Assembly (NCBI RefSeq): GCF_944327235.1
Contig: NZ_CALVHE010000011.1
Span: 1-44,838, forward strand
Origin: an uncultured Desulfovibrio sp.
Lineage (GTDB): Bacteria; Desulfobacterota; Desulfovibrionia; Desulfovibrionales; Desulfovibrionaceae
DNA: 44,838 bases
Direction of reading: 5' to 3'
In this document: piece by piece, positions 1-44,838 of the stretch
How positions within the stretch are numbered: the first letter of the stretch is position 1
Layout: each line of letters opens with the position of its first letter
The notes under the pieces: model-generated
Told to the model about the DNA's origin: nothing
Database searches by the model: none
The model's input: the letters and a program-made list of their open reading frames with translations, nothing else
Made by a program: the position numbers and the translations under genes

Positions 1-130
1 GTGCCCATACATTCCTTTCGGCAATCCATATTGCTGCCATTGTCATTTTTTACCTTTAATGAGTCCTGACCCTAGTGGGCCGCCTTTCGGTCGCGCGCTG
101 CTGTCGATGCCTGTAAGGTCCCTGCGTCGC
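1..130. other. Leading intergenic sequence with a partial family A module
   Basis: No coding region is supported here. Bases 1-75 are unassigned and may be the flank of a gene outside the window. Bases 76-130 resemble the internal hairpin module of repeat family A in reverse orientation (compare 24296-24345: CTTTCGGTCGCG, then TGCTGTCGATGCC). It reads as a truncated extra copy abutting the complete element on its right. Confidence 0.5.
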
Positions 131-336
131 CTAGGGGCTGTCAGTGAAAATTTTACAAATAATTTAAATAAATAAGGAAAAAGCTGTATGCGCTCCGCTT
201 GCCTTTGGGGACGGAGCCTCCGCGTGCCCCTGATCCTTTCCTCGGTAAAAGCGCGCTGGGGAATGGATGGGGGGCTTGGGGGGAAGGGGAACCCCTCCCC
301 CCAAACAGACAGCGAATAATGGTAACAGGCCCCTAG
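131..336 (+). repeat. Family A intergenic repeat, copy 1
   Basis: This is a MITE-like element with inverted ends CTAGGGGC (131-138) and GCCCCTAG (329-336). The left end continues as CTGTCA and the right end, read inward, as CTGTTA. It contains the AT-rich stretch TTTTACAAATAATTTAAATA near the left end and the shared core GGTAAAAGCGCGCTGGGGAA at 246-265. It lacks the internal TGCCCGT/ACGGGCA hairpin module found in copies 2 to 5. The right end overlaps the stop codon of the deacetylase-like gene (333-335). Confidence 0.75.
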
Positions 337-1673
337 CCGCCGTCGCGGGCGTCGCCGTCCAGCAGGAGGACATGGGCGTAACGGCCGCTCTTGCGGGCCG
401 CGTCGGCCTCGTTTTCCGCCACTTGGCGGCAGTGCTCGCAGGCCTGGCGCGGCAACAGCAGGCACAGGGAGCGGCGGACACGCTCGGAGCTCGTTTCAAA
501 GCGGCCCAGCCCGGTGCAGTGCGGGCAGATGCGCCAGCTTTCCCGCTGCTGTTCGCGCAGCATGTCCGTGTCATAGAAGATATGTTTGCTCCGGCTCCAC
601 CATACGCCGTCGGCGCGGCGTTCTTCCGCGCCTTCGTCGGGGCAGGAGGGCGGATTGCGGTAACCGTCCACCACCGCCTCGCAGAGCCCGGCGATATATT
701 CGCTGACACGGGCGCTCTGCCGTTCGCTCTGCGGCGTCCATTGCGGTTCGCGGATGTCGTCGGCGGGCAGGCCCGCCAGCGCAAGACAGATGCCCATGTT
801 GACGTAGGGCAGCGCGCCGCGGATGGCGTAGCCGCCTTCCAGCACCGCGATATCGGGATCGAGCGCCGCATTGAGGGCCGCATACCCCTGGGCGGACAGC
901 TTCATGTTGGCGAGCGGATCGGTGAAGTGGTTGTCCTGCCCGGCGGAATTGATGATGAGGTCCGGCTTGAATTCCTCCAGGATGGGCAGCACGGCATGGC
1001 GGATGGCATAGAGATAGCCGGAGTCCGCCGTTTCGGGCGGCAGGGGGATATTGACCGTGCGTCCCAGCGCCGCCGGGCCGCCGCATTCCGTGAGGAAGCC
1101 CGTACCCGGATAGAGCGTACGCCCGTCCTGATGCAGGGAGATGAAGAGCGTGTAGGGATCGTTCCAGAAAATGTCCTGCGTGCCGTCGCCGTGGTGCACG
1201 TCCGTGTCCACGATGGCGATGCGCAGCGGGCGTCCGTCGGGATGCGGATAGTGGTCGCGGATATACTCCACCATCACGGCTTCATTGTTGATGTTGCAGA
1301 AGCCTCGGTTGCCGTGCACCACCCGCATGGCGTGATGTCCCGGAGGACGCACGAGGGCGAAGGCCTTGTCTTCCTTCTTTTCCATGACCAGGCGGGCGGC
1401 GGTGATGGCTCCGCCCGCCGAGGCCAGATGCGAATCCGTGCACACGGCCCGCACCGAGGGCAGGCAGAAATGTGCGCGCTCGAGCTGGCCATATTCGGCC
1501 ATGTCCAGCCGGTGTTCCGTGATGCCGGGGATATCGAAAAGCCCCTCTTCCAGCAGTTGATCCCGCGTGTAGAGCAGGCGTTCCTCCCGTTCGGGATGCG
1601 TGGGCGAGATGGCCCAGTCGAAGGCCGGGAAAAAGACCACGCCCAGACGCCGCGAGGCGCTAAAGCTCGTCAT
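333..1673 (-). CDS. Histone deacetylase-like amidohydrolase with C-terminal Cys-rich extension
   Basis: A class I/II-type zinc-dependent deacetylase fold (arginase/deacetylase superfamily, the group that includes bacterial acetoin-utilisation AcuC and acetylpolyamine amidohydrolases). Its substrate cannot be told from sequence. Visible motifs are RPPGHHA (the His-His charge relay), GFCNINNEAV, DTDVHHGDGTQD (zinc ligands Asp and His) and LHQDGRTLYPGTG. The catalytic domain takes about 340 residues. The last 100 or so are an extension with two CxxC pairs (ICPHC and ACEHC), which could bind a metal. ATG at 1673 is chosen because GGAG lies nine bases upstream; ATG at 1679 is the alternative. The start overlaps the upstream small gene, so the two are probably co-translated. 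The TAG stop lies inside the end of a family A repeat. The fold is secure, the substrate is not. Confidence 0.9.
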   Translation of the reverse strand: MTSFSASRRLGVVFFPAFDWAISPTHPEREERLLYTRDQLLEEGLFDIPGITEHRLDMAEYGQLERAHFCLPSVRAVCTDSHLASAGGAITAARLVMEKKEDKAFALVRPPGHHAMRVVHGNRGFCNINNEAVMVEYIRDHYPHPDGRPLRIAIVDTDVHHGDGTQDIFWNDPYTLFISLHQDGRTLYPGTGFLTECGGPAALGRTVNIPLPPETADSGYLYAIRHAVLPILEEFKPDLIINSAGQDNHFTDPLANMKLSAQGYAALNAALDPDIAVLEGGYAIRGALPYVNMGICLALAGLPADDIREPQWTPQSERQSARVSEYIAGLCEAVVDGYRNPPSCPDEGAEERRADGVWWSRSKHIFYDTDMLREQQRESWRICPHCTGLGRFETSSERVRRSLCLLLPRQACEHCRQVAENEADAARKSGRYAHVLLLDGDARDGG

Positions 1674-2010
1674 CGTCATCGGCTCCGTTCTCAAAGATGT
1701 CCGCCGCATAGCGGGCTTCGGAAACCATGGGCCCGAACAGCCCCAGACCCAGCGCATAGGCCAGGTTGCTTTCCGCCACTACGGCCATGAGCAGTCCGCC
1801 GCCGTCCTCCAGCAAAAAGCAACCGCCCGCGCCGTCCTCGCGGCGGCAGACGGCGCAATGCAGCAATTCGGGGTCGCCCAGACGGTTGACGAGCACATGT
1901 CCCGTCGGCAGTTCGCCCGCCGCCAGCGCCTGTTCCAGCGCGGGGTCCTGACGGGGCTGGTAGGTCATGTTGCCGTTATCGAGCATGGTAAGCGTATAGA
2001 TCTCCATCAT
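1660..2010 (-). CDS. Hypothetical 116-residue protein, partner of the deacetylase gene
   Basis: I do not recognise a family. The protein has a central HCAVCRREDGAGGC segment (three Cys) and a strongly acidic C-terminus (ENGADDDDEL). It has no signal peptide or membrane segment, so a small cytoplasmic protein is likely. Start: tandem ATGs at 2010 and 2007 follow GTGGAG at a suitable distance. An in-frame upstream extension to 2061 would run into a family B repeat and is rejected. The 3' end overlaps the start of the deacetylase-like gene by about 14 bases, which implies translational coupling and a shared function. A family B repeat sits immediately upstream (2028-2171) where the promoter should be. 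Confidence 0.75.
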   Translation of the reverse strand: MMEIYTLTMLDNGNMTYQPRQDPALEQALAAGELPTGHVLVNRLGDPELLHCAVCRREDGAGGCFLLEDGGGLLMAVVAESNLAYALGLGLFGPMVSEARYAADIFENGADDDDEL

Positions 2011-2027
2011 GTGACAGGCTCCACATA

Positions 2028-2171
2028 GGGCATTTTCAGTTTGAACCGCTTCGCATCTCAAACCGTACGGCTGGCGTTTCGCGGAAAAAACGCGGTTTTT
2101 CCCGCGTGGTTTCGGCCGGGCGGCGCTGTGCCGTCGCTCCGCATTTTGCCTTTTTCAACGGTAAAATGCTC
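2028..2171 (-). repeat. Family B MITE-like repeat, copy 1
   Basis: About 144 bp in reverse orientation. It has GGGCATTTTC at the left border (preceded by TA at 2026-2027) and TAAAATGCTC at the right border. The diagnostic core TTTCGCGGAAAAAACGCGG is present. It lies between tmk and the 116-residue gene, directly upstream of that gene's ribosome binding site. Confidence 0.85.
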
Positions 2172-2226
2172 CAGGCGTGCGCGTATCCGGGGATAGCGGA
2201 CGGCCGGATGTTCCCGGCTCCCGGAC

Positions 2227-2883
2227 TCAGGGTTCAAGGCCGCGGCCGCTCCGGCCCAGATAATCCTCCACAGCGGAGAGGCCCTGCAACAGCACGTCCT
2301 CCGGCCGCTGTTCGGCGTTGATGCAGGCGATGCGCTGCGGTTCCTCCTCGGCAAGGGCAAGATAGCCCTGCCGTACCCGCTCATGGAAATCCATGCTTTC
2401 GGCGTCGAACCGTCCTTCCGAGATGACGGTGCCCTGCCGCTGATTGCGCAGCCCGGCGCGTTCCAGTCCCAGTCCCACGGGCAGGTCCATGAGCAACGTC
2501 AGGTCCGGGACAAGGCCGCCCGTGGCCATCTCATTGATGCGACGCAGCTTTTCCGGGTCGAGCCCCCGCCCGTAGCCCTGATAGGCCAGCGTGGAATCCG
2601 TATAGCGGTCACAGAGGACGATCTGTCCGGCCTCCAGTGCCGGACGGATGACCTCGGCCACGTGCTGGGCCCGGTCCGCCAGGAAGAGGTAGAGTTCCGC
2701 CCGCATGTTGAGGCAGCGCGTCCGCGCATCCAGCAGGATGGGACGGATGGCGCGGCCCAGTCCGCAGCCGCCGGGCTCGCGGGTCCGCAACACATCGAAA
2801 CCGCGGCGTTCAAGCTCCTGCGCCAGCAGGGTCAGGGCCGTGGACTTGCCTGAACCTTCTATGCCTTCAAACGTGATGAACAT
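2227..2883 (-). CDS. tmk: Thymidylate kinase
   Basis: Phosphorylates dTMP to dTDP with ATP, the last specific step of dTTP synthesis, in the cytoplasm. The 218-residue length is normal for bacterial Tmk. Visible motifs are the P-loop FEGIEGSGKST at the N-terminus, RTREPGG (the conserved TREPGG), the nucleotide-binding DRYTDSTLAYQGYGRG, and the LID/C-terminal signature FDAESMDFHERVRQGY. ATG at 2883 is preferred over the upstream in-frame start at 2895: MFITFEG is the usual N-terminus and GAGG lies eight bases upstream. It is eight bases downstream of the OB/HD-domain gene, so both are probably on one transcript. Confidence 0.96.
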   Translation of the reverse strand: MFITFEGIEGSGKSTALTLLAQELERRGFDVLRTREPGGCGLGRAIRPILLDARTRCLNMRAELYLFLADRAQHVAEVIRPALEAGQIVLCDRYTDSTLAYQGYGRGLDPEKLRRINEMATGGLVPDLTLLMDLPVGLGLERAGLRNQRQGTVISEGRFDAESMDFHERVRQGYLALAEEEPQRIACINAEQRPEDVLLQGLSAVEDYLGRSGRGLEP

Positions 2884-2891
2884 GGCCAGCC

Positions 2892-3929
2892 TCACAACAG
2901 GGAAAGAAGGTTGTCGTCAGCGGGACGCTGACGGCTCTTGCGCGGCTCCTTTTCCGTCGGGGATGCCTGCGGCGTGCGCGGCCCCCGGAACAGGGCCCGG
3001 CTCAGGGTATTCTGGTAGGGCGTCCAGCCCTCTTCCGTTTCCAGCGCGGCGAACAGGCCGCGGCACTGGGCCATCTTGGCGTCGATATTGTCCGCATAGT
3101 GCAGGACGAGGGCCTCGGCCGTCTGCGGCAGGCGTACCGCGCCGAAGGCCGGTTCGCCATGATGACTGAGGATGAGGTGCTTGAGGTGGCGTACGAGTCC
3201 TTCCTCCAGTCCGGCCTTGTGCCAGAAGGGAGCGAGCAGCTCGATGCCGAGTTCCAGATGCCCGATGAGGCGGCCCTCGTCGGTATAATCATTGACCAGG
3301 CCGCCGGAAAATTCCCGGATCTTGCCGATATCGTGGAAGATGGCCCCGGCCAGCAGCGTCTGGCGGTCCAGTTCGACATACTGGTCGGCAAGGCGGCGGC
3401 AGAGTTTGAACACGCCGAGGCTGTGTTCCAGCAGGCCGCCCACATAGGCATGATGCACGCTCTTGGCCGCCGGGCAGACCCGGAAGGTCGCGGCCAGCTC
3501 CGCATCCCGAAAGACGCCCTGCACGAATTTGCGCCACGGCTTGTGCACGAACTCCTTGCCGATGAGTTCGTGCAGCTCCGCCATCATCTCGTCCAGATCA
3601 TAGGGGCTTGCGGGCATGAAGGCGGCAGGCGGCAGCGTGGCGGCCTCCTCGTCGGAGAGCACGCGCAGGCGTTCGACGGTGAGCTGCGTCTGCTCGCGGA
3701 ACAGCGCCGCCCTGCCCTGCACTTCCACCAGGCTGCCCACGGGGATGTCGGTGAATTCCGTGCTGAGCGGGGACCATATCTTGGCCTCCAGCGTCCCCGT
3801 GGCGTCACTGAGCGCAAGCCGCCAGTAAGGCCCGTTGCGGGATTGCGCAAGCGAGGCCTGCGAAACGGCGAATACGCCCTGCGCCTCGCAGGGAGGAGTT
3901 ATCTCTTTGACGTGGTGACCTTTTTCCAT
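2892..3929 (-). CDS. OB-fold/HD-domain protein, YhaM-like 3'-5' exoribonuclease family
   Basis: A 345-residue protein with an N-terminal OB-fold (about residues 10-90: GTLEAKIWSP, VEVQGRAALF, nucleic-acid-binding tRNA_anti type) followed by an HD phosphohydrolase domain. HD metal ligands are visible as HHAYVGGLLEHSL, IFHDIGK, HLELG and ILSHHG. This domain order matches the YhaM/CbfI family, which trims RNA and DNA 3' ends. The C-terminal 30 residues are basic and low in complexity (KEPRKSRQRPADD). ATG at 3929 follows AAGGG at six bases. It heads a minus-strand pair with tmk and is divergent from surE across 70 bp. A cyclic-nucleotide phosphohydrolase role is less likely because of the OB domain. 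Confidence 0.88.
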   Translation of the reverse strand: MEKGHHVKEITPPCEAQGVFAVSQASLAQSRNGPYWRLALSDATGTLEAKIWSPLSTEFTDIPVGSLVEVQGRAALFREQTQLTVERLRVLSDEEAATLPPAAFMPASPYDLDEMMAELHELIGKEFVHKPWRKFVQGVFRDAELAATFRVCPAAKSVHHAYVGGLLEHSLGVFKLCRRLADQYVELDRQTLLAGAIFHDIGKIREFSGGLVNDYTDEGRLIGHLELGIELLAPFWHKAGLEEGLVRHLKHLILSHHGEPAFGAVRLPQTAEALVLHYADNIDAKMAQCRGLFAALETEEGWTPYQNTLSRALFRGPRTPQASPTEKEPRKSRQRPADDNLLSLL

Positions 3930-3999
3930 ATAGTACCCTTGGCGGCCCGCCGTAGCGGGCATGTTGCCTCACATTTCCTTGTTTCCGGGGGATTGTCAA

Positions 4000-4770
4000 A
4001 TGGATGTTCTCTTGACCAATGACGACGGCATCCGCGCACCGGGCCTGCGCGCCCTGTACACGGCCCTGACCGAGGCCGGACATGCGGTGCATGTGGTGGC
4101 CCCCATGCGCCAGCAGTCCGGCGTCGGCCACTCGCTGACCGTGTTCGATCCCCTGCGGGCCGAGCGCATAGAGGAGGGAGATTTCAGGGGGATCGGCCTG
4201 TACGGCACCCCCACGGACTGCGTGAAGCTCGCCCTTGCCTGCCTGCTGCCCCGGCGGCCGGATCTCGTCATGTCCGGCATCAACGCCGGGGCCAACGTGG
4301 GCCCGGACATCCTCTATTCCGGTACGGTGGGCGCGGCCACCGAAGCCGCCCACGAGGAGCTGCCCACGCTGGCCGTCTCCTGCGATGTGGCTTCACCGCA
4401 GGACGACCTCCTGCCGCAGGCCCGCCATGCCGTGGAGCTGGCGTCGCGCATCGACTGGAGCCGCCTTGCGCCGCGCCGGGTCATCAATGTGAACTACCCT
4501 CGCGGGCCGCTGCATGAGGCCAGGGGGCTGCGGGTCTGCCCGCAGACCGGCGCCGTCTGGAAAAATGCCTATCTCGAGCGCAAGGACCCGCGCGGCGAAC
4601 CCTACTGGTGGCTGGTGGGCGAGATCCCGCCGCAGACCATCAATGCCGGTTCGGACAAGGACTTGCTGAATCGGGGCTATATCACCGTCACCCCGCTGCG
4701 CTTCGACTTTACGGATGAGCAGGGCCTGATTGCCCTTGCGGGTATGCTGGAGGAGGGCGGCAGGCCGTAG
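4000..4770 (+). CDS. surE: 5'/3'-nucleotidase SurE
   Basis: Divalent-metal-dependent nucleoside monophosphate phosphatase of the survival protein E family, cytoplasmic. The 256-residue length fits. The metal site is visible as LLTNDDGIRAPG near the N-terminus, QQSGVGHSLT, and MSGINAGANVGPDILYSGTV, which carries the conserved Asn and the substrate loop. The C-terminal part has the usual NAGSDKDLLNRGYITVTPL. ATG at 4000 is chosen because GGGGGA precedes it and MDVLLTNDD is the canonical N-terminus; the in-frame ATG at 3961 lacks support. It appears monocistronic, with a hairpin and T-run about 50 bp downstream. Confidence 0.95.
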   Translation: MDVLLTNDDGIRAPGLRALYTALTEAGHAVHVVAPMRQQSGVGHSLTVFDPLRAERIEEGDFRGIGLYGTPTDCVKLALACLLPRRPDLVMSGINAGANVGPDILYSGTVGAATEAAHEELPTLAVSCDVASPQDDLLPQARHAVELASRIDWSRLAPRRVINVNYPRGPLHEARGLRVCPQTGAVWKNAYLERKDPRGEPYWWLVGEIPPQTINAGSDKDLLNRGYITVTPLRFDFTDEQGLIALAGMLEEGGRP

Positions 4771-4818
4771 CCCGCGCGGCGGCGTCGTGTGGCCTGCGGG
4801 AAGGACGGCGGAGGGCGG

Positions 4819-4862
4819 AAAAACGATCGCAGCGGCATCCTTGTCCGCAAGGTCGTTTTTTT
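4819..4862 (+). terminator. Probable rho-independent terminator after surE
   Basis: Stem AAAAACGA (4819-4826) pairs with TCGTTTTT (4853-4860), with an inner GCGG/CCGC pairing and a run of seven T. The rest of the 4771-5173 spacer has no gene I can support. Confidence 0.6.
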
Positions 4863-5173
4863 CGGCATGGACAGGAAAAAAGGCGGTCTTGCCTCTGACA
4901 GAGGGGGCGATCTGCCCCCACGGAGAGAGCGGAGGCGCAAAGCGCGGGGACGGACCGGAGAAAAGCTTGATTGTTGCGTCGAGGGAAGTCCCGCTTTTTC
5001 GGGCCGGGACATCTCGTTGCGCTTGCAGAGTCGTCGTCTGCCGTGTATGAAAAAACATAACCTGCGGTTGACCCGGCAGTTGTCGGACGGGCGGTCTCGC
5101 CCCACGGGCAGGAGAGATCTTTGACCCTTCTGCTGCCTCCAGGCGGAAGAAAGGGCATCGGTGCGGTCCTGTT

Positions 5174-5959
5174 ATGAAACAACGCTTTCCCCTGAGCCGG
5201 TTTTTCATGACGTTCTGTCTGCTGTTCCTGCCGGCGTTTTTCGGCAAGGCTCCCCTTGACGCCCATGCCGCGAACGAACTGCGTGTGGCTGTCCTGCAGA
5301 ACTATCCTCCTTTTTCCTATTTGGATGAGCAGGGAAATCTGGTCGGTTTTGATGTCGAATTCGCCGCGGCTCTCTGCGGTCAGCTGCACGCCCGATGCCG
5401 GACCGTAGCCTTGCCGTTGAGCGCCATCATCTCGGCCATGTCCTCGCAGTCACTGGATATGGCGGTGGCCGGTCTCGGCGTGACGGAAGAGCGCAAGCGC
5501 ATCATGCTCTTTTCCAACAGCTACTATCGGTCGCACTCTCTCTACATCGGCAGGCCCGGCATCCGTCTCGACGAGAAGGGGCTCGAAGGCAAGATCCTGG
5601 CTGCCCAGCACAATTCCATGCAGCTCATCGCCTTGCGCAGGATCTGGAAGGGCAAGGCTGTCGTGGTGGGCTTCGAGTCCCACCAGAGCCTGCTGGAGGC
5701 GCTGGCCAGGGATCGGGTGGACGTGGTGCTCATCGACGGCTTTCCGGGCATGAATTTCCTCAAGTCGCCCGAAGGGGCTGGCTTCGTCATGCTGGGCAAT
5801 CCCGTCCTTCCACGGGAGAACCCCAGCGGTTCGTGCGTGACCGTCAGCAAGGAACATCCCGAATTGGTGGAGCGCGTCAATCAGGCCATCCTCACGCTGC
5901 GCGTCACCGGGGAGTACGAGCGCATCATGCGCAAGTACTTTTCTTTCAGCATCTATTAA
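5174..5959 (+). CDS. Periplasmic amino-acid-type solute-binding protein (SBP family 3)
   Basis: A 261-residue protein with a Sec signal peptide (hydrophobic FFMTFCLLFLPAFF, probable cleavage after DAHA near residue 33) and then a bacterial extracellular solute-binding family 3 domain. NELRVAVLQNYPPFSY, DEQGNLVGFDVEFAAAL and DMAVAGLGVTEERKRIMLFS are typical of polar amino acid binding proteins. No ABC permease or ATPase gene follows. Instead a membrane diguanylate cyclase starts 15 bp downstream. That suggests, as an inference, that the binding protein acts as a soluble periplasmic sensor for the cyclase rather than in transport. The ribosome binding site is weak (GGTGCGGTCC). Confidence 0.85.
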   Translation: MKQRFPLSRFFMTFCLLFLPAFFGKAPLDAHAANELRVAVLQNYPPFSYLDEQGNLVGFDVEFAAALCGQLHARCRTVALPLSAIISAMSSQSLDMAVAGLGVTEERKRIMLFSNSYYRSHSLYIGRPGIRLDEKGLEGKILAAQHNSMQLIALRRIWKGKAVVVGFESHQSLLEALARDRVDVVLIDGFPGMNFLKSPEGAGFVMLGNPVLPRENPSGSCVTVSKEHPELVERVNQAILTLRVTGEYERIMRKYFSFSIY

Positions 5960-5974
5960 CCAAGGCGGCCGGCC

Positions 5975-7558
5975 ATGCGTATCGGCATCAGATCCTTTGG
6001 CCTGTCCATCATGCTTGTCATGTTCGTGCTGCTCGTGTTCCAGATGTACATGCTCAGCACCCTGCAGCGCATCGAAAGCATGGCCAATGCCGCAGCCCAC
6101 GATTATCTGCCCAATATCCTGCAGCGCCAGCAGTTCCTGCTCAATATCGAGCACATGCGCCTCAACGCCTCGCAGATGCGCTATGCGGTCAATACCCGCC
6201 AGCTGCAACAGGCGTCCACGTCCCTGCGTATGCTGCTGGCGGATGCGGGTTTCGGCAATGTCGGATTCAAGCCTGTGCTGGACAAGGTCTACCCGCTGCT
6301 GGACGAGCTGATGGCCCAGCGGCTTGCGCTTTTCGAGCTGGTGGATGAGGTTCGCCGGGAGGAATGGCGATTCCTGCTGACGCTTGGCCGACTGGCCGAG
6401 CATGTCAGCTGGGATGAAGCTCTTTTCCCGCTCCTTGCGGAGCCTTTGCCCGATCAGCCGCAATATCTGTCGCTCGTGACGGGCTCCTACGCCTTTACGT
6501 CCGACTCCGTGGGACAGCTTTTCAGCGCTTGCCGCAAGCATGGGGAAAATGATCCGGAGACCCGCGAGTCTTGCGGGCGCCTTGAGAGCGTCTGGAAAAG
6601 CATCGGAGACAAGCAACAGGAGATACGCCGTTATCAGGAGCATTTCGACCTGCTCGTCAAGGATATCGATCAGGTGCTGGTGGGCCTGAGCGTGGAGGCG
6701 TCTTCCGTGGAGGCCCGCGGCATTTATGAGGGCATGGAGACCATTGATGGCGAGACCCGCCGCATCCGCAGCATCTTCACGATCCTCGGCATCGGCAATG
6801 CCCTGTTCCTGCTGCTGCTTTTCGTGGCCCTCCAGCAACAGATCTTTTTGCCGCTGCGCCGCACGACGGAGATCCTGCGCGACATGCGCGGGGGGCAAGG
6901 TATGGCGCGCCTGCCGAAGACCTGCATCGAGGAGCTTTCCGACATCATCGACATCCTGCCGAGCCTCAATGCCTATCTCAATGACCTGCATCAACGTTCC
7001 GGACTGCTGGAGCAGGAGCGTGAGCGTTTCGCCGGTCTGAGCCTGACCGACGATCTGACCGGGCTCGGCAACCGGCGCGCGCTGGATCAGGCCATACAGC
7101 AGGACCGCCAGACCAATGCGCTTGCCATCCTCATGGTGGATGTGGACAATTTCAAGCTGTATAATGATACGCTCGGCCATCTGGCCGGGGACGTGGCCCT
7201 GCAGACGGTGGCGCGCATGGTGAAGCAGAGCTGCGCCCGCTCCTCGGACAAGACCTTCCGGTATGGTGGGGAGGAATTCGTGGGCCTGCTGAGCGCAACG
7301 GGCCGGGAGGGCGCCATGGCCGTTGCCGAAGGTCTGCGGGAAGCTGTGGAAAAGCTGCATATCCCGCACCCCGGGCTGGAATCGGGCGTATTGACCATCA
7401 GCGTGGGCGTGGCCTCACGTGAACAGGGTGAGATAACGCATGTGGAAGAGTTGCTGGCCAATGCCGACAGCGCCCTCTACGCGGCCAAAAATTCCGGCAG
7501 GAACCGGGTCTGCCATTATTCCAGGGAACAAGACACGGCGGGCACGCAACACGCCTAG
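5975..7558 (+). CDS. Membrane-bound diguanylate cyclase (GGDEF domain)
   Basis: Makes cyclic di-GMP from two GTP at the inner membrane. Layout of the 527 residues: TM1 about 8-28, a periplasmic helical region of about 230 residues, TM2 about 263-285 (LGIGNALFLLLLFVAL), a HAMP-like linker, and a GGDEF domain from about 355. The active site is intact as GGEEF at 431-435. The inhibitory I-site RxxD (R422-D425) lies exactly five residues before it, so product inhibition is expected. SLTDDLTGLGNRRALD marks the domain start. No EAL or HD-GYP domain is present. It is co-transcribed with the solute-binding protein gene just upstream, and the large periplasmic domain could contact that protein. Confidence 0.93.
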   Translation: MRIGIRSFGLSIMLVMFVLLVFQMYMLSTLQRIESMANAAAHDYLPNILQRQQFLLNIEHMRLNASQMRYAVNTRQLQQASTSLRMLLADAGFGNVGFKPVLDKVYPLLDELMAQRLALFELVDEVRREEWRFLLTLGRLAEHVSWDEALFPLLAEPLPDQPQYLSLVTGSYAFTSDSVGQLFSACRKHGENDPETRESCGRLESVWKSIGDKQQEIRRYQEHFDLLVKDIDQVLVGLSVEASSVEARGIYEGMETIDGETRRIRSIFTILGIGNALFLLLLFVALQQQIFLPLRRTTEILRDMRGGQGMARLPKTCIEELSDIIDILPSLNAYLNDLHQRSGLLEQERERFAGLSLTDDLTGLGNRRALDQAIQQDRQTNALAILMVDVDNFKLYNDTLGHLAGDVALQTVARMVKQSCARSSDKTFRYGGEEFVGLLSATGREGAMAVAEGLREAVEKLHIPHPGLESGVLTISVGVASREQGEITHVEELLANADSALYAAKNSGRNRVCHYSREQDTAGTQHA

Positions 7559-7800
7559 CACCCCGCGCGCGGGAGAGGCGCTTTCCTGACGGCACGGACA
7601 CGGCCGTTTGGGGTGAGCAGCGTACAGGCCTTTTTCCTGTCGGCAAAAGAAGATGTGTCCGACCTTGCGGCAAGGGGTCTCTTTTCCCCTGCGGAAGCTT
7701 TTCAGCTCGCGTCGACCGGCTCGGGCACGGGGTCTCTCTCACCCGTCCTCTCCCGCCCCCTCGTCAGGGCTCGGCATACCTTTTGCCGTAACGGCGGGTA

Positions 7801-7829
7801 TTTTCTTTTTTTCACAAATGGGATATGCT
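7801..7829 (+). promoter_or_regulatory. Possible sigma-70 promoter for fba-gap
   Basis: TTTTCT, 17 bp, TATGCT, about 70 bp upstream of the fba start. The -35 is weak. The remainder of the 7559-7899 spacer shows nothing I can assign. Confidence 0.35.
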
Positions 7830-7899
7830 GGCGATACGCAAGAGTGTCGGACATGGCGTCACGCTCATGTCGATCCATATACCCTTTCAGGAGGAAATC

Positions 7900-8826
7900 A
7901 TGCCGCTTATCGGGCCGAAAGAAATGTTCGCGGCCGCCTACAAGGGCCAGTACGCCGTGGGCGCTTTCAACGTCAACAACATGGAGATCGTTCAGGGCAT
8001 CATGCAGGCCGCTTCCGAGGAGAAATCCCCGGTGATCCTCCAGGTCTCCGCCGGAGCGCGCAAATACGCCGGGCAGACCTATATCATGAAGCTGGTGGAA
8101 GCCGCGCTGGCCGAAGACCCCTCCGTGCCGGTGGTGGTCCATCTTGACCACGGGCCGGATTTCGAGATGTGCGCCGCCTGCATCGACGGAGGGTTCACGT
8201 CCGTGATGATCGACGGTTCCCACCTGCCCTATGAGGACAATGTGGCGCTGACCCGCAAAGTGGTGGAATACGCTCACCCCCGCGGCGTCTGGGTCGAGGC
8301 CGAACTGGGCAAGCTCGCCGGTGTGGAGGAGCATGTGAGCTCCGCCGAGCATATCTATACCGACCCGGCGCAGGCTGTGGACTTCGTGGAGCGTACCGGC
8401 TGCGACTCGCTGGCCATCGCCATCGGCACCAGCCACGGCGCGTACAAGTTCAAGGGAGATGCCAAGCTGGACTTCGATCGCCTTGAGGAGATCAGCCGTC
8501 GTCTGCCGGAATATCCGCTGGTGCTGCACGGCGCTTCCAGCGTGCCGCAGGAGTTCGTAGAGCTGTGCAACCAGTACGGCGGCAAGGTCGGCGGCGCCAA
8601 GGGCGTGCCGGAGGAGATGCTGCGCCGCGCCGCTTCGCTCGGTATCTGCAAGATCAATGTCGATACGGACATCCGTCTTGCGCTGACGGCCTCCATCCGT
8701 CGGCACCTGGTGGAGCATCCCGAAGATTTCGACCCGCGTGCCTATCTCAAGCCCGCGCGTGAGGCCGTCAAGAAGATGGTCGCGCACAAGATCCGCAACG
8801 TCATGGGCTCGTCCGGCAAGGCCTAA
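7900..8826 (+). CDS. fba: Class II fructose-1,6-bisphosphate aldolase
   Basis: Zinc-dependent aldolase interconverting fructose-1,6-bisphosphate with dihydroxyacetone phosphate and glyceraldehyde-3-phosphate, in glycolysis and gluconeogenesis. The 308 residues show the class II signatures: AFNVNNMEIVQGIMQAA, VVVHLDHG (zinc His and catalytic Asp), SVMIDGSHLPYEDNVALTR, WVEAELGKLAG, IGTSHGAYKF and LVLHGASSVP (zinc His). ATG at 7900 follows a perfect AGGAGG at seven bases; the in-frame start at 7825 is rejected. It is 35 bp upstream of gap, so an operon is likely. Confidence 0.95.
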   Translation: MPLIGPKEMFAAAYKGQYAVGAFNVNNMEIVQGIMQAASEEKSPVILQVSAGARKYAGQTYIMKLVEAALAEDPSVPVVVHLDHGPDFEMCAACIDGGFTSVMIDGSHLPYEDNVALTRKVVEYAHPRGVWVEAELGKLAGVEEHVSSAEHIYTDPAQAVDFVERTGCDSLAIAIGTSHGAYKFKGDAKLDFDRLEEISRRLPEYPLVLHGASSVPQEFVELCNQYGGKVGGAKGVPEEMLRRAASLGICKINVDTDIRLALTASIRRHLVEHPEDFDPRAYLKPAREAVKKMVAHKIRNVMGSSGKA

Positions 8827-8861
8827 CCCGTTCTTCAGACAGATCACAAGAGGAGTATACA

Positions 8862-9863
8862 ATGGCCGTCAAACTTGGTGTCAATGGTTTTGGTCGCATC
8901 GGTCGTTACCTGCTGCGTCTCATGGCGGACTCGCAGGACGTGGTCATCACCGCCATCAATGCCCGCGCGGACAATGCCGCTCTGGCCCATCTGTTCAAGT
9001 ATGACTCCGTCTACGGCACGTTTGCCGGTACCGTCGGGCATGACGAGAACGGCATCATCGTCAACGGGCGTCACATCACCGTGACCCGTTGCAAGACCGG
9101 CGAATGGCCGTGGAAGGAACTCGGGGTCGATTTCGTGGTGGAAACCACCGGCACCGCCAAGAAACGCGACGACGCCGCCCTGCATCTGGCCTGCGGAGCC
9201 AAGAAGGTCGTGGTCTCCGCTCCCTGCAAGGAAGCCGACGCCACCATCGTCATGGGCGTCAACGACGCCGTCTATGACGCCGCGGCCCACAGCGTCATCT
9301 CCGCCGCTTCCTGCACCACCAACTGTCTGGCTCCCGCGGCCAAGGTCATCAACGACGTGTTCGGCATCAAGCACGGCCTCATGACCACCATCCATTCCTA
9401 TACCATGAGCCAGCGCATCCTTGACGGATCGCACAAGGACCTGCGCCGGGCCCGTGCGGCCGCCGTGTCCATGATCCCCACCTCCACCGGTGCGGCCAAG
9501 GCCACCGCGCTCGTGATCCCCGCCCTCAAGGGCAAACTGGACGGCATGGCCGTGCGCGTGCCCACCCCCGACATCTCGCTGGTGGACCTCACCTGCGAGC
9601 TGGAAAAGAGCACCACGGCCGAAGAAGTGAATGCCGCCCTCAAGGCCGCCTGCGAAGGCCCGCTCAAGGACAACCTCGGCTACTGCGAAGAACCGCTGGT
9701 CTCCATCGACTTCAAGGCCGATACGCACGGCGGCGTGGTGGACTCCCTGACCACCCAGGTCATGGACGGCACCCTGCTCAAGCTGATCGTCTGGTATGAC
9801 AACGAAGCCGGCTTCACCAACCAGCTGGTGCGCCTGCTGCGTCTGGTCGGGGCTTCCTGCTAG
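8862..9863 (+). CDS. gap: Glyceraldehyde-3-phosphate dehydrogenase, type I
   Basis: NAD(P)-dependent oxidation and phosphorylation of glyceraldehyde-3-phosphate. The 333-residue length is standard. The Rossmann motif GVNGFGRIGRYLLR is at the N-terminus, the catalytic cysteine is Cys151 in SAASCTTNCLAP, and the later signatures STGAAKAT, MAVRVPTPDISLVDL and WYDNEAGFTNQ are intact. The RBS AAGAGGAG precedes the start. It is second in the fba-gap operon. The stop codon TAG (9861-9863) is shared with a family B repeat: TA is the likely target dinucleotide and G is the first base of the element. Confidence 0.97.
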   Translation: MAVKLGVNGFGRIGRYLLRLMADSQDVVITAINARADNAALAHLFKYDSVYGTFAGTVGHDENGIIVNGRHITVTRCKTGEWPWKELGVDFVVETTGTAKKRDDAALHLACGAKKVVVSAPCKEADATIVMGVNDAVYDAAAHSVISAASCTTNCLAPAAKVINDVFGIKHGLMTTIHSYTMSQRILDGSHKDLRRARAAAVSMIPTSTGAAKATALVIPALKGKLDGMAVRVPTPDISLVDLTCELEKSTTAEEVNAALKAACEGPLKDNLGYCEEPLVSIDFKADTHGGVVDSLTTQVMDGTLLKLIVWYDNEAGFTNQLVRLLRLVGASC

Positions 9864-10004
9864 AGCGTTTTGCCTTTGAAAGAGGCATGATGGGAGGCGG
9901 CAGCACAGTGCCGTCCGGCCCAACGTGAGGGGAAAAACCGCGTTTTTTCCGCGAAACGACAGGCCGTATGGTTTGAGACGCAAAGCGTTCCAAACTGAGG
10001 AGGC
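9863..10004 (+). repeat. Family B MITE-like repeat, copy 2
   Basis: The left end GAGCGTTTTGCC is preceded by TA. The core CGCGTTTTTTCCGCGAAACG is present, as is the right-hand hairpin region GTTTGAGACGCAAAGCGTTCC. The right terminus is degenerate (GAGGAGGCCCC instead of GAAAATGCTC), so the end is approximate. Confidence 0.8.
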
Positions 10005-10046
10005 CCCAAGGTCGCGTGCCTGCGGCGCAAAACGACGCACATCGTT

Positions 10047-10081
10047 ACGTGCGGTCAGCTCAGCTGACCGCACGTTTTTTT
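10047..10081 (+). terminator. Strong rho-independent terminator after fba-gap
   Basis: A 14-bp perfect stem, ACGTGCGGTCAGCT and AGCTGACCGCACGT, separated by one base and followed by seven T. It ends gap transcription ahead of the flagellin promoter. Confidence 0.88.
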
Positions 10082-10105
10082 CTGCAAAAAATTTTATTTC
10101 GCCCC

Positions 10106-10132
10106 TAATGGCGCAGACCGGAGCGTCGATAA
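10106..10132 (+). promoter_or_regulatory. Sigma-28 (FliA) promoter of flagellin copy 1
   Basis: TAATGGCG, 11 bp, GTCGATAA. This matches the FliA consensus TAAAGTTT-N11-GCCGATAA in spacing and in 7 of 8 positions of the -10 box. An AT-rich tract, CAAAAAATTTTATTTC, lies just upstream. Confidence 0.65.
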
Positions 10133-10150
10133 GCTAAGTAACAGGCTATG

Positions 10151-10205
10151 CCCGCAAGGATGCGGGATGCGAATTAACTCCCATACAGACATTCATGGAG
10201 GAATG
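10151..10205 (+). promoter_or_regulatory. Flagellin leader with two GGA-loop hairpins (probable CsrA sites)
   Basis: Hairpin 1 is CCCGCA-AGGA-TGCGGG (10151-10166). Hairpin 2 is CATTC-ATGGAG-GAATG (10190-10205) and encloses the Shine-Dalgarno GGAGG. Both expose GGA in the loop, as CsrA sites do. The pairing of a distal and an SD-overlapping site resembles the hag leader of Bacillus subtilis. Confidence 0.6.
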
Positions 10206-10207
10206 TT

Positions 10208-11110
10208 ATGTATATCAATCACAACTCGATGGCCACCAATGTTGCCAACACTCTGACCGGTCACTATGGCAACCTGCAGACCTCTACCCAGCGCCTGTCT
10301 TCCGGTATGCGCATCAACAGCGCCGCTGACGACGCCGCCGGTCTGGCCATCAGCGAACTCATGCGCGCCGACGTTGCCGCCCTCAATCAGGGCGTCCGCA
10401 ACGCCAACGACGGTATTTCCCTTATCCAGACCGCTGACGGCGCCCTTGGCGTTATCGACGAAAAGCTGATCCGCATGAAGGAACTTGCGGAACAGGCCGC
10501 CACCGGTACCTACGACTCCACGCAGCGTCTGATGATCGAATCCGAATACCAGCAGATGGCTTCGGAAATCACCCGTATCGCCAACGCCACCGACTTCAAC
10601 GGCATCAAACTGCTCGACGGCACGCTGTCCGCCATGAACAATGCCGACGGCAAGATCCACGACGGTTCTCAGCTGACCGCTCAGGGCGCCTTGAAGGTGC
10701 ACTTCGGTACGGCCAACGACTCCGCTGAAGACTACTACTACATCGAGATCGGTGACTGCACCGCCTCCGCTCTGGGCGTGGGTATCTCCGCTCGCGCCGG
10801 CGCCGCCGGTAGCACCATCTCCACGCAGCAGGCCGCTCAGGAAGCTCTGGTGGCCATCAACAACGCCATCGTGTCCAAGGACAAGATCCGTGCTCACCTC
10901 GGCGCCATGCAGAACCGTCTGGAAAACACCGTGACCAACCTCACCGTGCAGTCCGAAAACCTGCAGGCCGCCGAATCCCGCATCCGCGACGTGGACGTGG
11001 CCACCGAAATGACCAACTTCGTCCGCAATCAGGTTCTTACGCAGTCTGCCGTGGCCATGCTCTCGCAGGCCAACAGCATGCCGCAGATGGCTCTGCAGCT
11101 TATCGGCTAA
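10208..11110 (+). CDS. fliC: Flagellin, copy 1
   Basis: Filament subunit exported by the flagellar type III system. The 300-residue protein has the conserved N-terminal D0/D1 (NHNSMATNVANTL, STQRLSSGMRINSAADDAAG, RNANDGISLIQTADGAL) and C-terminal D1/D0 (AIVSKDKIRAHLGAMQNRLE, AAESRIRDVDVATEM, NSMPQMALQLI) helices. Only a short central domain separates them, as is usual in Desulfovibrio. The protein is identical over all 300 residues to the copy at 38789-39691 on the other strand; I count eight base differences between the genes, all synonymous. Expression probably needs FliA, with translation governed by CsrA through the leader hairpins. A terminator follows 80 bp downstream. Confidence 0.96.
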   Translation: MYINHNSMATNVANTLTGHYGNLQTSTQRLSSGMRINSAADDAAGLAISELMRADVAALNQGVRNANDGISLIQTADGALGVIDEKLIRMKELAEQAATGTYDSTQRLMIESEYQQMASEITRIANATDFNGIKLLDGTLSAMNNADGKIHDGSQLTAQGALKVHFGTANDSAEDYYYIEIGDCTASALGVGISARAGAAGSTISTQQAAQEALVAINNAIVSKDKIRAHLGAMQNRLENTVTNLTVQSENLQAAESRIRDVDVATEMTNFVRNQVLTQSAVAMLSQANSMPQMALQLIG

Positions 11111-11191
11111 CCAGACTGTTGTGGTGGAGGGAGAAAAGCGCAAGCCTGGAGGCGAGTGCTGGGGAGCCTCGCCTCACCAACGGGTTATGCA

Positions 11192-11220
11192 GGGGGATGC
11201 CTTCGGGCATCCCCTTTTTT
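11192..11220 (+). terminator. Terminator of flagellin copy 1
   Basis: GGGGATGC-CTTCGG-GCATCCCC followed by six T (UUCG-type loop). A second hairpin upstream, GAGGCGAG (11149-11156) with CTCGCCTC (11168-11175), may stabilise the mRNA 3' end. Confidence 0.85.
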
Positions 11221-11257
11221 ATGTCTGTTGTCATTGCGCGTCAGGCGCGAAACAGGA

Positions 11258-11283
11258 AACCACCCGGATCACGGGTGGTTTTT
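11258..11283 (+). terminator. Second hairpin and T-run downstream of flagellin
   Basis: ACCACCCG-GATCA-CGGGTGGT followed by TTTT, about 40 bp after the first terminator; probably a backup. The spacer from here to the tRNA terminator otherwise holds only a family B repeat. Confidence 0.6.
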
Positions 11284-11359
11284 GCGTGTTTCGAGGGAAT
11301 AACAAGCTGCACTGATAGTTTCTGCACACTATCTGCGGGGCCGTGCGCAGATCGTGGTA

Positions 11360-11500
11360 GAGCGCTTGCCGGTAAAAACGGCAAAACGCAAGGGGCGGCG
11401 CAGCGTCTTCCGGTCAAAGGTGAGCTGAAAGCCGCATTTTTCCCGCGAGACGACAGGCCGCAGGGTTTGAGCGCAATGCATTGCAAACGGAAAATGTGCT
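11360..11500 (+). repeat. Family B MITE-like repeat, copy 3 (diverged)
   Basis: GAGCGCTTGCC preceded by TA (11358-11359), core TTTTTCCCGCGAGACGACAGG, right end GGAAAATGTGCT. It is more diverged than the other copies, which suggests an older insertion. Confidence 0.75.
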
Positions 11501-11718
11501 GGGGGGAGACTTCGGATGCGGCGACTAGGGGCAATGCGGGCAAGGCCTGGGCCTGTATGCTGCTCAGAAAAGCGTACTTGCGTAGTGCGCTTGGGAACAG
11601 GCCGCCATCCTCTGCGGTTTGGCATCGGTTGTGGTGGCTCGGCCGGGAAGGAAGCGGCTTTGCGCGCGGCTGGAGACGAAAAAGCCGATTGGAACTGTGT
11701 TCAACCGGCTTTGGCGAC

Positions 11719-11754
11719 AAAAAAAGGGGACTTCTTGCGAAGTCCCCTTTTTTT
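11719..11754 (-). terminator. Terminator of tRNA-Ala copy 1
   Basis: GGGGACTTC-TTGC-GAAGTCCCC flanked by seven A and seven T, so it can work on both strands. It lies directly at the tRNA 3' end. Confidence 0.85.
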
Positions 11755-11755
11755 C

Positions 11756-11831
<76 letters not shown>

Positions 11832-11845
11832 TTCGGATAAGATGG

Positions 11846-11874
11846 ATATTGCCGAAAACGCCCCTCTTTGTCAA
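11846..11874 (-). promoter_or_regulatory. Promoter of tRNA-Ala copy 1
   Basis: Perfect -35 TTGACA, 17 bp, CAATAT on the minus strand. The same arrangement lies upstream of copy 2. Confidence 0.65.
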
Positions 11875-12072
11875 CATGTCAACGCCGCGTTCGCCATGAC
11901 CGCCGTATGTGGTGGGCAATCGTTGTCGCCCTGCTTGCGATCAGGCAAGCTTTCTGGGCGCAAGATTGCCGCTCTCTCGCGTTTTCCGAATTTTTCATCC
12001 GCGGTGTTACCGCTTCCCCGGCTCGATGCAAAAAACCGACTGGAGCAGCGTCTTAGTCGACTTTGGAAACAG

Positions 12073-12105
12073 AAAAGGGGACTTCTTGCGAAGTCCCCAT
12101 ATTTT
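12073..12105 (-). terminator. Terminator of tRNA-Ala copy 2
   Basis: The same nine-base-pair stem as copy 1, GGGGACTTC-TTGC-GAAGTCCCC, with an AAAA flank that reads as a short T-run on the minus strand. Confidence 0.75.
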
Positions 12106-12106
12106 C

Positions 12107-12182
<76 letters not shown>

Positions 12183-12197
12183 TTTCGGACAAGATGG

Positions 12198-12226
12198 ATA
12201 CTGCCGAAAACGTCCCACTTTGTCAA
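12198..12226 (-). promoter_or_regulatory. Promoter of tRNA-Ala copy 2
   Basis: TTGACA, 17 bp, CAGTAT on the minus strand, nearly the same sequence as at copy 1. Confidence 0.65.
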
Positions 12227-12230
12227 CGAA

Positions 12231-12267
12231 AAACTTTTAAAGTCTCCAAAAAAATTTTTCTTGGAGA
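12231..12267 (-). terminator. Probable terminator of the aminotransferase gene
   Basis: TCTCCAA (12243-12249) pairs with TTGGAGA (12261-12267) across an A/T-rich loop, followed on the minus strand by CTTTAAAAGTTTTT. Confidence 0.65.
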
Positions 12268-12290
12268 AAATATCCTTATTATCCAACGGG

Positions 12291-13478
12291 TTACTTTTCG
12301 GCCGCCAGCTTCGCCATGACCTTGCCGCTGGCTTCCAGCGCCTTGGCCAGCACGTCATCGGCCACGGCATAGGAGAAGCGGATACAGTTGTCATCCCCGA
12401 AGGCCGCCCCGGGCACAAGGGCCACATGGGCTTCGTCCAGCAGGCGCGTGCACAGTTCCGTGGAATTCTTCACGCTGCCGCCGTAACAGCCGCTCACGTC
12501 CACGAATAGATAGAACGCCCCGTCCGGCTGCGGGCAGACGGCCCACGGCCAGCTGCGGATGACCTGCATGGCCATGTCCCGCCGCCGCTGGAAGGCTTCC
12601 AGCATGGGTCTCAGGCAGTCCAGCGGGCCATTGAGCGCCGCCACAGCCGCCTTTTGGGCAATGGAGCAGATGTTGGACGTGCTGTGGCCCTGCATACTGG
12701 AGATCTTCTTGATGAGGTCGGGGTGGGCCACCAGGTAACCTACGCGCCAGCCGGTCATGGCAAAGCTCTTGGACAGGCCGCCGAGGATGGCGATCTCTTC
12801 CGGGCGGCGCTCGAAGTGATGGATGGCGCTGGCCATCTTTGCCGGGGCAAAGACGAGCTGGTCGTAGATCTCGTCACAGAGCACAAAGACGCCGTGTCCG
12901 TGCGCCCACTCCAGCAGAGCGTCCAGTTCGGCGGCGGTGTAGACCGCGCCCGTGGGGTTGCTGGGGGAATTGAGGATGAGCAGACGGGTACGTTCGCTGA
13001 CATGTTTTTCCAGCATGTCGGGCGTGACTTTGAATCCCTGGGCCGCGGAAGCCTGCACGATGACGGGCGTCCCGCCGGCAAGGCAGACGATGTCCGGATA
13101 GCTCAGCCAATACGGCGCGGGGATGATTACCTCATCCCCCGGATTGATGGTGGCCTGCACGAAGTTGTAGAGCGCGTGCTTGCCCCCGGCGGAAATGATG
13201 GTATTCTCGGGCTTGATGCTTGCGTCGTACACCTTTTTGAAATAACCGGCCACGGCCTGCCGCAGTTCAGCGATGCCGGGCACGGCGGTATAGCGGCAAA
13301 AATTGTCGTCAATGGCGGCTTTGGCCGCATCGCAGATATGTTTTGGCGTGGGAAAATCCGGTTCCCCCACGGCAAGACTGATGACCTGCACCCCCTGCTC
13401 GCGCAATTCCATGGCGCGGGTGTTGACACTGAGGGTCAGGGAAGGTTTGATGGTGCGCAACCGTTCGGAAATCTGCAT
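12291..13478 (-). CDS. Aspartate aminotransferase family, PLP-dependent (class I/II fold)
   Basis: Transfers an amino group between aspartate (or a related amino acid) and 2-oxoglutarate, using pyridoxal phosphate. The 395 residues match the Bacillus/Thermus-type AspAT subgroup: SLAVGEPDFPTPKHI, RYTAVPGIAELRQAV, LNSPSNPTGAVY (conserved Asn), LCDEIYDQLVF (Asp binding the pyridine nitrogen), the Schiff-base lysine in LGGLSKSFAMTGWRVGY, and the substrate arginine in CIRFSYA. ATG at 13478 follows AAGGAG at eight bases. It is divergent from sfsA. Exact amino-acid specificity cannot be read from sequence. Confidence 0.93.
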   Translation of the reverse strand: MQISERLRTIKPSLTLSVNTRAMELREQGVQVISLAVGEPDFPTPKHICDAAKAAIDDNFCRYTAVPGIAELRQAVAGYFKKVYDASIKPENTIISAGGKHALYNFVQATINPGDEVIIPAPYWLSYPDIVCLAGGTPVIVQASAAQGFKVTPDMLEKHVSERTRLLILNSPSNPTGAVYTAAELDALLEWAHGHGVFVLCDEIYDQLVFAPAKMASAIHHFERRPEEIAILGGLSKSFAMTGWRVGYLVAHPDLIKKISSMQGHSTSNICSIAQKAAVAALNGPLDCLRPMLEAFQRRRDMAMQVIRSWPWAVCPQPDGAFYLFVDVSGCYGGSVKNSTELCTRLLDEAHVALVPGAAFGDDNCIRFSYAVADDVLAKALEASGKVMAKLAAEK

Positions 13479-13604
13479 GTGGGACTCCTTGCAAGCTTGA
13501 CTGTCCCGCAGGGCGGCCCATCCGTCAGCAGGGACAACGGTTAAGGGTAGCAATTTCCCCCAACGCTGTAAATTGACGCCGCCCCCGGCGGACAAGGATA
13601 TCCC

Positions 13605-14399
13605 ATGCCGCAGCTCCCGCAGTCAGAAACGTCGCCCCCCGCTCCGCTCCTGCCCCATGCCCGGCCCTGCGTCTGCGGCACGTTCCTGCGCCGCCACAAG
13701 CGTTTCAGCGTGGAGATGCGTCTCGACGGGCGGGATGTCTGGGTGCACAGCAACAATTCCGGCAGTATGCTGGGGCTGACCCGTCCCGGCACTCCCATGC
13801 TGGCCAGTCCCGCCGCCAATCCCGCCCGCAAACTGGCCTATACGCAGGAAGCCGTCTGGCTGGGCGAGACCCTCCCGGACGGCAGCGGCGGCGTCCGTCC
13901 CGGCAAGGAAGGCTTCTGGGTCGGCGTCAATACCGCTGTCCCCAATCGTCTGCTGGAGGCCGCCTTCCATGTCGGAAGGCTCCCCTTCGCCGCGGGCTAC
14001 ACGCAATGCCGCCGGGAGGCCGTACGCGGTCAGAGTCGGCTGGATGCCTGTTTCACCGCGCCGGACCGGCCGCCGCTCTGGGTGGAATGCAAGAACGTCA
14101 CCATGACCGAAGATGATGCGGCCTGTTTCCCCGATGCGGCCACGGAGCGCGGCCGCAAGCATTTGCGGGAGCTCATGGATATCGCCCGTTGCGGAGAACG
14201 GGCAGCCATGTTTTATCTGGTGCAGCGGGCGGACGGCAGATGTTTCGCGCCGGCGGACTTCATCGATCCCGAATATGCGGATCTGTTCTATGCCGCCGTG
14301 GAGGCCGGGGTGGAGATATATCCCTTCCGGGCGCGGATCTCCGCGTTGGGCGTGGATCTGGAGGAACAGCTCCCCCTGCGGCCCGGCCCGACGGCATGA
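13605..14399 (+). CDS. sfsA: SfsA family DNA/RNA nuclease
   Basis: The sugar fermentation stimulation protein A family combines an OB-fold with a PD-(D/E)XK-type nuclease domain. The characteristic order is visible in the 264 residues: [24 protein letters not shown] (normally HxxNxGxM), [29 protein letters not shown] (the catalytic E-x-K) and [16 protein letters not shown]. Its N-terminus is about 20 residues longer than typical and proline-rich. It is divergent from the aminotransferase gene across 126 bp. The physiological role in this family is not settled. Confidence 0.93.
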
Positions 14400-14476
14400 G
14401 CGTTCCGGGCGCGATGCGTCCCGGCGCGCGCGACATATTTTTTTGGTGAGTCAACAGAACGGATACGGAGACTATC

Positions 14477-14782
14477 ATGGTGGAATTTTTGGCCCTGCTC
14501 GTCATGAGCGCCGTGGCTGTGGCTGGTCTTGCCGCGGGCATCAGTTTCTTCGCCCAGATCGAACGCCGTCCGGCACTGGGCTGGGCCGCCTTCCTGGTCG
14601 GCTGCTTCCTGCTCTTCTGGGTGCTTGGCCTTTGGGAGGGCGCGGGTATGCACGCCTGGGGGGTGCTCGGCATCGCCTTCGTCCTGCTGCTGGCGGGAGC
14701 CTATGTCCTCCTGAAGCTGGCCCGGCGCTTCTGGCGGCAACGGCAGGAACGCCGCGCCGCCTCGCCCCGCCACGACAAGTGA
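14477..14782 (+). CDS. Small inner-membrane protein, unknown function
   Basis: A 101-residue protein with three hydrophobic segments at about 2-24, 35-55 and 60-82, and a strongly basic cytoplasmic tail (RRFWRQRQERRAASPRHDK). By the positive-inside rule the C-terminus is cytoplasmic. ATG at 14477 follows GGAG at about eight bases. I do not recognise a family. A family A repeat begins about 20 bp after the stop. Confidence 0.7.
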   Translation: MVEFLALLVMSAVAVAGLAAGISFFAQIERRPALGWAAFLVGCFLLFWVLGLWEGAGMHAWGVLGIAFVLLLAGAYVLLKLARRFWRQRQERRAASPRHDK

Positions 14783-14803
14783 GTGGACCTCGCCCGCGCC
14801 CGT

Positions 14804-15079
14804 CCAGGGCCTGTCAACACAGATTTTACAAATAATTTTACTAAATAAGGGGGCGATCCGTTCACGCTCCATATGTTTTTGGGGCGGGGGCGACTCGCGT
14901 CCCTGACTCTTCTCCCGGTAAAAGCGCGCTGGGGAAGGGGTGGGGGGCTTGGGGGAAAGGGAGCGACCGAAAGGCGGCCATAGGCCGTGCCCGTTGCGAC
15001 GCAGGAAGCTACGGGCATCGACAGCAGAGCGAGGGGTTTCCCTTCTCCCCAAACGAACGGCAAATAGTGTTAACAGGCC
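14804..15079 (+). repeat. Family A intergenic repeat, copy 2 (most complete)
   Basis: 276 bp with terminal inverted repeats GGCCTGTCAACAC (left) and GTGTTAACAGGCC (right), one mismatch. It contains the AT tract TTTTACAAATAATTTT, the GGTAAAAGCGCGCTGGGGAA core, and the hairpin module GTGCCCGT/ACGGGCAT followed by CGACAGCAGAGCGAGG. Between it and the next repeat (15080-15192) there is one perfect hairpin, TGTGCGCG-GGAAA-CGCGCACA at 15125-15145, and no gene. Confidence 0.85.
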
Positions 15080-15192
15080 AAAGCGCAACGCGGAAAGACG
15101 CGGGCGTCTGTTTCCCCCTTGCGGTGTGCGCGGGAAACGCGCACAATCCCGGCGGCGGACGGCAGGAGTCGCTGCCGTTCAGGCATTCCATA

Positions 15193-15330
15193 GAGCGTTT
15201 TGCCATGGAAAAGATATGACGCGGGGCGGCACAGCTCTCTCGGTCAAAACCAAGCGGAATAACAGCGATTTTCCGCGAAACGACAGGCCGTAAGGTTTGA
15301 AGCGCAATGCGTTCCAAACTGGAAATGCTC
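15193..15330 (+). repeat. Family B MITE-like repeat, copy 4, flanked by TA on both sides
   Basis: GAGCGTTTTGCC at the left and GGAAATGCTC at the right, with TA at 15191-15192 and 15331-15332. It ends 17 bp before the start of the CoA-ligase gene, so it forms most of that gene's upstream region. Confidence 0.88.
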
Positions 15331-15347
15331 TAAAAAAGGTGTTCGGC

Positions 15348-16631
15348 ATGGCATACCGTTTCCTTCCTCGATATTCAGCGGACGAACTGGCCCGCATCCA
15401 GCTTGACGGCTTGCGTTTTACCGTGGCGCAGGCCCTGCGTTCTCCCCAGTATCGGGAAAAACTCGCCGCCTGCGGCGTCGCGCCCGGCGACATCCGCAGT
15501 CTGGATGATCTGCGCCGCCTGCCCACGGTGGATGTGGACGATCTGCGCGCGGGCTATCCCCTGCCCCTCCGTTGTGTGCCGGAGGAGGAGATCGTCCGCA
15601 TCCACGCCTCCAGCGGCACCACGGGCAAACGCAAGATCCTTGCGTATACGCAAAAGGATATCGAGACCTTCAGCCTCCAGATGGCCCGCTGTTACGAGTT
15701 GGCGGGACTGACCCCGGCCGACCGTATGCAGGTGGCTGTGGGCTATGGCCTCTGGACGGCGGGCGCGGGCTTCCAGCTCGGCAGCGAAAAGCTGGGTATG
15801 CTCACCATCCCCGTGGGGCCGGGCAATCTGGACATGCATCTGCAGCTGCTGCGCGATCTGGGGGCCACCTGCTTCGGGGCCACGGCGTCCATGGCTCTGC
15901 TCATGGCCGAAGAAGTGGAGCGGGCGGGCATACGCGACGAGCTGAAACTGAGAAAGGTCATCTGCGGTTCGGAGACCCGCAGCGAGAAGATGCGTCTTGC
16001 CATCGAGAGCAAGCTGGGGCTTGAGGCCAGTTATGATATCGCGGGCATGACCGAGATGTACGGGCCGGGGACGGCCATGGACTGCGATGCCCACGAGGGC
16101 CTGCACTACTGGGCAGACCTTTTCATCATCGAGGTGGTCGATCCCGAAACGCTCCAGCCCCTTCCCGTGGGCGAAGTGGGCGAGATGGTGGTCACCAGCC
16201 TGCGCAAGGAGGCCGTGCCGCTGCTGCGCTACCGTACGCACGATCTTTCCCGCCTCCTGCCCGGCGAATGTTCCTGCGGACTGACCATGCCCCGCCATGA
16301 CCGCATCCTCGGCCGTTCGGACGACATGATCATTTTCCGCGGGGTCAATATCTATCCGGGCCAGATCATGGATGTCATCGGCGCTTATCCCGAACTGGGC
16401 GGCGAGTATCAGGTGGAGCTGCGCCGGGACGAGCGGGCGCTCGACCATATGACGCTCACCGTGGAGCGCGCCCCGCAGGCCTCCGCCGACGGCGACGCCG
16501 CGCTGGCCGAGAGCCTTGCCCGCCGTCTGCACAAGGCCATCCTGGCCCGTGTGGATGTGCGTATCTGCGATCCCGGCAGCCTGCCGCGCACGTTCAGCAA
16601 GTCCAAGCGCGTGGTGGATCTGCGGCAGTGA
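15348..16631 (+). CDS. Phenylacetate-CoA ligase family protein (AMP-forming)
   Basis: Activates an aromatic or other carboxylic acid to its acyl-CoA through an acyl-AMP intermediate. The 427 residues fit PaaK: P-loop ASSGTTGKRKILAYT, AGMTEMYGPGTAMDC (adenine/acid site), RYRTHDLSRLL, and GRSDDMIIFRGVNIYP at the hinge to the C-terminal subdomain. In anaerobes these enzymes often partner with indolepyruvate or other 2-oxoacid:ferredoxin oxidoreductases. One such operon lies 9 kb away but not adjacent. ATG at 15348 has AAGGTG upstream; the in-frame extension to 15297 runs into a family B repeat and is not real. Substrate unknown. Confidence 0.9.
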   Translation: MAYRFLPRYSADELARIQLDGLRFTVAQALRSPQYREKLAACGVAPGDIRSLDDLRRLPTVDVDDLRAGYPLPLRCVPEEEIVRIHASSGTTGKRKILAYTQKDIETFSLQMARCYELAGLTPADRMQVAVGYGLWTAGAGFQLGSEKLGMLTIPVGPGNLDMHLQLLRDLGATCFGATASMALLMAEEVERAGIRDELKLRKVICGSETRSEKMRLAIESKLGLEASYDIAGMTEMYGPGTAMDCDAHEGLHYWADLFIIEVVDPETLQPLPVGEVGEMVVTSLRKEAVPLLRYRTHDLSRLLPGECSCGLTMPRHDRILGRSDDMIIFRGVNIYPGQIMDVIGAYPELGGEYQVELRRDERALDHMTLTVERAPQASADGDAALAESLARRLHKAILARVDVRICDPGSLPRTFSKSKRVVDLRQ

Positions 16632-16649
16632 GCCGTCCGCCGCATGACG

Positions 16650-16845
16650 CTTGACAGGGGAGCTTTCCTCACATAGCCAGAGAACAGCATATCGCGGGGA
16701 ATTCCGTGCGAATCGGAAACAGTCGCGCTGCGGTAAGAGGGTACGGAGCTTCACGGACAGTATCTGTCCGGACAGCCAGTCGCGCAAGCGGTGAAGGCGA
16801 AGCAAAGGCCGGCGGCGGGAGCCGCCATATTCCCTCAAGTCCGAA
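16650..16845 (+). ncRNA. Cobalamin (B12) riboswitch upstream of cbiK
   Basis: The conserved core is visible: GGGGAATTCCGTGCGAATCG from 16696, then GGAAACAGTCGCGCTGCGGT to 16733 (consensus GGGAA...GGTG.GAATCC...CTG..CGC..CGGTAA), and the later B12-box-like GACAGCCAGTCGCGC at 16771-16785. A strong hairpin GGCGGC-GGGA-GCCGCC follows at about 16810-16825, before the cbiK ribosome binding site. The boundaries are approximate. Confidence 0.85.
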
Positions 16846-16889
16846 ACCCGCTCGTTATCCACACCTTGACGCGTCATTGAGGAGGATCC

Positions 16890-17792
16890 ATGTCTCACAT
16901 CCAGCGTTTCCCCAGTTTCCTTGTCCTGCTGCTTGCCTTCTGGCTCGTCAGCCTGTCCCCCGCCGTCCAGGCCGCGACGGGGCCGCGCGAGGGCCTGCTC
17001 ATCGTGGCTTTCGGCACCAGCGTGCCCGAAGCCGTCCCTGCCCTCAAAGCCCTTGATGCCGATTTTCGGGCGGCTTTCCCGGACGCCGCCGTGGAGTGGG
17101 CCTACACTTCCCAGATCATCCGCAAGAAACTGGCCGCGCGGGGAACGCCCGTGGGCGGCATCAGTGAAGGGCTGGCGGCGCTGGCCCGCAAGGGCGTGAA
17201 GGTCGTTCGCGTCCAGTCCCTGCACGTCATGGCCGGGGAAGAGTTCGGCGCGCTGGAGCGGGCCGTCTTGCTGGATGTCAAGGCGCATCCCGGCCGTTTC
17301 GAGGCCGTCTATCTGGGGCGGCCCCTGCTGGAGTCCCGGCAGGACGCCCGCGAAGTGGCGGCCGCCGTGCTGGAGAGCTGCGGCGGACGCAAGGCCGGGG
17401 AAGGACTCGTGCTCATGGGGCACGGACAGGCGCACGGCCGGGCGGATCTGGTCTTTGAAGGCATCCGCCGTATCCTTGCCGAGGCGGACGGCCTGACGTT
17501 CATGGCCTCGGTGGAAGGCTCGCGCACCTTCGAAGAACTTGTGGAGGAGCTTGCCGCGCACAAGCTGCGGACGCTCTGGCTGCAACCCTTCATGGTCGTG
17601 GCCGGTGACCATGCCCGCAACGACCTTGCGGGCGAAGAGCCGGACAGCTGGGCCTCCCGGCTGCGTGGAAAGGGCTTTCAGGTAAAGACCAACCTGCTGG
17701 GCCTCGGGGAGATCGCCGGTGTCCGGGCGGTGTTCATCCGTCATGCCCGCGAAACGACGGACGACCTGACGCGGGAACCGGTCAAGCCGTAG
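16890..17792 (+). CDS. cbiK: Sirohydrochlorin cobaltochelatase CbiK, exported (CbiK-P type)
   Basis: Inserts Co2+ into sirohydrochlorin early in anaerobic cobalamin synthesis. The 300 residues begin with a signal peptide (FLVLLLAFWLVSLSPAVQA, cleavage near residue 29), so the mature enzyme should be periplasmic, like the CbiK-P form known from Desulfovibrio vulgaris. Family features are LLIVAFGTSVPEA, VQSLHVMAGEEF, LMGHGQAHGRADL and LQPFMVVAGDHARNDLAG, which carry the metal-site His and Glu residues. GAGGAGG precedes the start. Control by B12 is expected from the riboswitch. The periplasmic site is odd for a cobalamin step, because the substrate is made in the cytoplasm; a haem or metal handling role has been discussed for this form. 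Confidence 0.93.
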   Translation: MSHIQRFPSFLVLLLAFWLVSLSPAVQAATGPREGLLIVAFGTSVPEAVPALKALDADFRAAFPDAAVEWAYTSQIIRKKLAARGTPVGGISEGLAALARKGVKVVRVQSLHVMAGEEFGALERAVLLDVKAHPGRFEAVYLGRPLLESRQDAREVAAAVLESCGGRKAGEGLVLMGHGQAHGRADLVFEGIRRILAEADGLTFMASVEGSRTFEELVEELAAHKLRTLWLQPFMVVAGDHARNDLAGEEPDSWASRLRGKGFQVKTNLLGLGEIAGVRAVFIRHARETTDDLTREPVKP

Positions 17793-17809
17793 CCCCCGTT
17801 TGGTTTTGG

Positions 17810-17950
17810 GAGCGCTTCGCCCCAAAAAGGCAAAACGCGAGGCGGCAGCACAGCGTCGCCCGGCCCAGCGTGAGCGGAAAGACCGTGTTTTTCCGCGAAA
17901 CGACAGGCCGCATGGCTTGGAAAGCTTCGCGCCTCAAACGGAAAATGCTC
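17810..17950 (+). repeat. Family B MITE-like repeat, copy 5
   Basis: GAGCGCTTCGCC at the left, core GTTTTTCCGCGAAACGACAG, GGAAAATGCTC at the right. No TA is seen at the left border, so the flanks have changed. Confidence 0.82.
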
Positions 17951-17955
17951 GATAA

Positions 17956-18000
17956 ACGGACGGTCCTTGCCGGAGCGCATGGGGGCCGTCCGCTTCTTTT
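17956..18000 (+). terminator. Probable terminator after cbiK
   Basis: CGGACGG (17957-17963) pairs with CCGTCCG (17986-17992), followed by CTTCTTTT. Confidence 0.55.
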
Positions 18001-18016
18001 CGGCGGCAGATACGGC

Positions 18017-18046
18017 TGGACAGGGTCGGGAAAGCGAAGCTATAGA
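18017..18046 (+). promoter_or_regulatory. Possible sigma-70 promoter of the phosphoramidate operon
   Basis: TGGACA, 18 bp, TATAGA, about 85 bp upstream of the first gene. Five of six and four of six positions match consensus. Confidence 0.5.
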
Positions 18047-18130
18047 CAGGTGTATCCGTTCGCGCGGGCTCCGATGCCCGCCCGATGCCCGCGATGACCC
18101 GCAAGATCTTCGATGCCGGTTGGGGAAGTT

Positions 18131-18796
18131 ATGCCACATGCCCGTCGTATAGGCGTGACCATGCGCGTGGTGCGTTCCGATCATGGCGAGACGCGCGATG
18201 CTCTGGCGCGGGACTGGCCAGTCCTTTTCGATCGCCTTGGACGCCTCGGCGGTCATGCGCCGGACTGGCTCATGCTGCCCAATACGGGAGGGGATTGCGT
18301 GGAGCTTGCCCGGCGGCAGGGCGTCCGGGGGCTGCTGCTGACCGGCGGCGACGATCTGGGCGCCACGCCCGACAGGGACGAGACGGAAACGGCTCTGCTC
18401 CGCTGGGCCGAGCGGGAAGGGCTGCCGGTACTGGGCGTCTGCCGGGGAGCGCAACTGCTGGCCTGTCAGGCGGGCGCGCGACTCGTTCCCCTGGCACCGG
18501 AGCGGCATGTGGCGACACGGCATGACATCGTCTGGCGGTCGGTCGAGGCCGGTCCCGCCGGACTGCCGCCCGCCGGGCGGAGGGGGGAGGTCAATTCCTA
18601 CCACGCCTGGGGGCTGGAAGCCGCTCATCTGCCCGCCTGTCTGGCCCCTCTGGCCGTTTGTCCGGAGGACGGCAGCGTGGAGGCTTTTGTCCATACCCGC
18701 CTGCCGTGGCGGGGCATCCTCTGGCATCCTGAACGCGAACCGCAGCCGGCTGCCTGCGATCTGCCCCTGTTGCAGGCCCTTTTCACCATCAACTGA
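18131..18796 (+). CDS. Class I glutamine amidotransferase-like hydrolase, candidate gamma-glutamyl-CDP-amidate hydrolase (Cj1417-like)
   Basis: A 221-residue peptidase C26/GATase1-type hydrolase. The triad is visible: Cys104 in GVCRGAQLL, and His199 and Glu201 in WHPERE. On its own it would be annotated as gamma-glutamyl-GABA hydrolase-like. Its place at the head of a set matching C. jejuni Cj1415-Cj1420 makes the Cj1417 reaction much more likely: hydrolysis of CDP-L-glutamine to cytidine diphosphoramidate and glutamate. ATG at 18131 is chosen because TTGGGGAAG lies just upstream; 18113 is an alternative. It is 15 bp upstream of the kinase gene. The family is secure; the specific substrate is inferred from context. 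Confidence 0.82.
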   Translation: MPHARRIGVTMRVVRSDHGETRDALARDWPVLFDRLGRLGGHAPDWLMLPNTGGDCVELARRQGVRGLLLTGGDDLGATPDRDETETALLRWAEREGLPVLGVCRGAQLLACQAGARLVPLAPERHVATRHDIVWRSVEAGPAGLPPAGRRGEVNSYHAWGLEAAHLPACLAPLAVCPEDGSVEAFVHTRLPWRGILWHPEREPQPAACDLPLLQALFTIN

Positions 18797-18811
18797 CATG
18801 CGTCGCACGCC

Positions 18812-21220
18812 ATGACCTCGTCTCCCGCAGCTCCTCCGACGCCCGGCACCAAGGCGGAAACGCTGGCCCTGCTGTATGGGCATGATTTCCCGGTACCTCC
18901 GCTGCTGTTCTTTACCCGCGCCCGCTGGTTTGCCGAACCGGAAGCCGTGCTTGACGGGATCAGGGAGCGTTTCCCCGCCACGTCACTGGCGGTGCGGTCC
19001 TCGGCCTGCGGGGAGGACAGCGGTACGCAATCCCTTGCGGGCGCATTCGACAGCGTGCTGCATGTACCTTCACAGGACGTTGCGGGCTTGCGGAGCGCCA
19101 TCGGCAAGGTGGTCTCCCGCTATGCGCACGACGAGGATCAGGTGCTCGTCCAGCCCATGATCCCTCATGTGGCCATGAGCGGGGTGGTCATGACCCGTAC
19201 GCTGGATGACGGCTCCCCGTACTATGTCATCAACTATGACGATGTCTCCGGCCGTACGGACACCATCACCAGCGGCAGCGGCGTCAGCAAGACGGTCTAT
19301 GTCTATCGGGGGGCAAGGGCGGAATATTTCGATTCGCCGCGCCTGCGCGCCGTGCTGGAGCTGGTGCGGCGTCTGGAGGACTTCTTTGCCGGTCTGCCGC
19401 TGGACGTGGAGTTCGTGGTGGACACGCGGGCCGTGGTGCACCTGCTCCAGGCCCGGCCCATCGCCGCGGCGCGACACTGGCGCGCTCAGGTGGCGGAGGC
19501 GGTCTCCCGCCATATCCGCCATGTGGAGACCTACGCCCGCGACATCATGGCCCGGCGTCCGGGACTGGCGGGCAGCCGGAGTATGCTCGGCGTCATGCCG
19601 GACTGGAACCCGGCGGAGATCATCGGCATCACGCCGCGTCCGCTGGCCATGAGCCTTTACCGGGACATCATCACCCGGCAGGTCTGGCGTCTGGCCCGCC
19701 GTCAGATGGGCTACCGGGCCCTGCCGCCGGTGGAACTCATGCTCTCTCTCGCCGGACGGCCCTATATCGACGTGCGCGCGAGCTTCAATTCCTTCCTGCC
19801 GGACGGCATCCCCGAACCGGCGGCCGAGCGTCTGGTGGACGCCTGGACGGATCGCCTCGACGCGCATCCGGAGCTGCACGACAAGATCGAGTTCGCCATC
19901 GTTCCCACCGTGCTGGACTTCGACTTTGACGAGACGTTCCGCGAGCGTTACCCGGAAACGCTCTCCGTCACGGAGCGTCTGACCTACAAGGCCGCCCTGC
20001 GCCGCCTCACCAACCGTGCCCTGCGGCCCGCCGGACAGACGCCCGCCCCCGGCAGTCTGGAAAAAGCCCTGCGGGACGCCTGCGAGCTGGAGGCGCGCCA
20101 GCGGGGCATCATGCTCTCCGCCACGCCGTCGGGGACGCCGTTCTCGCTGGCGGCTTCGCTCATCTCCCTGCTGGAGGAATGCAAGGAATGGGGCACGCTG
20201 CCCTTTTCCGTGGCCGCCCGCCATGCCTTCATGGCGGAAAGCCTGCTGCGTTCGGCCGTCCGCCGCGAGGCCCTGAGCGAAGAGCGGCTGGCCGCCTTCA
20301 AGCGGACCATCCGCACGGTCTCCGGCGAGCTTTCGCACGATTTTGCCGAGGCGGTGCGCCAGCCCGAACGGCGTCCGGCCTTCATGGCGCGCTACGGCCA
20401 TCTGCGGCCCGGTACCTATGACATCCTGACTCCCTGCTACGCCCGGCGCGATCTCTTTGCCGGGGCGGCGCAGTCGCCCGAACCGCCGCAACCCGAGGGC
20501 TTTGTGCTGACGCCCGCCGAACACGAGGCCCTGAGCCTGCTGCTGGACGAAGCCGGACTGGATTGTACGCCCGACCGTCTGCTGGACTATGCCCGTCAGG
20601 CCATCGCGGGACGCGAGCGCATCAAGTTCATTTTTTCGCGCCACGTCTCCGCCGTCCTGGAGACCATCGCCGCCTGGGGCGAACGGCTGGATCTCGACCG
20701 CGAAGCCTGCGCCATGCTGCCGCTGGATGTCATCACCGGCAGTCTGCACGCGCCCTTGCCGGACGAGGCCCGACCCTACTATCTTTCCGTCATCGCGGAA
20801 CAGCGTCGCCAGCATGAACTGGCCCGTTCGCTGCGCCTCGCGCCCCTCATCCGTTCGGAGCGGGATGTCTATGTGGCGGCCCAGCAGCGCAGCGAGCCCA
20901 ATTTCATCACCCGCAGCCGCGTGGAAGCGCCGGTAACGGTGCTGGACGGCGGCGAGGCCGGGGCCGGAGCGCTGGAAGGGCACATCGTCTGCATCGAAAG
21001 CGCCGATCCCGGCTACGACTGGCTGTTCACCCGCAACATCGCGGGCCTCGTCACCTGCTACGGCGGGGCCAATTCTCATATGGCCATCCGCTGCGCGGAA
21101 TACGGCCTGCCCGCCGCCATCGGTTGCGGCGGCATCCTCTATGAGCGTGCGGGCAAGGCCCGTCTGCTGTTGCTGGATTGCGCCGGAAAACGTATAACCC
21201 CCCTGCATACCGAGGTATGA
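18812..21220 (+). CDS. PEP-synthase-like phosphotransferase, candidate L-glutamine kinase (Cj1418-like)
   Basis: An 802-residue protein with PPDK/PEP-synthase architecture: an N-terminal ATP-grasp domain (about 25-225: LAVRSSACGEDSGTQSLAGAF, VLVQPMIPHVAMSGVVMTR, LDVEFVVD, LLQARPI), a long central domain with no match to pyruvate or PEP-binding domains that I can see, and a C-terminal swivelling phosphohistidine domain. The predicted phospho-accepting His756 is in GGANSHMAIRCAEYG. It lacks the TIM-barrel PEP/pyruvate domain of true PEP synthase. In Cj1418 this layout phosphorylates the amide nitrogen of L-glutamine, giving AMP and phosphate from ATP, the first step of phosphoramidate synthesis. 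Neighbouring genes match the following steps. Rifampicin phosphotransferase is an alternative with the same layout, but the neighbours argue against it. Confidence 0.82.
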   Translation: MTSSPAAPPTPGTKAETLALLYGHDFPVPPLLFFTRARWFAEPEAVLDGIRERFPATSLAVRSSACGEDSGTQSLAGAFDSVLHVPSQDVAGLRSAIGKVVSRYAHDEDQVLVQPMIPHVAMSGVVMTRTLDDGSPYYVINYDDVSGRTDTITSGSGVSKTVYVYRGARAEYFDSPRLRAVLELVRRLEDFFAGLPLDVEFVVDTRAVVHLLQARPIAAARHWRAQVAEAVSRHIRHVETYARDIMARRPGLAGSRSMLGVMPDWNPAEIIGITPRPLAMSLYRDIITRQVWRLARRQMGYRALPPVELMLSLAGRPYIDVRASFNSFLPDGIPEPAAERLVDAWTDRLDAHPELHDKIEFAIVPTVLDFDFDETFRERYPETLSVTERLTYKAALRRLTNRALRPAGQTPAPGSLEKALRDACELEARQRGIMLSATPSGTPFSLAASLISLLEECKEWGTLPFSVAARHAFMAESLLRSAVRREALSEERLAAFKRTIRTVSGELSHDFAEAVRQPERRPAFMARYGHLRPGTYDILTPCYARRDLFAGAAQSPEPPQPEGFVLTPAEHEALSLLLDEAGLDCTPDRLLDYARQAIAGRERIKFIFSRHVSAVLETIAAWGERLDLDREACAMLPLDVITGSLHAPLPDEARPYYLSVIAEQRRQHELARSLRLAPLIRSERDVYVAAQQRSEPNFITRSRVEAPVTVLDGGEAGAGALEGHIVCIESADPGYDWLFTRNIAGLVTCYGGANSHMAIRCAEYGLPAAIGCGGILYERAGKARLLLLDCAGKRITPLHTEV

Positions 21221-22009
21221 ATGGACGCGCTGATCCTTGCCGCCGGGCGTGGTTCCCGGCTGCGCGAACTGACCGACGACAGGCCCAAGTGTCTGGTCCC
21301 CCTTGCGGGCAAGCCCCTTCTGCGCTGGCAATATGACGCCTTGCGGGCCGCCGGAGCGAAGGATGTGCTGGTGGTGCGTGGTTATCTGGCGGAGCGCCTT
21401 GTGCCGGAGGCCGCCGGGCTGCCGTCCGGCGCCTTTGCCACGGTGGACAATCCGCGCTGGGCACGATGCAACATGCTGGCCTCCCTGCTCTGTGCCGGCC
21501 CGTGGCTGGAGGCGGCCTTTGCCGACGGCGAGACGGAAGTGGTCGTCAGCTATGCGGACATCGTCTATCCGGCGGAGCATGTGCGCGCCCTGTGCGCCGG
21601 GGGCGGCGATCATGCCGTGTCCCTCACCTACGATACACGGTGGGAAGCGCTCTGGCGCATCCGATTTGCCGATCCCTTGTCGGATGCCGAAAGCTTTGCC
21701 TGCCGTGACGGCCTGCTGTGCGACATCGGACGCAAGCCGTGCGGCATGGACGACATCCACGGGCAGTATATGGGGCTTTTGCGCCTGACGCCGCAGGGCT
21801 GGCAGACCGTTTCCGCCGTCTGCCGGGAGCTTGGCGACGCGGTGGATCGCACCGATATGACGAGTTTCCTTCGCCTGCTCCTGAGCCGCCGGATACCTGT
21901 GGCGGCCGTTCCCGTGGAGGGGCGCTGGTGCGAGGTGGACGATCAGGACGATCTGCGCGCCTACGAGAGCCGCCTTGCGCAGGGCGGCTGGGATCATGAC
22001 TGGCGATGA
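21221..22009 (+). CDS. Sugar-nucleotidyltransferase fold, candidate CTP:phosphoglutamine cytidylyltransferase (Cj1416-like)
   Basis: A 262-residue single-domain nucleotidyltransferase. The nucleotide-binding signature is LAAGRGSRLRELTDDRPKCL near the N-terminus, with PLAGKPLLRWQYDAL following, VVSYADIVYP as the metal-binding Asp region, and EVDDQDDL near the C-terminus. This is the LicC/Cj1416 type rather than a hexapeptide-repeat GlmU type. In the proposed pathway it joins CTP and phosphoglutamine to give CDP-glutamine and pyrophosphate. Its ATG directly follows the TGA of the kinase gene (zero spacing), so translation is coupled. Choline-phosphate or aminoethylphosphonate cytidylyltransferase are alternatives if seen in isolation. 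Confidence 0.82.
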   Translation: MDALILAAGRGSRLRELTDDRPKCLVPLAGKPLLRWQYDALRAAGAKDVLVVRGYLAERLVPEAAGLPSGAFATVDNPRWARCNMLASLLCAGPWLEAAFADGETEVVVSYADIVYPAEHVRALCAGGGDHAVSLTYDTRWEALWRIRFADPLSDAESFACRDGLLCDIGRKPCGMDDIHGQYMGLLRLTPQGWQTVSAVCRELGDAVDRTDMTSFLRLLLSRRIPVAAVPVEGRWCEVDDQDDLRAYESRLAQGGWDHDWR

Positions 22010-22077
22010 GGAGGCGCGGCCTTGGGCCGTGCGCGCATAAAGCTTTCCCGAAATGGGGACACCCGGAGGTATCCCGC

Positions 22078-22839
22078 ATGAAACACGGTGACTTTACGGC
22101 GCTGGCGGAAAAGTACGCCTGCTACCGCCCCGGCTATGCGCCCATGATCGCTGAGGTATTCGTCCGCCTGAGCGGACAGCCGCGACCGCGCTGCGTGGAC
22201 GCCGGCGCGGGGACAGGCATATGGTCCCGGCAACTGGCGGCCGTCGGGGCGCAAGTGGACGCGGTGGAACCCAATGCCGCCATGCGCGAGGCCGGACAGA
22301 AGCAGAACGGGCCGTACGCCATCCGCTGGCACGAAGACTCCGCCGAAGCTTCCGGCCTGGAAGGCGGCGTTTTCGATCTTGCCTGCATGGCGTCGTCCTT
22401 CCACTGGCCGGATTTTGACGCCGCCGTGAGGGAGTTCCATCGCCTGCTCAAACCGGGTGGTCACTTCATGGCGCTCTGGAACACCCGTTATTATGAATCC
22501 AATCCGCTGCTGGTGGAGATCGAGGAGCATCTGCGCAGCCTTGCGCCCGACATGCAACGGGTCTCATCCGGCCGCTCGGCCTTCTGCAACCAGCTGACGG
22601 AGCGCCTTGCCGCCTGCCGCGAGTTCGATGAGGTCATCTATCTTGAAGGCCGCCACATCGAGCACCAGAGCCCCGAGCGCTATCTGGGCCTGTGGGAATC
22701 CGTCAATGACGTGCGCGTGCAGCTCGGTGAAGAGAAGTTCGCCGCCTTCCTTGCCTATATCCGGGAAAAGACGGCGGATCTCCATGATATCGAAGCCGAA
22801 TACCTGACGCGGGCCTGGATCGCCCGCCGGGCGAATTGA
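22078..22839 (+). CDS. Class I SAM-dependent methyltransferase (Cj1419/Cj1420-like), first of two
   Basis: 253 residues. SAM-binding motif I is VDAGAGTGIWSRQL, with the acidic end of strand 2 in VDAVEPNAAM, motif II region FDLACMASSFHWPD and post-motif LLKPGGHFMALWN. ATG at 22078 follows GGAGGT at seven bases; the in-frame start at 22006 is rejected. It shares the FxxLAxxYxxxRPxYAP opening and the C-terminal EYLTRAWIARR ending with the next gene, so the two are paralogues. Two such genes are also present in the C. jejuni MeOPN locus, where they are presumed to methylate the phosphoramidate. Substrate not shown by sequence. Confidence 0.85.
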   Translation: MKHGDFTALAEKYACYRPGYAPMIAEVFVRLSGQPRPRCVDAGAGTGIWSRQLAAVGAQVDAVEPNAAMREAGQKQNGPYAIRWHEDSAEASGLEGGVFDLACMASSFHWPDFDAAVREFHRLLKPGGHFMALWNTRYYESNPLLVEIEEHLRSLAPDMQRVSSGRSAFCNQLTERLAACREFDEVIYLEGRHIEHQSPERYLGLWESVNDVRVQLGEEKFAAFLAYIREKTADLHDIEAEYLTRAWIARRAN

Positions 22840-22913
22840 AGAGCATCTAGCCAAAAAAAGGGGGACGCTTCGTCGGACACGGGAGCGCATGTCCCCGCAT
22901 ATCGGAGGGATCC

Positions 22914-23666
22914 ATGAAGACAGCCTGGGATTATACCACGCTGGCCCAAAGCTATCTCAAGCGTCCGGACTATGCCCCGTCCGCTCTGGAGGACATCTTC
23001 CGCATCGCCGGGCTGCGGGCGGACGATCTTGTCTGCGACATCGGCGCGGGCGTCGCGCATCTCACGCTCCCGCTCGTCCGTTTCGGCTGTCGGGTGGATG
23101 CCGTGGAGCCCAACGACGCCATGCGGGCGCTGGGGACGCGGCGTACGGCGGACTTCCCCGCGGTGAGCTGGTACGAAGGCACGGGCGAACATACCGGACG
23201 GCCGGGGGGGATATATGACTTCGTCTCCTTCGGTTCCTCCTTCAACGTCTGCGACCGGGCCGCCGCCCTTGCCGAGACCCACCGCCTGCTCAAGCCCGGC
23301 AAGTGGTTCGTCTGCCTCTGGAACCACAGGGATCTGCGGGATCCCGTCCAGCAGGGCATCGAGGACATCATCAGGCAGGCCATCCCCGAATACGGCTACG
23401 GCACGCGCCGCGAGGATCAGACCGAGGTCATCCGCGCTTCCGGCCTGTTCACGGACATCACTCCCGTGCAGGGCGAGGTGGAACATGCCCAGAGCCCGGC
23501 GGAGATCGTGGAGGCATGGCGCTCCCATTCCACGCTGCACCGGCAGGCGGGCGACAAGTTCGCGACCATCATAGACCGGATCGAGCGTTATCTTGCCGGG
23601 CTCGGCCGGGAGAGCATCGCCATCCCCTATACGACGCGGGCCTGGCTTGCCCGTCGCGTGGACTGA
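22914..23666 (+). CDS. Class I SAM-dependent methyltransferase (Cj1419/Cj1420-like), second of two
   Basis: 250 residues, paralogous to the preceding gene. Motif I is VCDIGAGVAHLTLPL, followed by VDAVEPNDAMRALG, YDFVSFGSSFNVCD and HRLLKPGKWFVCLWN. The C-terminus PYTTRAWLARRVD parallels its neighbour's. Motif I here has a Val where the first copy has Thr-Gly (GAGVAH versus GAGTGI), a less standard SAM loop, so the two may differ in activity or form a heteromer. GGAGG lies before the start. The following kinase gene begins two bases after the stop. Confidence 0.85.
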   Translation: MKTAWDYTTLAQSYLKRPDYAPSALEDIFRIAGLRADDLVCDIGAGVAHLTLPLVRFGCRVDAVEPNDAMRALGTRRTADFPAVSWYEGTGEHTGRPGGIYDFVSFGSSFNVCDRAAALAETHRLLKPGKWFVCLWNHRDLRDPVQQGIEDIIRQAIPEYGYGTRREDQTEVIRASGLFTDITPVQGEVEHAQSPAEIVEAWRSHSTLHRQAGDKFATIIDRIERYLAGLGRESIAIPYTTRAWLARRVD

Positions 23667-23668
23667 GT

Positions 23669-24190
23669 ATGGACAGGGGCGCGCAGACAGGGCGCGTTTT
23701 CTGGATCACCGGCCTCTCCGGCGCGGGCAAGAGCACGCTGGCCCGCGCCCTGCAGGCCCGGCTGCCGCAGTCCATCCTGCTGGACGGCGACGAGCTGCGC
23801 GCCGTGCTGGGCGTGACGGCTTCCGGCTTCGACCGGGAGAGCCGTCTTGAGCTGGCCCGCACTTATGCCCGTTTCTGCAAGTTGCTGGCCGGACAGGGCC
23901 ATACCGTCATCATGGCCACCATTTCCCTGTTCCATGAGATCCACGAATGGAACAGGGAAAACCTGCCCGGCTATCGGGAGATCTTCCTGGATGTGCCGGA
24001 GGAGGTCCGCCGCCAGCGGGACCCCAAGGGGCTGTATGCGGCGGCGCGTAACGGCAGCGTGCGTCAGATGGCCGGAGCGGAGACCCCGGTGGATCTGCCG
24101 CTGTCCCCGCATCTGGTGCTGCCCACGGCACGTCTTTCCCTGGACGACTGCGTGGAGGCCGTCCTCCGTCTGACGGAGGGGCAGGTCTAG
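23669..24190 (+). CDS. APS-kinase-like P-loop kinase, candidate cytidine diphosphoramidate kinase (Cj1415-like)
   Basis: 173 residues with the APS kinase (CysC) fold: Walker A FWITGLSGAGKSTLARAL, DGDELRAVLG, the second-strand motif VIMATISLFHEI, and RDPKGLYAAARNGSVRQMAG, which is the CysC lid signature. A sulfate-activating role would normally be accompanied by sulfate adenylyltransferase, which is absent. Next to Cj1416-1418-like genes, phosphorylation of the 3'-hydroxyl of CDP-phosphoramidate is the better reading. It starts at ATG 23669, coupled to the upstream stop (TGAGTATG), and ends the operon. Its stop TAG lies in the CTAG end of a family A repeat. Confidence 0.82.
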   Translation: MDRGAQTGRVFWITGLSGAGKSTLARALQARLPQSILLDGDELRAVLGVTASGFDRESRLELARTYARFCKLLAGQGHTVIMATISLFHEIHEWNRENLPGYREIFLDVPEEVRRQRDPKGLYAAARNGSVRQMAGAETPVDLPLSPHLVLPTARLSLDDCVEAVLRLTEGQV

Positions 24191-24480
24191 CGCCTGTTAA
24201 CACTATTCGTTGCCTGTTTGAGGGGAAGGGGAATCCCTCGCTCTGCTGTCGATGCCTGTAAGGCTCCTTTGTCGCCTAACAGGCACGGCCCTGCGGGCCG
24301 CCTTTCGGTCGCGCTCTGCTGTCGATGCCCGTAGCTTCCTGCGTCGCAACGGGCACGGCCCTGCGGGCCGCCCGTTGGGGCGCTGCCAGCGCGGGAGCGG
24401 GTTTCCCATCCCCAGCGAGCTTTTACCGAGGGAAGAGCCGGAGACACGAGGCGCCCTCGCCCCCAAAGCAGACGGAGCGA
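24187..24480 (-). repeat. Family A intergenic repeat, copy 3, with internal tandem duplication
   Basis: Reverse orientation. It begins CTAGCGCCTGTTAACAC at 24187 and contains two tandem copies (period 73 bp, at 24241 and 24314) of the hairpin module TGCTGTCGATGCC...GGCACGGCCCTGCGGGCCGCC. The core AGCGAGCTTTTACCG is at about 24407-24421. The inner end is not clear. Confidence 0.8.
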
Positions 24481-24520
24481 AACAGCTGCGGGGCTCTGTC
24501 TCTCGTTGCGTGATGCGTAT

Positions 24521-24550
24521 CGGGCCGCCTGTCGGGGCGGCCCGGTCTTC
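24521..24550. terminator. Hairpin between the converging phosphoramidate operon and EamA gene
   Basis: A nine-base-pair stem CGGGCCGCC-TGTCGG-GGCGGCCCG, followed on the plus strand by GTCTTCTTT. It may stop transcription from the plus strand. Confidence 0.45.
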
Positions 24551-24563
24551 TTTGGGGAACGGC

Positions 24564-25550
24564 TTACCGGCGGTGGCGGCGCGGCAGATGCGGCAGGTGG
24601 GGCAGATGCAGCATGGGCCCCACGGCTATGCCCAGCGCGCCCAGCACGACGACGCACGCGCCCAGCAGACTGAGCAGGCCCACGCTGTCCAGCGGATAGG
24701 CCGACGGCCAGAGGCTGTGCAACAGGGATTCCAGCACCAGCGAGAACAGCGGCGTGGTCGCCACCACGGCGCTGACCTTGGCCGCGTGCCAGATGCTCAT
24801 GGCCTTGGTGAAGGACCCGTAGGCCACCAGCGTATTGATGCAGGCGAAGATCAGGCAGACGAGCTGTACCGCGTCCACACGCAGGATGTCCGCGGGCGTG
24901 GCGAGCGGCGCGAGCCCCAGAGCGCAGCAGGGATAGATGACCCGCAAGATGCGGGTGGGCGTGAGGTGGCGCAGCAGCACCTTCTGGGCCAGACCGTAGG
25001 TCGCCCAGACCAGCGCGGCGGAGCCGCCCAGCAGCATACCGAAGGAAAAATCGCTGTCGCCGCCCCAGAGCAGGCCGAGCCGGGTATTGAAGAACAACAG
25101 CAGTCCGGTCAGCAGCAGGCCGACGCCCACGGCCTGGACGGGCAAAAAGGCTTCCCGCAGGATGAATACCCCGCCCAGCAGGAGCAGCACCGGGCCGGCT
25201 TGCGCCAGGATCTGACAGGCCGAGGCGCTGAGATAGGCCACGGAAGAGTTGAAGAACACGAAGTTGGCCCCCAGGCTGGCCGAGGCCACCGCCAGCAGCA
25301 GCCAGGTGCGCCGCCGGGACGGCGCGGCCGGAGCGGCCGGGACCGCGGCGGCGGCCCGCTGCGGATCGCGCGAGGCGCGCACGGCGGGAGCGCACCATAT
25401 CCAGACAGCCGCCACGCAGAAGCGCAGCCAGACCAGCGTCACCGCATCCATGACCGGCAGCAGATGTTTCACCGCCAGCGGCAATGCGCCCCAGAACAGC
25501 GCCGTCAAAAGCGCCAGCAGCAAGCCCGCGCCGTTGTTCCCCAGCATCAT
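24564..25550 (-). CDS. EamA/DMT-family transporter, copy 1
   Basis: An inner-membrane drug/metabolite transporter of 328 residues with about ten hydrophobic segments and two EamA repeats (first from LLLALLTALFWGALPL, second from MLLGGSAALVWATYGLAQ). The cytoplasmic loop after the second segment is alanine-proline rich (AAAAVPAAPAAPSRRR). The C-terminal tail carries the repeat HLPHLPHLPRRHRR, which is unusual for the family. ATG at 25550 follows GGAGG at seven bases; the in-frame extension to 25724 is not real. It converges on the phosphoramidate operon and is divergent from the oxidoreductase operon. Substrate unknown. Confidence 0.9.
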   Translation of the reverse strand: MMLGNNGAGLLLALLTALFWGALPLAVKHLLPVMDAVTLVWLRFCVAAVWIWCAPAVRASRDPQRAAAAVPAAPAAPSRRRTWLLLAVASASLGANFVFFNSSVAYLSASACQILAQAGPVLLLLGGVFILREAFLPVQAVGVGLLLTGLLLFFNTRLGLLWGGDSDFSFGMLLGGSAALVWATYGLAQKVLLRHLTPTRILRVIYPCCALGLAPLATPADILRVDAVQLVCLIFACINTLVAYGSFTKAMSIWHAAKVSAVVATTPLFSLVLESLLHSLWPSAYPLDSVGLLSLLGACVVVLGALGIAVGPMLHLPHLPHLPRRHRR

Positions 25551-25737
25551 GCGGCAGCCTCCGTCGGATGTTTCTTGAAGATTGACGGCACGTCGTTTTC
25601 GGCGTGCCCGGCAGGGCCTGCCCGCGGTCCGGCGGCAAGCCTGTCTCAGGGGAGAAGATGGGCGGTGCCTGATCAAGCCCGCCGCAGAAAGACGGCTTTG
25701 GCAACAAAACCGGAGAAAAGTCAAGAGGCCTTCCCGC

Positions 25738-25766
25738 TTGACTGTTTGGCTGAACAGGAATCAAAT
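25738..25766 (+). promoter_or_regulatory. Sigma-70 promoter of the 2-oxoacid oxidoreductase operon
   Basis: TTGACT, 17 bp, TCAAAT, about 48 bp upstream of the ferredoxin-type gene. Confidence 0.6.
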
Positions 25767-25813
25767 ACGGAAGCGGGCGCTGCCCATACCGCGGCCGCAA
25801 AGGGTAATCATCT

Positions 25814-26035
25814 ATGTCTCGAATCGTATTTCTGGAAGAGCGCTGCAAGGGCTGCCGCCTGTGCGTGGAAGCCTGCCCGGCGCACATCATCCGTCCCGCC
25901 GGGCGATTCAACCGGCAGGGCTATGAAGTGATGGAAACGGAAGGCCGCTGCACGGGATGCGCCTCCTGTGCCCTCATGTGTCCCGATACGGCCATCCGCG
26001 TGTTCCGCGACAAGAGCGGAGGCAGACCGGCATGA
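25814..26035 (+). CDS. 2-oxoacid:ferredoxin oxidoreductase, 4Fe-4S ferredoxin-type delta subunit
   Basis: 73 residues with two CxxCxxCxxxCP-type clusters: CKGCRLCVEACP and CTGCASCALMCP. It passes electrons from the thiamine-diphosphate centre to soluble ferredoxin. It is the first gene of a four-gene operon (delta, alpha, beta, gamma), and its stop overlaps the next start (ATGA). This order is typical of Vor/Kor enzymes in strict anaerobes. No insert or deletion is seen. Confidence 0.92.
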   Translation: MSRIVFLEERCKGCRLCVEACPAHIIRPAGRFNRQGYEVMETEGRCTGCASCALMCPDTAIRVFRDKSGGRPA

Positions 26036-27126
26036 ATGACGGACGTATCCTCATCAAGGGCAACGAGGCCGTGGCCTATGGCGCGCTGGACGCCGGTTGC
26101 CGCTGCTATTTCGGCTATCCCATCACCCCGCAGAACGAGATCCCCGAAGCCATGAGCCGTCTGCTGCCGGAGAACGGCGGCCAGTTCGTGCAGGCCGAGA
26201 GCGAGCTTGCCGCCAGCGCCATGCTGCTGGGTGCGGGGTCTTGCGGCATCCCGGCCATGACCTCCTCCTCGAGCTGCGGCATCGCGCTCATGCAGGAATC
26301 CCTCTCCTACATGGCGGGCAGCCAGATCCCCGGCGTCATCGTCAATATGATGCGCGGCGGGCCGGGGCTTGGGGACATCGGCCCCTCGCAGGGCGACTAT
26401 TTCCAGGCGGTCAAGGGCGGCGGCAACGGCGACCATCGCAATTTCGTGCTTGCTCCGTCCACGGCGCAGGAATGCTATGACTTCATGTTCCGCGCCTTTC
26501 GTCTGGCCTTCACCTTCGCCAATCCGGTCATGGTGTTGGGCGACGCCATCGTGGCCCAGATCAAGGAAGGCGTGCGGCGGCAGCCGCCCGAGGACGCCCT
26601 GACGGCCGACGGCTATGCCGCCCTGTCCGCGCCCTGGCGGCTGGAAGGGCACGGCAGACGCGGCCCCGGCGCGACGCCGCGCCTGCTCAAGTCGGTCTAT
26701 CTGGCCGAAGGCTCGCTGGCCGAGCGCAACGTGCTGCTCATGCGCAAGTATGAGGCCATGCGCGCCCATGTGGACTGGGAGGAATGGCAGTGCGAGGACG
26801 CCGAGCTCATCGTGGTGGCCTTCGGTTCCGTGGCCCGCATCGCCCGCAGCGCCGTCCGGCAGCTGCGCGAACAGGGCTGCCGCGTGGGCCTGTTCCGTCC
26901 GGTGACCCTCTTCCCCTTCCCGGAAGCGGCCCTGCGCCGTGTGGCGCGTGACCGCCGTCTGCTGGTCATGGAGCAGAATACCGGCCAGATGGTGGAGGAC
27001 GTGCGCCTTGCCCTGGACGTGCTGGCCCGCCGCTCCTCGGTCAGCTGGCACGGCATCATGCCCGGCATGTTCATCGGCGCGGACGACCTCGTGGACCCCA
27101 TTCTCACCGCACTCAGGGAGGACTGA
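26032..27126 (+). CDS. vorB: 2-oxoacid:ferredoxin oxidoreductase alpha subunit, VorB type
   Basis: Oxidative decarboxylation of a 2-oxoacid to acyl-CoA with reduction of ferredoxin; the alpha subunit holds the pyrimidine-binding and CoA-facing domains. The 364 residues start ILIKGNEAVAYGALDAGCRC, then FGYPITPQNEIPEAMS, FVQAESELAASAMLLGAG, MTSSSSCGIALMQE, and RGGPGLGDIGPSQGDYFQA. These fit the branched-chain (3-methyl-2-oxobutanoate) VorB group better than pyruvate enzymes, but 2-oxoglutarate cannot be excluded. ATG at 26032 overlaps the delta-subunit stop. Confidence 0.9.
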   Translation: MNDGRILIKGNEAVAYGALDAGCRCYFGYPITPQNEIPEAMSRLLPENGGQFVQAESELAASAMLLGAGSCGIPAMTSSSSCGIALMQESLSYMAGSQIPGVIVNMMRGGPGLGDIGPSQGDYFQAVKGGGNGDHRNFVLAPSTAQECYDFMFRAFRLAFTFANPVMVLGDAIVAQIKEGVRRQPPEDALTADGYAALSAPWRLEGHGRRGPGATPRLLKSVYLAEGSLAERNVLLMRKYEAMRAHVDWEEWQCEDAELIVVAFGSVARIARSAVRQLREQGCRVGLFRPVTLFPFPEAALRRVARDRRLLVMEQNTGQMVEDVRLALDVLARRSSVSWHGIMPGMFIGADDLVDPILTALRED

Positions 27127-27127
27127 C

Positions 27128-27940
27128 ATGCAGGACGCGACTTCGGACGAACGCCTGCGCCCCGGCGCGGGCGAGGAACTGGTCTTTGACGCCACGCCGA
27201 CACTGGCCCACAAGCCCACGCACTACTGCCCCGGCTGCCACCACGGCATCGCCCACCGTCTGGTGAGCGAGGCACTGGATGAACTGGGACTGGCGGATCG
27301 GGCCATCCTTGTGGCCTCGGTGGGCTGTTCGGCCTTCAGTTACGATTATTTCAACGTGGACGCCGTGGAATCCCCGCACGGGCGGGCCTGCGCCGTGGCC
27401 ACGGGCATCCGTCGCGCCCGGCCGGAAAGCATCGTCTTCACCTATCAGGGGGACGGGGACATGGCGGCCATCGGTCTGGCGGAATCCATACACGCCGCCA
27501 ATCGCGGCGAGAACATCACGGCGGTCTTCATCAACAACACCGTGTACGGCATGACCGGCGGCCAGATGGCCCCCACCACCCTGCTGGGACAAAAGACCAC
27601 CACTACCCCGCTGGGCCGTCACCTGCTGGGCGAGGGCGGGCCCATCCACATGAGCGAGATCATGGGCGGGCTGGCCGGGGTGGCCTATGCCGAGCGCTGC
27701 GCCCTCGACAGCGTGAAGCACATCCGGCAGGCCAAGAAGGCCTTGCTGGCGGCCTTCAGCTGTCAGATACAGGGGCTGGGCTTCAGCTTCGTGGAACTGC
27801 TGGCCGGGTGTCCGACCAACTGGCATCTGGATCCCGTGAAAGCCAATCGCCGCATCAGTGAGGAGATGATCCCCGTCTTCCCGCTGGGCGTCTTTCGGGA
27901 TGTGCGGGAGGAGCGCAAACAGAGCGAGGTGCAGGCATGA
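27128..27940 (+). CDS. 2-oxoacid:ferredoxin oxidoreductase beta subunit (thiamine diphosphate-binding)
   Basis: 270 residues. HYCPGCHHGIAHRL near the N-terminus supplies the conserved CPGCxH. The TPP/Mg motif is GDGDMAAIGLAESIHAANRG through INNTVYGMTGGQMAPTT. Cys residues in VGCSAF and LLAGCPTNW correspond to conserved positions. It pairs with the alpha subunit to form the active site. The start is two bases after the alpha stop, and the 3' end overlaps the gamma start. Confidence 0.92.
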   Translation: MQDATSDERLRPGAGEELVFDATPTLAHKPTHYCPGCHHGIAHRLVSEALDELGLADRAILVASVGCSAFSYDYFNVDAVESPHGRACAVATGIRRARPESIVFTYQGDGDMAAIGLAESIHAANRGENITAVFINNTVYGMTGGQMAPTTLLGQKTTTTPLGRHLLGEGGPIHMSEIMGGLAGVAYAERCALDSVKHIRQAKKALLAAFSCQIQGLGFSFVELLAGCPTNWHLDPVKANRRISEEMIPVFPLGVFRDVREERKQSEVQA

Positions 27941-28479
27941 ACGGCTATCAGGATGTCATCATGGCCGGTTTCGGCGGTCAGGGCGTCATGCTCATCGGCA
28001 ATCTGCTGGCGCAGGCCGGACTGGAGCAGGGGCTGGAAGTGAGCTTCATCCCCGTTTACGGCGCGGAGATGCGCGGCGGCACGGCCAACTGCACCGTGGT
28101 GCTGGATACGCACCCCGTGGGTTCGCCGCTGGTCAACCGGCCCATGTCCGCCATCATCCTCAATGAACCTTCCCTGCACAAGTTCCAGCCGCGTCTGCGG
28201 GAGGACGGCGTGCAGATCGTCAATGCCTCGCTGGTGTCCCGCGATCTGCTGGATGCGCGCAAGAGGACGGTCTATATCCCGGTCAACGACATGGCCCATG
28301 AGCTGGGCAACGTGAAGATGGCCAATGTGGTCGCGCTGGGCGCGTGGCTGCGGGCGACCGGCGCGCTGGACCCGGAGGCGGTCAAGCAGGCCATGCACAG
28401 CGTGGTCAATGCCCATTATGCCAAGCTCATCCCCGCCAACATCAAGGCGCTGGAAGCGGGGTACGATTTCGCGGCCTGA
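27937..28479 (+). CDS. 2-oxoacid:ferredoxin oxidoreductase gamma subunit
   Basis: 180 residues with the gamma-domain fold: VIMAGFGGQGVMLIGNLLAQAG, FIPVYGAEMRGGTANCTVVL and KMANVVALGAWL. It completes the alpha-beta-gamma-delta complex. The ATGA overlap with the beta gene shows coupled translation. It is the last gene of the operon, followed by the hairpin GGGCCGTCC-GCAA-GGGCGGCCC at 28524-28545, which lacks a T-run. Confidence 0.92.
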   Translation: MNGYQDVIMAGFGGQGVMLIGNLLAQAGLEQGLEVSFIPVYGAEMRGGTANCTVVLDTHPVGSPLVNRPMSAIILNEPSLHKFQPRLREDGVQIVNASLVSRDLLDARKRTVYIPVNDMAHELGNVKMANVVALGAWLRATGALDPEAVKQAMHSVVNAHYAKLIPANIKALEAGYDFAA

Positions 28480-28650
28480 CGGTCGGCAGGAGCACCTTCT
28501 GCCGCCTGCCGTCGTATCCATGAGGGCCGTCCGCAAGGGCGGCCCTCCGCTATGACGGGCCGCCTCTCGACATTGCGGAGCACCTTTGGCATGGTGACGA
28601 GAGCGCCGCGATCCGCGCGTCATGCACCGTCAATCTACGGGAGACCTGCC

Positions 28651-29055
28651 ATGCGTTTTCTCCTCCTGCCCCTGCTGCTCGTCTGCAGCCTGTTGTGCAG
28701 TACCGGCCTTGTCCATGCGCTGGATATCGAAGCCAACAACAATTCCCGCTCCGTGGTCGCGCTGGCCGTGCATTATCTGCGCCCCTCGGGGCACTGGTCG
28801 ACGGACGGCTGGTACAGCATCCAGCCCGGCAAGACCTTCCATCTCAAGATAGACAGCAAGAATACGGTGTTCTACGTCCACGCCGTGCGCGTCAGGGACG
28901 GCAAGGTCTATACGCTTGGCGACACCATCGACCGCTGGGTCTGCGATCAGCCGTTCACGCTGGTCGACAACGCCCAGCCCGCCACCGGCGGTCGCATGGC
29001 GCTCTTCAGTCAGTACGAGGCCCCCAATCTCAAGATCGCCATCAATTTCAACTGA
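28651..29055 (+). CDS. Small secreted protein, DUF1036-like
   Basis: 134 residues with a signal peptide (MRFLLLPLLLVCSLLCSTGLVHA, cleavage near residue 23) and a compact domain: VVALAVHYLRPSGHWSTDGW, YSIQPGKTFHL, FYVHAVRVRDGK, TLGDTIDRWVCDQPF. The pattern of a cell-surface beta domain with GWY-x-I-x-PG resembles DUF1036. Function unknown; probably periplasmic. ATG at 28651 follows ACGGGAG; the in-frame extension to 28552 is rejected because it would bury the signal peptide. It seems monocistronic. A palindromic hairpin (AGCTGCCGCC / GGCGGCGGCT, 29081-29102) and ATTGTCTATTTT follow. Confidence 0.8.
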   Translation: MRFLLLPLLLVCSLLCSTGLVHALDIEANNNSRSVVALAVHYLRPSGHWSTDGWYSIQPGKTFHLKIDSKNTVFYVHAVRVRDGKVYTLGDTIDRWVCDQPFTLVDNAQPATGGRMALFSQYEAPNLKIAINFN

Positions 29056-29203
29056 CGATCCCTGCCCGCCGCGCGGAGGAAGCTGCCGCCGTGGCGGCGG
29101 CTATTGTCTATTTTCACCAAGTGCTGCATGATAACCAAAAAGCCTTGCCCTGCCCCTTCATCCGGGAGGGAGGCGGGCCGGGCCGTGCCCCAAGGATGTG
29201 ACT

Positions 29204-31090
29204 ATGAGCGGAATCTGTGGTGTCCTGACCTCGGAAGTTGTGAGGGATGAAGAACGTACGGCCCTGGCGGCCATGCTTGACGCGCTGTCCCACCGAGGGA
29301 AGAACCCTCCCCGGCTGGGCCATCTCGGAGACAAGGCCATCATGGGCTACTGCGGCAGCGAGTCGGAGGAGGACAACGGCAAACGTCCCTTCGTCAGTCC
29401 CTGCGGGCGCTATCTCGTCGTCCTGGACGGCCGGATCTATAACGGGCCGCAGCTGCGCGAAGAGATCGAGAAAAGCGGCCACGTTTTCCGCAGCCGCCAG
29501 GACGAAGAGATCCTCTCCTATCTTTTCCTCTCGCAGGGGCCGCAATGCCTGACCCGGCTCAACGGCATGTTCGCCTTTGCCATGTGGGATCTGCGGGACC
29601 AGAAACTCTTTCTCGTACGTGACCGCTTCGGGCAGAAACCGCTCTACTACGCCTCCTCCGGCAAGGGCATCCTGTTCTCCTCGGAGGTCATGTCCCTGTT
29701 GAAGCATCCGGCCCTCGAGCGCCGTCCCAACTATAACGCCCTCTTCCACTATCTCACCTTCATGATGCCGCCCGCGCCGCTGACGGCCTTTGAAGGCATC
29801 CACAAGCTGGAACCGGCGAGCTGGCTGGAATGGCAGCCCGGGCGCGCCGCCTTCTTCCTGCGCTACTGGAATGTGGACGGCAGCCGCAAATTCGAGGGCA
29901 CCGACGAGGACGCCATCGAAGAGCTCGACGGTCTCATGGACCGCGTGGCGCGGCGGCACGTCACGCCCGGCACGGGGCTTTTCCTTTCCGGCGGGCTGGA
30001 CTCCTCGCTCTTTGCCAGCAAGGCGGCCCGGCAGACCGGGGACATGCTGAGCCTCTCGCTGGACTATGTGGACGCCGATCACGGCGTCAACGCTCAGGCC
30101 ATGCAGGCCGCGGAGCTTTGCGGCACGCGCCATGTGAGCGGAATGCTCGATGTCGGCATCATGGAGGAACTGCCGCATATCGTCTCCCGCATGGGCGAAC
30201 CCTTTGCCGACCCGCCCCTGCTCACTTCCTGGCGGCTTGCCCGCATGGCCAGCCAGCATGTGGGGGCCGCCGTGACCACCAGCGGCACGGACAACATCTT
30301 CGGCGGCTATGCCCGGTATCTTGCGCCCTTCCTCTACGATACGCCGGATCTGCCGCCCGAAGTGCGCAAGGTGCATACCGAGCTGACCAAGACCGTGCCC
30401 CATGCCTACGGCGGCAAGAGCCTGCTTGGCGAGATGGATCCTTGCGCCAGCTACTATTACAGCCAGTTTGCCCTGTTCTTCGGCAACCGCAAGGAAAGCC
30501 TCTGTTCCATGGACTTGCGCGGCGCGGCGGATCCGCAACTGACCATCATGTTCATGCTGCGGGCCTTTGCCCGCTGCCCGCGTGCCACCTGGCTGGACAA
30601 GATCCAGTTCTTCGAGCTGGATCACTTCCTTGCCGGTCGCCTGCTGCCGCGCATCGACATGGTCACCGGAGCGCACACGCTGGATATCCGCATCCCCATG
30701 CTGGACAACGATATCGTGGACTTCGCCCTGACCCTGCCGGTGGGTATGCGCGTCAGGCGTATGCCGGACCGGCGTCCCGGCAGCACCGGCAAGGGCTATG
30801 AGACCAAATGGCTGGTCAAGATGGTCGGTCTGCGCCATCTGCCGCACGACCTCGTGTTCCGGCGGCGGCACAGCAATATGGTGCCGCTGGAAAGCTGGCT
30901 GCGCGGCCCGCTGCGGACCCTGGTGCTCGATGCGCTCATGAGCACGCAATGCTCCATCCGGGACTGGGTCAATCAGTCCGAGATCCGGCGGCTCGTCGCC
31001 CAACATATGGACGGGACCGCCAATAACACCATCGAGCTCTGGGCCCTGCTCATGCTGGAGCTCTGGACGCGGCACTGCCTCAGGGGCTGA
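29204..31090 (+). CDS. Asparagine-synthetase-like protein with degenerate glutaminase domain
   Basis: 628 residues: an N-terminal class II glutamine amidotransferase-like domain (1 to about 200) and a C-terminal ATP-PPase domain. The synthetase P-loop is intact as LSGGLDSSLF (S262-S268) with TSGTDNIFGGY. The protein begins MSGICGVL: the catalytic cysteine that should be residue 2 (MCGI) is serine. The glutamine-binding motif is also changed (DGRIYN for NGEIYN; HRGKNPPR for HRGPD). It should therefore not hydrolyse glutamine and would need free ammonia or another amine. ATG at 29204 with AAGGA at seven bases is preferred to GTG 29198. No partner genes are adjacent; a strong terminator follows. 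The substrate may not be aspartate. Confidence 0.88.
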   Translation: MSGICGVLTSEVVRDEERTALAAMLDALSHRGKNPPRLGHLGDKAIMGYCGSESEEDNGKRPFVSPCGRYLVVLDGRIYNGPQLREEIEKSGHVFRSRQDEEILSYLFLSQGPQCLTRLNGMFAFAMWDLRDQKLFLVRDRFGQKPLYYASSGKGILFSSEVMSLLKHPALERRPNYNALFHYLTFMMPPAPLTAFEGIHKLEPASWLEWQPGRAAFFLRYWNVDGSRKFEGTDEDAIEELDGLMDRVARRHVTPGTGLFLSGGLDSSLFASKAARQTGDMLSLSLDYVDADHGVNAQAMQAAELCGTRHVSGMLDVGIMEELPHIVSRMGEPFADPPLLTSWRLARMASQHVGAAVTTSGTDNIFGGYARYLAPFLYDTPDLPPEVRKVHTELTKTVPHAYGGKSLLGEMDPCASYYYSQFALFFGNRKESLCSMDLRGAADPQLTIMFMLRAFARCPRATWLDKIQFFELDHFLAGRLLPRIDMVTGAHTLDIRIPMLDNDIVDFALTLPVGMRVRRMPDRRPGSTGKGYETKWLVKMVGLRHLPHDLVFRRRHSNMVPLESWLRGPLRTLVLDALMSTQCSIRDWVNQSEIRRLVAQHMDGTANNTIELWALLMLELWTRHCLRG

Positions 31091-31127
31091 GCGCGAGCCT
31101 CCGCGTCGATCACCTTTTGCGAAGATC

Positions 31128-31166
31128 GGGGAAGGCGGCCTCCGGGCCGTCTTCCCCGTTGTTTTT
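31128..31166 (+). terminator. Terminator of the asparagine-synthetase-like gene
   Basis: GGGGAAG pairs with CTTCCCC, with an inner CGGCC/GGCCG, followed by GTTGTTTTT. Confidence 0.8.
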
Positions 31167-31266
31167 GCCTATGGCCGGAGCGTATCGACGGGGAACGTCG
31201 TCTGGACAGGCGTCGCGCGTTATGCGGCGGCATACGTTTCATAAAACTACATAACTATTTTTTTAG

Positions 31267-31296
31267 TTGACAAGCCTACCTCACTTGCCTAGGCTG
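31267..31296 (+). promoter_or_regulatory. Promoter and possible ArsR-type operator
   Basis: TTGACA (31267-31272), 18 bp, TAGGCT (31291-31296). Between and over these boxes lies an inverted repeat AGCCTA-N11-TAGGCT, a likely operator for the regulator encoded just downstream. AACTA...TAGTT at 31253-31268 is a second short inverted repeat. Confidence 0.5.
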
Positions 31297-31335
31297 TTCC
31301 TTGACAGCCACATTCCCGCCGTCTACACAGGGGTC

Positions 31336-31671
31336 ATGAACACACAGTACATCGCTGCCCTGCCGGACGACTGGAAGCGTGTGGCGCAGGTCTTTTCCGC
31401 TATGGGAGATGCCACGCGCCAGAAGATACTTCTGCTTTTCGAGCCGGGGGAGCGCATCAGCTTGAGCACGCTGGTGAGCACCGTGGGCATGAGCCGTACC
31501 GCCGTCAGCCACCATGTCAACGTGCTGGTACGCGCGGGCCTGCTGGTCCCGCAACGCTCAGGGAAGGAAGTCTTCTACCGGCGAGACCTCCCCTTCACGC
31601 TGGAGATGCTCGACCGGGTGAGGGATTATGCGCTCGCGGAGCTGGCCGTGGAAGACGGCGGCCCTCGTTGA
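31336..31671 (+). CDS. ArsR-family winged-helix transcriptional regulator
   Basis: 111 residues. The winged helix-turn-helix is clear: MGDATRQKILLLF, LSTLVSTVGMSRTAVSHHVN (recognition helix) and LVRAGLLVPQRSGKEVFYR (wing). No Cys metal site (ELCVCDL-type) is visible, so it probably senses something other than a thiophilic metal. ATG at 31336 is chosen; an in-frame TTG at 31267 is the -35 box instead. It is 82 bp upstream of the large lipid-remodelling fusion gene and probably controls it and itself. Confidence 0.88.
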   Translation: MNTQYIAALPDDWKRVAQVFSAMGDATRQKILLLFEPGERISLSTLVSTVGMSRTAVSHHVNVLVRAGLLVPQRSGKEVFYRRDLPFTLEMLDRVRDYALAELAVEDGGPR

Positions 31672-31753
31672 GCGGCATGGCGGAGGACATCCCCCGCGAC
31701 TGACGGGCGGCGCCGACCTGACGCCATGCGCGGAGCACCGCAAGGAGCGCGCT

Positions 31754-34700
31754 ATGCAGCGGAATCTTACTCGTCAGGCCATGACGCTGGGGCTCAGCTA
31801 CACGCTGGGCACGTTCAACGACAATTTTTTCAAGCAGGCGGTCCTGCTGCTTGCCGTGAGTATGCACCTCCCCAGCCTGCAGTCCTGGGGGACGGTGCTC
31901 TTTTCCCTGCCGTTCGTGCTCTTTTCCGCCTGGGCCGGCTGGCTGGCGGACCGTTTCCCCAAGCGCCATGTGATCCTGGCGGCCAAGCTGCTGGAAGTCT
32001 CCGCCATGCTGGCCGGGGCCTGGGGGCTGCTCACCCTGAACTGGGGCGGTATGCTGGCCATGCTCTTCTGCATGGGCGCAAGCTCGGCGCTGTTCAGTCC
32101 GGCCCTCAACGGTTCTCTGCCCGAGATCTTCCCGCAGGCGCAGGTGCCGCGGGCCAATGCCCTGCTCAGGCTCTCCACCACGCTCTCCATCCTGCTGGGC
32201 ATGGCGCTGTCCGGCGCCGCGATTGAATGCGAATGGTTTGCCACCAGCATCCCCTTTGGACGCTGGCTGGTCGCCCTGACCGTACTGGGCATAGCCCTGC
32301 TGGGGCTGTGTTCCGTGGCTTTCATCCCCTTCCGTCCCGCCGCGGCCCGCCCGGAAGAGCTCCCCCCCTTTCCGCTGTTCGGCGCATGGGATTCCGCTGT
32401 CGGGTTCCTGCGTCTGCGGGCCCGGTGGGACATTTTCCTCTGTCTGTGCGCGGATGCCTTCTTTTACAGTTTGTCGGTCCTGGTCCTGCTGGAGATCAAT
32501 GCCTTCGGCATCGATCAGCTCGGCCTCAGCGCCACGCTGACCAGTCTGTTGCCCGGCGCGCTCATGCTCGGCATCTGCGGCGGCGCGTTGCTGACGACCC
32601 GGCGGCAAGAACAGCACTGGCAACGGACCGTCCCGACGGCGGCCGCCTCCATCGGCGTACTGTTGCTGCTCGTGGCCTGCGTCCCCCATGCGCCGTCGGC
32701 ATGGCACTTCCCCCTGCTCTGCCTTTGCTATGCCGCCATCGGCGTCTGCGGCAGCCTCTACATCGTGCCTGTATCCAGCTATCTGCAGGTACGCCCGGCA
32801 GCCGGAGAAAAGGGGCGTATCCTCGGTCTGTGCAACTTCTTCTCCTTTTTCGCCATGCTGCTTGCCGGGGCTTGCTACTACCCGCTGTCGCTGCTCTCGC
32901 CCGCCACAGGGCAGGCCCTGCTCGGTCTCCTCACCCTTCTGACGGCAGGAGGCTTCGCAGCCGGGATCGCCCGCCTGCCGCAGCGCACGGAAAAGAGCGG
33001 CGTGTTCCTCCAGACCGCACGGCGGGCGTTGGGGGCCTTCCTCCGGGGAGCGCTCTCCCTTCGCTATCAGGTGCGTCTCGAAGGGCTGGACTGCCTGCGG
33101 GAAGCCGCCAAGGAAGCCGAAACACGCGGGCGCGGCCTGCTGCTGCTGCCCAACCATCCCGCCTTCATGGACCCGGTGATCCTCTGCGCCTGGCTTGCGC
33201 CGTGGTCGCCGCGTCCGCTGGCGGACAGGCATCAGATCGGGCGTTTCTGGCTGCGGCCGCTGGCGGCCTTCATGCGCTGCATCCCCCTGCCCGACCTGCG
33301 CAGGGAAGGTATCTCCGCCCGCAAGAAGGTACAGGAGAGCCTTGCCCGCTGTACCGACGCGCTGGAACAGGGGGAGAACCTGCTCGTCTATCCCTCCGGC
33401 AGCCTGAGCCATGACGGACAGACGCATCTTGGCGGCAACAGCGGCGCCTATCGTCTGTTGCGGGCCGTGCCCGACTGCGTCCCTGTCGTCATCCGTACGC
33501 GGGGCCTCTGGGGCTCTTCCTTCAGCTGGGCCGACGGCGCGCCGTCGCTGGGGCGTTCCCTGCTCCGGGGACTGCTTGCGCTCCTGCGTAACGGCATCTT
33601 TTTCCTGCGTCGCCGGGAGGTACGCATCACCTTTGTCCGTCCGCGGCCTCTGCCAGGCCCGGAAGACGGCGTGACGGCGCTCAATGCCCTGCTGGAAGCC
33701 TGCTACGCCGCGGAGCCGGATGTGTTGCGCCGCGTACCGTTTTCCCGGCGTGAGCCGGAAGTGCCGGATCAGCCGCTGACCGTTCGGGAGAGCCGGAGCG
33801 AGTATACGACGCCTTCCGGTCTGGATGAAAAGGTCTATCTGGACGTGGTCCGCCTGCTGGCCGAGCTTTCGCCGCTCCAGCCCCGACCGGAGGATCTGCG
33901 GCCGGAGCAGCGGCTGGACAGCGATCTCGGTCTGGACAGCCTTGCCGTCGTGGACCTGAGCCTGCAACTCGCGTCCCTCTCCGGGCGGGCCGCTGCCGAG
34001 CCGGGTGATCTGCGGACGGTGCATGACTGTCTGCTGGCCGCTTGCAGACAACTCGTCGCGCGTTCCCCCGCTCAGGAAGAGGCCGCGCGGGAGCAGGCCG
34101 AACGCTGGCAGTCCTGTCTGCGGGGCCAGCCCAGGCGACCGCTCGTGTTGCCGGAGGCGGACGATCTGGTGCGGACCATCCTGCGTCAGATCCGCACCAT
34201 GCCGTCCCGTCCGCTGCTTGCCGACGGCGGGCAGATGCTGACGGCAAGCGCCTTCTGGACGCGCGCCGTCGTACTTTCCCTTTTCCTGCGCCGACGCGTC
34301 GGCAGCGGGCAGCCTCTCGGCATCATGTTGCCCGCTTCTTCCGCTGCGGCGCTGTGCTGGCTGGCGGTACTGCTGTCGGGCAATACGCCGGTCATGCTCA
34401 ACTGGACGACCGGCGTACGCAATCTGCGCCATGCGCTTTCGCTGACGCGCGTGCATCATCTGATCAGCGCTCGTGCGCTGCTTCGCCGCCTTGATGAACG
34501 GGCCATCGAGAAGACCGTTGCCGAGAGCGGGGCCGACTGGCTGCTGCTGGAAGAAGTCAGCGCCGCCTTGCCCCTTTCCTTGCGGCTGGCAGGCGTCTTG
34601 CGCGCCCGGCTCTCTCTGCTCGGCTGGGAAGGCTGCGCCGTCGGGCGGAACATATCGCCGCAGGCGGCCATCCTCTTTACCTCCGGCTCATCAGCCTCGC

Positions 34701-35737
34701 CCAAGGGGGTGCCTCTGACGCACGACAACATCCTGGCCAATTGCCGGGACGTGGCGTCCGTCCTTGCTCTGGACACGCATGACGCCATGCTGGCCATGCT
34801 GCCGCCCTTCCATTCTCTGGGACTGACGGGCAATATCGTCCTGCCGCTCTGTTTCGGTATGCCGGTGGTCTACCATGCCAACCCCGCCGAAGGGGGGCGG
34901 CTGGCCGAGCTTTGCCGCCGCTGGCGGCCCACCCTGCTGGTCACCCCGCCGACCTTCCTTGAAGGGATGCTGCGGCAGGCCCGGCCGGGGGACCTCGACT
35001 CCCTGCGACTGGGATTTGTGGGCGCGGAGGCCTGTCCGCAGCGCCTGTATACGGAATTCGCCCGCCAGACCGGTGGCGGCCTGCTTTGTGAGGGGTACGG
35101 CGTGACGGAATGTTCCCCCGTCGTTTGCGTCAACCTGCCGGAGGAGGCCCGTCCCTGCACCATCGGGCGGCCCCTGCCGTCGGTCGAGGTGGCCGTGGTG
35201 TCTCCGTATCCGCCCTATCAGCGCCTTGAAGCCGGACAGGCGGGCCTGCTGCTCGTACGCGGCCCCAATGTTTTCGGGGGATATCTCTCGTCGGAGGGCG
35301 GTGAACCGTCCATGCCTTTCGTCACGCTGGACGGGCAACGCTGGTACAATACCGGGGATCTTGTCCTGGCTGACCAGACGGGCCTGCTGACCTTTGCCGG
35401 ACGACGGGAACGTTTCCTCAAGCTGGGCGGCGAGATGATCTCCCTGCCGCAGCTGGAGGACGTCCTGCGGCGTCATTTCGTCGCGCAGGACGCGGACGGA
35501 GGTCCCTGTCTGGCGGTGGATGCCGTGTATGCGGATGAGCAGCCGCAGCTGACGCTGTATACCACGCTATCCGTGACTTGCGCCGAGGCCAATGCCGTCC
35601 TGCAGGCGGAGGGCTTCTCAGGTCTGCATATGCTGCGCCATGTCCGCCATCTTGCCGCGCTGCCCCTGCTGGGTTCCGGCAAGATCGACTACAGGCGTTT
35701 GCGCGCGGAAGGAGGGGATGCCTCGCAGGCCCGCTGA
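31754..35737 (+). CDS. Four-module fusion: LplT-type MFS transporter, PlsC acyltransferase, acyl carrier protein, acyl-ACP synthetase (Aas-like)
   Basis: 1327 residues. Residues 1 to about 405 form an MFS lysophospholipid flippase (SYTLGTFNDNFFKQA, WAGWLADRFPKRH). Residues about 430-640 form a lysophospholipid acyltransferase with NHPAFMD (467-473, the NHx4D motif) and LVYPSGSLS. Residues about 690-760 form a small acyl carrier domain with DLGLDSLAVVD; Ser729 is the phosphopantetheine site. Residues about 790-1320 form an AMP-forming acyl synthetase with FTSGSSASPKGVPLTH, GYGVTECSP, YNTGDLV and GRRERFLKLGGE. E. coli splits this between LplT and Aas and uses free ACP. Here import, activation, carriage and transfer of the acyl chain are on one chain. 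ATG at 31754 follows AAGGAG. An upstream ArsR-type gene suggests regulated expression. Confidence 0.92.
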   Translation: MQRNLTRQAMTLGLSYTLGTFNDNFFKQAVLLLAVSMHLPSLQSWGTVLFSLPFVLFSAWAGWLADRFPKRHVILAAKLLEVSAMLAGAWGLLTLNWGGMLAMLFCMGASSALFSPALNGSLPEIFPQAQVPRANALLRLSTTLSILLGMALSGAAIECEWFATSIPFGRWLVALTVLGIALLGLCSVAFIPFRPAAARPEELPPFPLFGAWDSAVGFLRLRARWDIFLCLCADAFFYSLSVLVLLEINAFGIDQLGLSATLTSLLPGALMLGICGGALLTTRRQEQHWQRTVPTAAASIGVLLLLVACVPHAPSAWHFPLLCLCYAAIGVCGSLYIVPVSSYLQVRPAAGEKGRILGLCNFFSFFAMLLAGACYYPLSLLSPATGQALLGLLTLLTAGGFAAGIARLPQRTEKSGVFLQTARRALGAFLRGALSLRYQVRLEGLDCLREAAKEAETRGRGLLLLPNHPAFMDPVILCAWLAPWSPRPLADRHQIGRFWLRPLAAFMRCIPLPDLRREGISARKKVQESLARCTDALEQGENLLVYPSGSLSHDGQTHLGGNSGAYRLLRAVPDCVPVVIRTRGLWGSSFSWADGAPSLGRSLLRGLLALLRNGIFFLRRREVRITFVRPRPLPGPEDGVTALNALLEACYAAEPDVLRRVPFSRREPEVPDQPLTVRESRSEYTTPSGLDEKVYLDVVRLLAELSPLQPRPEDLRPEQRLDSDLGLDSLAVVDLSLQLASLSGRAAAEPGDLRTVHDCLLAACRQLVARSPAQEEAAREQAERWQSCLRGQPRRPLVLPEADDLVRTILRQIRTMPSRPLLADGGQMLTASAFWTRAVVLSLFLRRRVGSGQPLGIMLPASSAAALCWLAVLLSGNTPVMLNWTTGVRNLRHALSLTRVHHLISARALLRRLDERAIEKTVAESGADWLLLEEVSAALPLSLRLAGVLRARLSLLGWEGCAVGRNISPQAAILFTSGSSASPKGVPLTHDNILANCRDVASVLALDTHDAMLAMLPPFHSLGLTGNIVLPLCFGMPVVYHANPAEGGRLAELCRRWRPTLLVTPPTFLEGMLRQARPGDLDSLRLGFVGAEACPQRLYTEFARQTGGGLLCEGYGVTECSPVVCVNLPEEARPCTIGRPLPSVEVAVVSPYPPYQRLEAGQAGLLLVRGPNVFGGYLSSEGGEPSMPFVTLDGQRWYNTGDLVLADQTGLLTFAGRRERFLKLGGEMISLPQLEDVLRRHFVAQDADGGPCLAVDAVYADEQPQLTLYTTLSVTCAEANAVLQAEGFSGLHMLRHVRHLAALPLLGSGKIDYRRLRAEGGDASQAR

Positions 35738-35766
35738 ACGGGCACGGGCGCGCCGCCTGTCCGGCC

Positions 35767-35793
35767 TATAGCTTGCATGATTCCTGCCGTTAA
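35767..35793 (+). promoter_or_regulatory. Probable sigma-28 promoter of the chemoreceptor gene
   Basis: TATAGCTT, 11 bp, GCCGTTAA: six of eight and seven of eight matches to TAAAGTTT-N11-GCCGATAA. Confidence 0.6.
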
Positions 35794-35849
35794 GACATAA
35801 GGAACTTTGTTAGCACGTGGTCGCGAGCCGACCGGCGGCAGGAGGGCGA

Positions 35850-37943
35850 ATGAGCATAAAACTGCGTATAATCCTGGGCTTTTTCCTGACCATTTTACTC
35901 ACGGCAAGCGGCGGCATCTTTTTTGCCAGTATGCAGATGCGTGATGATGCGGACAGCGAGTTCTCGCAGTCGTCGGGAAGGCAGCTGAGTCTTCTGGATG
36001 ATTATCTGGAGAACTTCCTGCGCACGGCACAAACCAATGCCGCCCTGGTGGCCAGTATGGCGGATCTTGTCGCCCTGGCCGACAGTATGCCCAATTTCAG
36101 CACCACCACGCAGGAACGCGACTACGCCTCCGCCGTCACCAGCCCGGAAGTCCGCGCCGCTCTTGTGCCGCTCCAAAATATCAACAGCAAGAATGCCGAC
36201 TATCTCGAGGTATATGTCGGTTATCCCAATGGGGCTTACGCCACCGGCCTTGCCGAGATGAAGGTCCCTGCCGGTTTCAATACCAGCAAGCGGCCGTGGT
36301 ACACGGCCACGGCTGCCTCCGCGCAAGATGGGCTGCTGTCTGAGGCCTATGTCTCGCTTACCGGGGACATCGTCTTTGCCGTCACGCAGAAGATGAAGGG
36401 GCCGGACAACAAGCTGGCCGGCATCGTGGGCATAGATGTTTCTCTCAAGAGCTTTTCCGCCATGCTGACCCGTCTCAAGTTCGGCAAGACCGGGTATTTC
36501 CTGGTGCTGGAAGGGACGGGGCGCGTCCTCTGCGATCCCATCGCGGCCGGCAATGTGGGCAAGACCGTGGGCAAGGAATTGCCGGACCCCGGTTATGCGG
36601 CCATCTTGCGGGCGAATTCTTCCATCATCGAGACGACCATCGGCGGGAAGGCCGTGCGGGTCAACGTGCTGACCACGGGCAACGGCTGGAAGCTTGCCGC
36701 GGTGCAGGATGTGGAAGAGATCTACGCTCACTGCAATGAGGCCGTGCTGCGGCTGTTGCTGCTTACAGGGATCATCACGCTCATCGCGTTGGCGATCGCT
36801 CTGTTCATCGCGCGCAGCATCACCCGTCCGCTCGGCATCATGCTCACGGCGGCCGAAGCCGTGTCGGCGGGCGACTTCAGCGCCATCCCCGACAGCAAGA
36901 TCTTCTACGGCGAACTGCTCAAGCTGCATATGAGCCTTGGCGGCATGGTCCATAACCTGAGTGACAGCATCGAAAACGCCAAGAACAAGGCACGCGAGGC
37001 CGAAGAGCAGACAGCTCGCGCCAAGGAAGCCACGGAAGCGGCCACAAAGGCGTTCCAGCGGGCGGAAGTGGCCAAGCGGGAAGGTATCCTGCACGCCGCC
37101 GAGCAGCTGGAAGGAGCGACCAACGTCATCTCTTCGGCGGCGACCGAGCTTTCCGCTCAGGTGCAGCTTTCCGCCGACGGCGCGCAGCAGCAGGCGGACC
37201 GCGCCGCTGAGACGGCGACGGCCATGAATGAGATGAACGCCACCGTCATGGAAGTGGCTCGCAGCGCGGGCAGCGCCGCGGAAGTCTCCAATTCCATGCG
37301 GCTCAAGGCCGAAGACGGGGCCAAGATCGTCCGCAAGGTGGTCAGCAGCATCGAGGGCGTGCATCAGCTCTCGCTGGTGCTCAAGGAAGATATGGGCAAG
37401 CTGGGCGAAAGCGCCGCGTCCATCGGACAGATCATGGGCGTCATCTCTGATATCGCTGACCAGACCAACCTGCTGGCCCTCAATGCCGCCATCGAAGCGG
37501 CCCGCGCCGGGGAAGCCGGTCGCGGTTTTGCCGTGGTGGCGGACGAGGTGCGCAAGCTGGCGGAAAAGACCATGGCCTCCACGTCCGAAGTGGGACAGGC
37601 CATCCGCAGCATCCAGCAGAGCGCGGATGAATCCATCCGGCAGGTGGACGTGGCCGTCAACGGCATCAATGAGGCCACGGACCTGGCCAATACGTCCGGT
37701 TCGGCGCTCGAGGAGATCGTGCAGCTTGCCGAGAGCGCGGCGGATCAGGTCCGCGCCATTGCGGCGGCCAGTGAGGAACAGTCCGCCGCCAGCGAGGAGA
37801 TCAACCGCTCCATCTCCGACATCAACAAGGTAGCCAATGAGAATGCCTCGGCCATGGAGCAGGCGGCGCAGGCCGTCAACGACCTGGCCCACGAGACGAG
37901 CACGCTCAACTCCATCGTGCAGGATATGAAGGCAACGCCTTAG
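35850..37943 (+). CDS. Methyl-accepting chemotaxis protein with dCache sensor
   Basis: A 697-residue chemoreceptor. TM1 is about 6-28 ([20 protein letters not shown]). The periplasmic double-Cache domain spans about 30-300 ([52 protein letters not shown]). TM2 is about 308-328 and is followed by a HAMP domain with a long coiled coil. The signalling domain has the canonical hairpin tip [20 protein letters not shown], then [16 protein letters not shown]. No C-terminal NWETF-type CheR tether is present. ATG at 35850 follows GGAGGG. The dCache type usually binds amino acids or small carboxylates, but the ligand is not evident. It is probably transcribed by FliA and ends at a strong terminator. 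Confidence 0.94.
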
Positions 37944-37968
37944 TCATTTCTGAAAACGAAGTTGTGAA

Positions 37969-37999
37969 GAGTGGGCGCACGAAAGTGCGCCCACTTTTT
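37969..37999 (+). terminator. Terminator of the chemoreceptor gene
   Basis: AGTGGGCGCAC-GAAA-GTGCGCCCACT, an 11-bp perfect stem, followed by TTTT. Confidence 0.9.
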
Positions 38000-38000
38000 G

Positions 38001-38720
38001 TATGAAGAAAACCTCCCGCTAGGCGGGAGGTTCAAAAAAGCTTAAAGCTTTGCGTGTGTTATAAAAACTCCTTTTGATTTGCTAGTATCTCGTTGCGGTC
38101 TGGCAACTGCAACAATGAAGCAAATCAAAAGGAGGTCACAATGGGTGACAACAAAAGTCTAGCACATACCAAATGGAACTGCAAATATCATGTAGTCTTT
38201 GCTTCCAAATATCGTCGCCAAGTTTTCTATGGAGAGAAAAAGCGAGCAATCGGTGAAATTTTGCGTAAATTGTGCGAATGAAAAGGGTTAATATCATTGA
38301 GGCTGAATGTTATCCTGACCATATCCACTTGTTGCTTGAAATTCCGCCCAAAATGAGTGCCTCGGGGTTCATGGGATATTTGAAGGGGAAAAGTAGCCTG
38401 ATGATATATGAACAATTCGGAGATTTGAAGCTCAAGTATCGCAACCGTGAGTTTTGGTGCCGTGGGTATTATGTGGATACAGTAGGCAAAAATGCGACAA
38501 AAATCCGTGAATATATCCGCAAGCAATTAGAAGAAGACAAGCTGGGGGCACAGCTCAGTCTTCATGCAGGCAGCTCGTTTACGGGCCGCAAGTAACAAAT
38601 ATGCAGATGTCAGACCGCTATGTGCCTGTTAGGGCGCGGCTGGTAAAAAAGCCTTATAGGCGCATATGAAGAACCACCGGCTTTGCCGGTGGGTTCCTTT
38701 TCGCGCCTTGGGCGCTCAAC
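38001..38720 (+). mobile_element. IS200/IS605-family insertion sequence (tnpA only)
   Basis: No terminal inverted repeats; instead a subterminal hairpin lies at each side, as expected for HUH single-strand transposition. Left hairpin: CCTCCCGC-TAG-GCGGGAGG (38012-38030). Right hairpin: CCACCGGC-TTT-GCCGGTGG (38674-38692). Both are preceded by TATGAAGAA. The interior is visibly AT-rich compared with all surrounding genes, suggesting recent arrival from a lower-GC organism. It sits between the chemoreceptor terminator and the terminator of flagellin copy 2. There is no tnpB. Exact ends are approximate; the right cleavage site may be near TCAAC at about 38716-38720. Confidence 0.82.
38141..38595 (+). 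pseudogene. tnpA: IS200-type transposase TnpA, frameshifted
   Basis: HUH/Y1 transposase in two frames. The first part (38141-38281, from MGDNKSLAHTKWNCKYHVVF) stops at TGA 38279-38281 after LRKLCE. The second part (to 38595) continues in another frame as KRVNIIEAECYPDHIHLLLE, carrying the HxH metal motif. IREYIRKQ holds the nucleophilic Tyr. Relatives read LCEWK-VNIIEA without a break, so one G has probably been lost from the Trp codon. GGAGGT precedes the first ATG. Translational coupling through the ATGA overlap is possible, but a functional two-part TnpA is unlikely. Confidence 0.85.
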
Positions 38721-38733
38721 TGGCTAAAACCAT

Positions 38734-38762
38734 AAAAAAAGGGCAGCCCTTGCGGGCTGCCC
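38734..38762 (-). terminator. Terminator of flagellin copy 2
   Basis: On the minus strand GGGCAGCCC-GCAA-GGGCTGCCC followed by seven T. It differs in sequence from the terminator of copy 1. Confidence 0.88.
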
Positions 38763-38788
38763 AGAGAGTCGGAAAGGCTTCAGAGCGC

Positions 38789-39691
38789 TTAGCCGATGAG
38801 CTGCAGAGCCATCTGCGGCATGCTGTTGGCCTGCGAGAGCATGGCCACGGCGGACTGCGTAAGCACCTGGTTGCGGACGAAGTTGGTCATTTCGGTGGCC
38901 ACGTCCACGTCACGGATACGGGATTCGGCGGCCTGCAGGTTTTCGGACTGCACGGTGAGGTTGGTCACGGTGTTTTCCAGACGGTTCTGCATGGCGCCGA
39001 GGTGAGCACGGATCTTGTCCTTGGACACGATGGCGTTGTTGATGGCCACCAGAGCTTCCTGAGCGGCCTGCTGCGTGGAGATGGTGCTACCGGCGGCGCC
39101 GGCGCGAGCGGAGATACCCACGCCCAGAGCGGAGGCGGTGCAGTCACCGATCTCGATGTAGTAGTAGTCTTCAGCGGAGTCGTTGGCCGTACCGAAGTGC
39201 ACCTTCAAGGCGCCCTGAGCGGTCAGCTGAGAACCGTCGTGGATCTTGCCGTCGGCATTGTTCATGGCGGACAGCGTGCCGTCGAGCAGTTTGATGCCGT
39301 TGAAGTCGGTGGCGTTGGCGATACGGGTGATTTCCGAAGCCATCTGCTGGTATTCGGATTCGATCATCAGACGCTGCGTGGAGTCGTAGGTACCGGTGGC
39401 GGCCTGTTCCGCAAGTTCCTTCATGCGGATCAGCTTTTCGTCGATAACGCCAAGGGCGCCGTCAGCGGTCTGGATAAGGGAAATACCGTCGTTGGCGTTG
39501 CGGACGCCCTGATTGAGGGCGGCAACGTCGGCGCGCATGAGTTCGCTGATGGCCAGACCGGCGGCGTCGTCAGCGGCGCTGTTGATGCGCATACCGGAGG
39601 ACAGGCGCTGGGTAGAGGTCTGCAGGTTGCCATAGTGACCGGTCAGAGTGTTGGCAACGTTGGTGGCCATCGAGTTGTGATTGATATACAT
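38789..39691 (-). CDS. fliC: Flagellin, copy 2 (protein identical to copy 1)
   Basis: A 300-residue flagellin with the same sequence as the product of 10208-11110. The genes differ at about eight synonymous positions: six clustered in the last 150 bases and two near the 5' end. The central 650 bases or so are identical, a pattern of gene conversion. ATG at 39691 is set by homology and by GGAGG; an in-frame extension to 39952 would translate the leader and is wrong. Promoter, upper leader and terminator are different from copy 1, so the two are separate expression units of one protein. It is inverted relative to copy 1, 28 kb away, with an IS element just downstream. Confidence 0.96.
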   Translation of the reverse strand: MYINHNSMATNVANTLTGHYGNLQTSTQRLSSGMRINSAADDAAGLAISELMRADVAALNQGVRNANDGISLIQTADGALGVIDEKLIRMKELAEQAATGTYDSTQRLMIESEYQQMASEITRIANATDFNGIKLLDGTLSAMNNADGKIHDGSQLTAQGALKVHFGTANDSAEDYYYIEIGDCTASALGVGISARAGAAGSTISTQQAAQEALVAINNAIVSKDKIRAHLGAMQNRLENTVTNLTVQSENLQAAESRIRDVDVATEMTNFVRNQVLTQSAVAMLSQANSMPQMALQLIG

Positions 39692-39693
39692 AA

Positions 39694-39746
39694 CATTCCT
39701 CCCTGAATGTCTGTACGGAGTGGATGATAACCTGCTTCCCTGCAGG
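39694..39746 (-). promoter_or_regulatory. Flagellin copy 2 leader with two GGA-loop hairpins (probable CsrA sites)
   Basis: On the minus strand, hairpin 1 is CCTGC-AGGGAA-GCAGG (39746-39731) and hairpin 2 is CATTC-AGGGAG-GAATG (39709-39694) over the Shine-Dalgarno. Hairpin 1 has a different stem sequence from that in copy 1, but the same GGA loop and a similar place in the leader. Confidence 0.6.
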
Positions 39747-39758
39747 CGACTGCCCTCT

Positions 39759-39785
39759 TTATCGGCGGAAAAGGAACGGGGTTTA
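39759..39785 (-). promoter_or_regulatory. Sigma-28 (FliA) promoter of flagellin copy 2
   Basis: Minus strand TAAACCCC, 11 bp, GCCGATAA: perfect -10 and intact TAAA in the -35. It is a better match than that of copy 1. Confidence 0.78.
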
Positions 39786-39805
39786 GAGAAAAAAATTTTT
39801 TTCTC
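39786..39805. repeat. 20-bp A/T palindrome abutting the flagellin -35 box
   Basis: GAG, seven A, seven T, CTC: a perfect palindrome directly upstream of the FliA -35. It could act as an UP-like element. The rest of the spacer to 40062 contains no gene I can support. Confidence 0.55.
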
Positions 39806-40062
39806 GCATTTTTTTGGCGAGCGATGGGAAATGGAGTCGAAACGGCTGGCAGCTCGTGGGCGGGAGCCTGTTCGTCGAGCGCCGTCCTGATGAAAGAGCA
39901 GGCTTGTGCAAAAATTCCCATTGCCTGCAACAAGGAAAGCGGGCATGTTCAAGCAAAGGGAGCGCGGGCATCGCCGTTGCGCGCCTGTCGTCTGCGGCGG
40001 CGGAGCGGCAGGATACGCCGTCTGTCGCCTCTGCGCTGCCTATTTGTCGCCGGAGGATATCT

Positions 40063-40989
40063 GTGGACAAAACCTCGTTCCATCCTGACGCCGTCTGTGA
40101 TGTTTCGCTTGCCGCCCGACGGGAGACGGGGGCGAGCGGTGCGCTGCTCGTGTTGCTGGGGGCGCTCTGTTTCAGTACCTCAGGCACGGCGCAGGCGTTT
40201 GCGCCCGAAGGGGCGACCCCCTATGTCATCGGCGCGTTGCGTATGCAGGTGGCGGCGCTGGCTCTCTTCGTCTGGTGTGCCTTGCGGAGCAGATTGCCGC
40301 GACTGGCGGAGTGGCCCCTGCGCTGGATGCTTCCCGCGGCGCTGGGACTGGTGGCGTTCCAGATCTGTTTTTTCAAGGGCGTGCAGCTTGCGGGCGTAGC
40401 CGTGGGCACGGTGGTGGCCATCGGCTTTTCGCCGCTGGTGGCCGCTCTGCTGGCCTGGGCCGTGCTGGACGAACGGCCGGCGCCGCTCTGGTACCCTTCC
40501 ACGGCGCTGGCGCTGGCCGGACTGGTCTTCCTTAATCTGGGGGATGGGGATACGGCTGACTGGCAGCGTTTGCTGCTGCCGCTGGCAGCCGGCACAGGCT
40601 ATGCCTGTTATTTCGTGTTCAGCAAACCGCTGGGCGTCCGTTTCGCGCCGGACAGCGTCATGCTGGTCTTGTGCGGCCTGAGCGGCACGCTCCTGCTGCC
40701 CATGCTCTTGCTTTTTCCCGTAGGCTGGCTGGCCAGCGCGGCGGGGGCGGGGACGGCGCTCTATCTCGGCGTGGTCACGTCGGCACTGGCCTTCAGTCTG
40801 ACCACGGCCGGACTGGCGCGCACGCCGGCGGCCACGGCGGCTACGCTGGCCTTGGCCGAACCTCTGGCCGCCGCCTGCTGGGGCATCTTCCTGCTCCATG
40901 AAGACGTGAGCCTGACCGACGGTTGCGGCATCGGCCTGCTTGTCCTCGGCGTGGCGCTGCTGGCCTTTGCCCGGCCCCGGACGGACTGA
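40063..40989 (+). CDS. EamA/DMT-family transporter, copy 2
   Basis: 308 residues with ten predicted membrane segments and two EamA repeats (GALLVLLGALCFSTSGTAQ starts the first; LLPLAAGTGYACYFVFSKPL the second). It is related to, but not closely similar to, the EamA protein at 24564-25550. The GTG at 40063 (VDKTSF) is chosen as start because CGGAGG lies six to seven bases before it. An upstream in-frame ATG at 39814 would add 83 residues of no transporter character. The substrate cannot be told. It is divergent from flagellin copy 2. Confidence 0.88.
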   Translation: MDKTSFHPDAVCDVSLAARRETGASGALLVLLGALCFSTSGTAQAFAPEGATPYVIGALRMQVAALALFVWCALRSRLPRLAEWPLRWMLPAALGLVAFQICFFKGVQLAGVAVGTVVAIGFSPLVAALLAWAVLDERPAPLWYPSTALALAGLVFLNLGDGDTADWQRLLLPLAAGTGYACYFVFSKPLGVRFAPDSVMLVLCGLSGTLLLPMLLLFPVGWLASAAGAGTALYLGVVTSALAFSLTTAGLARTPAATAATLALAEPLAAACWGIFLLHEDVSLTDGCGIGLLVLGVALLAFARPRTD

Positions 40990-41039
40990 ACGGGCAGCGT
41001 CAAGCCAGCGCATCCCGCGACGGACCGGTCCTGCCGTCC

Positions 41040-41400
41040 ACTTGCCTTTGGAGCAGGGTTGCCTCGTGTCCTCGGCTCTTCCCCCGGTAAAAGCGCGCTG
41101 GGGAAGGAATGGAGGGCTTGGGGGAAGGGAGCGACCGAAAGGCGGCCGTAGGCCGTGCCCGTTAGGCGACAAAGGAGCCTTACGGGCATCGACAGCAGAG
41201 CGGGGGCCTTCCCCTCAACAGGCAGCGAATAGTGTTAGAGCATTTTGCCTTTGAAAAAGGCAAAATGCGAGGCCCGGCACAGCGCCGCCCGGCCCAAAGT
41301 GAGCAGGAAAACCGCGTTTTTCCGCGAAACGACAGGCCGTATGGTTTGAAACGCAAAGCGTTTCAAACTGAAAATGCTCTAACAGGTCCTAACAGGCCCT
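41040..41400 (+). repeat. Family A intergenic repeat, copy 4, interrupted by a family B repeat
   Basis: The core GGTAAAAGCGCGCTGGGGAA starts near 41087, then comes the hairpin module GTGCCCGT/ACGGGCAT and CGACAGCAGAGCGGGG. The right terminal sequence GTGTTAACAGG is split at TA: GTGTTA lies at 41232-41237 and TAACAGG resumes at 41380. The left end is not recognisable. Confidence 0.82.
41238..41379 (+). repeat. Family B MITE-like repeat, copy 6, inserted in family A copy 4
   Basis: 142 bp, GAGCATTTT...AAAATGCTC, flanked by TA on each side (41236-41237 and 41380-41381). Two perfect hairpins are visible: GCATTTTGCCTTT with AAAGGCAAAATGC at the left, and GTTTGAAACGC-AAA-GCGTTTCAAAC at the right. 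It is the best preserved copy in the window. Confidence 0.9.
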
Positions 41401-41408
41401 GGGACAGG

Positions 41409-41447
41409 AACGCCGGAGCGCTTCGCAGGGAAGGCGGCTCCGGCGTT
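41409..41447 (-). terminator. Hairpin downstream of the SppA-type protease gene
   Basis: AACGCCGGAGC (41409-41419) pairs with GCTCCGGCGTT (41437-41447), an 11-bp stem. No T-run follows on the minus strand, so terminator function is uncertain. Confidence 0.45.
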
Positions 41448-41469
41448 GAAACGAGGGCGAGGGAAGCGG

Positions 41470-42708
41470 CTACATCTGATACAGGAAGGCCGGACCGGCT
41501 CCCGCGGCGGCCGTATCCAGGTGCAGCAGCGATTGCAGGAGGCTCTGCAGGGACTGCCGCCACCAATTGTCCTCGCGGGGGCGCCGCAACAGCTTGCGTG
41601 TGGCAGGCACATGGCACTGTTCGGCCAGCCAGCGCCGCGCGTCGCTGGCCGTGCCCAGCTCGTCCACCAGGCCCAGCCGGAGCGCTTCCCGTCCGGTAAA
41701 GACCTTGCCGGAGGCAAGCTCCGCGGCCTTTGCCTGCGGCATATCGCGCGCCTGCGCCACGATGCCCACGAAAATGTCGTGCATATCCTTGAGCAGGCCC
41801 TCGAAATACTCGCGTTCTTCGCGCGTCAGCGGACGCAGCATGGAACCGGCATCCTTGTAGGGGCCGGTAGTGAGGGTCTCCTGCCCCACGCCGATCTTGT
41901 CCAGTAGCTGGCGTATCTGGGGGATATCCATACGCACGCCGATGGACCCCGTCACCGTGGCGGCATTAGCAAAGATGCGCTTGCCCGCCATGCTGACCAT
42001 CAGACCGCCGGACGCGGCCGTGCCGCCCATGGAGACGGCCACGGGGATGCGTTTGCCCAGAGCGGCTATCGCTTCATAAAGTTCCTGCGAGGCCGCGGCG
42101 CTGCCGCCGGGGGAATCCACCCGCACCAACAGGCCCTTGACGTCAGGGTTGGCGGCTACCTTGTCCAGCCATTCCAGATGAGGCCGCACGTCGCTGATGG
42201 GGCCGCGCACTTCCAGCAGGGCGATGCGTTCGCCGCCGAGGTCGTCCTCATCCAGTAGGAGGGCGGCGGCAAGCCCCGCCAGCACCAGCAGGACGATACT
42301 CCAGAAGATCACCGGATGCCGCCGTCGGAAGGGACGGCGGAAAATCTCCTTCCAGGCGCTTTCGGGGATGCGGGCCAGCGGACATTGTCCTTGTCCGGGG
42401 CAGGTCGCTGTCGGGAGCACGCTGGTCCCCGCGCGTTGCGGTCCTTCTTCCGGAGAAAAGTTTTCGCCGGGCAGGGGGATGTCCGTCAGTTTTTGGGAGG
42501 CGGGCGTCTCCTCATCACGAGGAACGGCGTCCGTCGTCGCGGATGGGGCGGAGGAGGCAGCCGGGTTGGGGGCTTCTTCCGTCGCGGCTGCCGGGGAGGA
42601 GGCTGGTCCTCGCGACAACAGCACGTCCCTTGCGCCGGGCAGGGCGGTGCTGTGCGGAGCGTTGTCGTTTTCCGACCAGGGTTCGGGCAGAGGCATGGCC
42701 TTTTTCAT
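41470..42708 (-). CDS. sppA: Signal peptide peptidase SppA-type serine protease (peptidase S49)
   Basis: A membrane-anchored protease that degrades cleaved signal peptides. 412 residues: an unusual N-terminal cytoplasmic region of about 130 residues rich in Pro, Ala, Ser and Glu, one TM at about 132-152 (VIFWSIVLLVLAGLAAALLL), then an S49 domain of the short (half-size, octameric) type. The catalytic dyad is Ser233 (GGTAASGGLMVSM) and Lys285 (TGPYKDAGSML). VRVDSPGGSAAASQELYEAI and TVTGSIGV are typical. ATG at 42708 has AAGGAA at six bases. It is 69 bp downstream of the ligase gene on the same strand. The long N-terminal region has no counterpart that I recognise in SppA. Confidence 0.92.
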   Translation of the reverse strand: MKKAMPLPEPWSENDNAPHSTALPGARDVLLSRGPASSPAAATEEAPNPAASSAPSATTDAVPRDEETPASQKLTDIPLPGENFSPEEGPQRAGTSVLPTATCPGQGQCPLARIPESAWKEIFRRPFRRRHPVIFWSIVLLVLAGLAAALLLDEDDLGGERIALLEVRGPISDVRPHLEWLDKVAANPDVKGLLVRVDSPGGSAAASQELYEAIAALGKRIPVAVSMGGTAASGGLMVSMAGKRIFANAATVTGSIGVRMDIPQIRQLLDKIGVGQETLTTGPYKDAGSMLRPLTREEREYFEGLLKDMHDIFVGIVAQARDMPQAKAAELASGKVFTGREALRLGLVDELGTASDARRWLAEQCHVPATRKLLRRPREDNWWRQSLQSLLQSLLHLDTAAAGAGPAFLYQM

Positions 42709-42777
42709 CAGGGTTCCTTTGTGGTTCTTGCGGGATTCCGGTCCGGGACGCGCCATGTCCGGAAGGGGCCGTGAGGC

Positions 42778-44457
42778 TTATTTCTGCATGGCTTCCGGCC
42801 AGCGCTCGGCGGCCATCTCCCGCAGCTTGTATTTCTGGATCTTGCCGCTGGCCGTGAGCGGGAAACCGGACACGATGGCCACATAACGCGGCACCTTGTA
42901 CCAGGCGATCTTGCCGCGGCAGAAGGCGCGGACATCCTCCGGGGCCAGTTCAACGCCCGGCCGGGGGATGAGGAACGCACCGACCTCTTCGCCGTACTTG
43001 CGGCTGGGCACGGCCACCACCTGCACGTCCAGCACGCCCGGCATCTCCAGCAGGAATTCCTCCACTTCGCGCGGATAGACGTTCTCGCCGCCGCGGATGA
43101 TCATGTCCTTGATGCGGCCGGTCACGCGCACGTAGCCGTTTTCGTCCATGATGCCGAGGTCCCCGGAATGCAGCCAGCCGTCAGGGGAAATGGCCTTTGC
43201 CGTTTCCTCGGGCATCTTGTAGTAGCCCTTCATGACGTTGTAACCGCGGCAGATGATCTCTCCCACCTGCCCGCGCGGCAGTTCCTCGCAGGTATCCGGA
43301 TCGGCCACGCGCACCTCGATGCCGGGCATGGCGCAGCCCACGGTCTCGCAACGTACGGACAGCGGGTCATGGATGTCCGACTGGGTCATGACGGGCGAGC
43401 CTTCGGTCAGGCCGTAACAGATGGTGATCTCCTTCATGTTCATCTCGTCCACCACGCGACGCATGAGCGATTCCGGGCAGACGGAACCGGCCATGATGCC
43501 CGTACGCAGGCTGGAGACATCGAAGCGCTTGAACAGCTTGTGTTCCAGCTCCGCCAGGAACATGGTCGGCACGCCGTAGAGGGCGGTACAGCGCTCGCTG
43601 TCCACGGCGGCAAGCACCTGCAGGGGATTGTAGGACTCCAGGATGACCATGCAGGCCCCGTGATTGACGCAGGCCGAGACGCCCAGCACGCAGCCGAAAC
43701 AGTGGAAGAGCGGCACCGGCAGGCAGACGCGGTCCTGTTCGGTGAAACGCTGGTGGCGGCCGATCCAGTAACCGTTGAGGCCCACGCCCACATGAGTGAG
43801 CATGACCCCCTTGGGAAAGCCCGTAGTGCCGGAGGTATACTGCATGTTGATGGCGTCCCAGGGGTCGAGGGACGCCTGCCGCGCCGCGTATTCCTCGTCG
43901 TCCACCATGACGGACATGGCCATGATCTCCGAGACGGAATACATGCCGCGGTATTTTTCCGCCCCGAGGAAACAGACCCGCTTCAGATGCGGCAGATCCC
44001 GGCAGCGCAGTTCGCCCCGCGACTGTATCCGCAGTTCGGGTGCGATCTTGTAGAGCGTGTCCACATAGTCGTGATCGCGCAGACTGTCGATGAGGAAGAT
44101 GTTCTCGCACTCGGACTGCTGCAGCAGATACCGCAGCTCATGCTCCCGGTAATTGGTGTTCACCGTCAGCAGGATGGCGCCGATCTTGGCCGTGGCGAAC
44201 TGCAGGGCCACCCAGTACGGCACGTTGGTGGCCCAGACGGCGACCTTTTCTCCCTTCTGCACGCCCAGCGCCATCAGTCCCTTGGCGAAATCATCCACGA
44301 CCTCCGCAAATTCCCGCCATGTCTTGCGGTAGTTGCGGTCGGCATAGATCACGGCATCCCTGTCCGGGAAACGCGCCACGGTCTCGTCCAGGATCTGGCC
44401 CAGCGTCTTCTCGCGCAGGACGAATTGCGCCTGACGTTCGCGAACTTTTTCATCCAT
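42778..44457 (-). CDS. AMP-forming fatty-acyl-CoA synthetase family protein
   Basis: 559 residues. Activates a carboxylic acid, probably medium or long chain, to acyl-CoA. Motifs: MQYTSGTTGFPKGVMLTH (P-loop), CYGLTEGSPVMTQ, GWLHSGDLGIMDENGYV, GRIKDMIIRGGENVYP (hinge) and the C-terminal catalytic lysine in PLTASGKIQKYKLRE. All active-site elements look intact. ATG at 44457 follows GGAGG at about eight bases; the in-frame start at 44484 is rejected. It may be co-transcribed with the downstream protease gene. The substrate is not evident from context. Confidence 0.93.
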   Translation of the reverse strand: MDEKVRERQAQFVLREKTLGQILDETVARFPDRDAVIYADRNYRKTWREFAEVVDDFAKGLMALGVQKGEKVAVWATNVPYWVALQFATAKIGAILLTVNTNYREHELRYLLQQSECENIFLIDSLRDHDYVDTLYKIAPELRIQSRGELRCRDLPHLKRVCFLGAEKYRGMYSVSEIMAMSVMVDDEEYAARQASLDPWDAINMQYTSGTTGFPKGVMLTHVGVGLNGYWIGRHQRFTEQDRVCLPVPLFHCFGCVLGVSACVNHGACMVILESYNPLQVLAAVDSERCTALYGVPTMFLAELEHKLFKRFDVSSLRTGIMAGSVCPESLMRRVVDEMNMKEITICYGLTEGSPVMTQSDIHDPLSVRCETVGCAMPGIEVRVADPDTCEELPRGQVGEIICRGYNVMKGYYKMPEETAKAISPDGWLHSGDLGIMDENGYVRVTGRIKDMIIRGGENVYPREVEEFLLEMPGVLDVQVVAVPSRKYGEEVGAFLIPRPGVELAPEDVRAFCRGKIAWYKVPRYVAIVSGFPLTASGKIQKYKLREMAAERWPEAMQK

Positions 44458-44532
44458 AAATGATCCTCCGCAATGCGCGCGCACGCGCGGCAGGGCGTTC
44501 CGGTAGCTTCGTGGGGATCCGCCGCATATCCC

Positions 44533-44767
44533 GCGGTCTTCCCCGGCGAAAGCGCGCTGGGGAAGGAATGGGGGGGCTTGGGGGAAGAAGGGCGGGAACG
44601 CCTTTTCTCGCTTCCCTGCGAAAAGACTGGCCCTCCCGCGCCGGCGGCGATCGAAAGGCGGCCCGCAGGGCCATGCCCGTGAGGTGACGCAGGCGCCTTA
44701 CGGGCATCGACGGCAGAGCGAGGGGGCCCTTCCCCCAAACAGGCAGCGAAGTATTAACAGGCCCTAG
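44533..44767 (+). repeat. Family A intergenic repeat, copy 5
   Basis: The core GCGAAAGCGCGCTGGGGAA starts near 44548. The hairpin module ATGCCCGT/ACGGGCAT is at about 44672-44706. The right end is TATTAACAGGCCCTAG, ending at 44767. The left inverted repeat is absent or lost near the ligase start. Confidence 0.82.
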
Positions 44768-44806
44768 GTGTAGAGTGTCAATACGTTGTTCACCCTCTGC
44801 TCAGAC

Positions 44807-44838
44807 ATGAAGCTGGAGGTTTTCTGCCAAGAGCCGAA
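44807..44838 (+). CDS. Start of a gene cut by the window edge, possibly a TyrR-like regulator
   Basis: Only ten codons are present (MKLEVFCQEP). They resemble the N-terminal ACT domain of TyrR/PhhR regulators, which open MRLEVFCEDR. No clear Shine-Dalgarno is seen. TGTCAA-N7-TTCACC at about 44776-44794 could be a degenerate TyrR box. The call rests on very little sequence. Confidence 0.35.
   Translation, partial: MKLEVFCQEP

Follow-up and report, generated by a model that had tools for sequence, protein, structure and literature searches.

Dual GGA hairpins in the leaders of two Desulfovibrio flagellin genes form a probable CsrA-FliW operator

The leaders of two flagellin genes within a 44,838-nucleotide stretch of an uncultured Desulfovibrio sp. 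(the window, contig C11 of a 2.74-Mb, Desulfovibrio-like genome) each carried two hairpins with a GGA-containing loop. With a probability of roughly 0.87, such a leader is a dual-site CsrA-FliW translational operator of flagellin mRNA like those of Campylobacter flaA and Bacillus hag. Flagellin copy 2 (38789 to 39691, minus strand, start codon at 39691 to 39689) encodes in translation a 300-aa protein with the Pfam domains Flagellin_N and Flagellin_C, and copy 1 (10208 to 11110, plus strand) encodes, also by translation, an identical protein; the two coding regions showed eight differences, all synonymous.

In the minus-strand leader of copy 2, hairpin 1 (CCTGC-AGGGAA-GCAGG) occupied positions 39731 to 39746, with its ANGGAN hexaloop at 39741 to 39736, and hairpin 2 (ACATTC-AGGGAG-GAATGT), at 39693 to 39710, directly preceded the start codon. 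The AGGGAG hexaloop of hairpin 2 (39704 to 39699) runs into GGAGGA and thereby overlaps the Shine-Dalgarno (SD) sequence GGAGG, with 13 nt from the loop start to the ATG. In the plus-strand leader of copy 1, hairpin 1 (CCCGC-AAGGAT-GCGGG, 10151 to 10166) was recognized both in the sequence and by a covariance model, and hairpin 2 (ACATTC-ATGGAG-GAATGT, 10189 to 10206) in the sequence. The ANGGAN hexaloop was thus present in four of four hairpins, and the start-to-start distance between hairpins was 37 nt in copy 2 and 39 nt in copy 1. Both hairpins formed in a fold of the 71-nt copy 2 leader (z = -2.06); folding 151 nt of the plus strand, the wrong one for copy 2 mRNA, revealed no excess stability. 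For copy 2, the dual GGA hairpins folded as the initial annotation had described.

The two hairpins are real and not a chance occurrence. Only seven hairpins with an ANGGAN hexaloop and a stem of at least 5 bp were found on both strands of the whole 44.8-kb window, and four of the seven were those of the flagellin leaders. Furthermore, none of 20,000 dinucleotide shuffles of either leader gave two such hairpins.

Putative sigma28-like promoters could be read upstream of both leaders: TAAA-N15-GCCGATAA at 39759 to 39785 (minus strand) for copy 2, and TAAT-N15-GTCGATAA just upstream of the copy 1 leader. They were so called by the sigma28 (FliA) consensus, which was legible in both window copies and in many relatives. 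Only about 12 nt separated the putative -10 element of copy 2 from hairpin 1, and we infer from this layout that the copy 2 mRNA starts a few nucleotides before hairpin 1.

The candidate partner proteins were both encoded in the genome, which had a single CsrA of 78 aa, in whose translation L4 and R44 could be read, and a single FliW, and the csrA and fliW genes overlapped and were located after flgK-flgL on contig C7. In the C. jejuni flaA leader, two ANGGA stem-loops have been proven by gel shift, footprinting, and GGA mutations (PMC4894983). The window leaders share with that 5'UTR a pair of neighboring hexaloop stem-loops that display ANGGA, the downstream one covering the ribosome-binding site, and a sigma28 promoter, here a putative one; also common to both systems are compensatory changes that keep the structure (in C. 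jejuni within its own genus) and a FliW antagonist in the genome (PMC4894983). They differ in the spacing of the GGA motifs, which is 21 nt in C. jejuni flaA versus 37 to 39 nt here and 44 to 48 nt in most relatives, and in the adjacency of csrA and fliW, which is not found in Campylobacter. According to PMC8523840 and PMC7652899, which cite Yakhnin 2007, the hag leader of B. subtilis likewise contains a pair of CsrA sites, BS1 and BS2, with one of them lying over the SD sequence, and has a flagellin target and a FliW-CsrA partner switch, the last of which would be paralleled here; its leader sequence and site geometry, as given there, are different, and the likeness noted is one of layout. 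The Clostridioides difficile fliC 5'UTR also has two GGA sites, one at the SD sequence, although these are prediction only and the sequence is different (PMC8523840); flagellin in that species is genetically under FliW and CsrA control (PMC8523840).

Since the anatomy of the window leaders matches that of the Campylobacter flaA leader, CsrA repression relieved by FliW is proposed. In this scheme, for which we infer the promoter, the binding of CsrA, the repression, and the FliW switch, CsrA would by analogy be the protein that binds the leader. Transcription from a sigma28-type promoter would begin shortly before hairpin 1; both hairpins would be held by a single CsrA dimer, with hairpin 1 as the anchor; and bound CsrA would block the ribosome, hairpin 2 containing the SD sequence. 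FliW would pull CsrA off once the hook is complete and flagellin is exported, and flagellin accumulating in the cell would bind FliW and restore repression. In NMR structures, RsmE binds a loop of the ANGGAN type, and a CsrA dimer can bridge sites that are 10 to 63 nt apart (PMC7652899), a range that includes the 37- and 39-nt spacings. The CsrA-FliW flagellin switch is proven in Bacillus and Campylobacter, and the leaders add evidence from a sulfate reducer that it is ancient or recurrent. They also provide a testable RNA element for a family without published CsrA targets in the literature searched.

One point against the operator reading is that the leader stems, at 5 to 7 bp, exceed most CsrA ligands from SELEX in stability. 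As an alternative, the leader fold might serve chiefly as a stabilizer of the mRNA 5' end and as a thermodynamic, protein-free mask of the SD sequence: hairpin 1, or the junction that surrounds it in relatives, would lie within a few nucleotides of the mRNA 5' end, and hairpin 2 alone buries the SD sequence in a stem of 6 to 7 bp. However, stability alone gives no reason for ANGGAN in both loops; the motif was nevertheless kept in nearly all leaders while the stem letters varied, and the SD sequence accounts for the GGA of loop 2 but not for that of loop 1. With csrA and fliW in the genome as well, we consider a protein-free function improbable.

Conservation of the CsrA-FliW operator candidate could be followed in a sister genome, G044, which had both flagellin copies at collinear places. 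Coding differences amounted to 8/903 and 2/900 within genomes and to about 50/900 between genomes; because the copies differ less within than between genomes, conversion within each genome is indicated. The inverted copies, 28 kb apart, were homogenized by gene conversion over 10184 to 11110 and 38789 to 39715, here and in G044. An inversion between the two copies was also considered and was not seen, G044 being collinear. Upstream of about -24, the leaders were copy specific, with copy 1 pairing with copy A of G044 and copy 2 with copy B, and when paralogues from the two species were compared by BLAST, the similarity started at 10184, inside the leader. Hairpin 2 is therefore no independent evidence, because the last 24 nt or so were homogenized with the coding region, and hairpin 1 is outside the converted tract. 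Between orthologous leaders of the two genomes, changes were found at 28/120 positions in the upstream 60 nt, at 8/42 in the linkers, and at 2/68 in the hairpins; both hairpin changes fell on the free second letter of ANGGAN, and the stems had none.

These comparisons bear on the possibility that the hairpins reflect chance or the shared ancestry of recent duplicates, with no selection on structure. Gene conversion does keep the copies alike, so that little can be learned from hairpin 2 and the coding region by themselves. Hairpin 1, however, was intact in both paralogous lineages of the two species while the linkers changed, and it covaries across the family as described below; the absence of selection is thus already refuted unless the alignment is systematically wrong, and we give it almost no weight. 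The two copies form a natural experiment on the effect of the leader: since gene conversion keeps the protein identical and the leaders separate, what differs between the leaders can by itself determine how much each copy yields.

The initial annotation had argued for selection from conserved structure without conserved sequence, calling the hairpin 1 stems of the two copies unrelated. When the hairpins were aligned loop on loop, CCTGC/GCAGG and CCCGC/GCGGG differed at one pair, U-A versus C-G, and this compensatory pair and two loop letters were the only differences in hairpin 1 between the copies. The likeness had been missed because copy 1 was split as a tetraloop in a 6-bp stem (CCCGCA-AGGA-TGCGGG), and not as the hexaloop AAGGAT closed by the matching 5-bp stem. 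The premise of that argument was therefore overstated, and its conclusion stands on other grounds.

In the survey of relatives, 127 distinct flagellin leaders sorted into classes, and within the class with an SD hairpin, the upstream ANGGAN hairpin was present in all leaders except L076 and L094, so that the proposed search for relatives lacking hairpin 1 or its GGA returned only these two. In most leaders of this class, hairpin 1 sits within a three-way junction whose other two arms are P1, the outer stem, of the CGGCG/CGCCG type, and P3, a small hairpin; no junction is mentioned for C. jejuni flaA (PMC4894983). A covariance model, R1, built from 23 junction-bearing leaders with the window leaders excluded, matched both window leaders at E values of 6e-6 and 1.7e-5 (39755 to 39689 for copy 2 and 10144 to 10210 for copy 1) via hairpins 1 and 2, and the next match in the window had an E value of 0.08. 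The model search of the family sample found the element in 39 genomes out of 149; 30 loci were fetched by the model, and each of them was directly before a flagellin gene. Of the 39 genomes with the element, 37 also had FliW, and the remaining two were 58% and 62% complete; this co-occurrence is partly trivial because FliW and the element are each tied to the presence of flagella. Among 297 genomes sampled from the phylum, seven had matches, all of them in the genus of the window; the absence beyond the genus is weak evidence because few candidates were scored per genome.

Covariation across the related leaders, which had been suggested as a check, was found in the form of compensatory helix changes. 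In an alignment fitted to the structure (A4; 69 distinct aligned leaders), double changes occurred at 16 of 22 pairs, and the double-change cells numbered 159, against 46.5 ± 6.6 when shuffled and at most 21 with slid partners. When loop-anchored blocks, which were not fitted to the whole structure, were scored under a custom tree-aware null, ranks 1 to 3 were taken by pairs 4 and 5 of hairpin 1 and pair 5 of hairpin 2 (E values of 0.05, 0.08, and 0.25). In the model alignment under the tree-aware null, which ranked 2,628 column pairs, the five strongest were all predicted base pairs, two of them in hairpin 1, two in P1, and one in hairpin 2, with single-pair E values for P1 and hairpin 2 of only 0.1 to 0.3. 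Because of the low variability of hairpin 2, a single pair provides most of its covariation, and P3 was the helix with the least support. Alignment A3 alone, with 22 close rows, was underpowered in the tree-aware test (best pair, E value of 1.6), and MAFFT misaligned the junction in a set of 55 mixed leaders, in which RNAalifold saw only nine pairs.

The hairpin 1 loop had the sense form of ANGGAN in 76 of 106 leaders and the antisense form in none, which argues for RNA rather than a DNA operator. Perfect inverted repeats just downstream of a promoter are what the binding sites of a dimeric transcription factor could look like; the loop centers, though, are asymmetric, with GGA always on the mRNA strand, and the stems drift by compensatory changes where such an operator would keep its half-site letters, making DNA binding highly unlikely. 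Taken with the helix covariation, the unchanged stems in the sister orthologues, and the independent covariance-model matches, the sense-only loop upholds the earlier proposal of selection on an RNA-binding site.

A riboswitch-like metabolite sensor, to which the GGA hairpins would be incidental, could be suspected in the three-way junction of relatives, where hairpin 1 is enclosed by P1 and P3 and both of these helices covary. Recognizable P1 and P3 were, however, sought and absent in both window copies and in their G044 orthologues, all with intact coding regions, and it is the GGA loops, rather than a junction core, that have conserved letters. The likelihood of such a sensor is accordingly slight. 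Returning to the operator reading, the interval of about 12 nt between the putative -10 element of copy 2 and hairpin 1 would leave little room for a transcribed P1 strand, so both window copies look like reduced forms of the junction leader.

It is conceivable, though we hold it only tentatively, that the flagellin switch of the Desulfovibrionaceae is a distinct structured RNA, in which a three-way junction presents one CsrA hairpin beside a second on the SD sequence and sets CsrA affinity or mRNA stability; the junction-less window copies would then be a differently tuned leader pair for an identical protein. On this reading, the leaders might also titrate CsrA in the manner of the Campylobacter flaA leader. 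In Rfam release 15, the window leader had no match up to an E value of 5, and none of the loci from 20 relatives matched at gathering scores. The element was not described in the open-license literature searched on CsrA and flagellin in Desulfovibrio and on CsrA and three-way junctions, and the accessible part of an Oleidesulfovibrio alaskensis ncRNA survey does not name it. The principle is known from Campylobacter; the Desulfovibrio version and the junction scaffold of relatives appear to be undescribed, and the junction form could qualify as a new Rfam family.

Other flagellin classes of this genome had no such element, and not every flagellin would therefore be controlled in this way. The two hairpins were absent from a third short flagellin of the same genome, which has a sigma54-type leader, and from the long flagellins. 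The latter, on other contigs (L004 to L010 and L126), have about 445 to 545 codons and no dual hairpin, and their SD sequences lie in other predicted stems. The sigma54-type flagellins (L003, L020, L032, L048, L051, L064, and others) had a common leader immediately 5' of the start codon, with GGRCACAGCTTA near the inferred start, in which GGRCAC of GGRCACAGCTTA pairs with GTGYCC behind the SD sequence and closes a long stem over the ribosome site. In L105 (flagellin start near 3706, minus strand), the SD hairpin was divergent (GGCGTT-TGCGGAGG-AACGCC), with the loop GGA kept.

Several mobile or repeated sequences were found near the two flagellin copies. An IS200-like Y1 transposase remnant, whose frame from the ATG is interrupted, lay at 38010 to 38595, just downstream of copy 2, and the stretch before it was called STnc490 by Rfam. 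In addition, a MITE-like repeat of about 148 bp at 41236 to 41383 had more than 40 near-full-length copies in the genome, most of them 89 to 95% identical, and a related copy was located at about 9861 to 10020, upstream of flagellin copy 1.

Follow-up and report, generated by a model that had tools for sequence, protein, structure and literature searches.

A probable IS630-type miniature element nested in an older repeat of a gut Desulfovibrio genome

The window analysed here, the whole 44,838-nt stretch of DNA, corresponds to contig C11 of an uncultured Desulfovibrio genome (G000; 2.74 Mb, 155 contigs, 98.95% complete). In it one interspersed repeat (family B) sits within the end of another (family A). 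What is B, and how did it come to lie there? The initial annotation took the nesting as evidence that B is a mobile element which uses TA as its target, in the manner of IS630/Tc1-mariner transposons, and which moved after A was in place. From sequence comparison we conclude that B is very probably a non-autonomous MITE of the IS630/Tc1-mariner kind, moved in trans by an IS630-family transposase. The type of element is known; new in detail is a well-populated MITE in gut Desulfovibrionaceae.

A repeat inserted into a repeat

Read directly from the window, B is exactly 142 bp long (GAGCATTTT...AAAATGCTC) and lies between the flanks ...AATAGTGTTA (left) and TAACAGGTCCTAACAGGCCC (right). The junctions run from ...CAGCGAATAGTGTTA into GAGCATTTTGCC and from ...CTGAAAATGCTC into TAACAGGTCCTAACAGGCCCTGGG, so that the end of family A is split into GTGTTA and TAACAGG with a TA at either side of B (Table 1), as had been described. 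Joined with one TA, the flanks give GTGTTAACAGG, which is identical at 15067-15077 and 24193-24203 (minus strand). The claim that removing B and one TA restores A is exact for this 11-mer only. The interrupted A copy lacks the left end (CCTGTYAACAC...) that is present in the 14810-15077 copy, and an imperfect 10-bp duplication, TAACAGGTCC then TAACAGGCCC, is found to the right of B only. Since both 10-bp copies lie on that side, they do not belong to the target duplication. From the nesting we infer that A is the older of the two repeats and that B inserted at a TA in its right end.

Table 1. Family A and family B features in the window
Feature	Position	Strand	Basis
B element, probable 142-bp IS630-type MITE, copy under study	41238..41379	+	read from sequence
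Left TA of target duplication	41236..41237	.	single TA in A copies 15067-15077, 24193-24203
Right TA of target duplication	41380..41381	.	read from sequence
Family A remnant without left end, interrupted by B	41037..41237	+	81-89% repeat matches to 14868-15070
Remaining A right end and imperfect 10-bp duplicate (TAACAGGTCC/TAACAGGCCC)	41380..41399	+	read from sequence
Uninterrupted family A copy that has its two ends (CCTGTCAACAC ... GTGTTAACAGG)	14810..15077	+	
B copy whose end is the TAG stop of an ORF; G066 relative has TAA at that codon	2028..2171	-	orthologue comparison
B copy in TA of GAPDH stop codon; right end decayed	9863..10003	+	orthologue comparison
Degenerate B copy	11361..11499	+	
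B copy common to G096 (L260), absent at orthologous G066 site (L315)	15193..15330	+	
Degenerate B copy	17810..17950	+	

The locus lies between an EamA-type gene and an S49 peptidase gene. In G066, G095 and G068 it contains neither A nor B; in G093 a complete, CTAG-flanked A extends from the EamA stop codon and has a B copy at its edge; in G096 B occupies a third position. As the positions of B differ among G093, G096 and G000, the comparison across relatives rules out B as an integral component of A. Family A itself has the appearance of a mobile repeat, and B moved independently of it. The inverted ends of A read GGCCTGTTAACAC (window 14810-15077; L289 in G093); together with the CTAG flanks in G093 they suggest that A may itself transpose with a 4-bp CTAG duplication, in G093 within a stop codon.

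The B family and its TA target

Copies of B make up a large family of interspersed repeats. With up to two mismatches its core, TTTCCGCGAAACGACAGGCCG, matches 210 times in the 2.74-Mb genome and the reversed control not at all; a B profile matches 141 times in 1.065 Mb of the same genome (132/Mb, which extrapolates to about 360 copies per genome). A repeat by chance is ruled out by these counts. In the sister G093 the profile matches 95 times within 0.83 Mb. In a core scan of species genomes, from which G000 itself may be left out, all the matches listed are in Desulfovibrio or related Desulfovibrionaceae (one of them a Mailhella). Copies are usually 142-144 bp long, contain no transposase gene and occur in both orientations, some of them head to tail with a common TA. 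Identity to the nearest neighbour has a median of 86% and reaches 98.6% in the closest pair, so there is no sign of present transposition; judged from these sequences, the amplification of B in G000 looks to lie in the past. Comparison with plasmids and phages gave no match, which leaves spread by these without support. The B copies in the window match no known RNA in Rfam, and the literature searched contained no relevant paper describing B in Desulfovibrio. In G017, 37-38 bp palindromes (TAGAGCATTTT...AAAATGCTCTA; L180:1497-1533 and L191:1497-1534) resemble the left hairpin of B alone, and are possibly a minimal element or a terminator.

The target was examined at empty sites, uninterrupted loci of related genomes to which the joined flanks of a B copy, with one TA, align across the junction. 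Those with one TA comprise (i) CCGTTCTAATG, L079 compared with L114 (93% over 300 bp); (ii) CCCTTTAACGAAAAGG, L377 of G093 compared with L342 of G000; (iii) TGTTTTATAAGGC, L096 of G093 compared with L367 of G000; and (iv) CCCTCCCGGTAGGGACAGG, L337 of G000 compared with L395 of G093. At L021 and L024, B lies within copies of family A, and the relatives of these copies are uninterrupted. Because the empty sites keep exactly one TA, the TA belongs to the target and was duplicated on insertion. A target duplication longer than TA is ruled out, as none was seen at any empty site examined. Among 73 full copies with both flanks, a TA is present on the left in 49, on the right in 42 and on both sides in 36. 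Many full copies thus lack one TA; these may be old copies or have imprecisely placed ends. The genome-wide search and the search for empty sites in relatives, with many copies and single-TA sites, bear out both mobility and TA targeting: insertion sites differ between related genomes, and single-TA sites occur both in related genomes and among paralogous repeats.

An alternative is that B is a REP/BIME-like or terminator-like structural repeat, retained because of its hairpins and multiplied by recombination or slippage, the TA being part of its palindromic ends and not a duplicated target. Consistent with this, B folds almost wholly into hairpins (-72.8 kcal/mol as RNA), some changes are paired (for example GC 37 and AT 24 at one stem pair) and tandem copies exist. 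The single TA of the empty sites, the differing insertion sites between species and the match of B ends to those of IS630 elements make this origin extremely improbable. It may still apply to secondary functions of B.

IS630 elements and the putative helper

Neither Pfam DDE_3 nor a protein search revealed an IS630 transposase in G000, and the 1.06 Mb of that genome sampled contained no IS630 DNA. The protein search likewise gave no match in the five closest relatives, G093, G066, G095, G096 and G068. IS630 elements with TA/GAGC ends are present in other genomes of the genus (G098, G022, G094 and others). An IS630 element with B-like ends, which the initial annotation had proposed to look for in the same genome, was thus not found there but is present in genus relatives, and the assignment of B to the IS630 type gains from their carrying its ends. 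The helper of B in G000 may have been lost, may be unassembled or may be foreign.

The full-length IS630 elements of the genus are 989-991 bp long, end in TA followed by GAGCRTTTCAMCTTTGAAATG and use TA as B does. The element of 989 bp at L204 (G098) has an intact transposase of 322 aa, which scores 193 bits against the NCBIfam IS630 model (cut-off 100) and 116 bits against Pfam DDE_3. At L203 (G022) the element is 991 bp long and its reading frame is broken in two. The L204 ends, TAGAGCGTTTCACCTTTGAAATG and TAGAGCAATTCAACTTTGAGATG, and the similar ends of L203 align with those of B. Over 21 bases (TAGAGCATTTCAACTTTGAAA) there is no difference between an IS630 end in G094 (L242) and a B end in G098 (L204). 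These elements resemble B in their ends and TA use and adjoin B copies, but they carry a DDE transposase gene, whereas B has none. Only some 19-21 terminal bases are common to both, and the interior of B is unlike IS630, which gives no support to direct descent through an internal deletion.

A second miniature family, of about 134 bp, derives from IS630 by internal deletion (L171:1648-1782, L147:3182-3320, L255:1479-1614). At L204 the IS630 element and the adjoining B copy have a TA in common, as do the deletion derivative and a B copy at L171 and L147; at L255 the third derivative adjoins B with CA. Matching ends and junction TAs are the pattern expected if one transposase handles B, IS630 and the derivatives. 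The genomes richest in B candidates in one scan, G020 and G022, carry IS630 or its fragments.

Another TA-duplicating transposase, such as an IS5/IS427-type or undescribed enzyme, might have moved B, its IS630-like ends being convergence on GAGC...TTTGAAA. This would fit the failure to detect an IS630 transposase in G000 or its nearest relatives, although B is present in hundreds of copies. It is nevertheless very unlikely, given ends that match over about 19-21 bp, up to identity, the junction TAs common to B, IS630 and its deletion derivatives, and the presence of IS630 or fragments in the B-richest genomes.

DDE transposases of the IS630/Tc1-mariner kind bind the element ends, excise the element and join it to TA with a two-base stagger, and repair duplicates the TA. 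We infer that an IS630 transposase moved B by such cut-and-paste chemistry. Acting in trans, it would recognise the B ends of about 19 bp (GAGCRTTTYNNYTTTGAAA), excise B and join it to TA with the two-base stagger; repair of the staggered cut would then duplicate the TA. On this proposal the sulfate-reducing Desulfovibrionaceae of the gut have, in B, a clear and abundant IS630-type MITE whose probable helper lies in sister species.

A direct precedent for movement in trans by an IS630 transposase is RUP with IS630-Spn1. RUP is a 107-bp non-coding element of about 108 copies that targets TA, and its inverted ends are similar to those of IS630-Spn1, its proposed trans mover (PMC2229807, PMC3049150); it also nests in other repeats (PMC10969869). 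B and RUP, likened by description and not by sequence, are both short, non-coding and nested, with TA targets and IS630-like ends. B is longer and denser (about 132/Mb) and belongs to Desulfovibrionaceae, and whereas RUP and its proposed helper share a species, the putative helper of B was seen in other species of the genus and not in its own. Correia/NEMIS and ERIC/IRU are also short interspersed repeats; they have inverted repeats at their ends, duplicate their target and carry TA at the termini (PMC2229807, table). They are set apart, by description, by their other hosts and by the match of B ends to IS630 of its own genus.

Stop codons as insertion sites

The GAPDH gene of the window ends in a TAG (9861-9863) made by the left junction of B, TA from the target and G from the element. 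In the sisters G093 and G066 the stop is TAA at the codon where B enters, and at other B insertions, too, there are orthologues that end in TAA or TAG where B lies. Because B ends begin with G, insertion in the TA of TAA or TAG recreates TAG and leaves the protein intact. An element that inserts at TA and starts with G can in this way settle in stop codons with the genes unharmed.

Enrichment at stop codons was assessed in two ways. By the frame test, 97 B ends in G000 form a TAG; 31 of them, about a third, terminate a frame that is open for 150 codons or more, and the other two frames give 12 and 6. In G093 the counts are 15 of 60 for this frame and 7 and 1 for the others. Elsewhere, TAG sites close long frames in 9-10% of cases. 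With genes called by ORF proxy, the odds ratio is 4.2 and significant in G000, and the enrichment is absent in G093 (0.86). The enrichment, seen by frame test in both genomes and by ORF proxy in G000 only, is suggestive. We tentatively entertain, a little short of favouring it, the idea that gene ends are safe harbours, with stop codons the favoured home of B and a sizeable number of genes terminated by it. To explain the placement, it is enough that harmful insertions are selected against in a compact, GC-rich genome. Repeats that supply stop codons have a precedent in the BOX repeats of S. pneumoniae, which are short and give a stop codon to upstream genes in 36 coding sequences (PMC3049150). 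BOX differs in being modular, with ends compared to ISSpn2, whereas the TAG of B is composed of the target TA and the element's leading G.

Other features of the window were noticed. A flagellin gene is present twice, inverted and 99% identical over 930 nt (10181-11110 and 38789-39718). Two equal-scoring tRNA genes (11759-11831 and 12110-12182, minus strand) lie in a 98% identical direct repeat of 112 nt. Rfam STnc490 has a full-length match at 38010-38131 on the plus strand (113.9 bits; gathering 56); this family is described as an Hfq-binding RNA and is unexpected in a Desulfovibrio-type genome.
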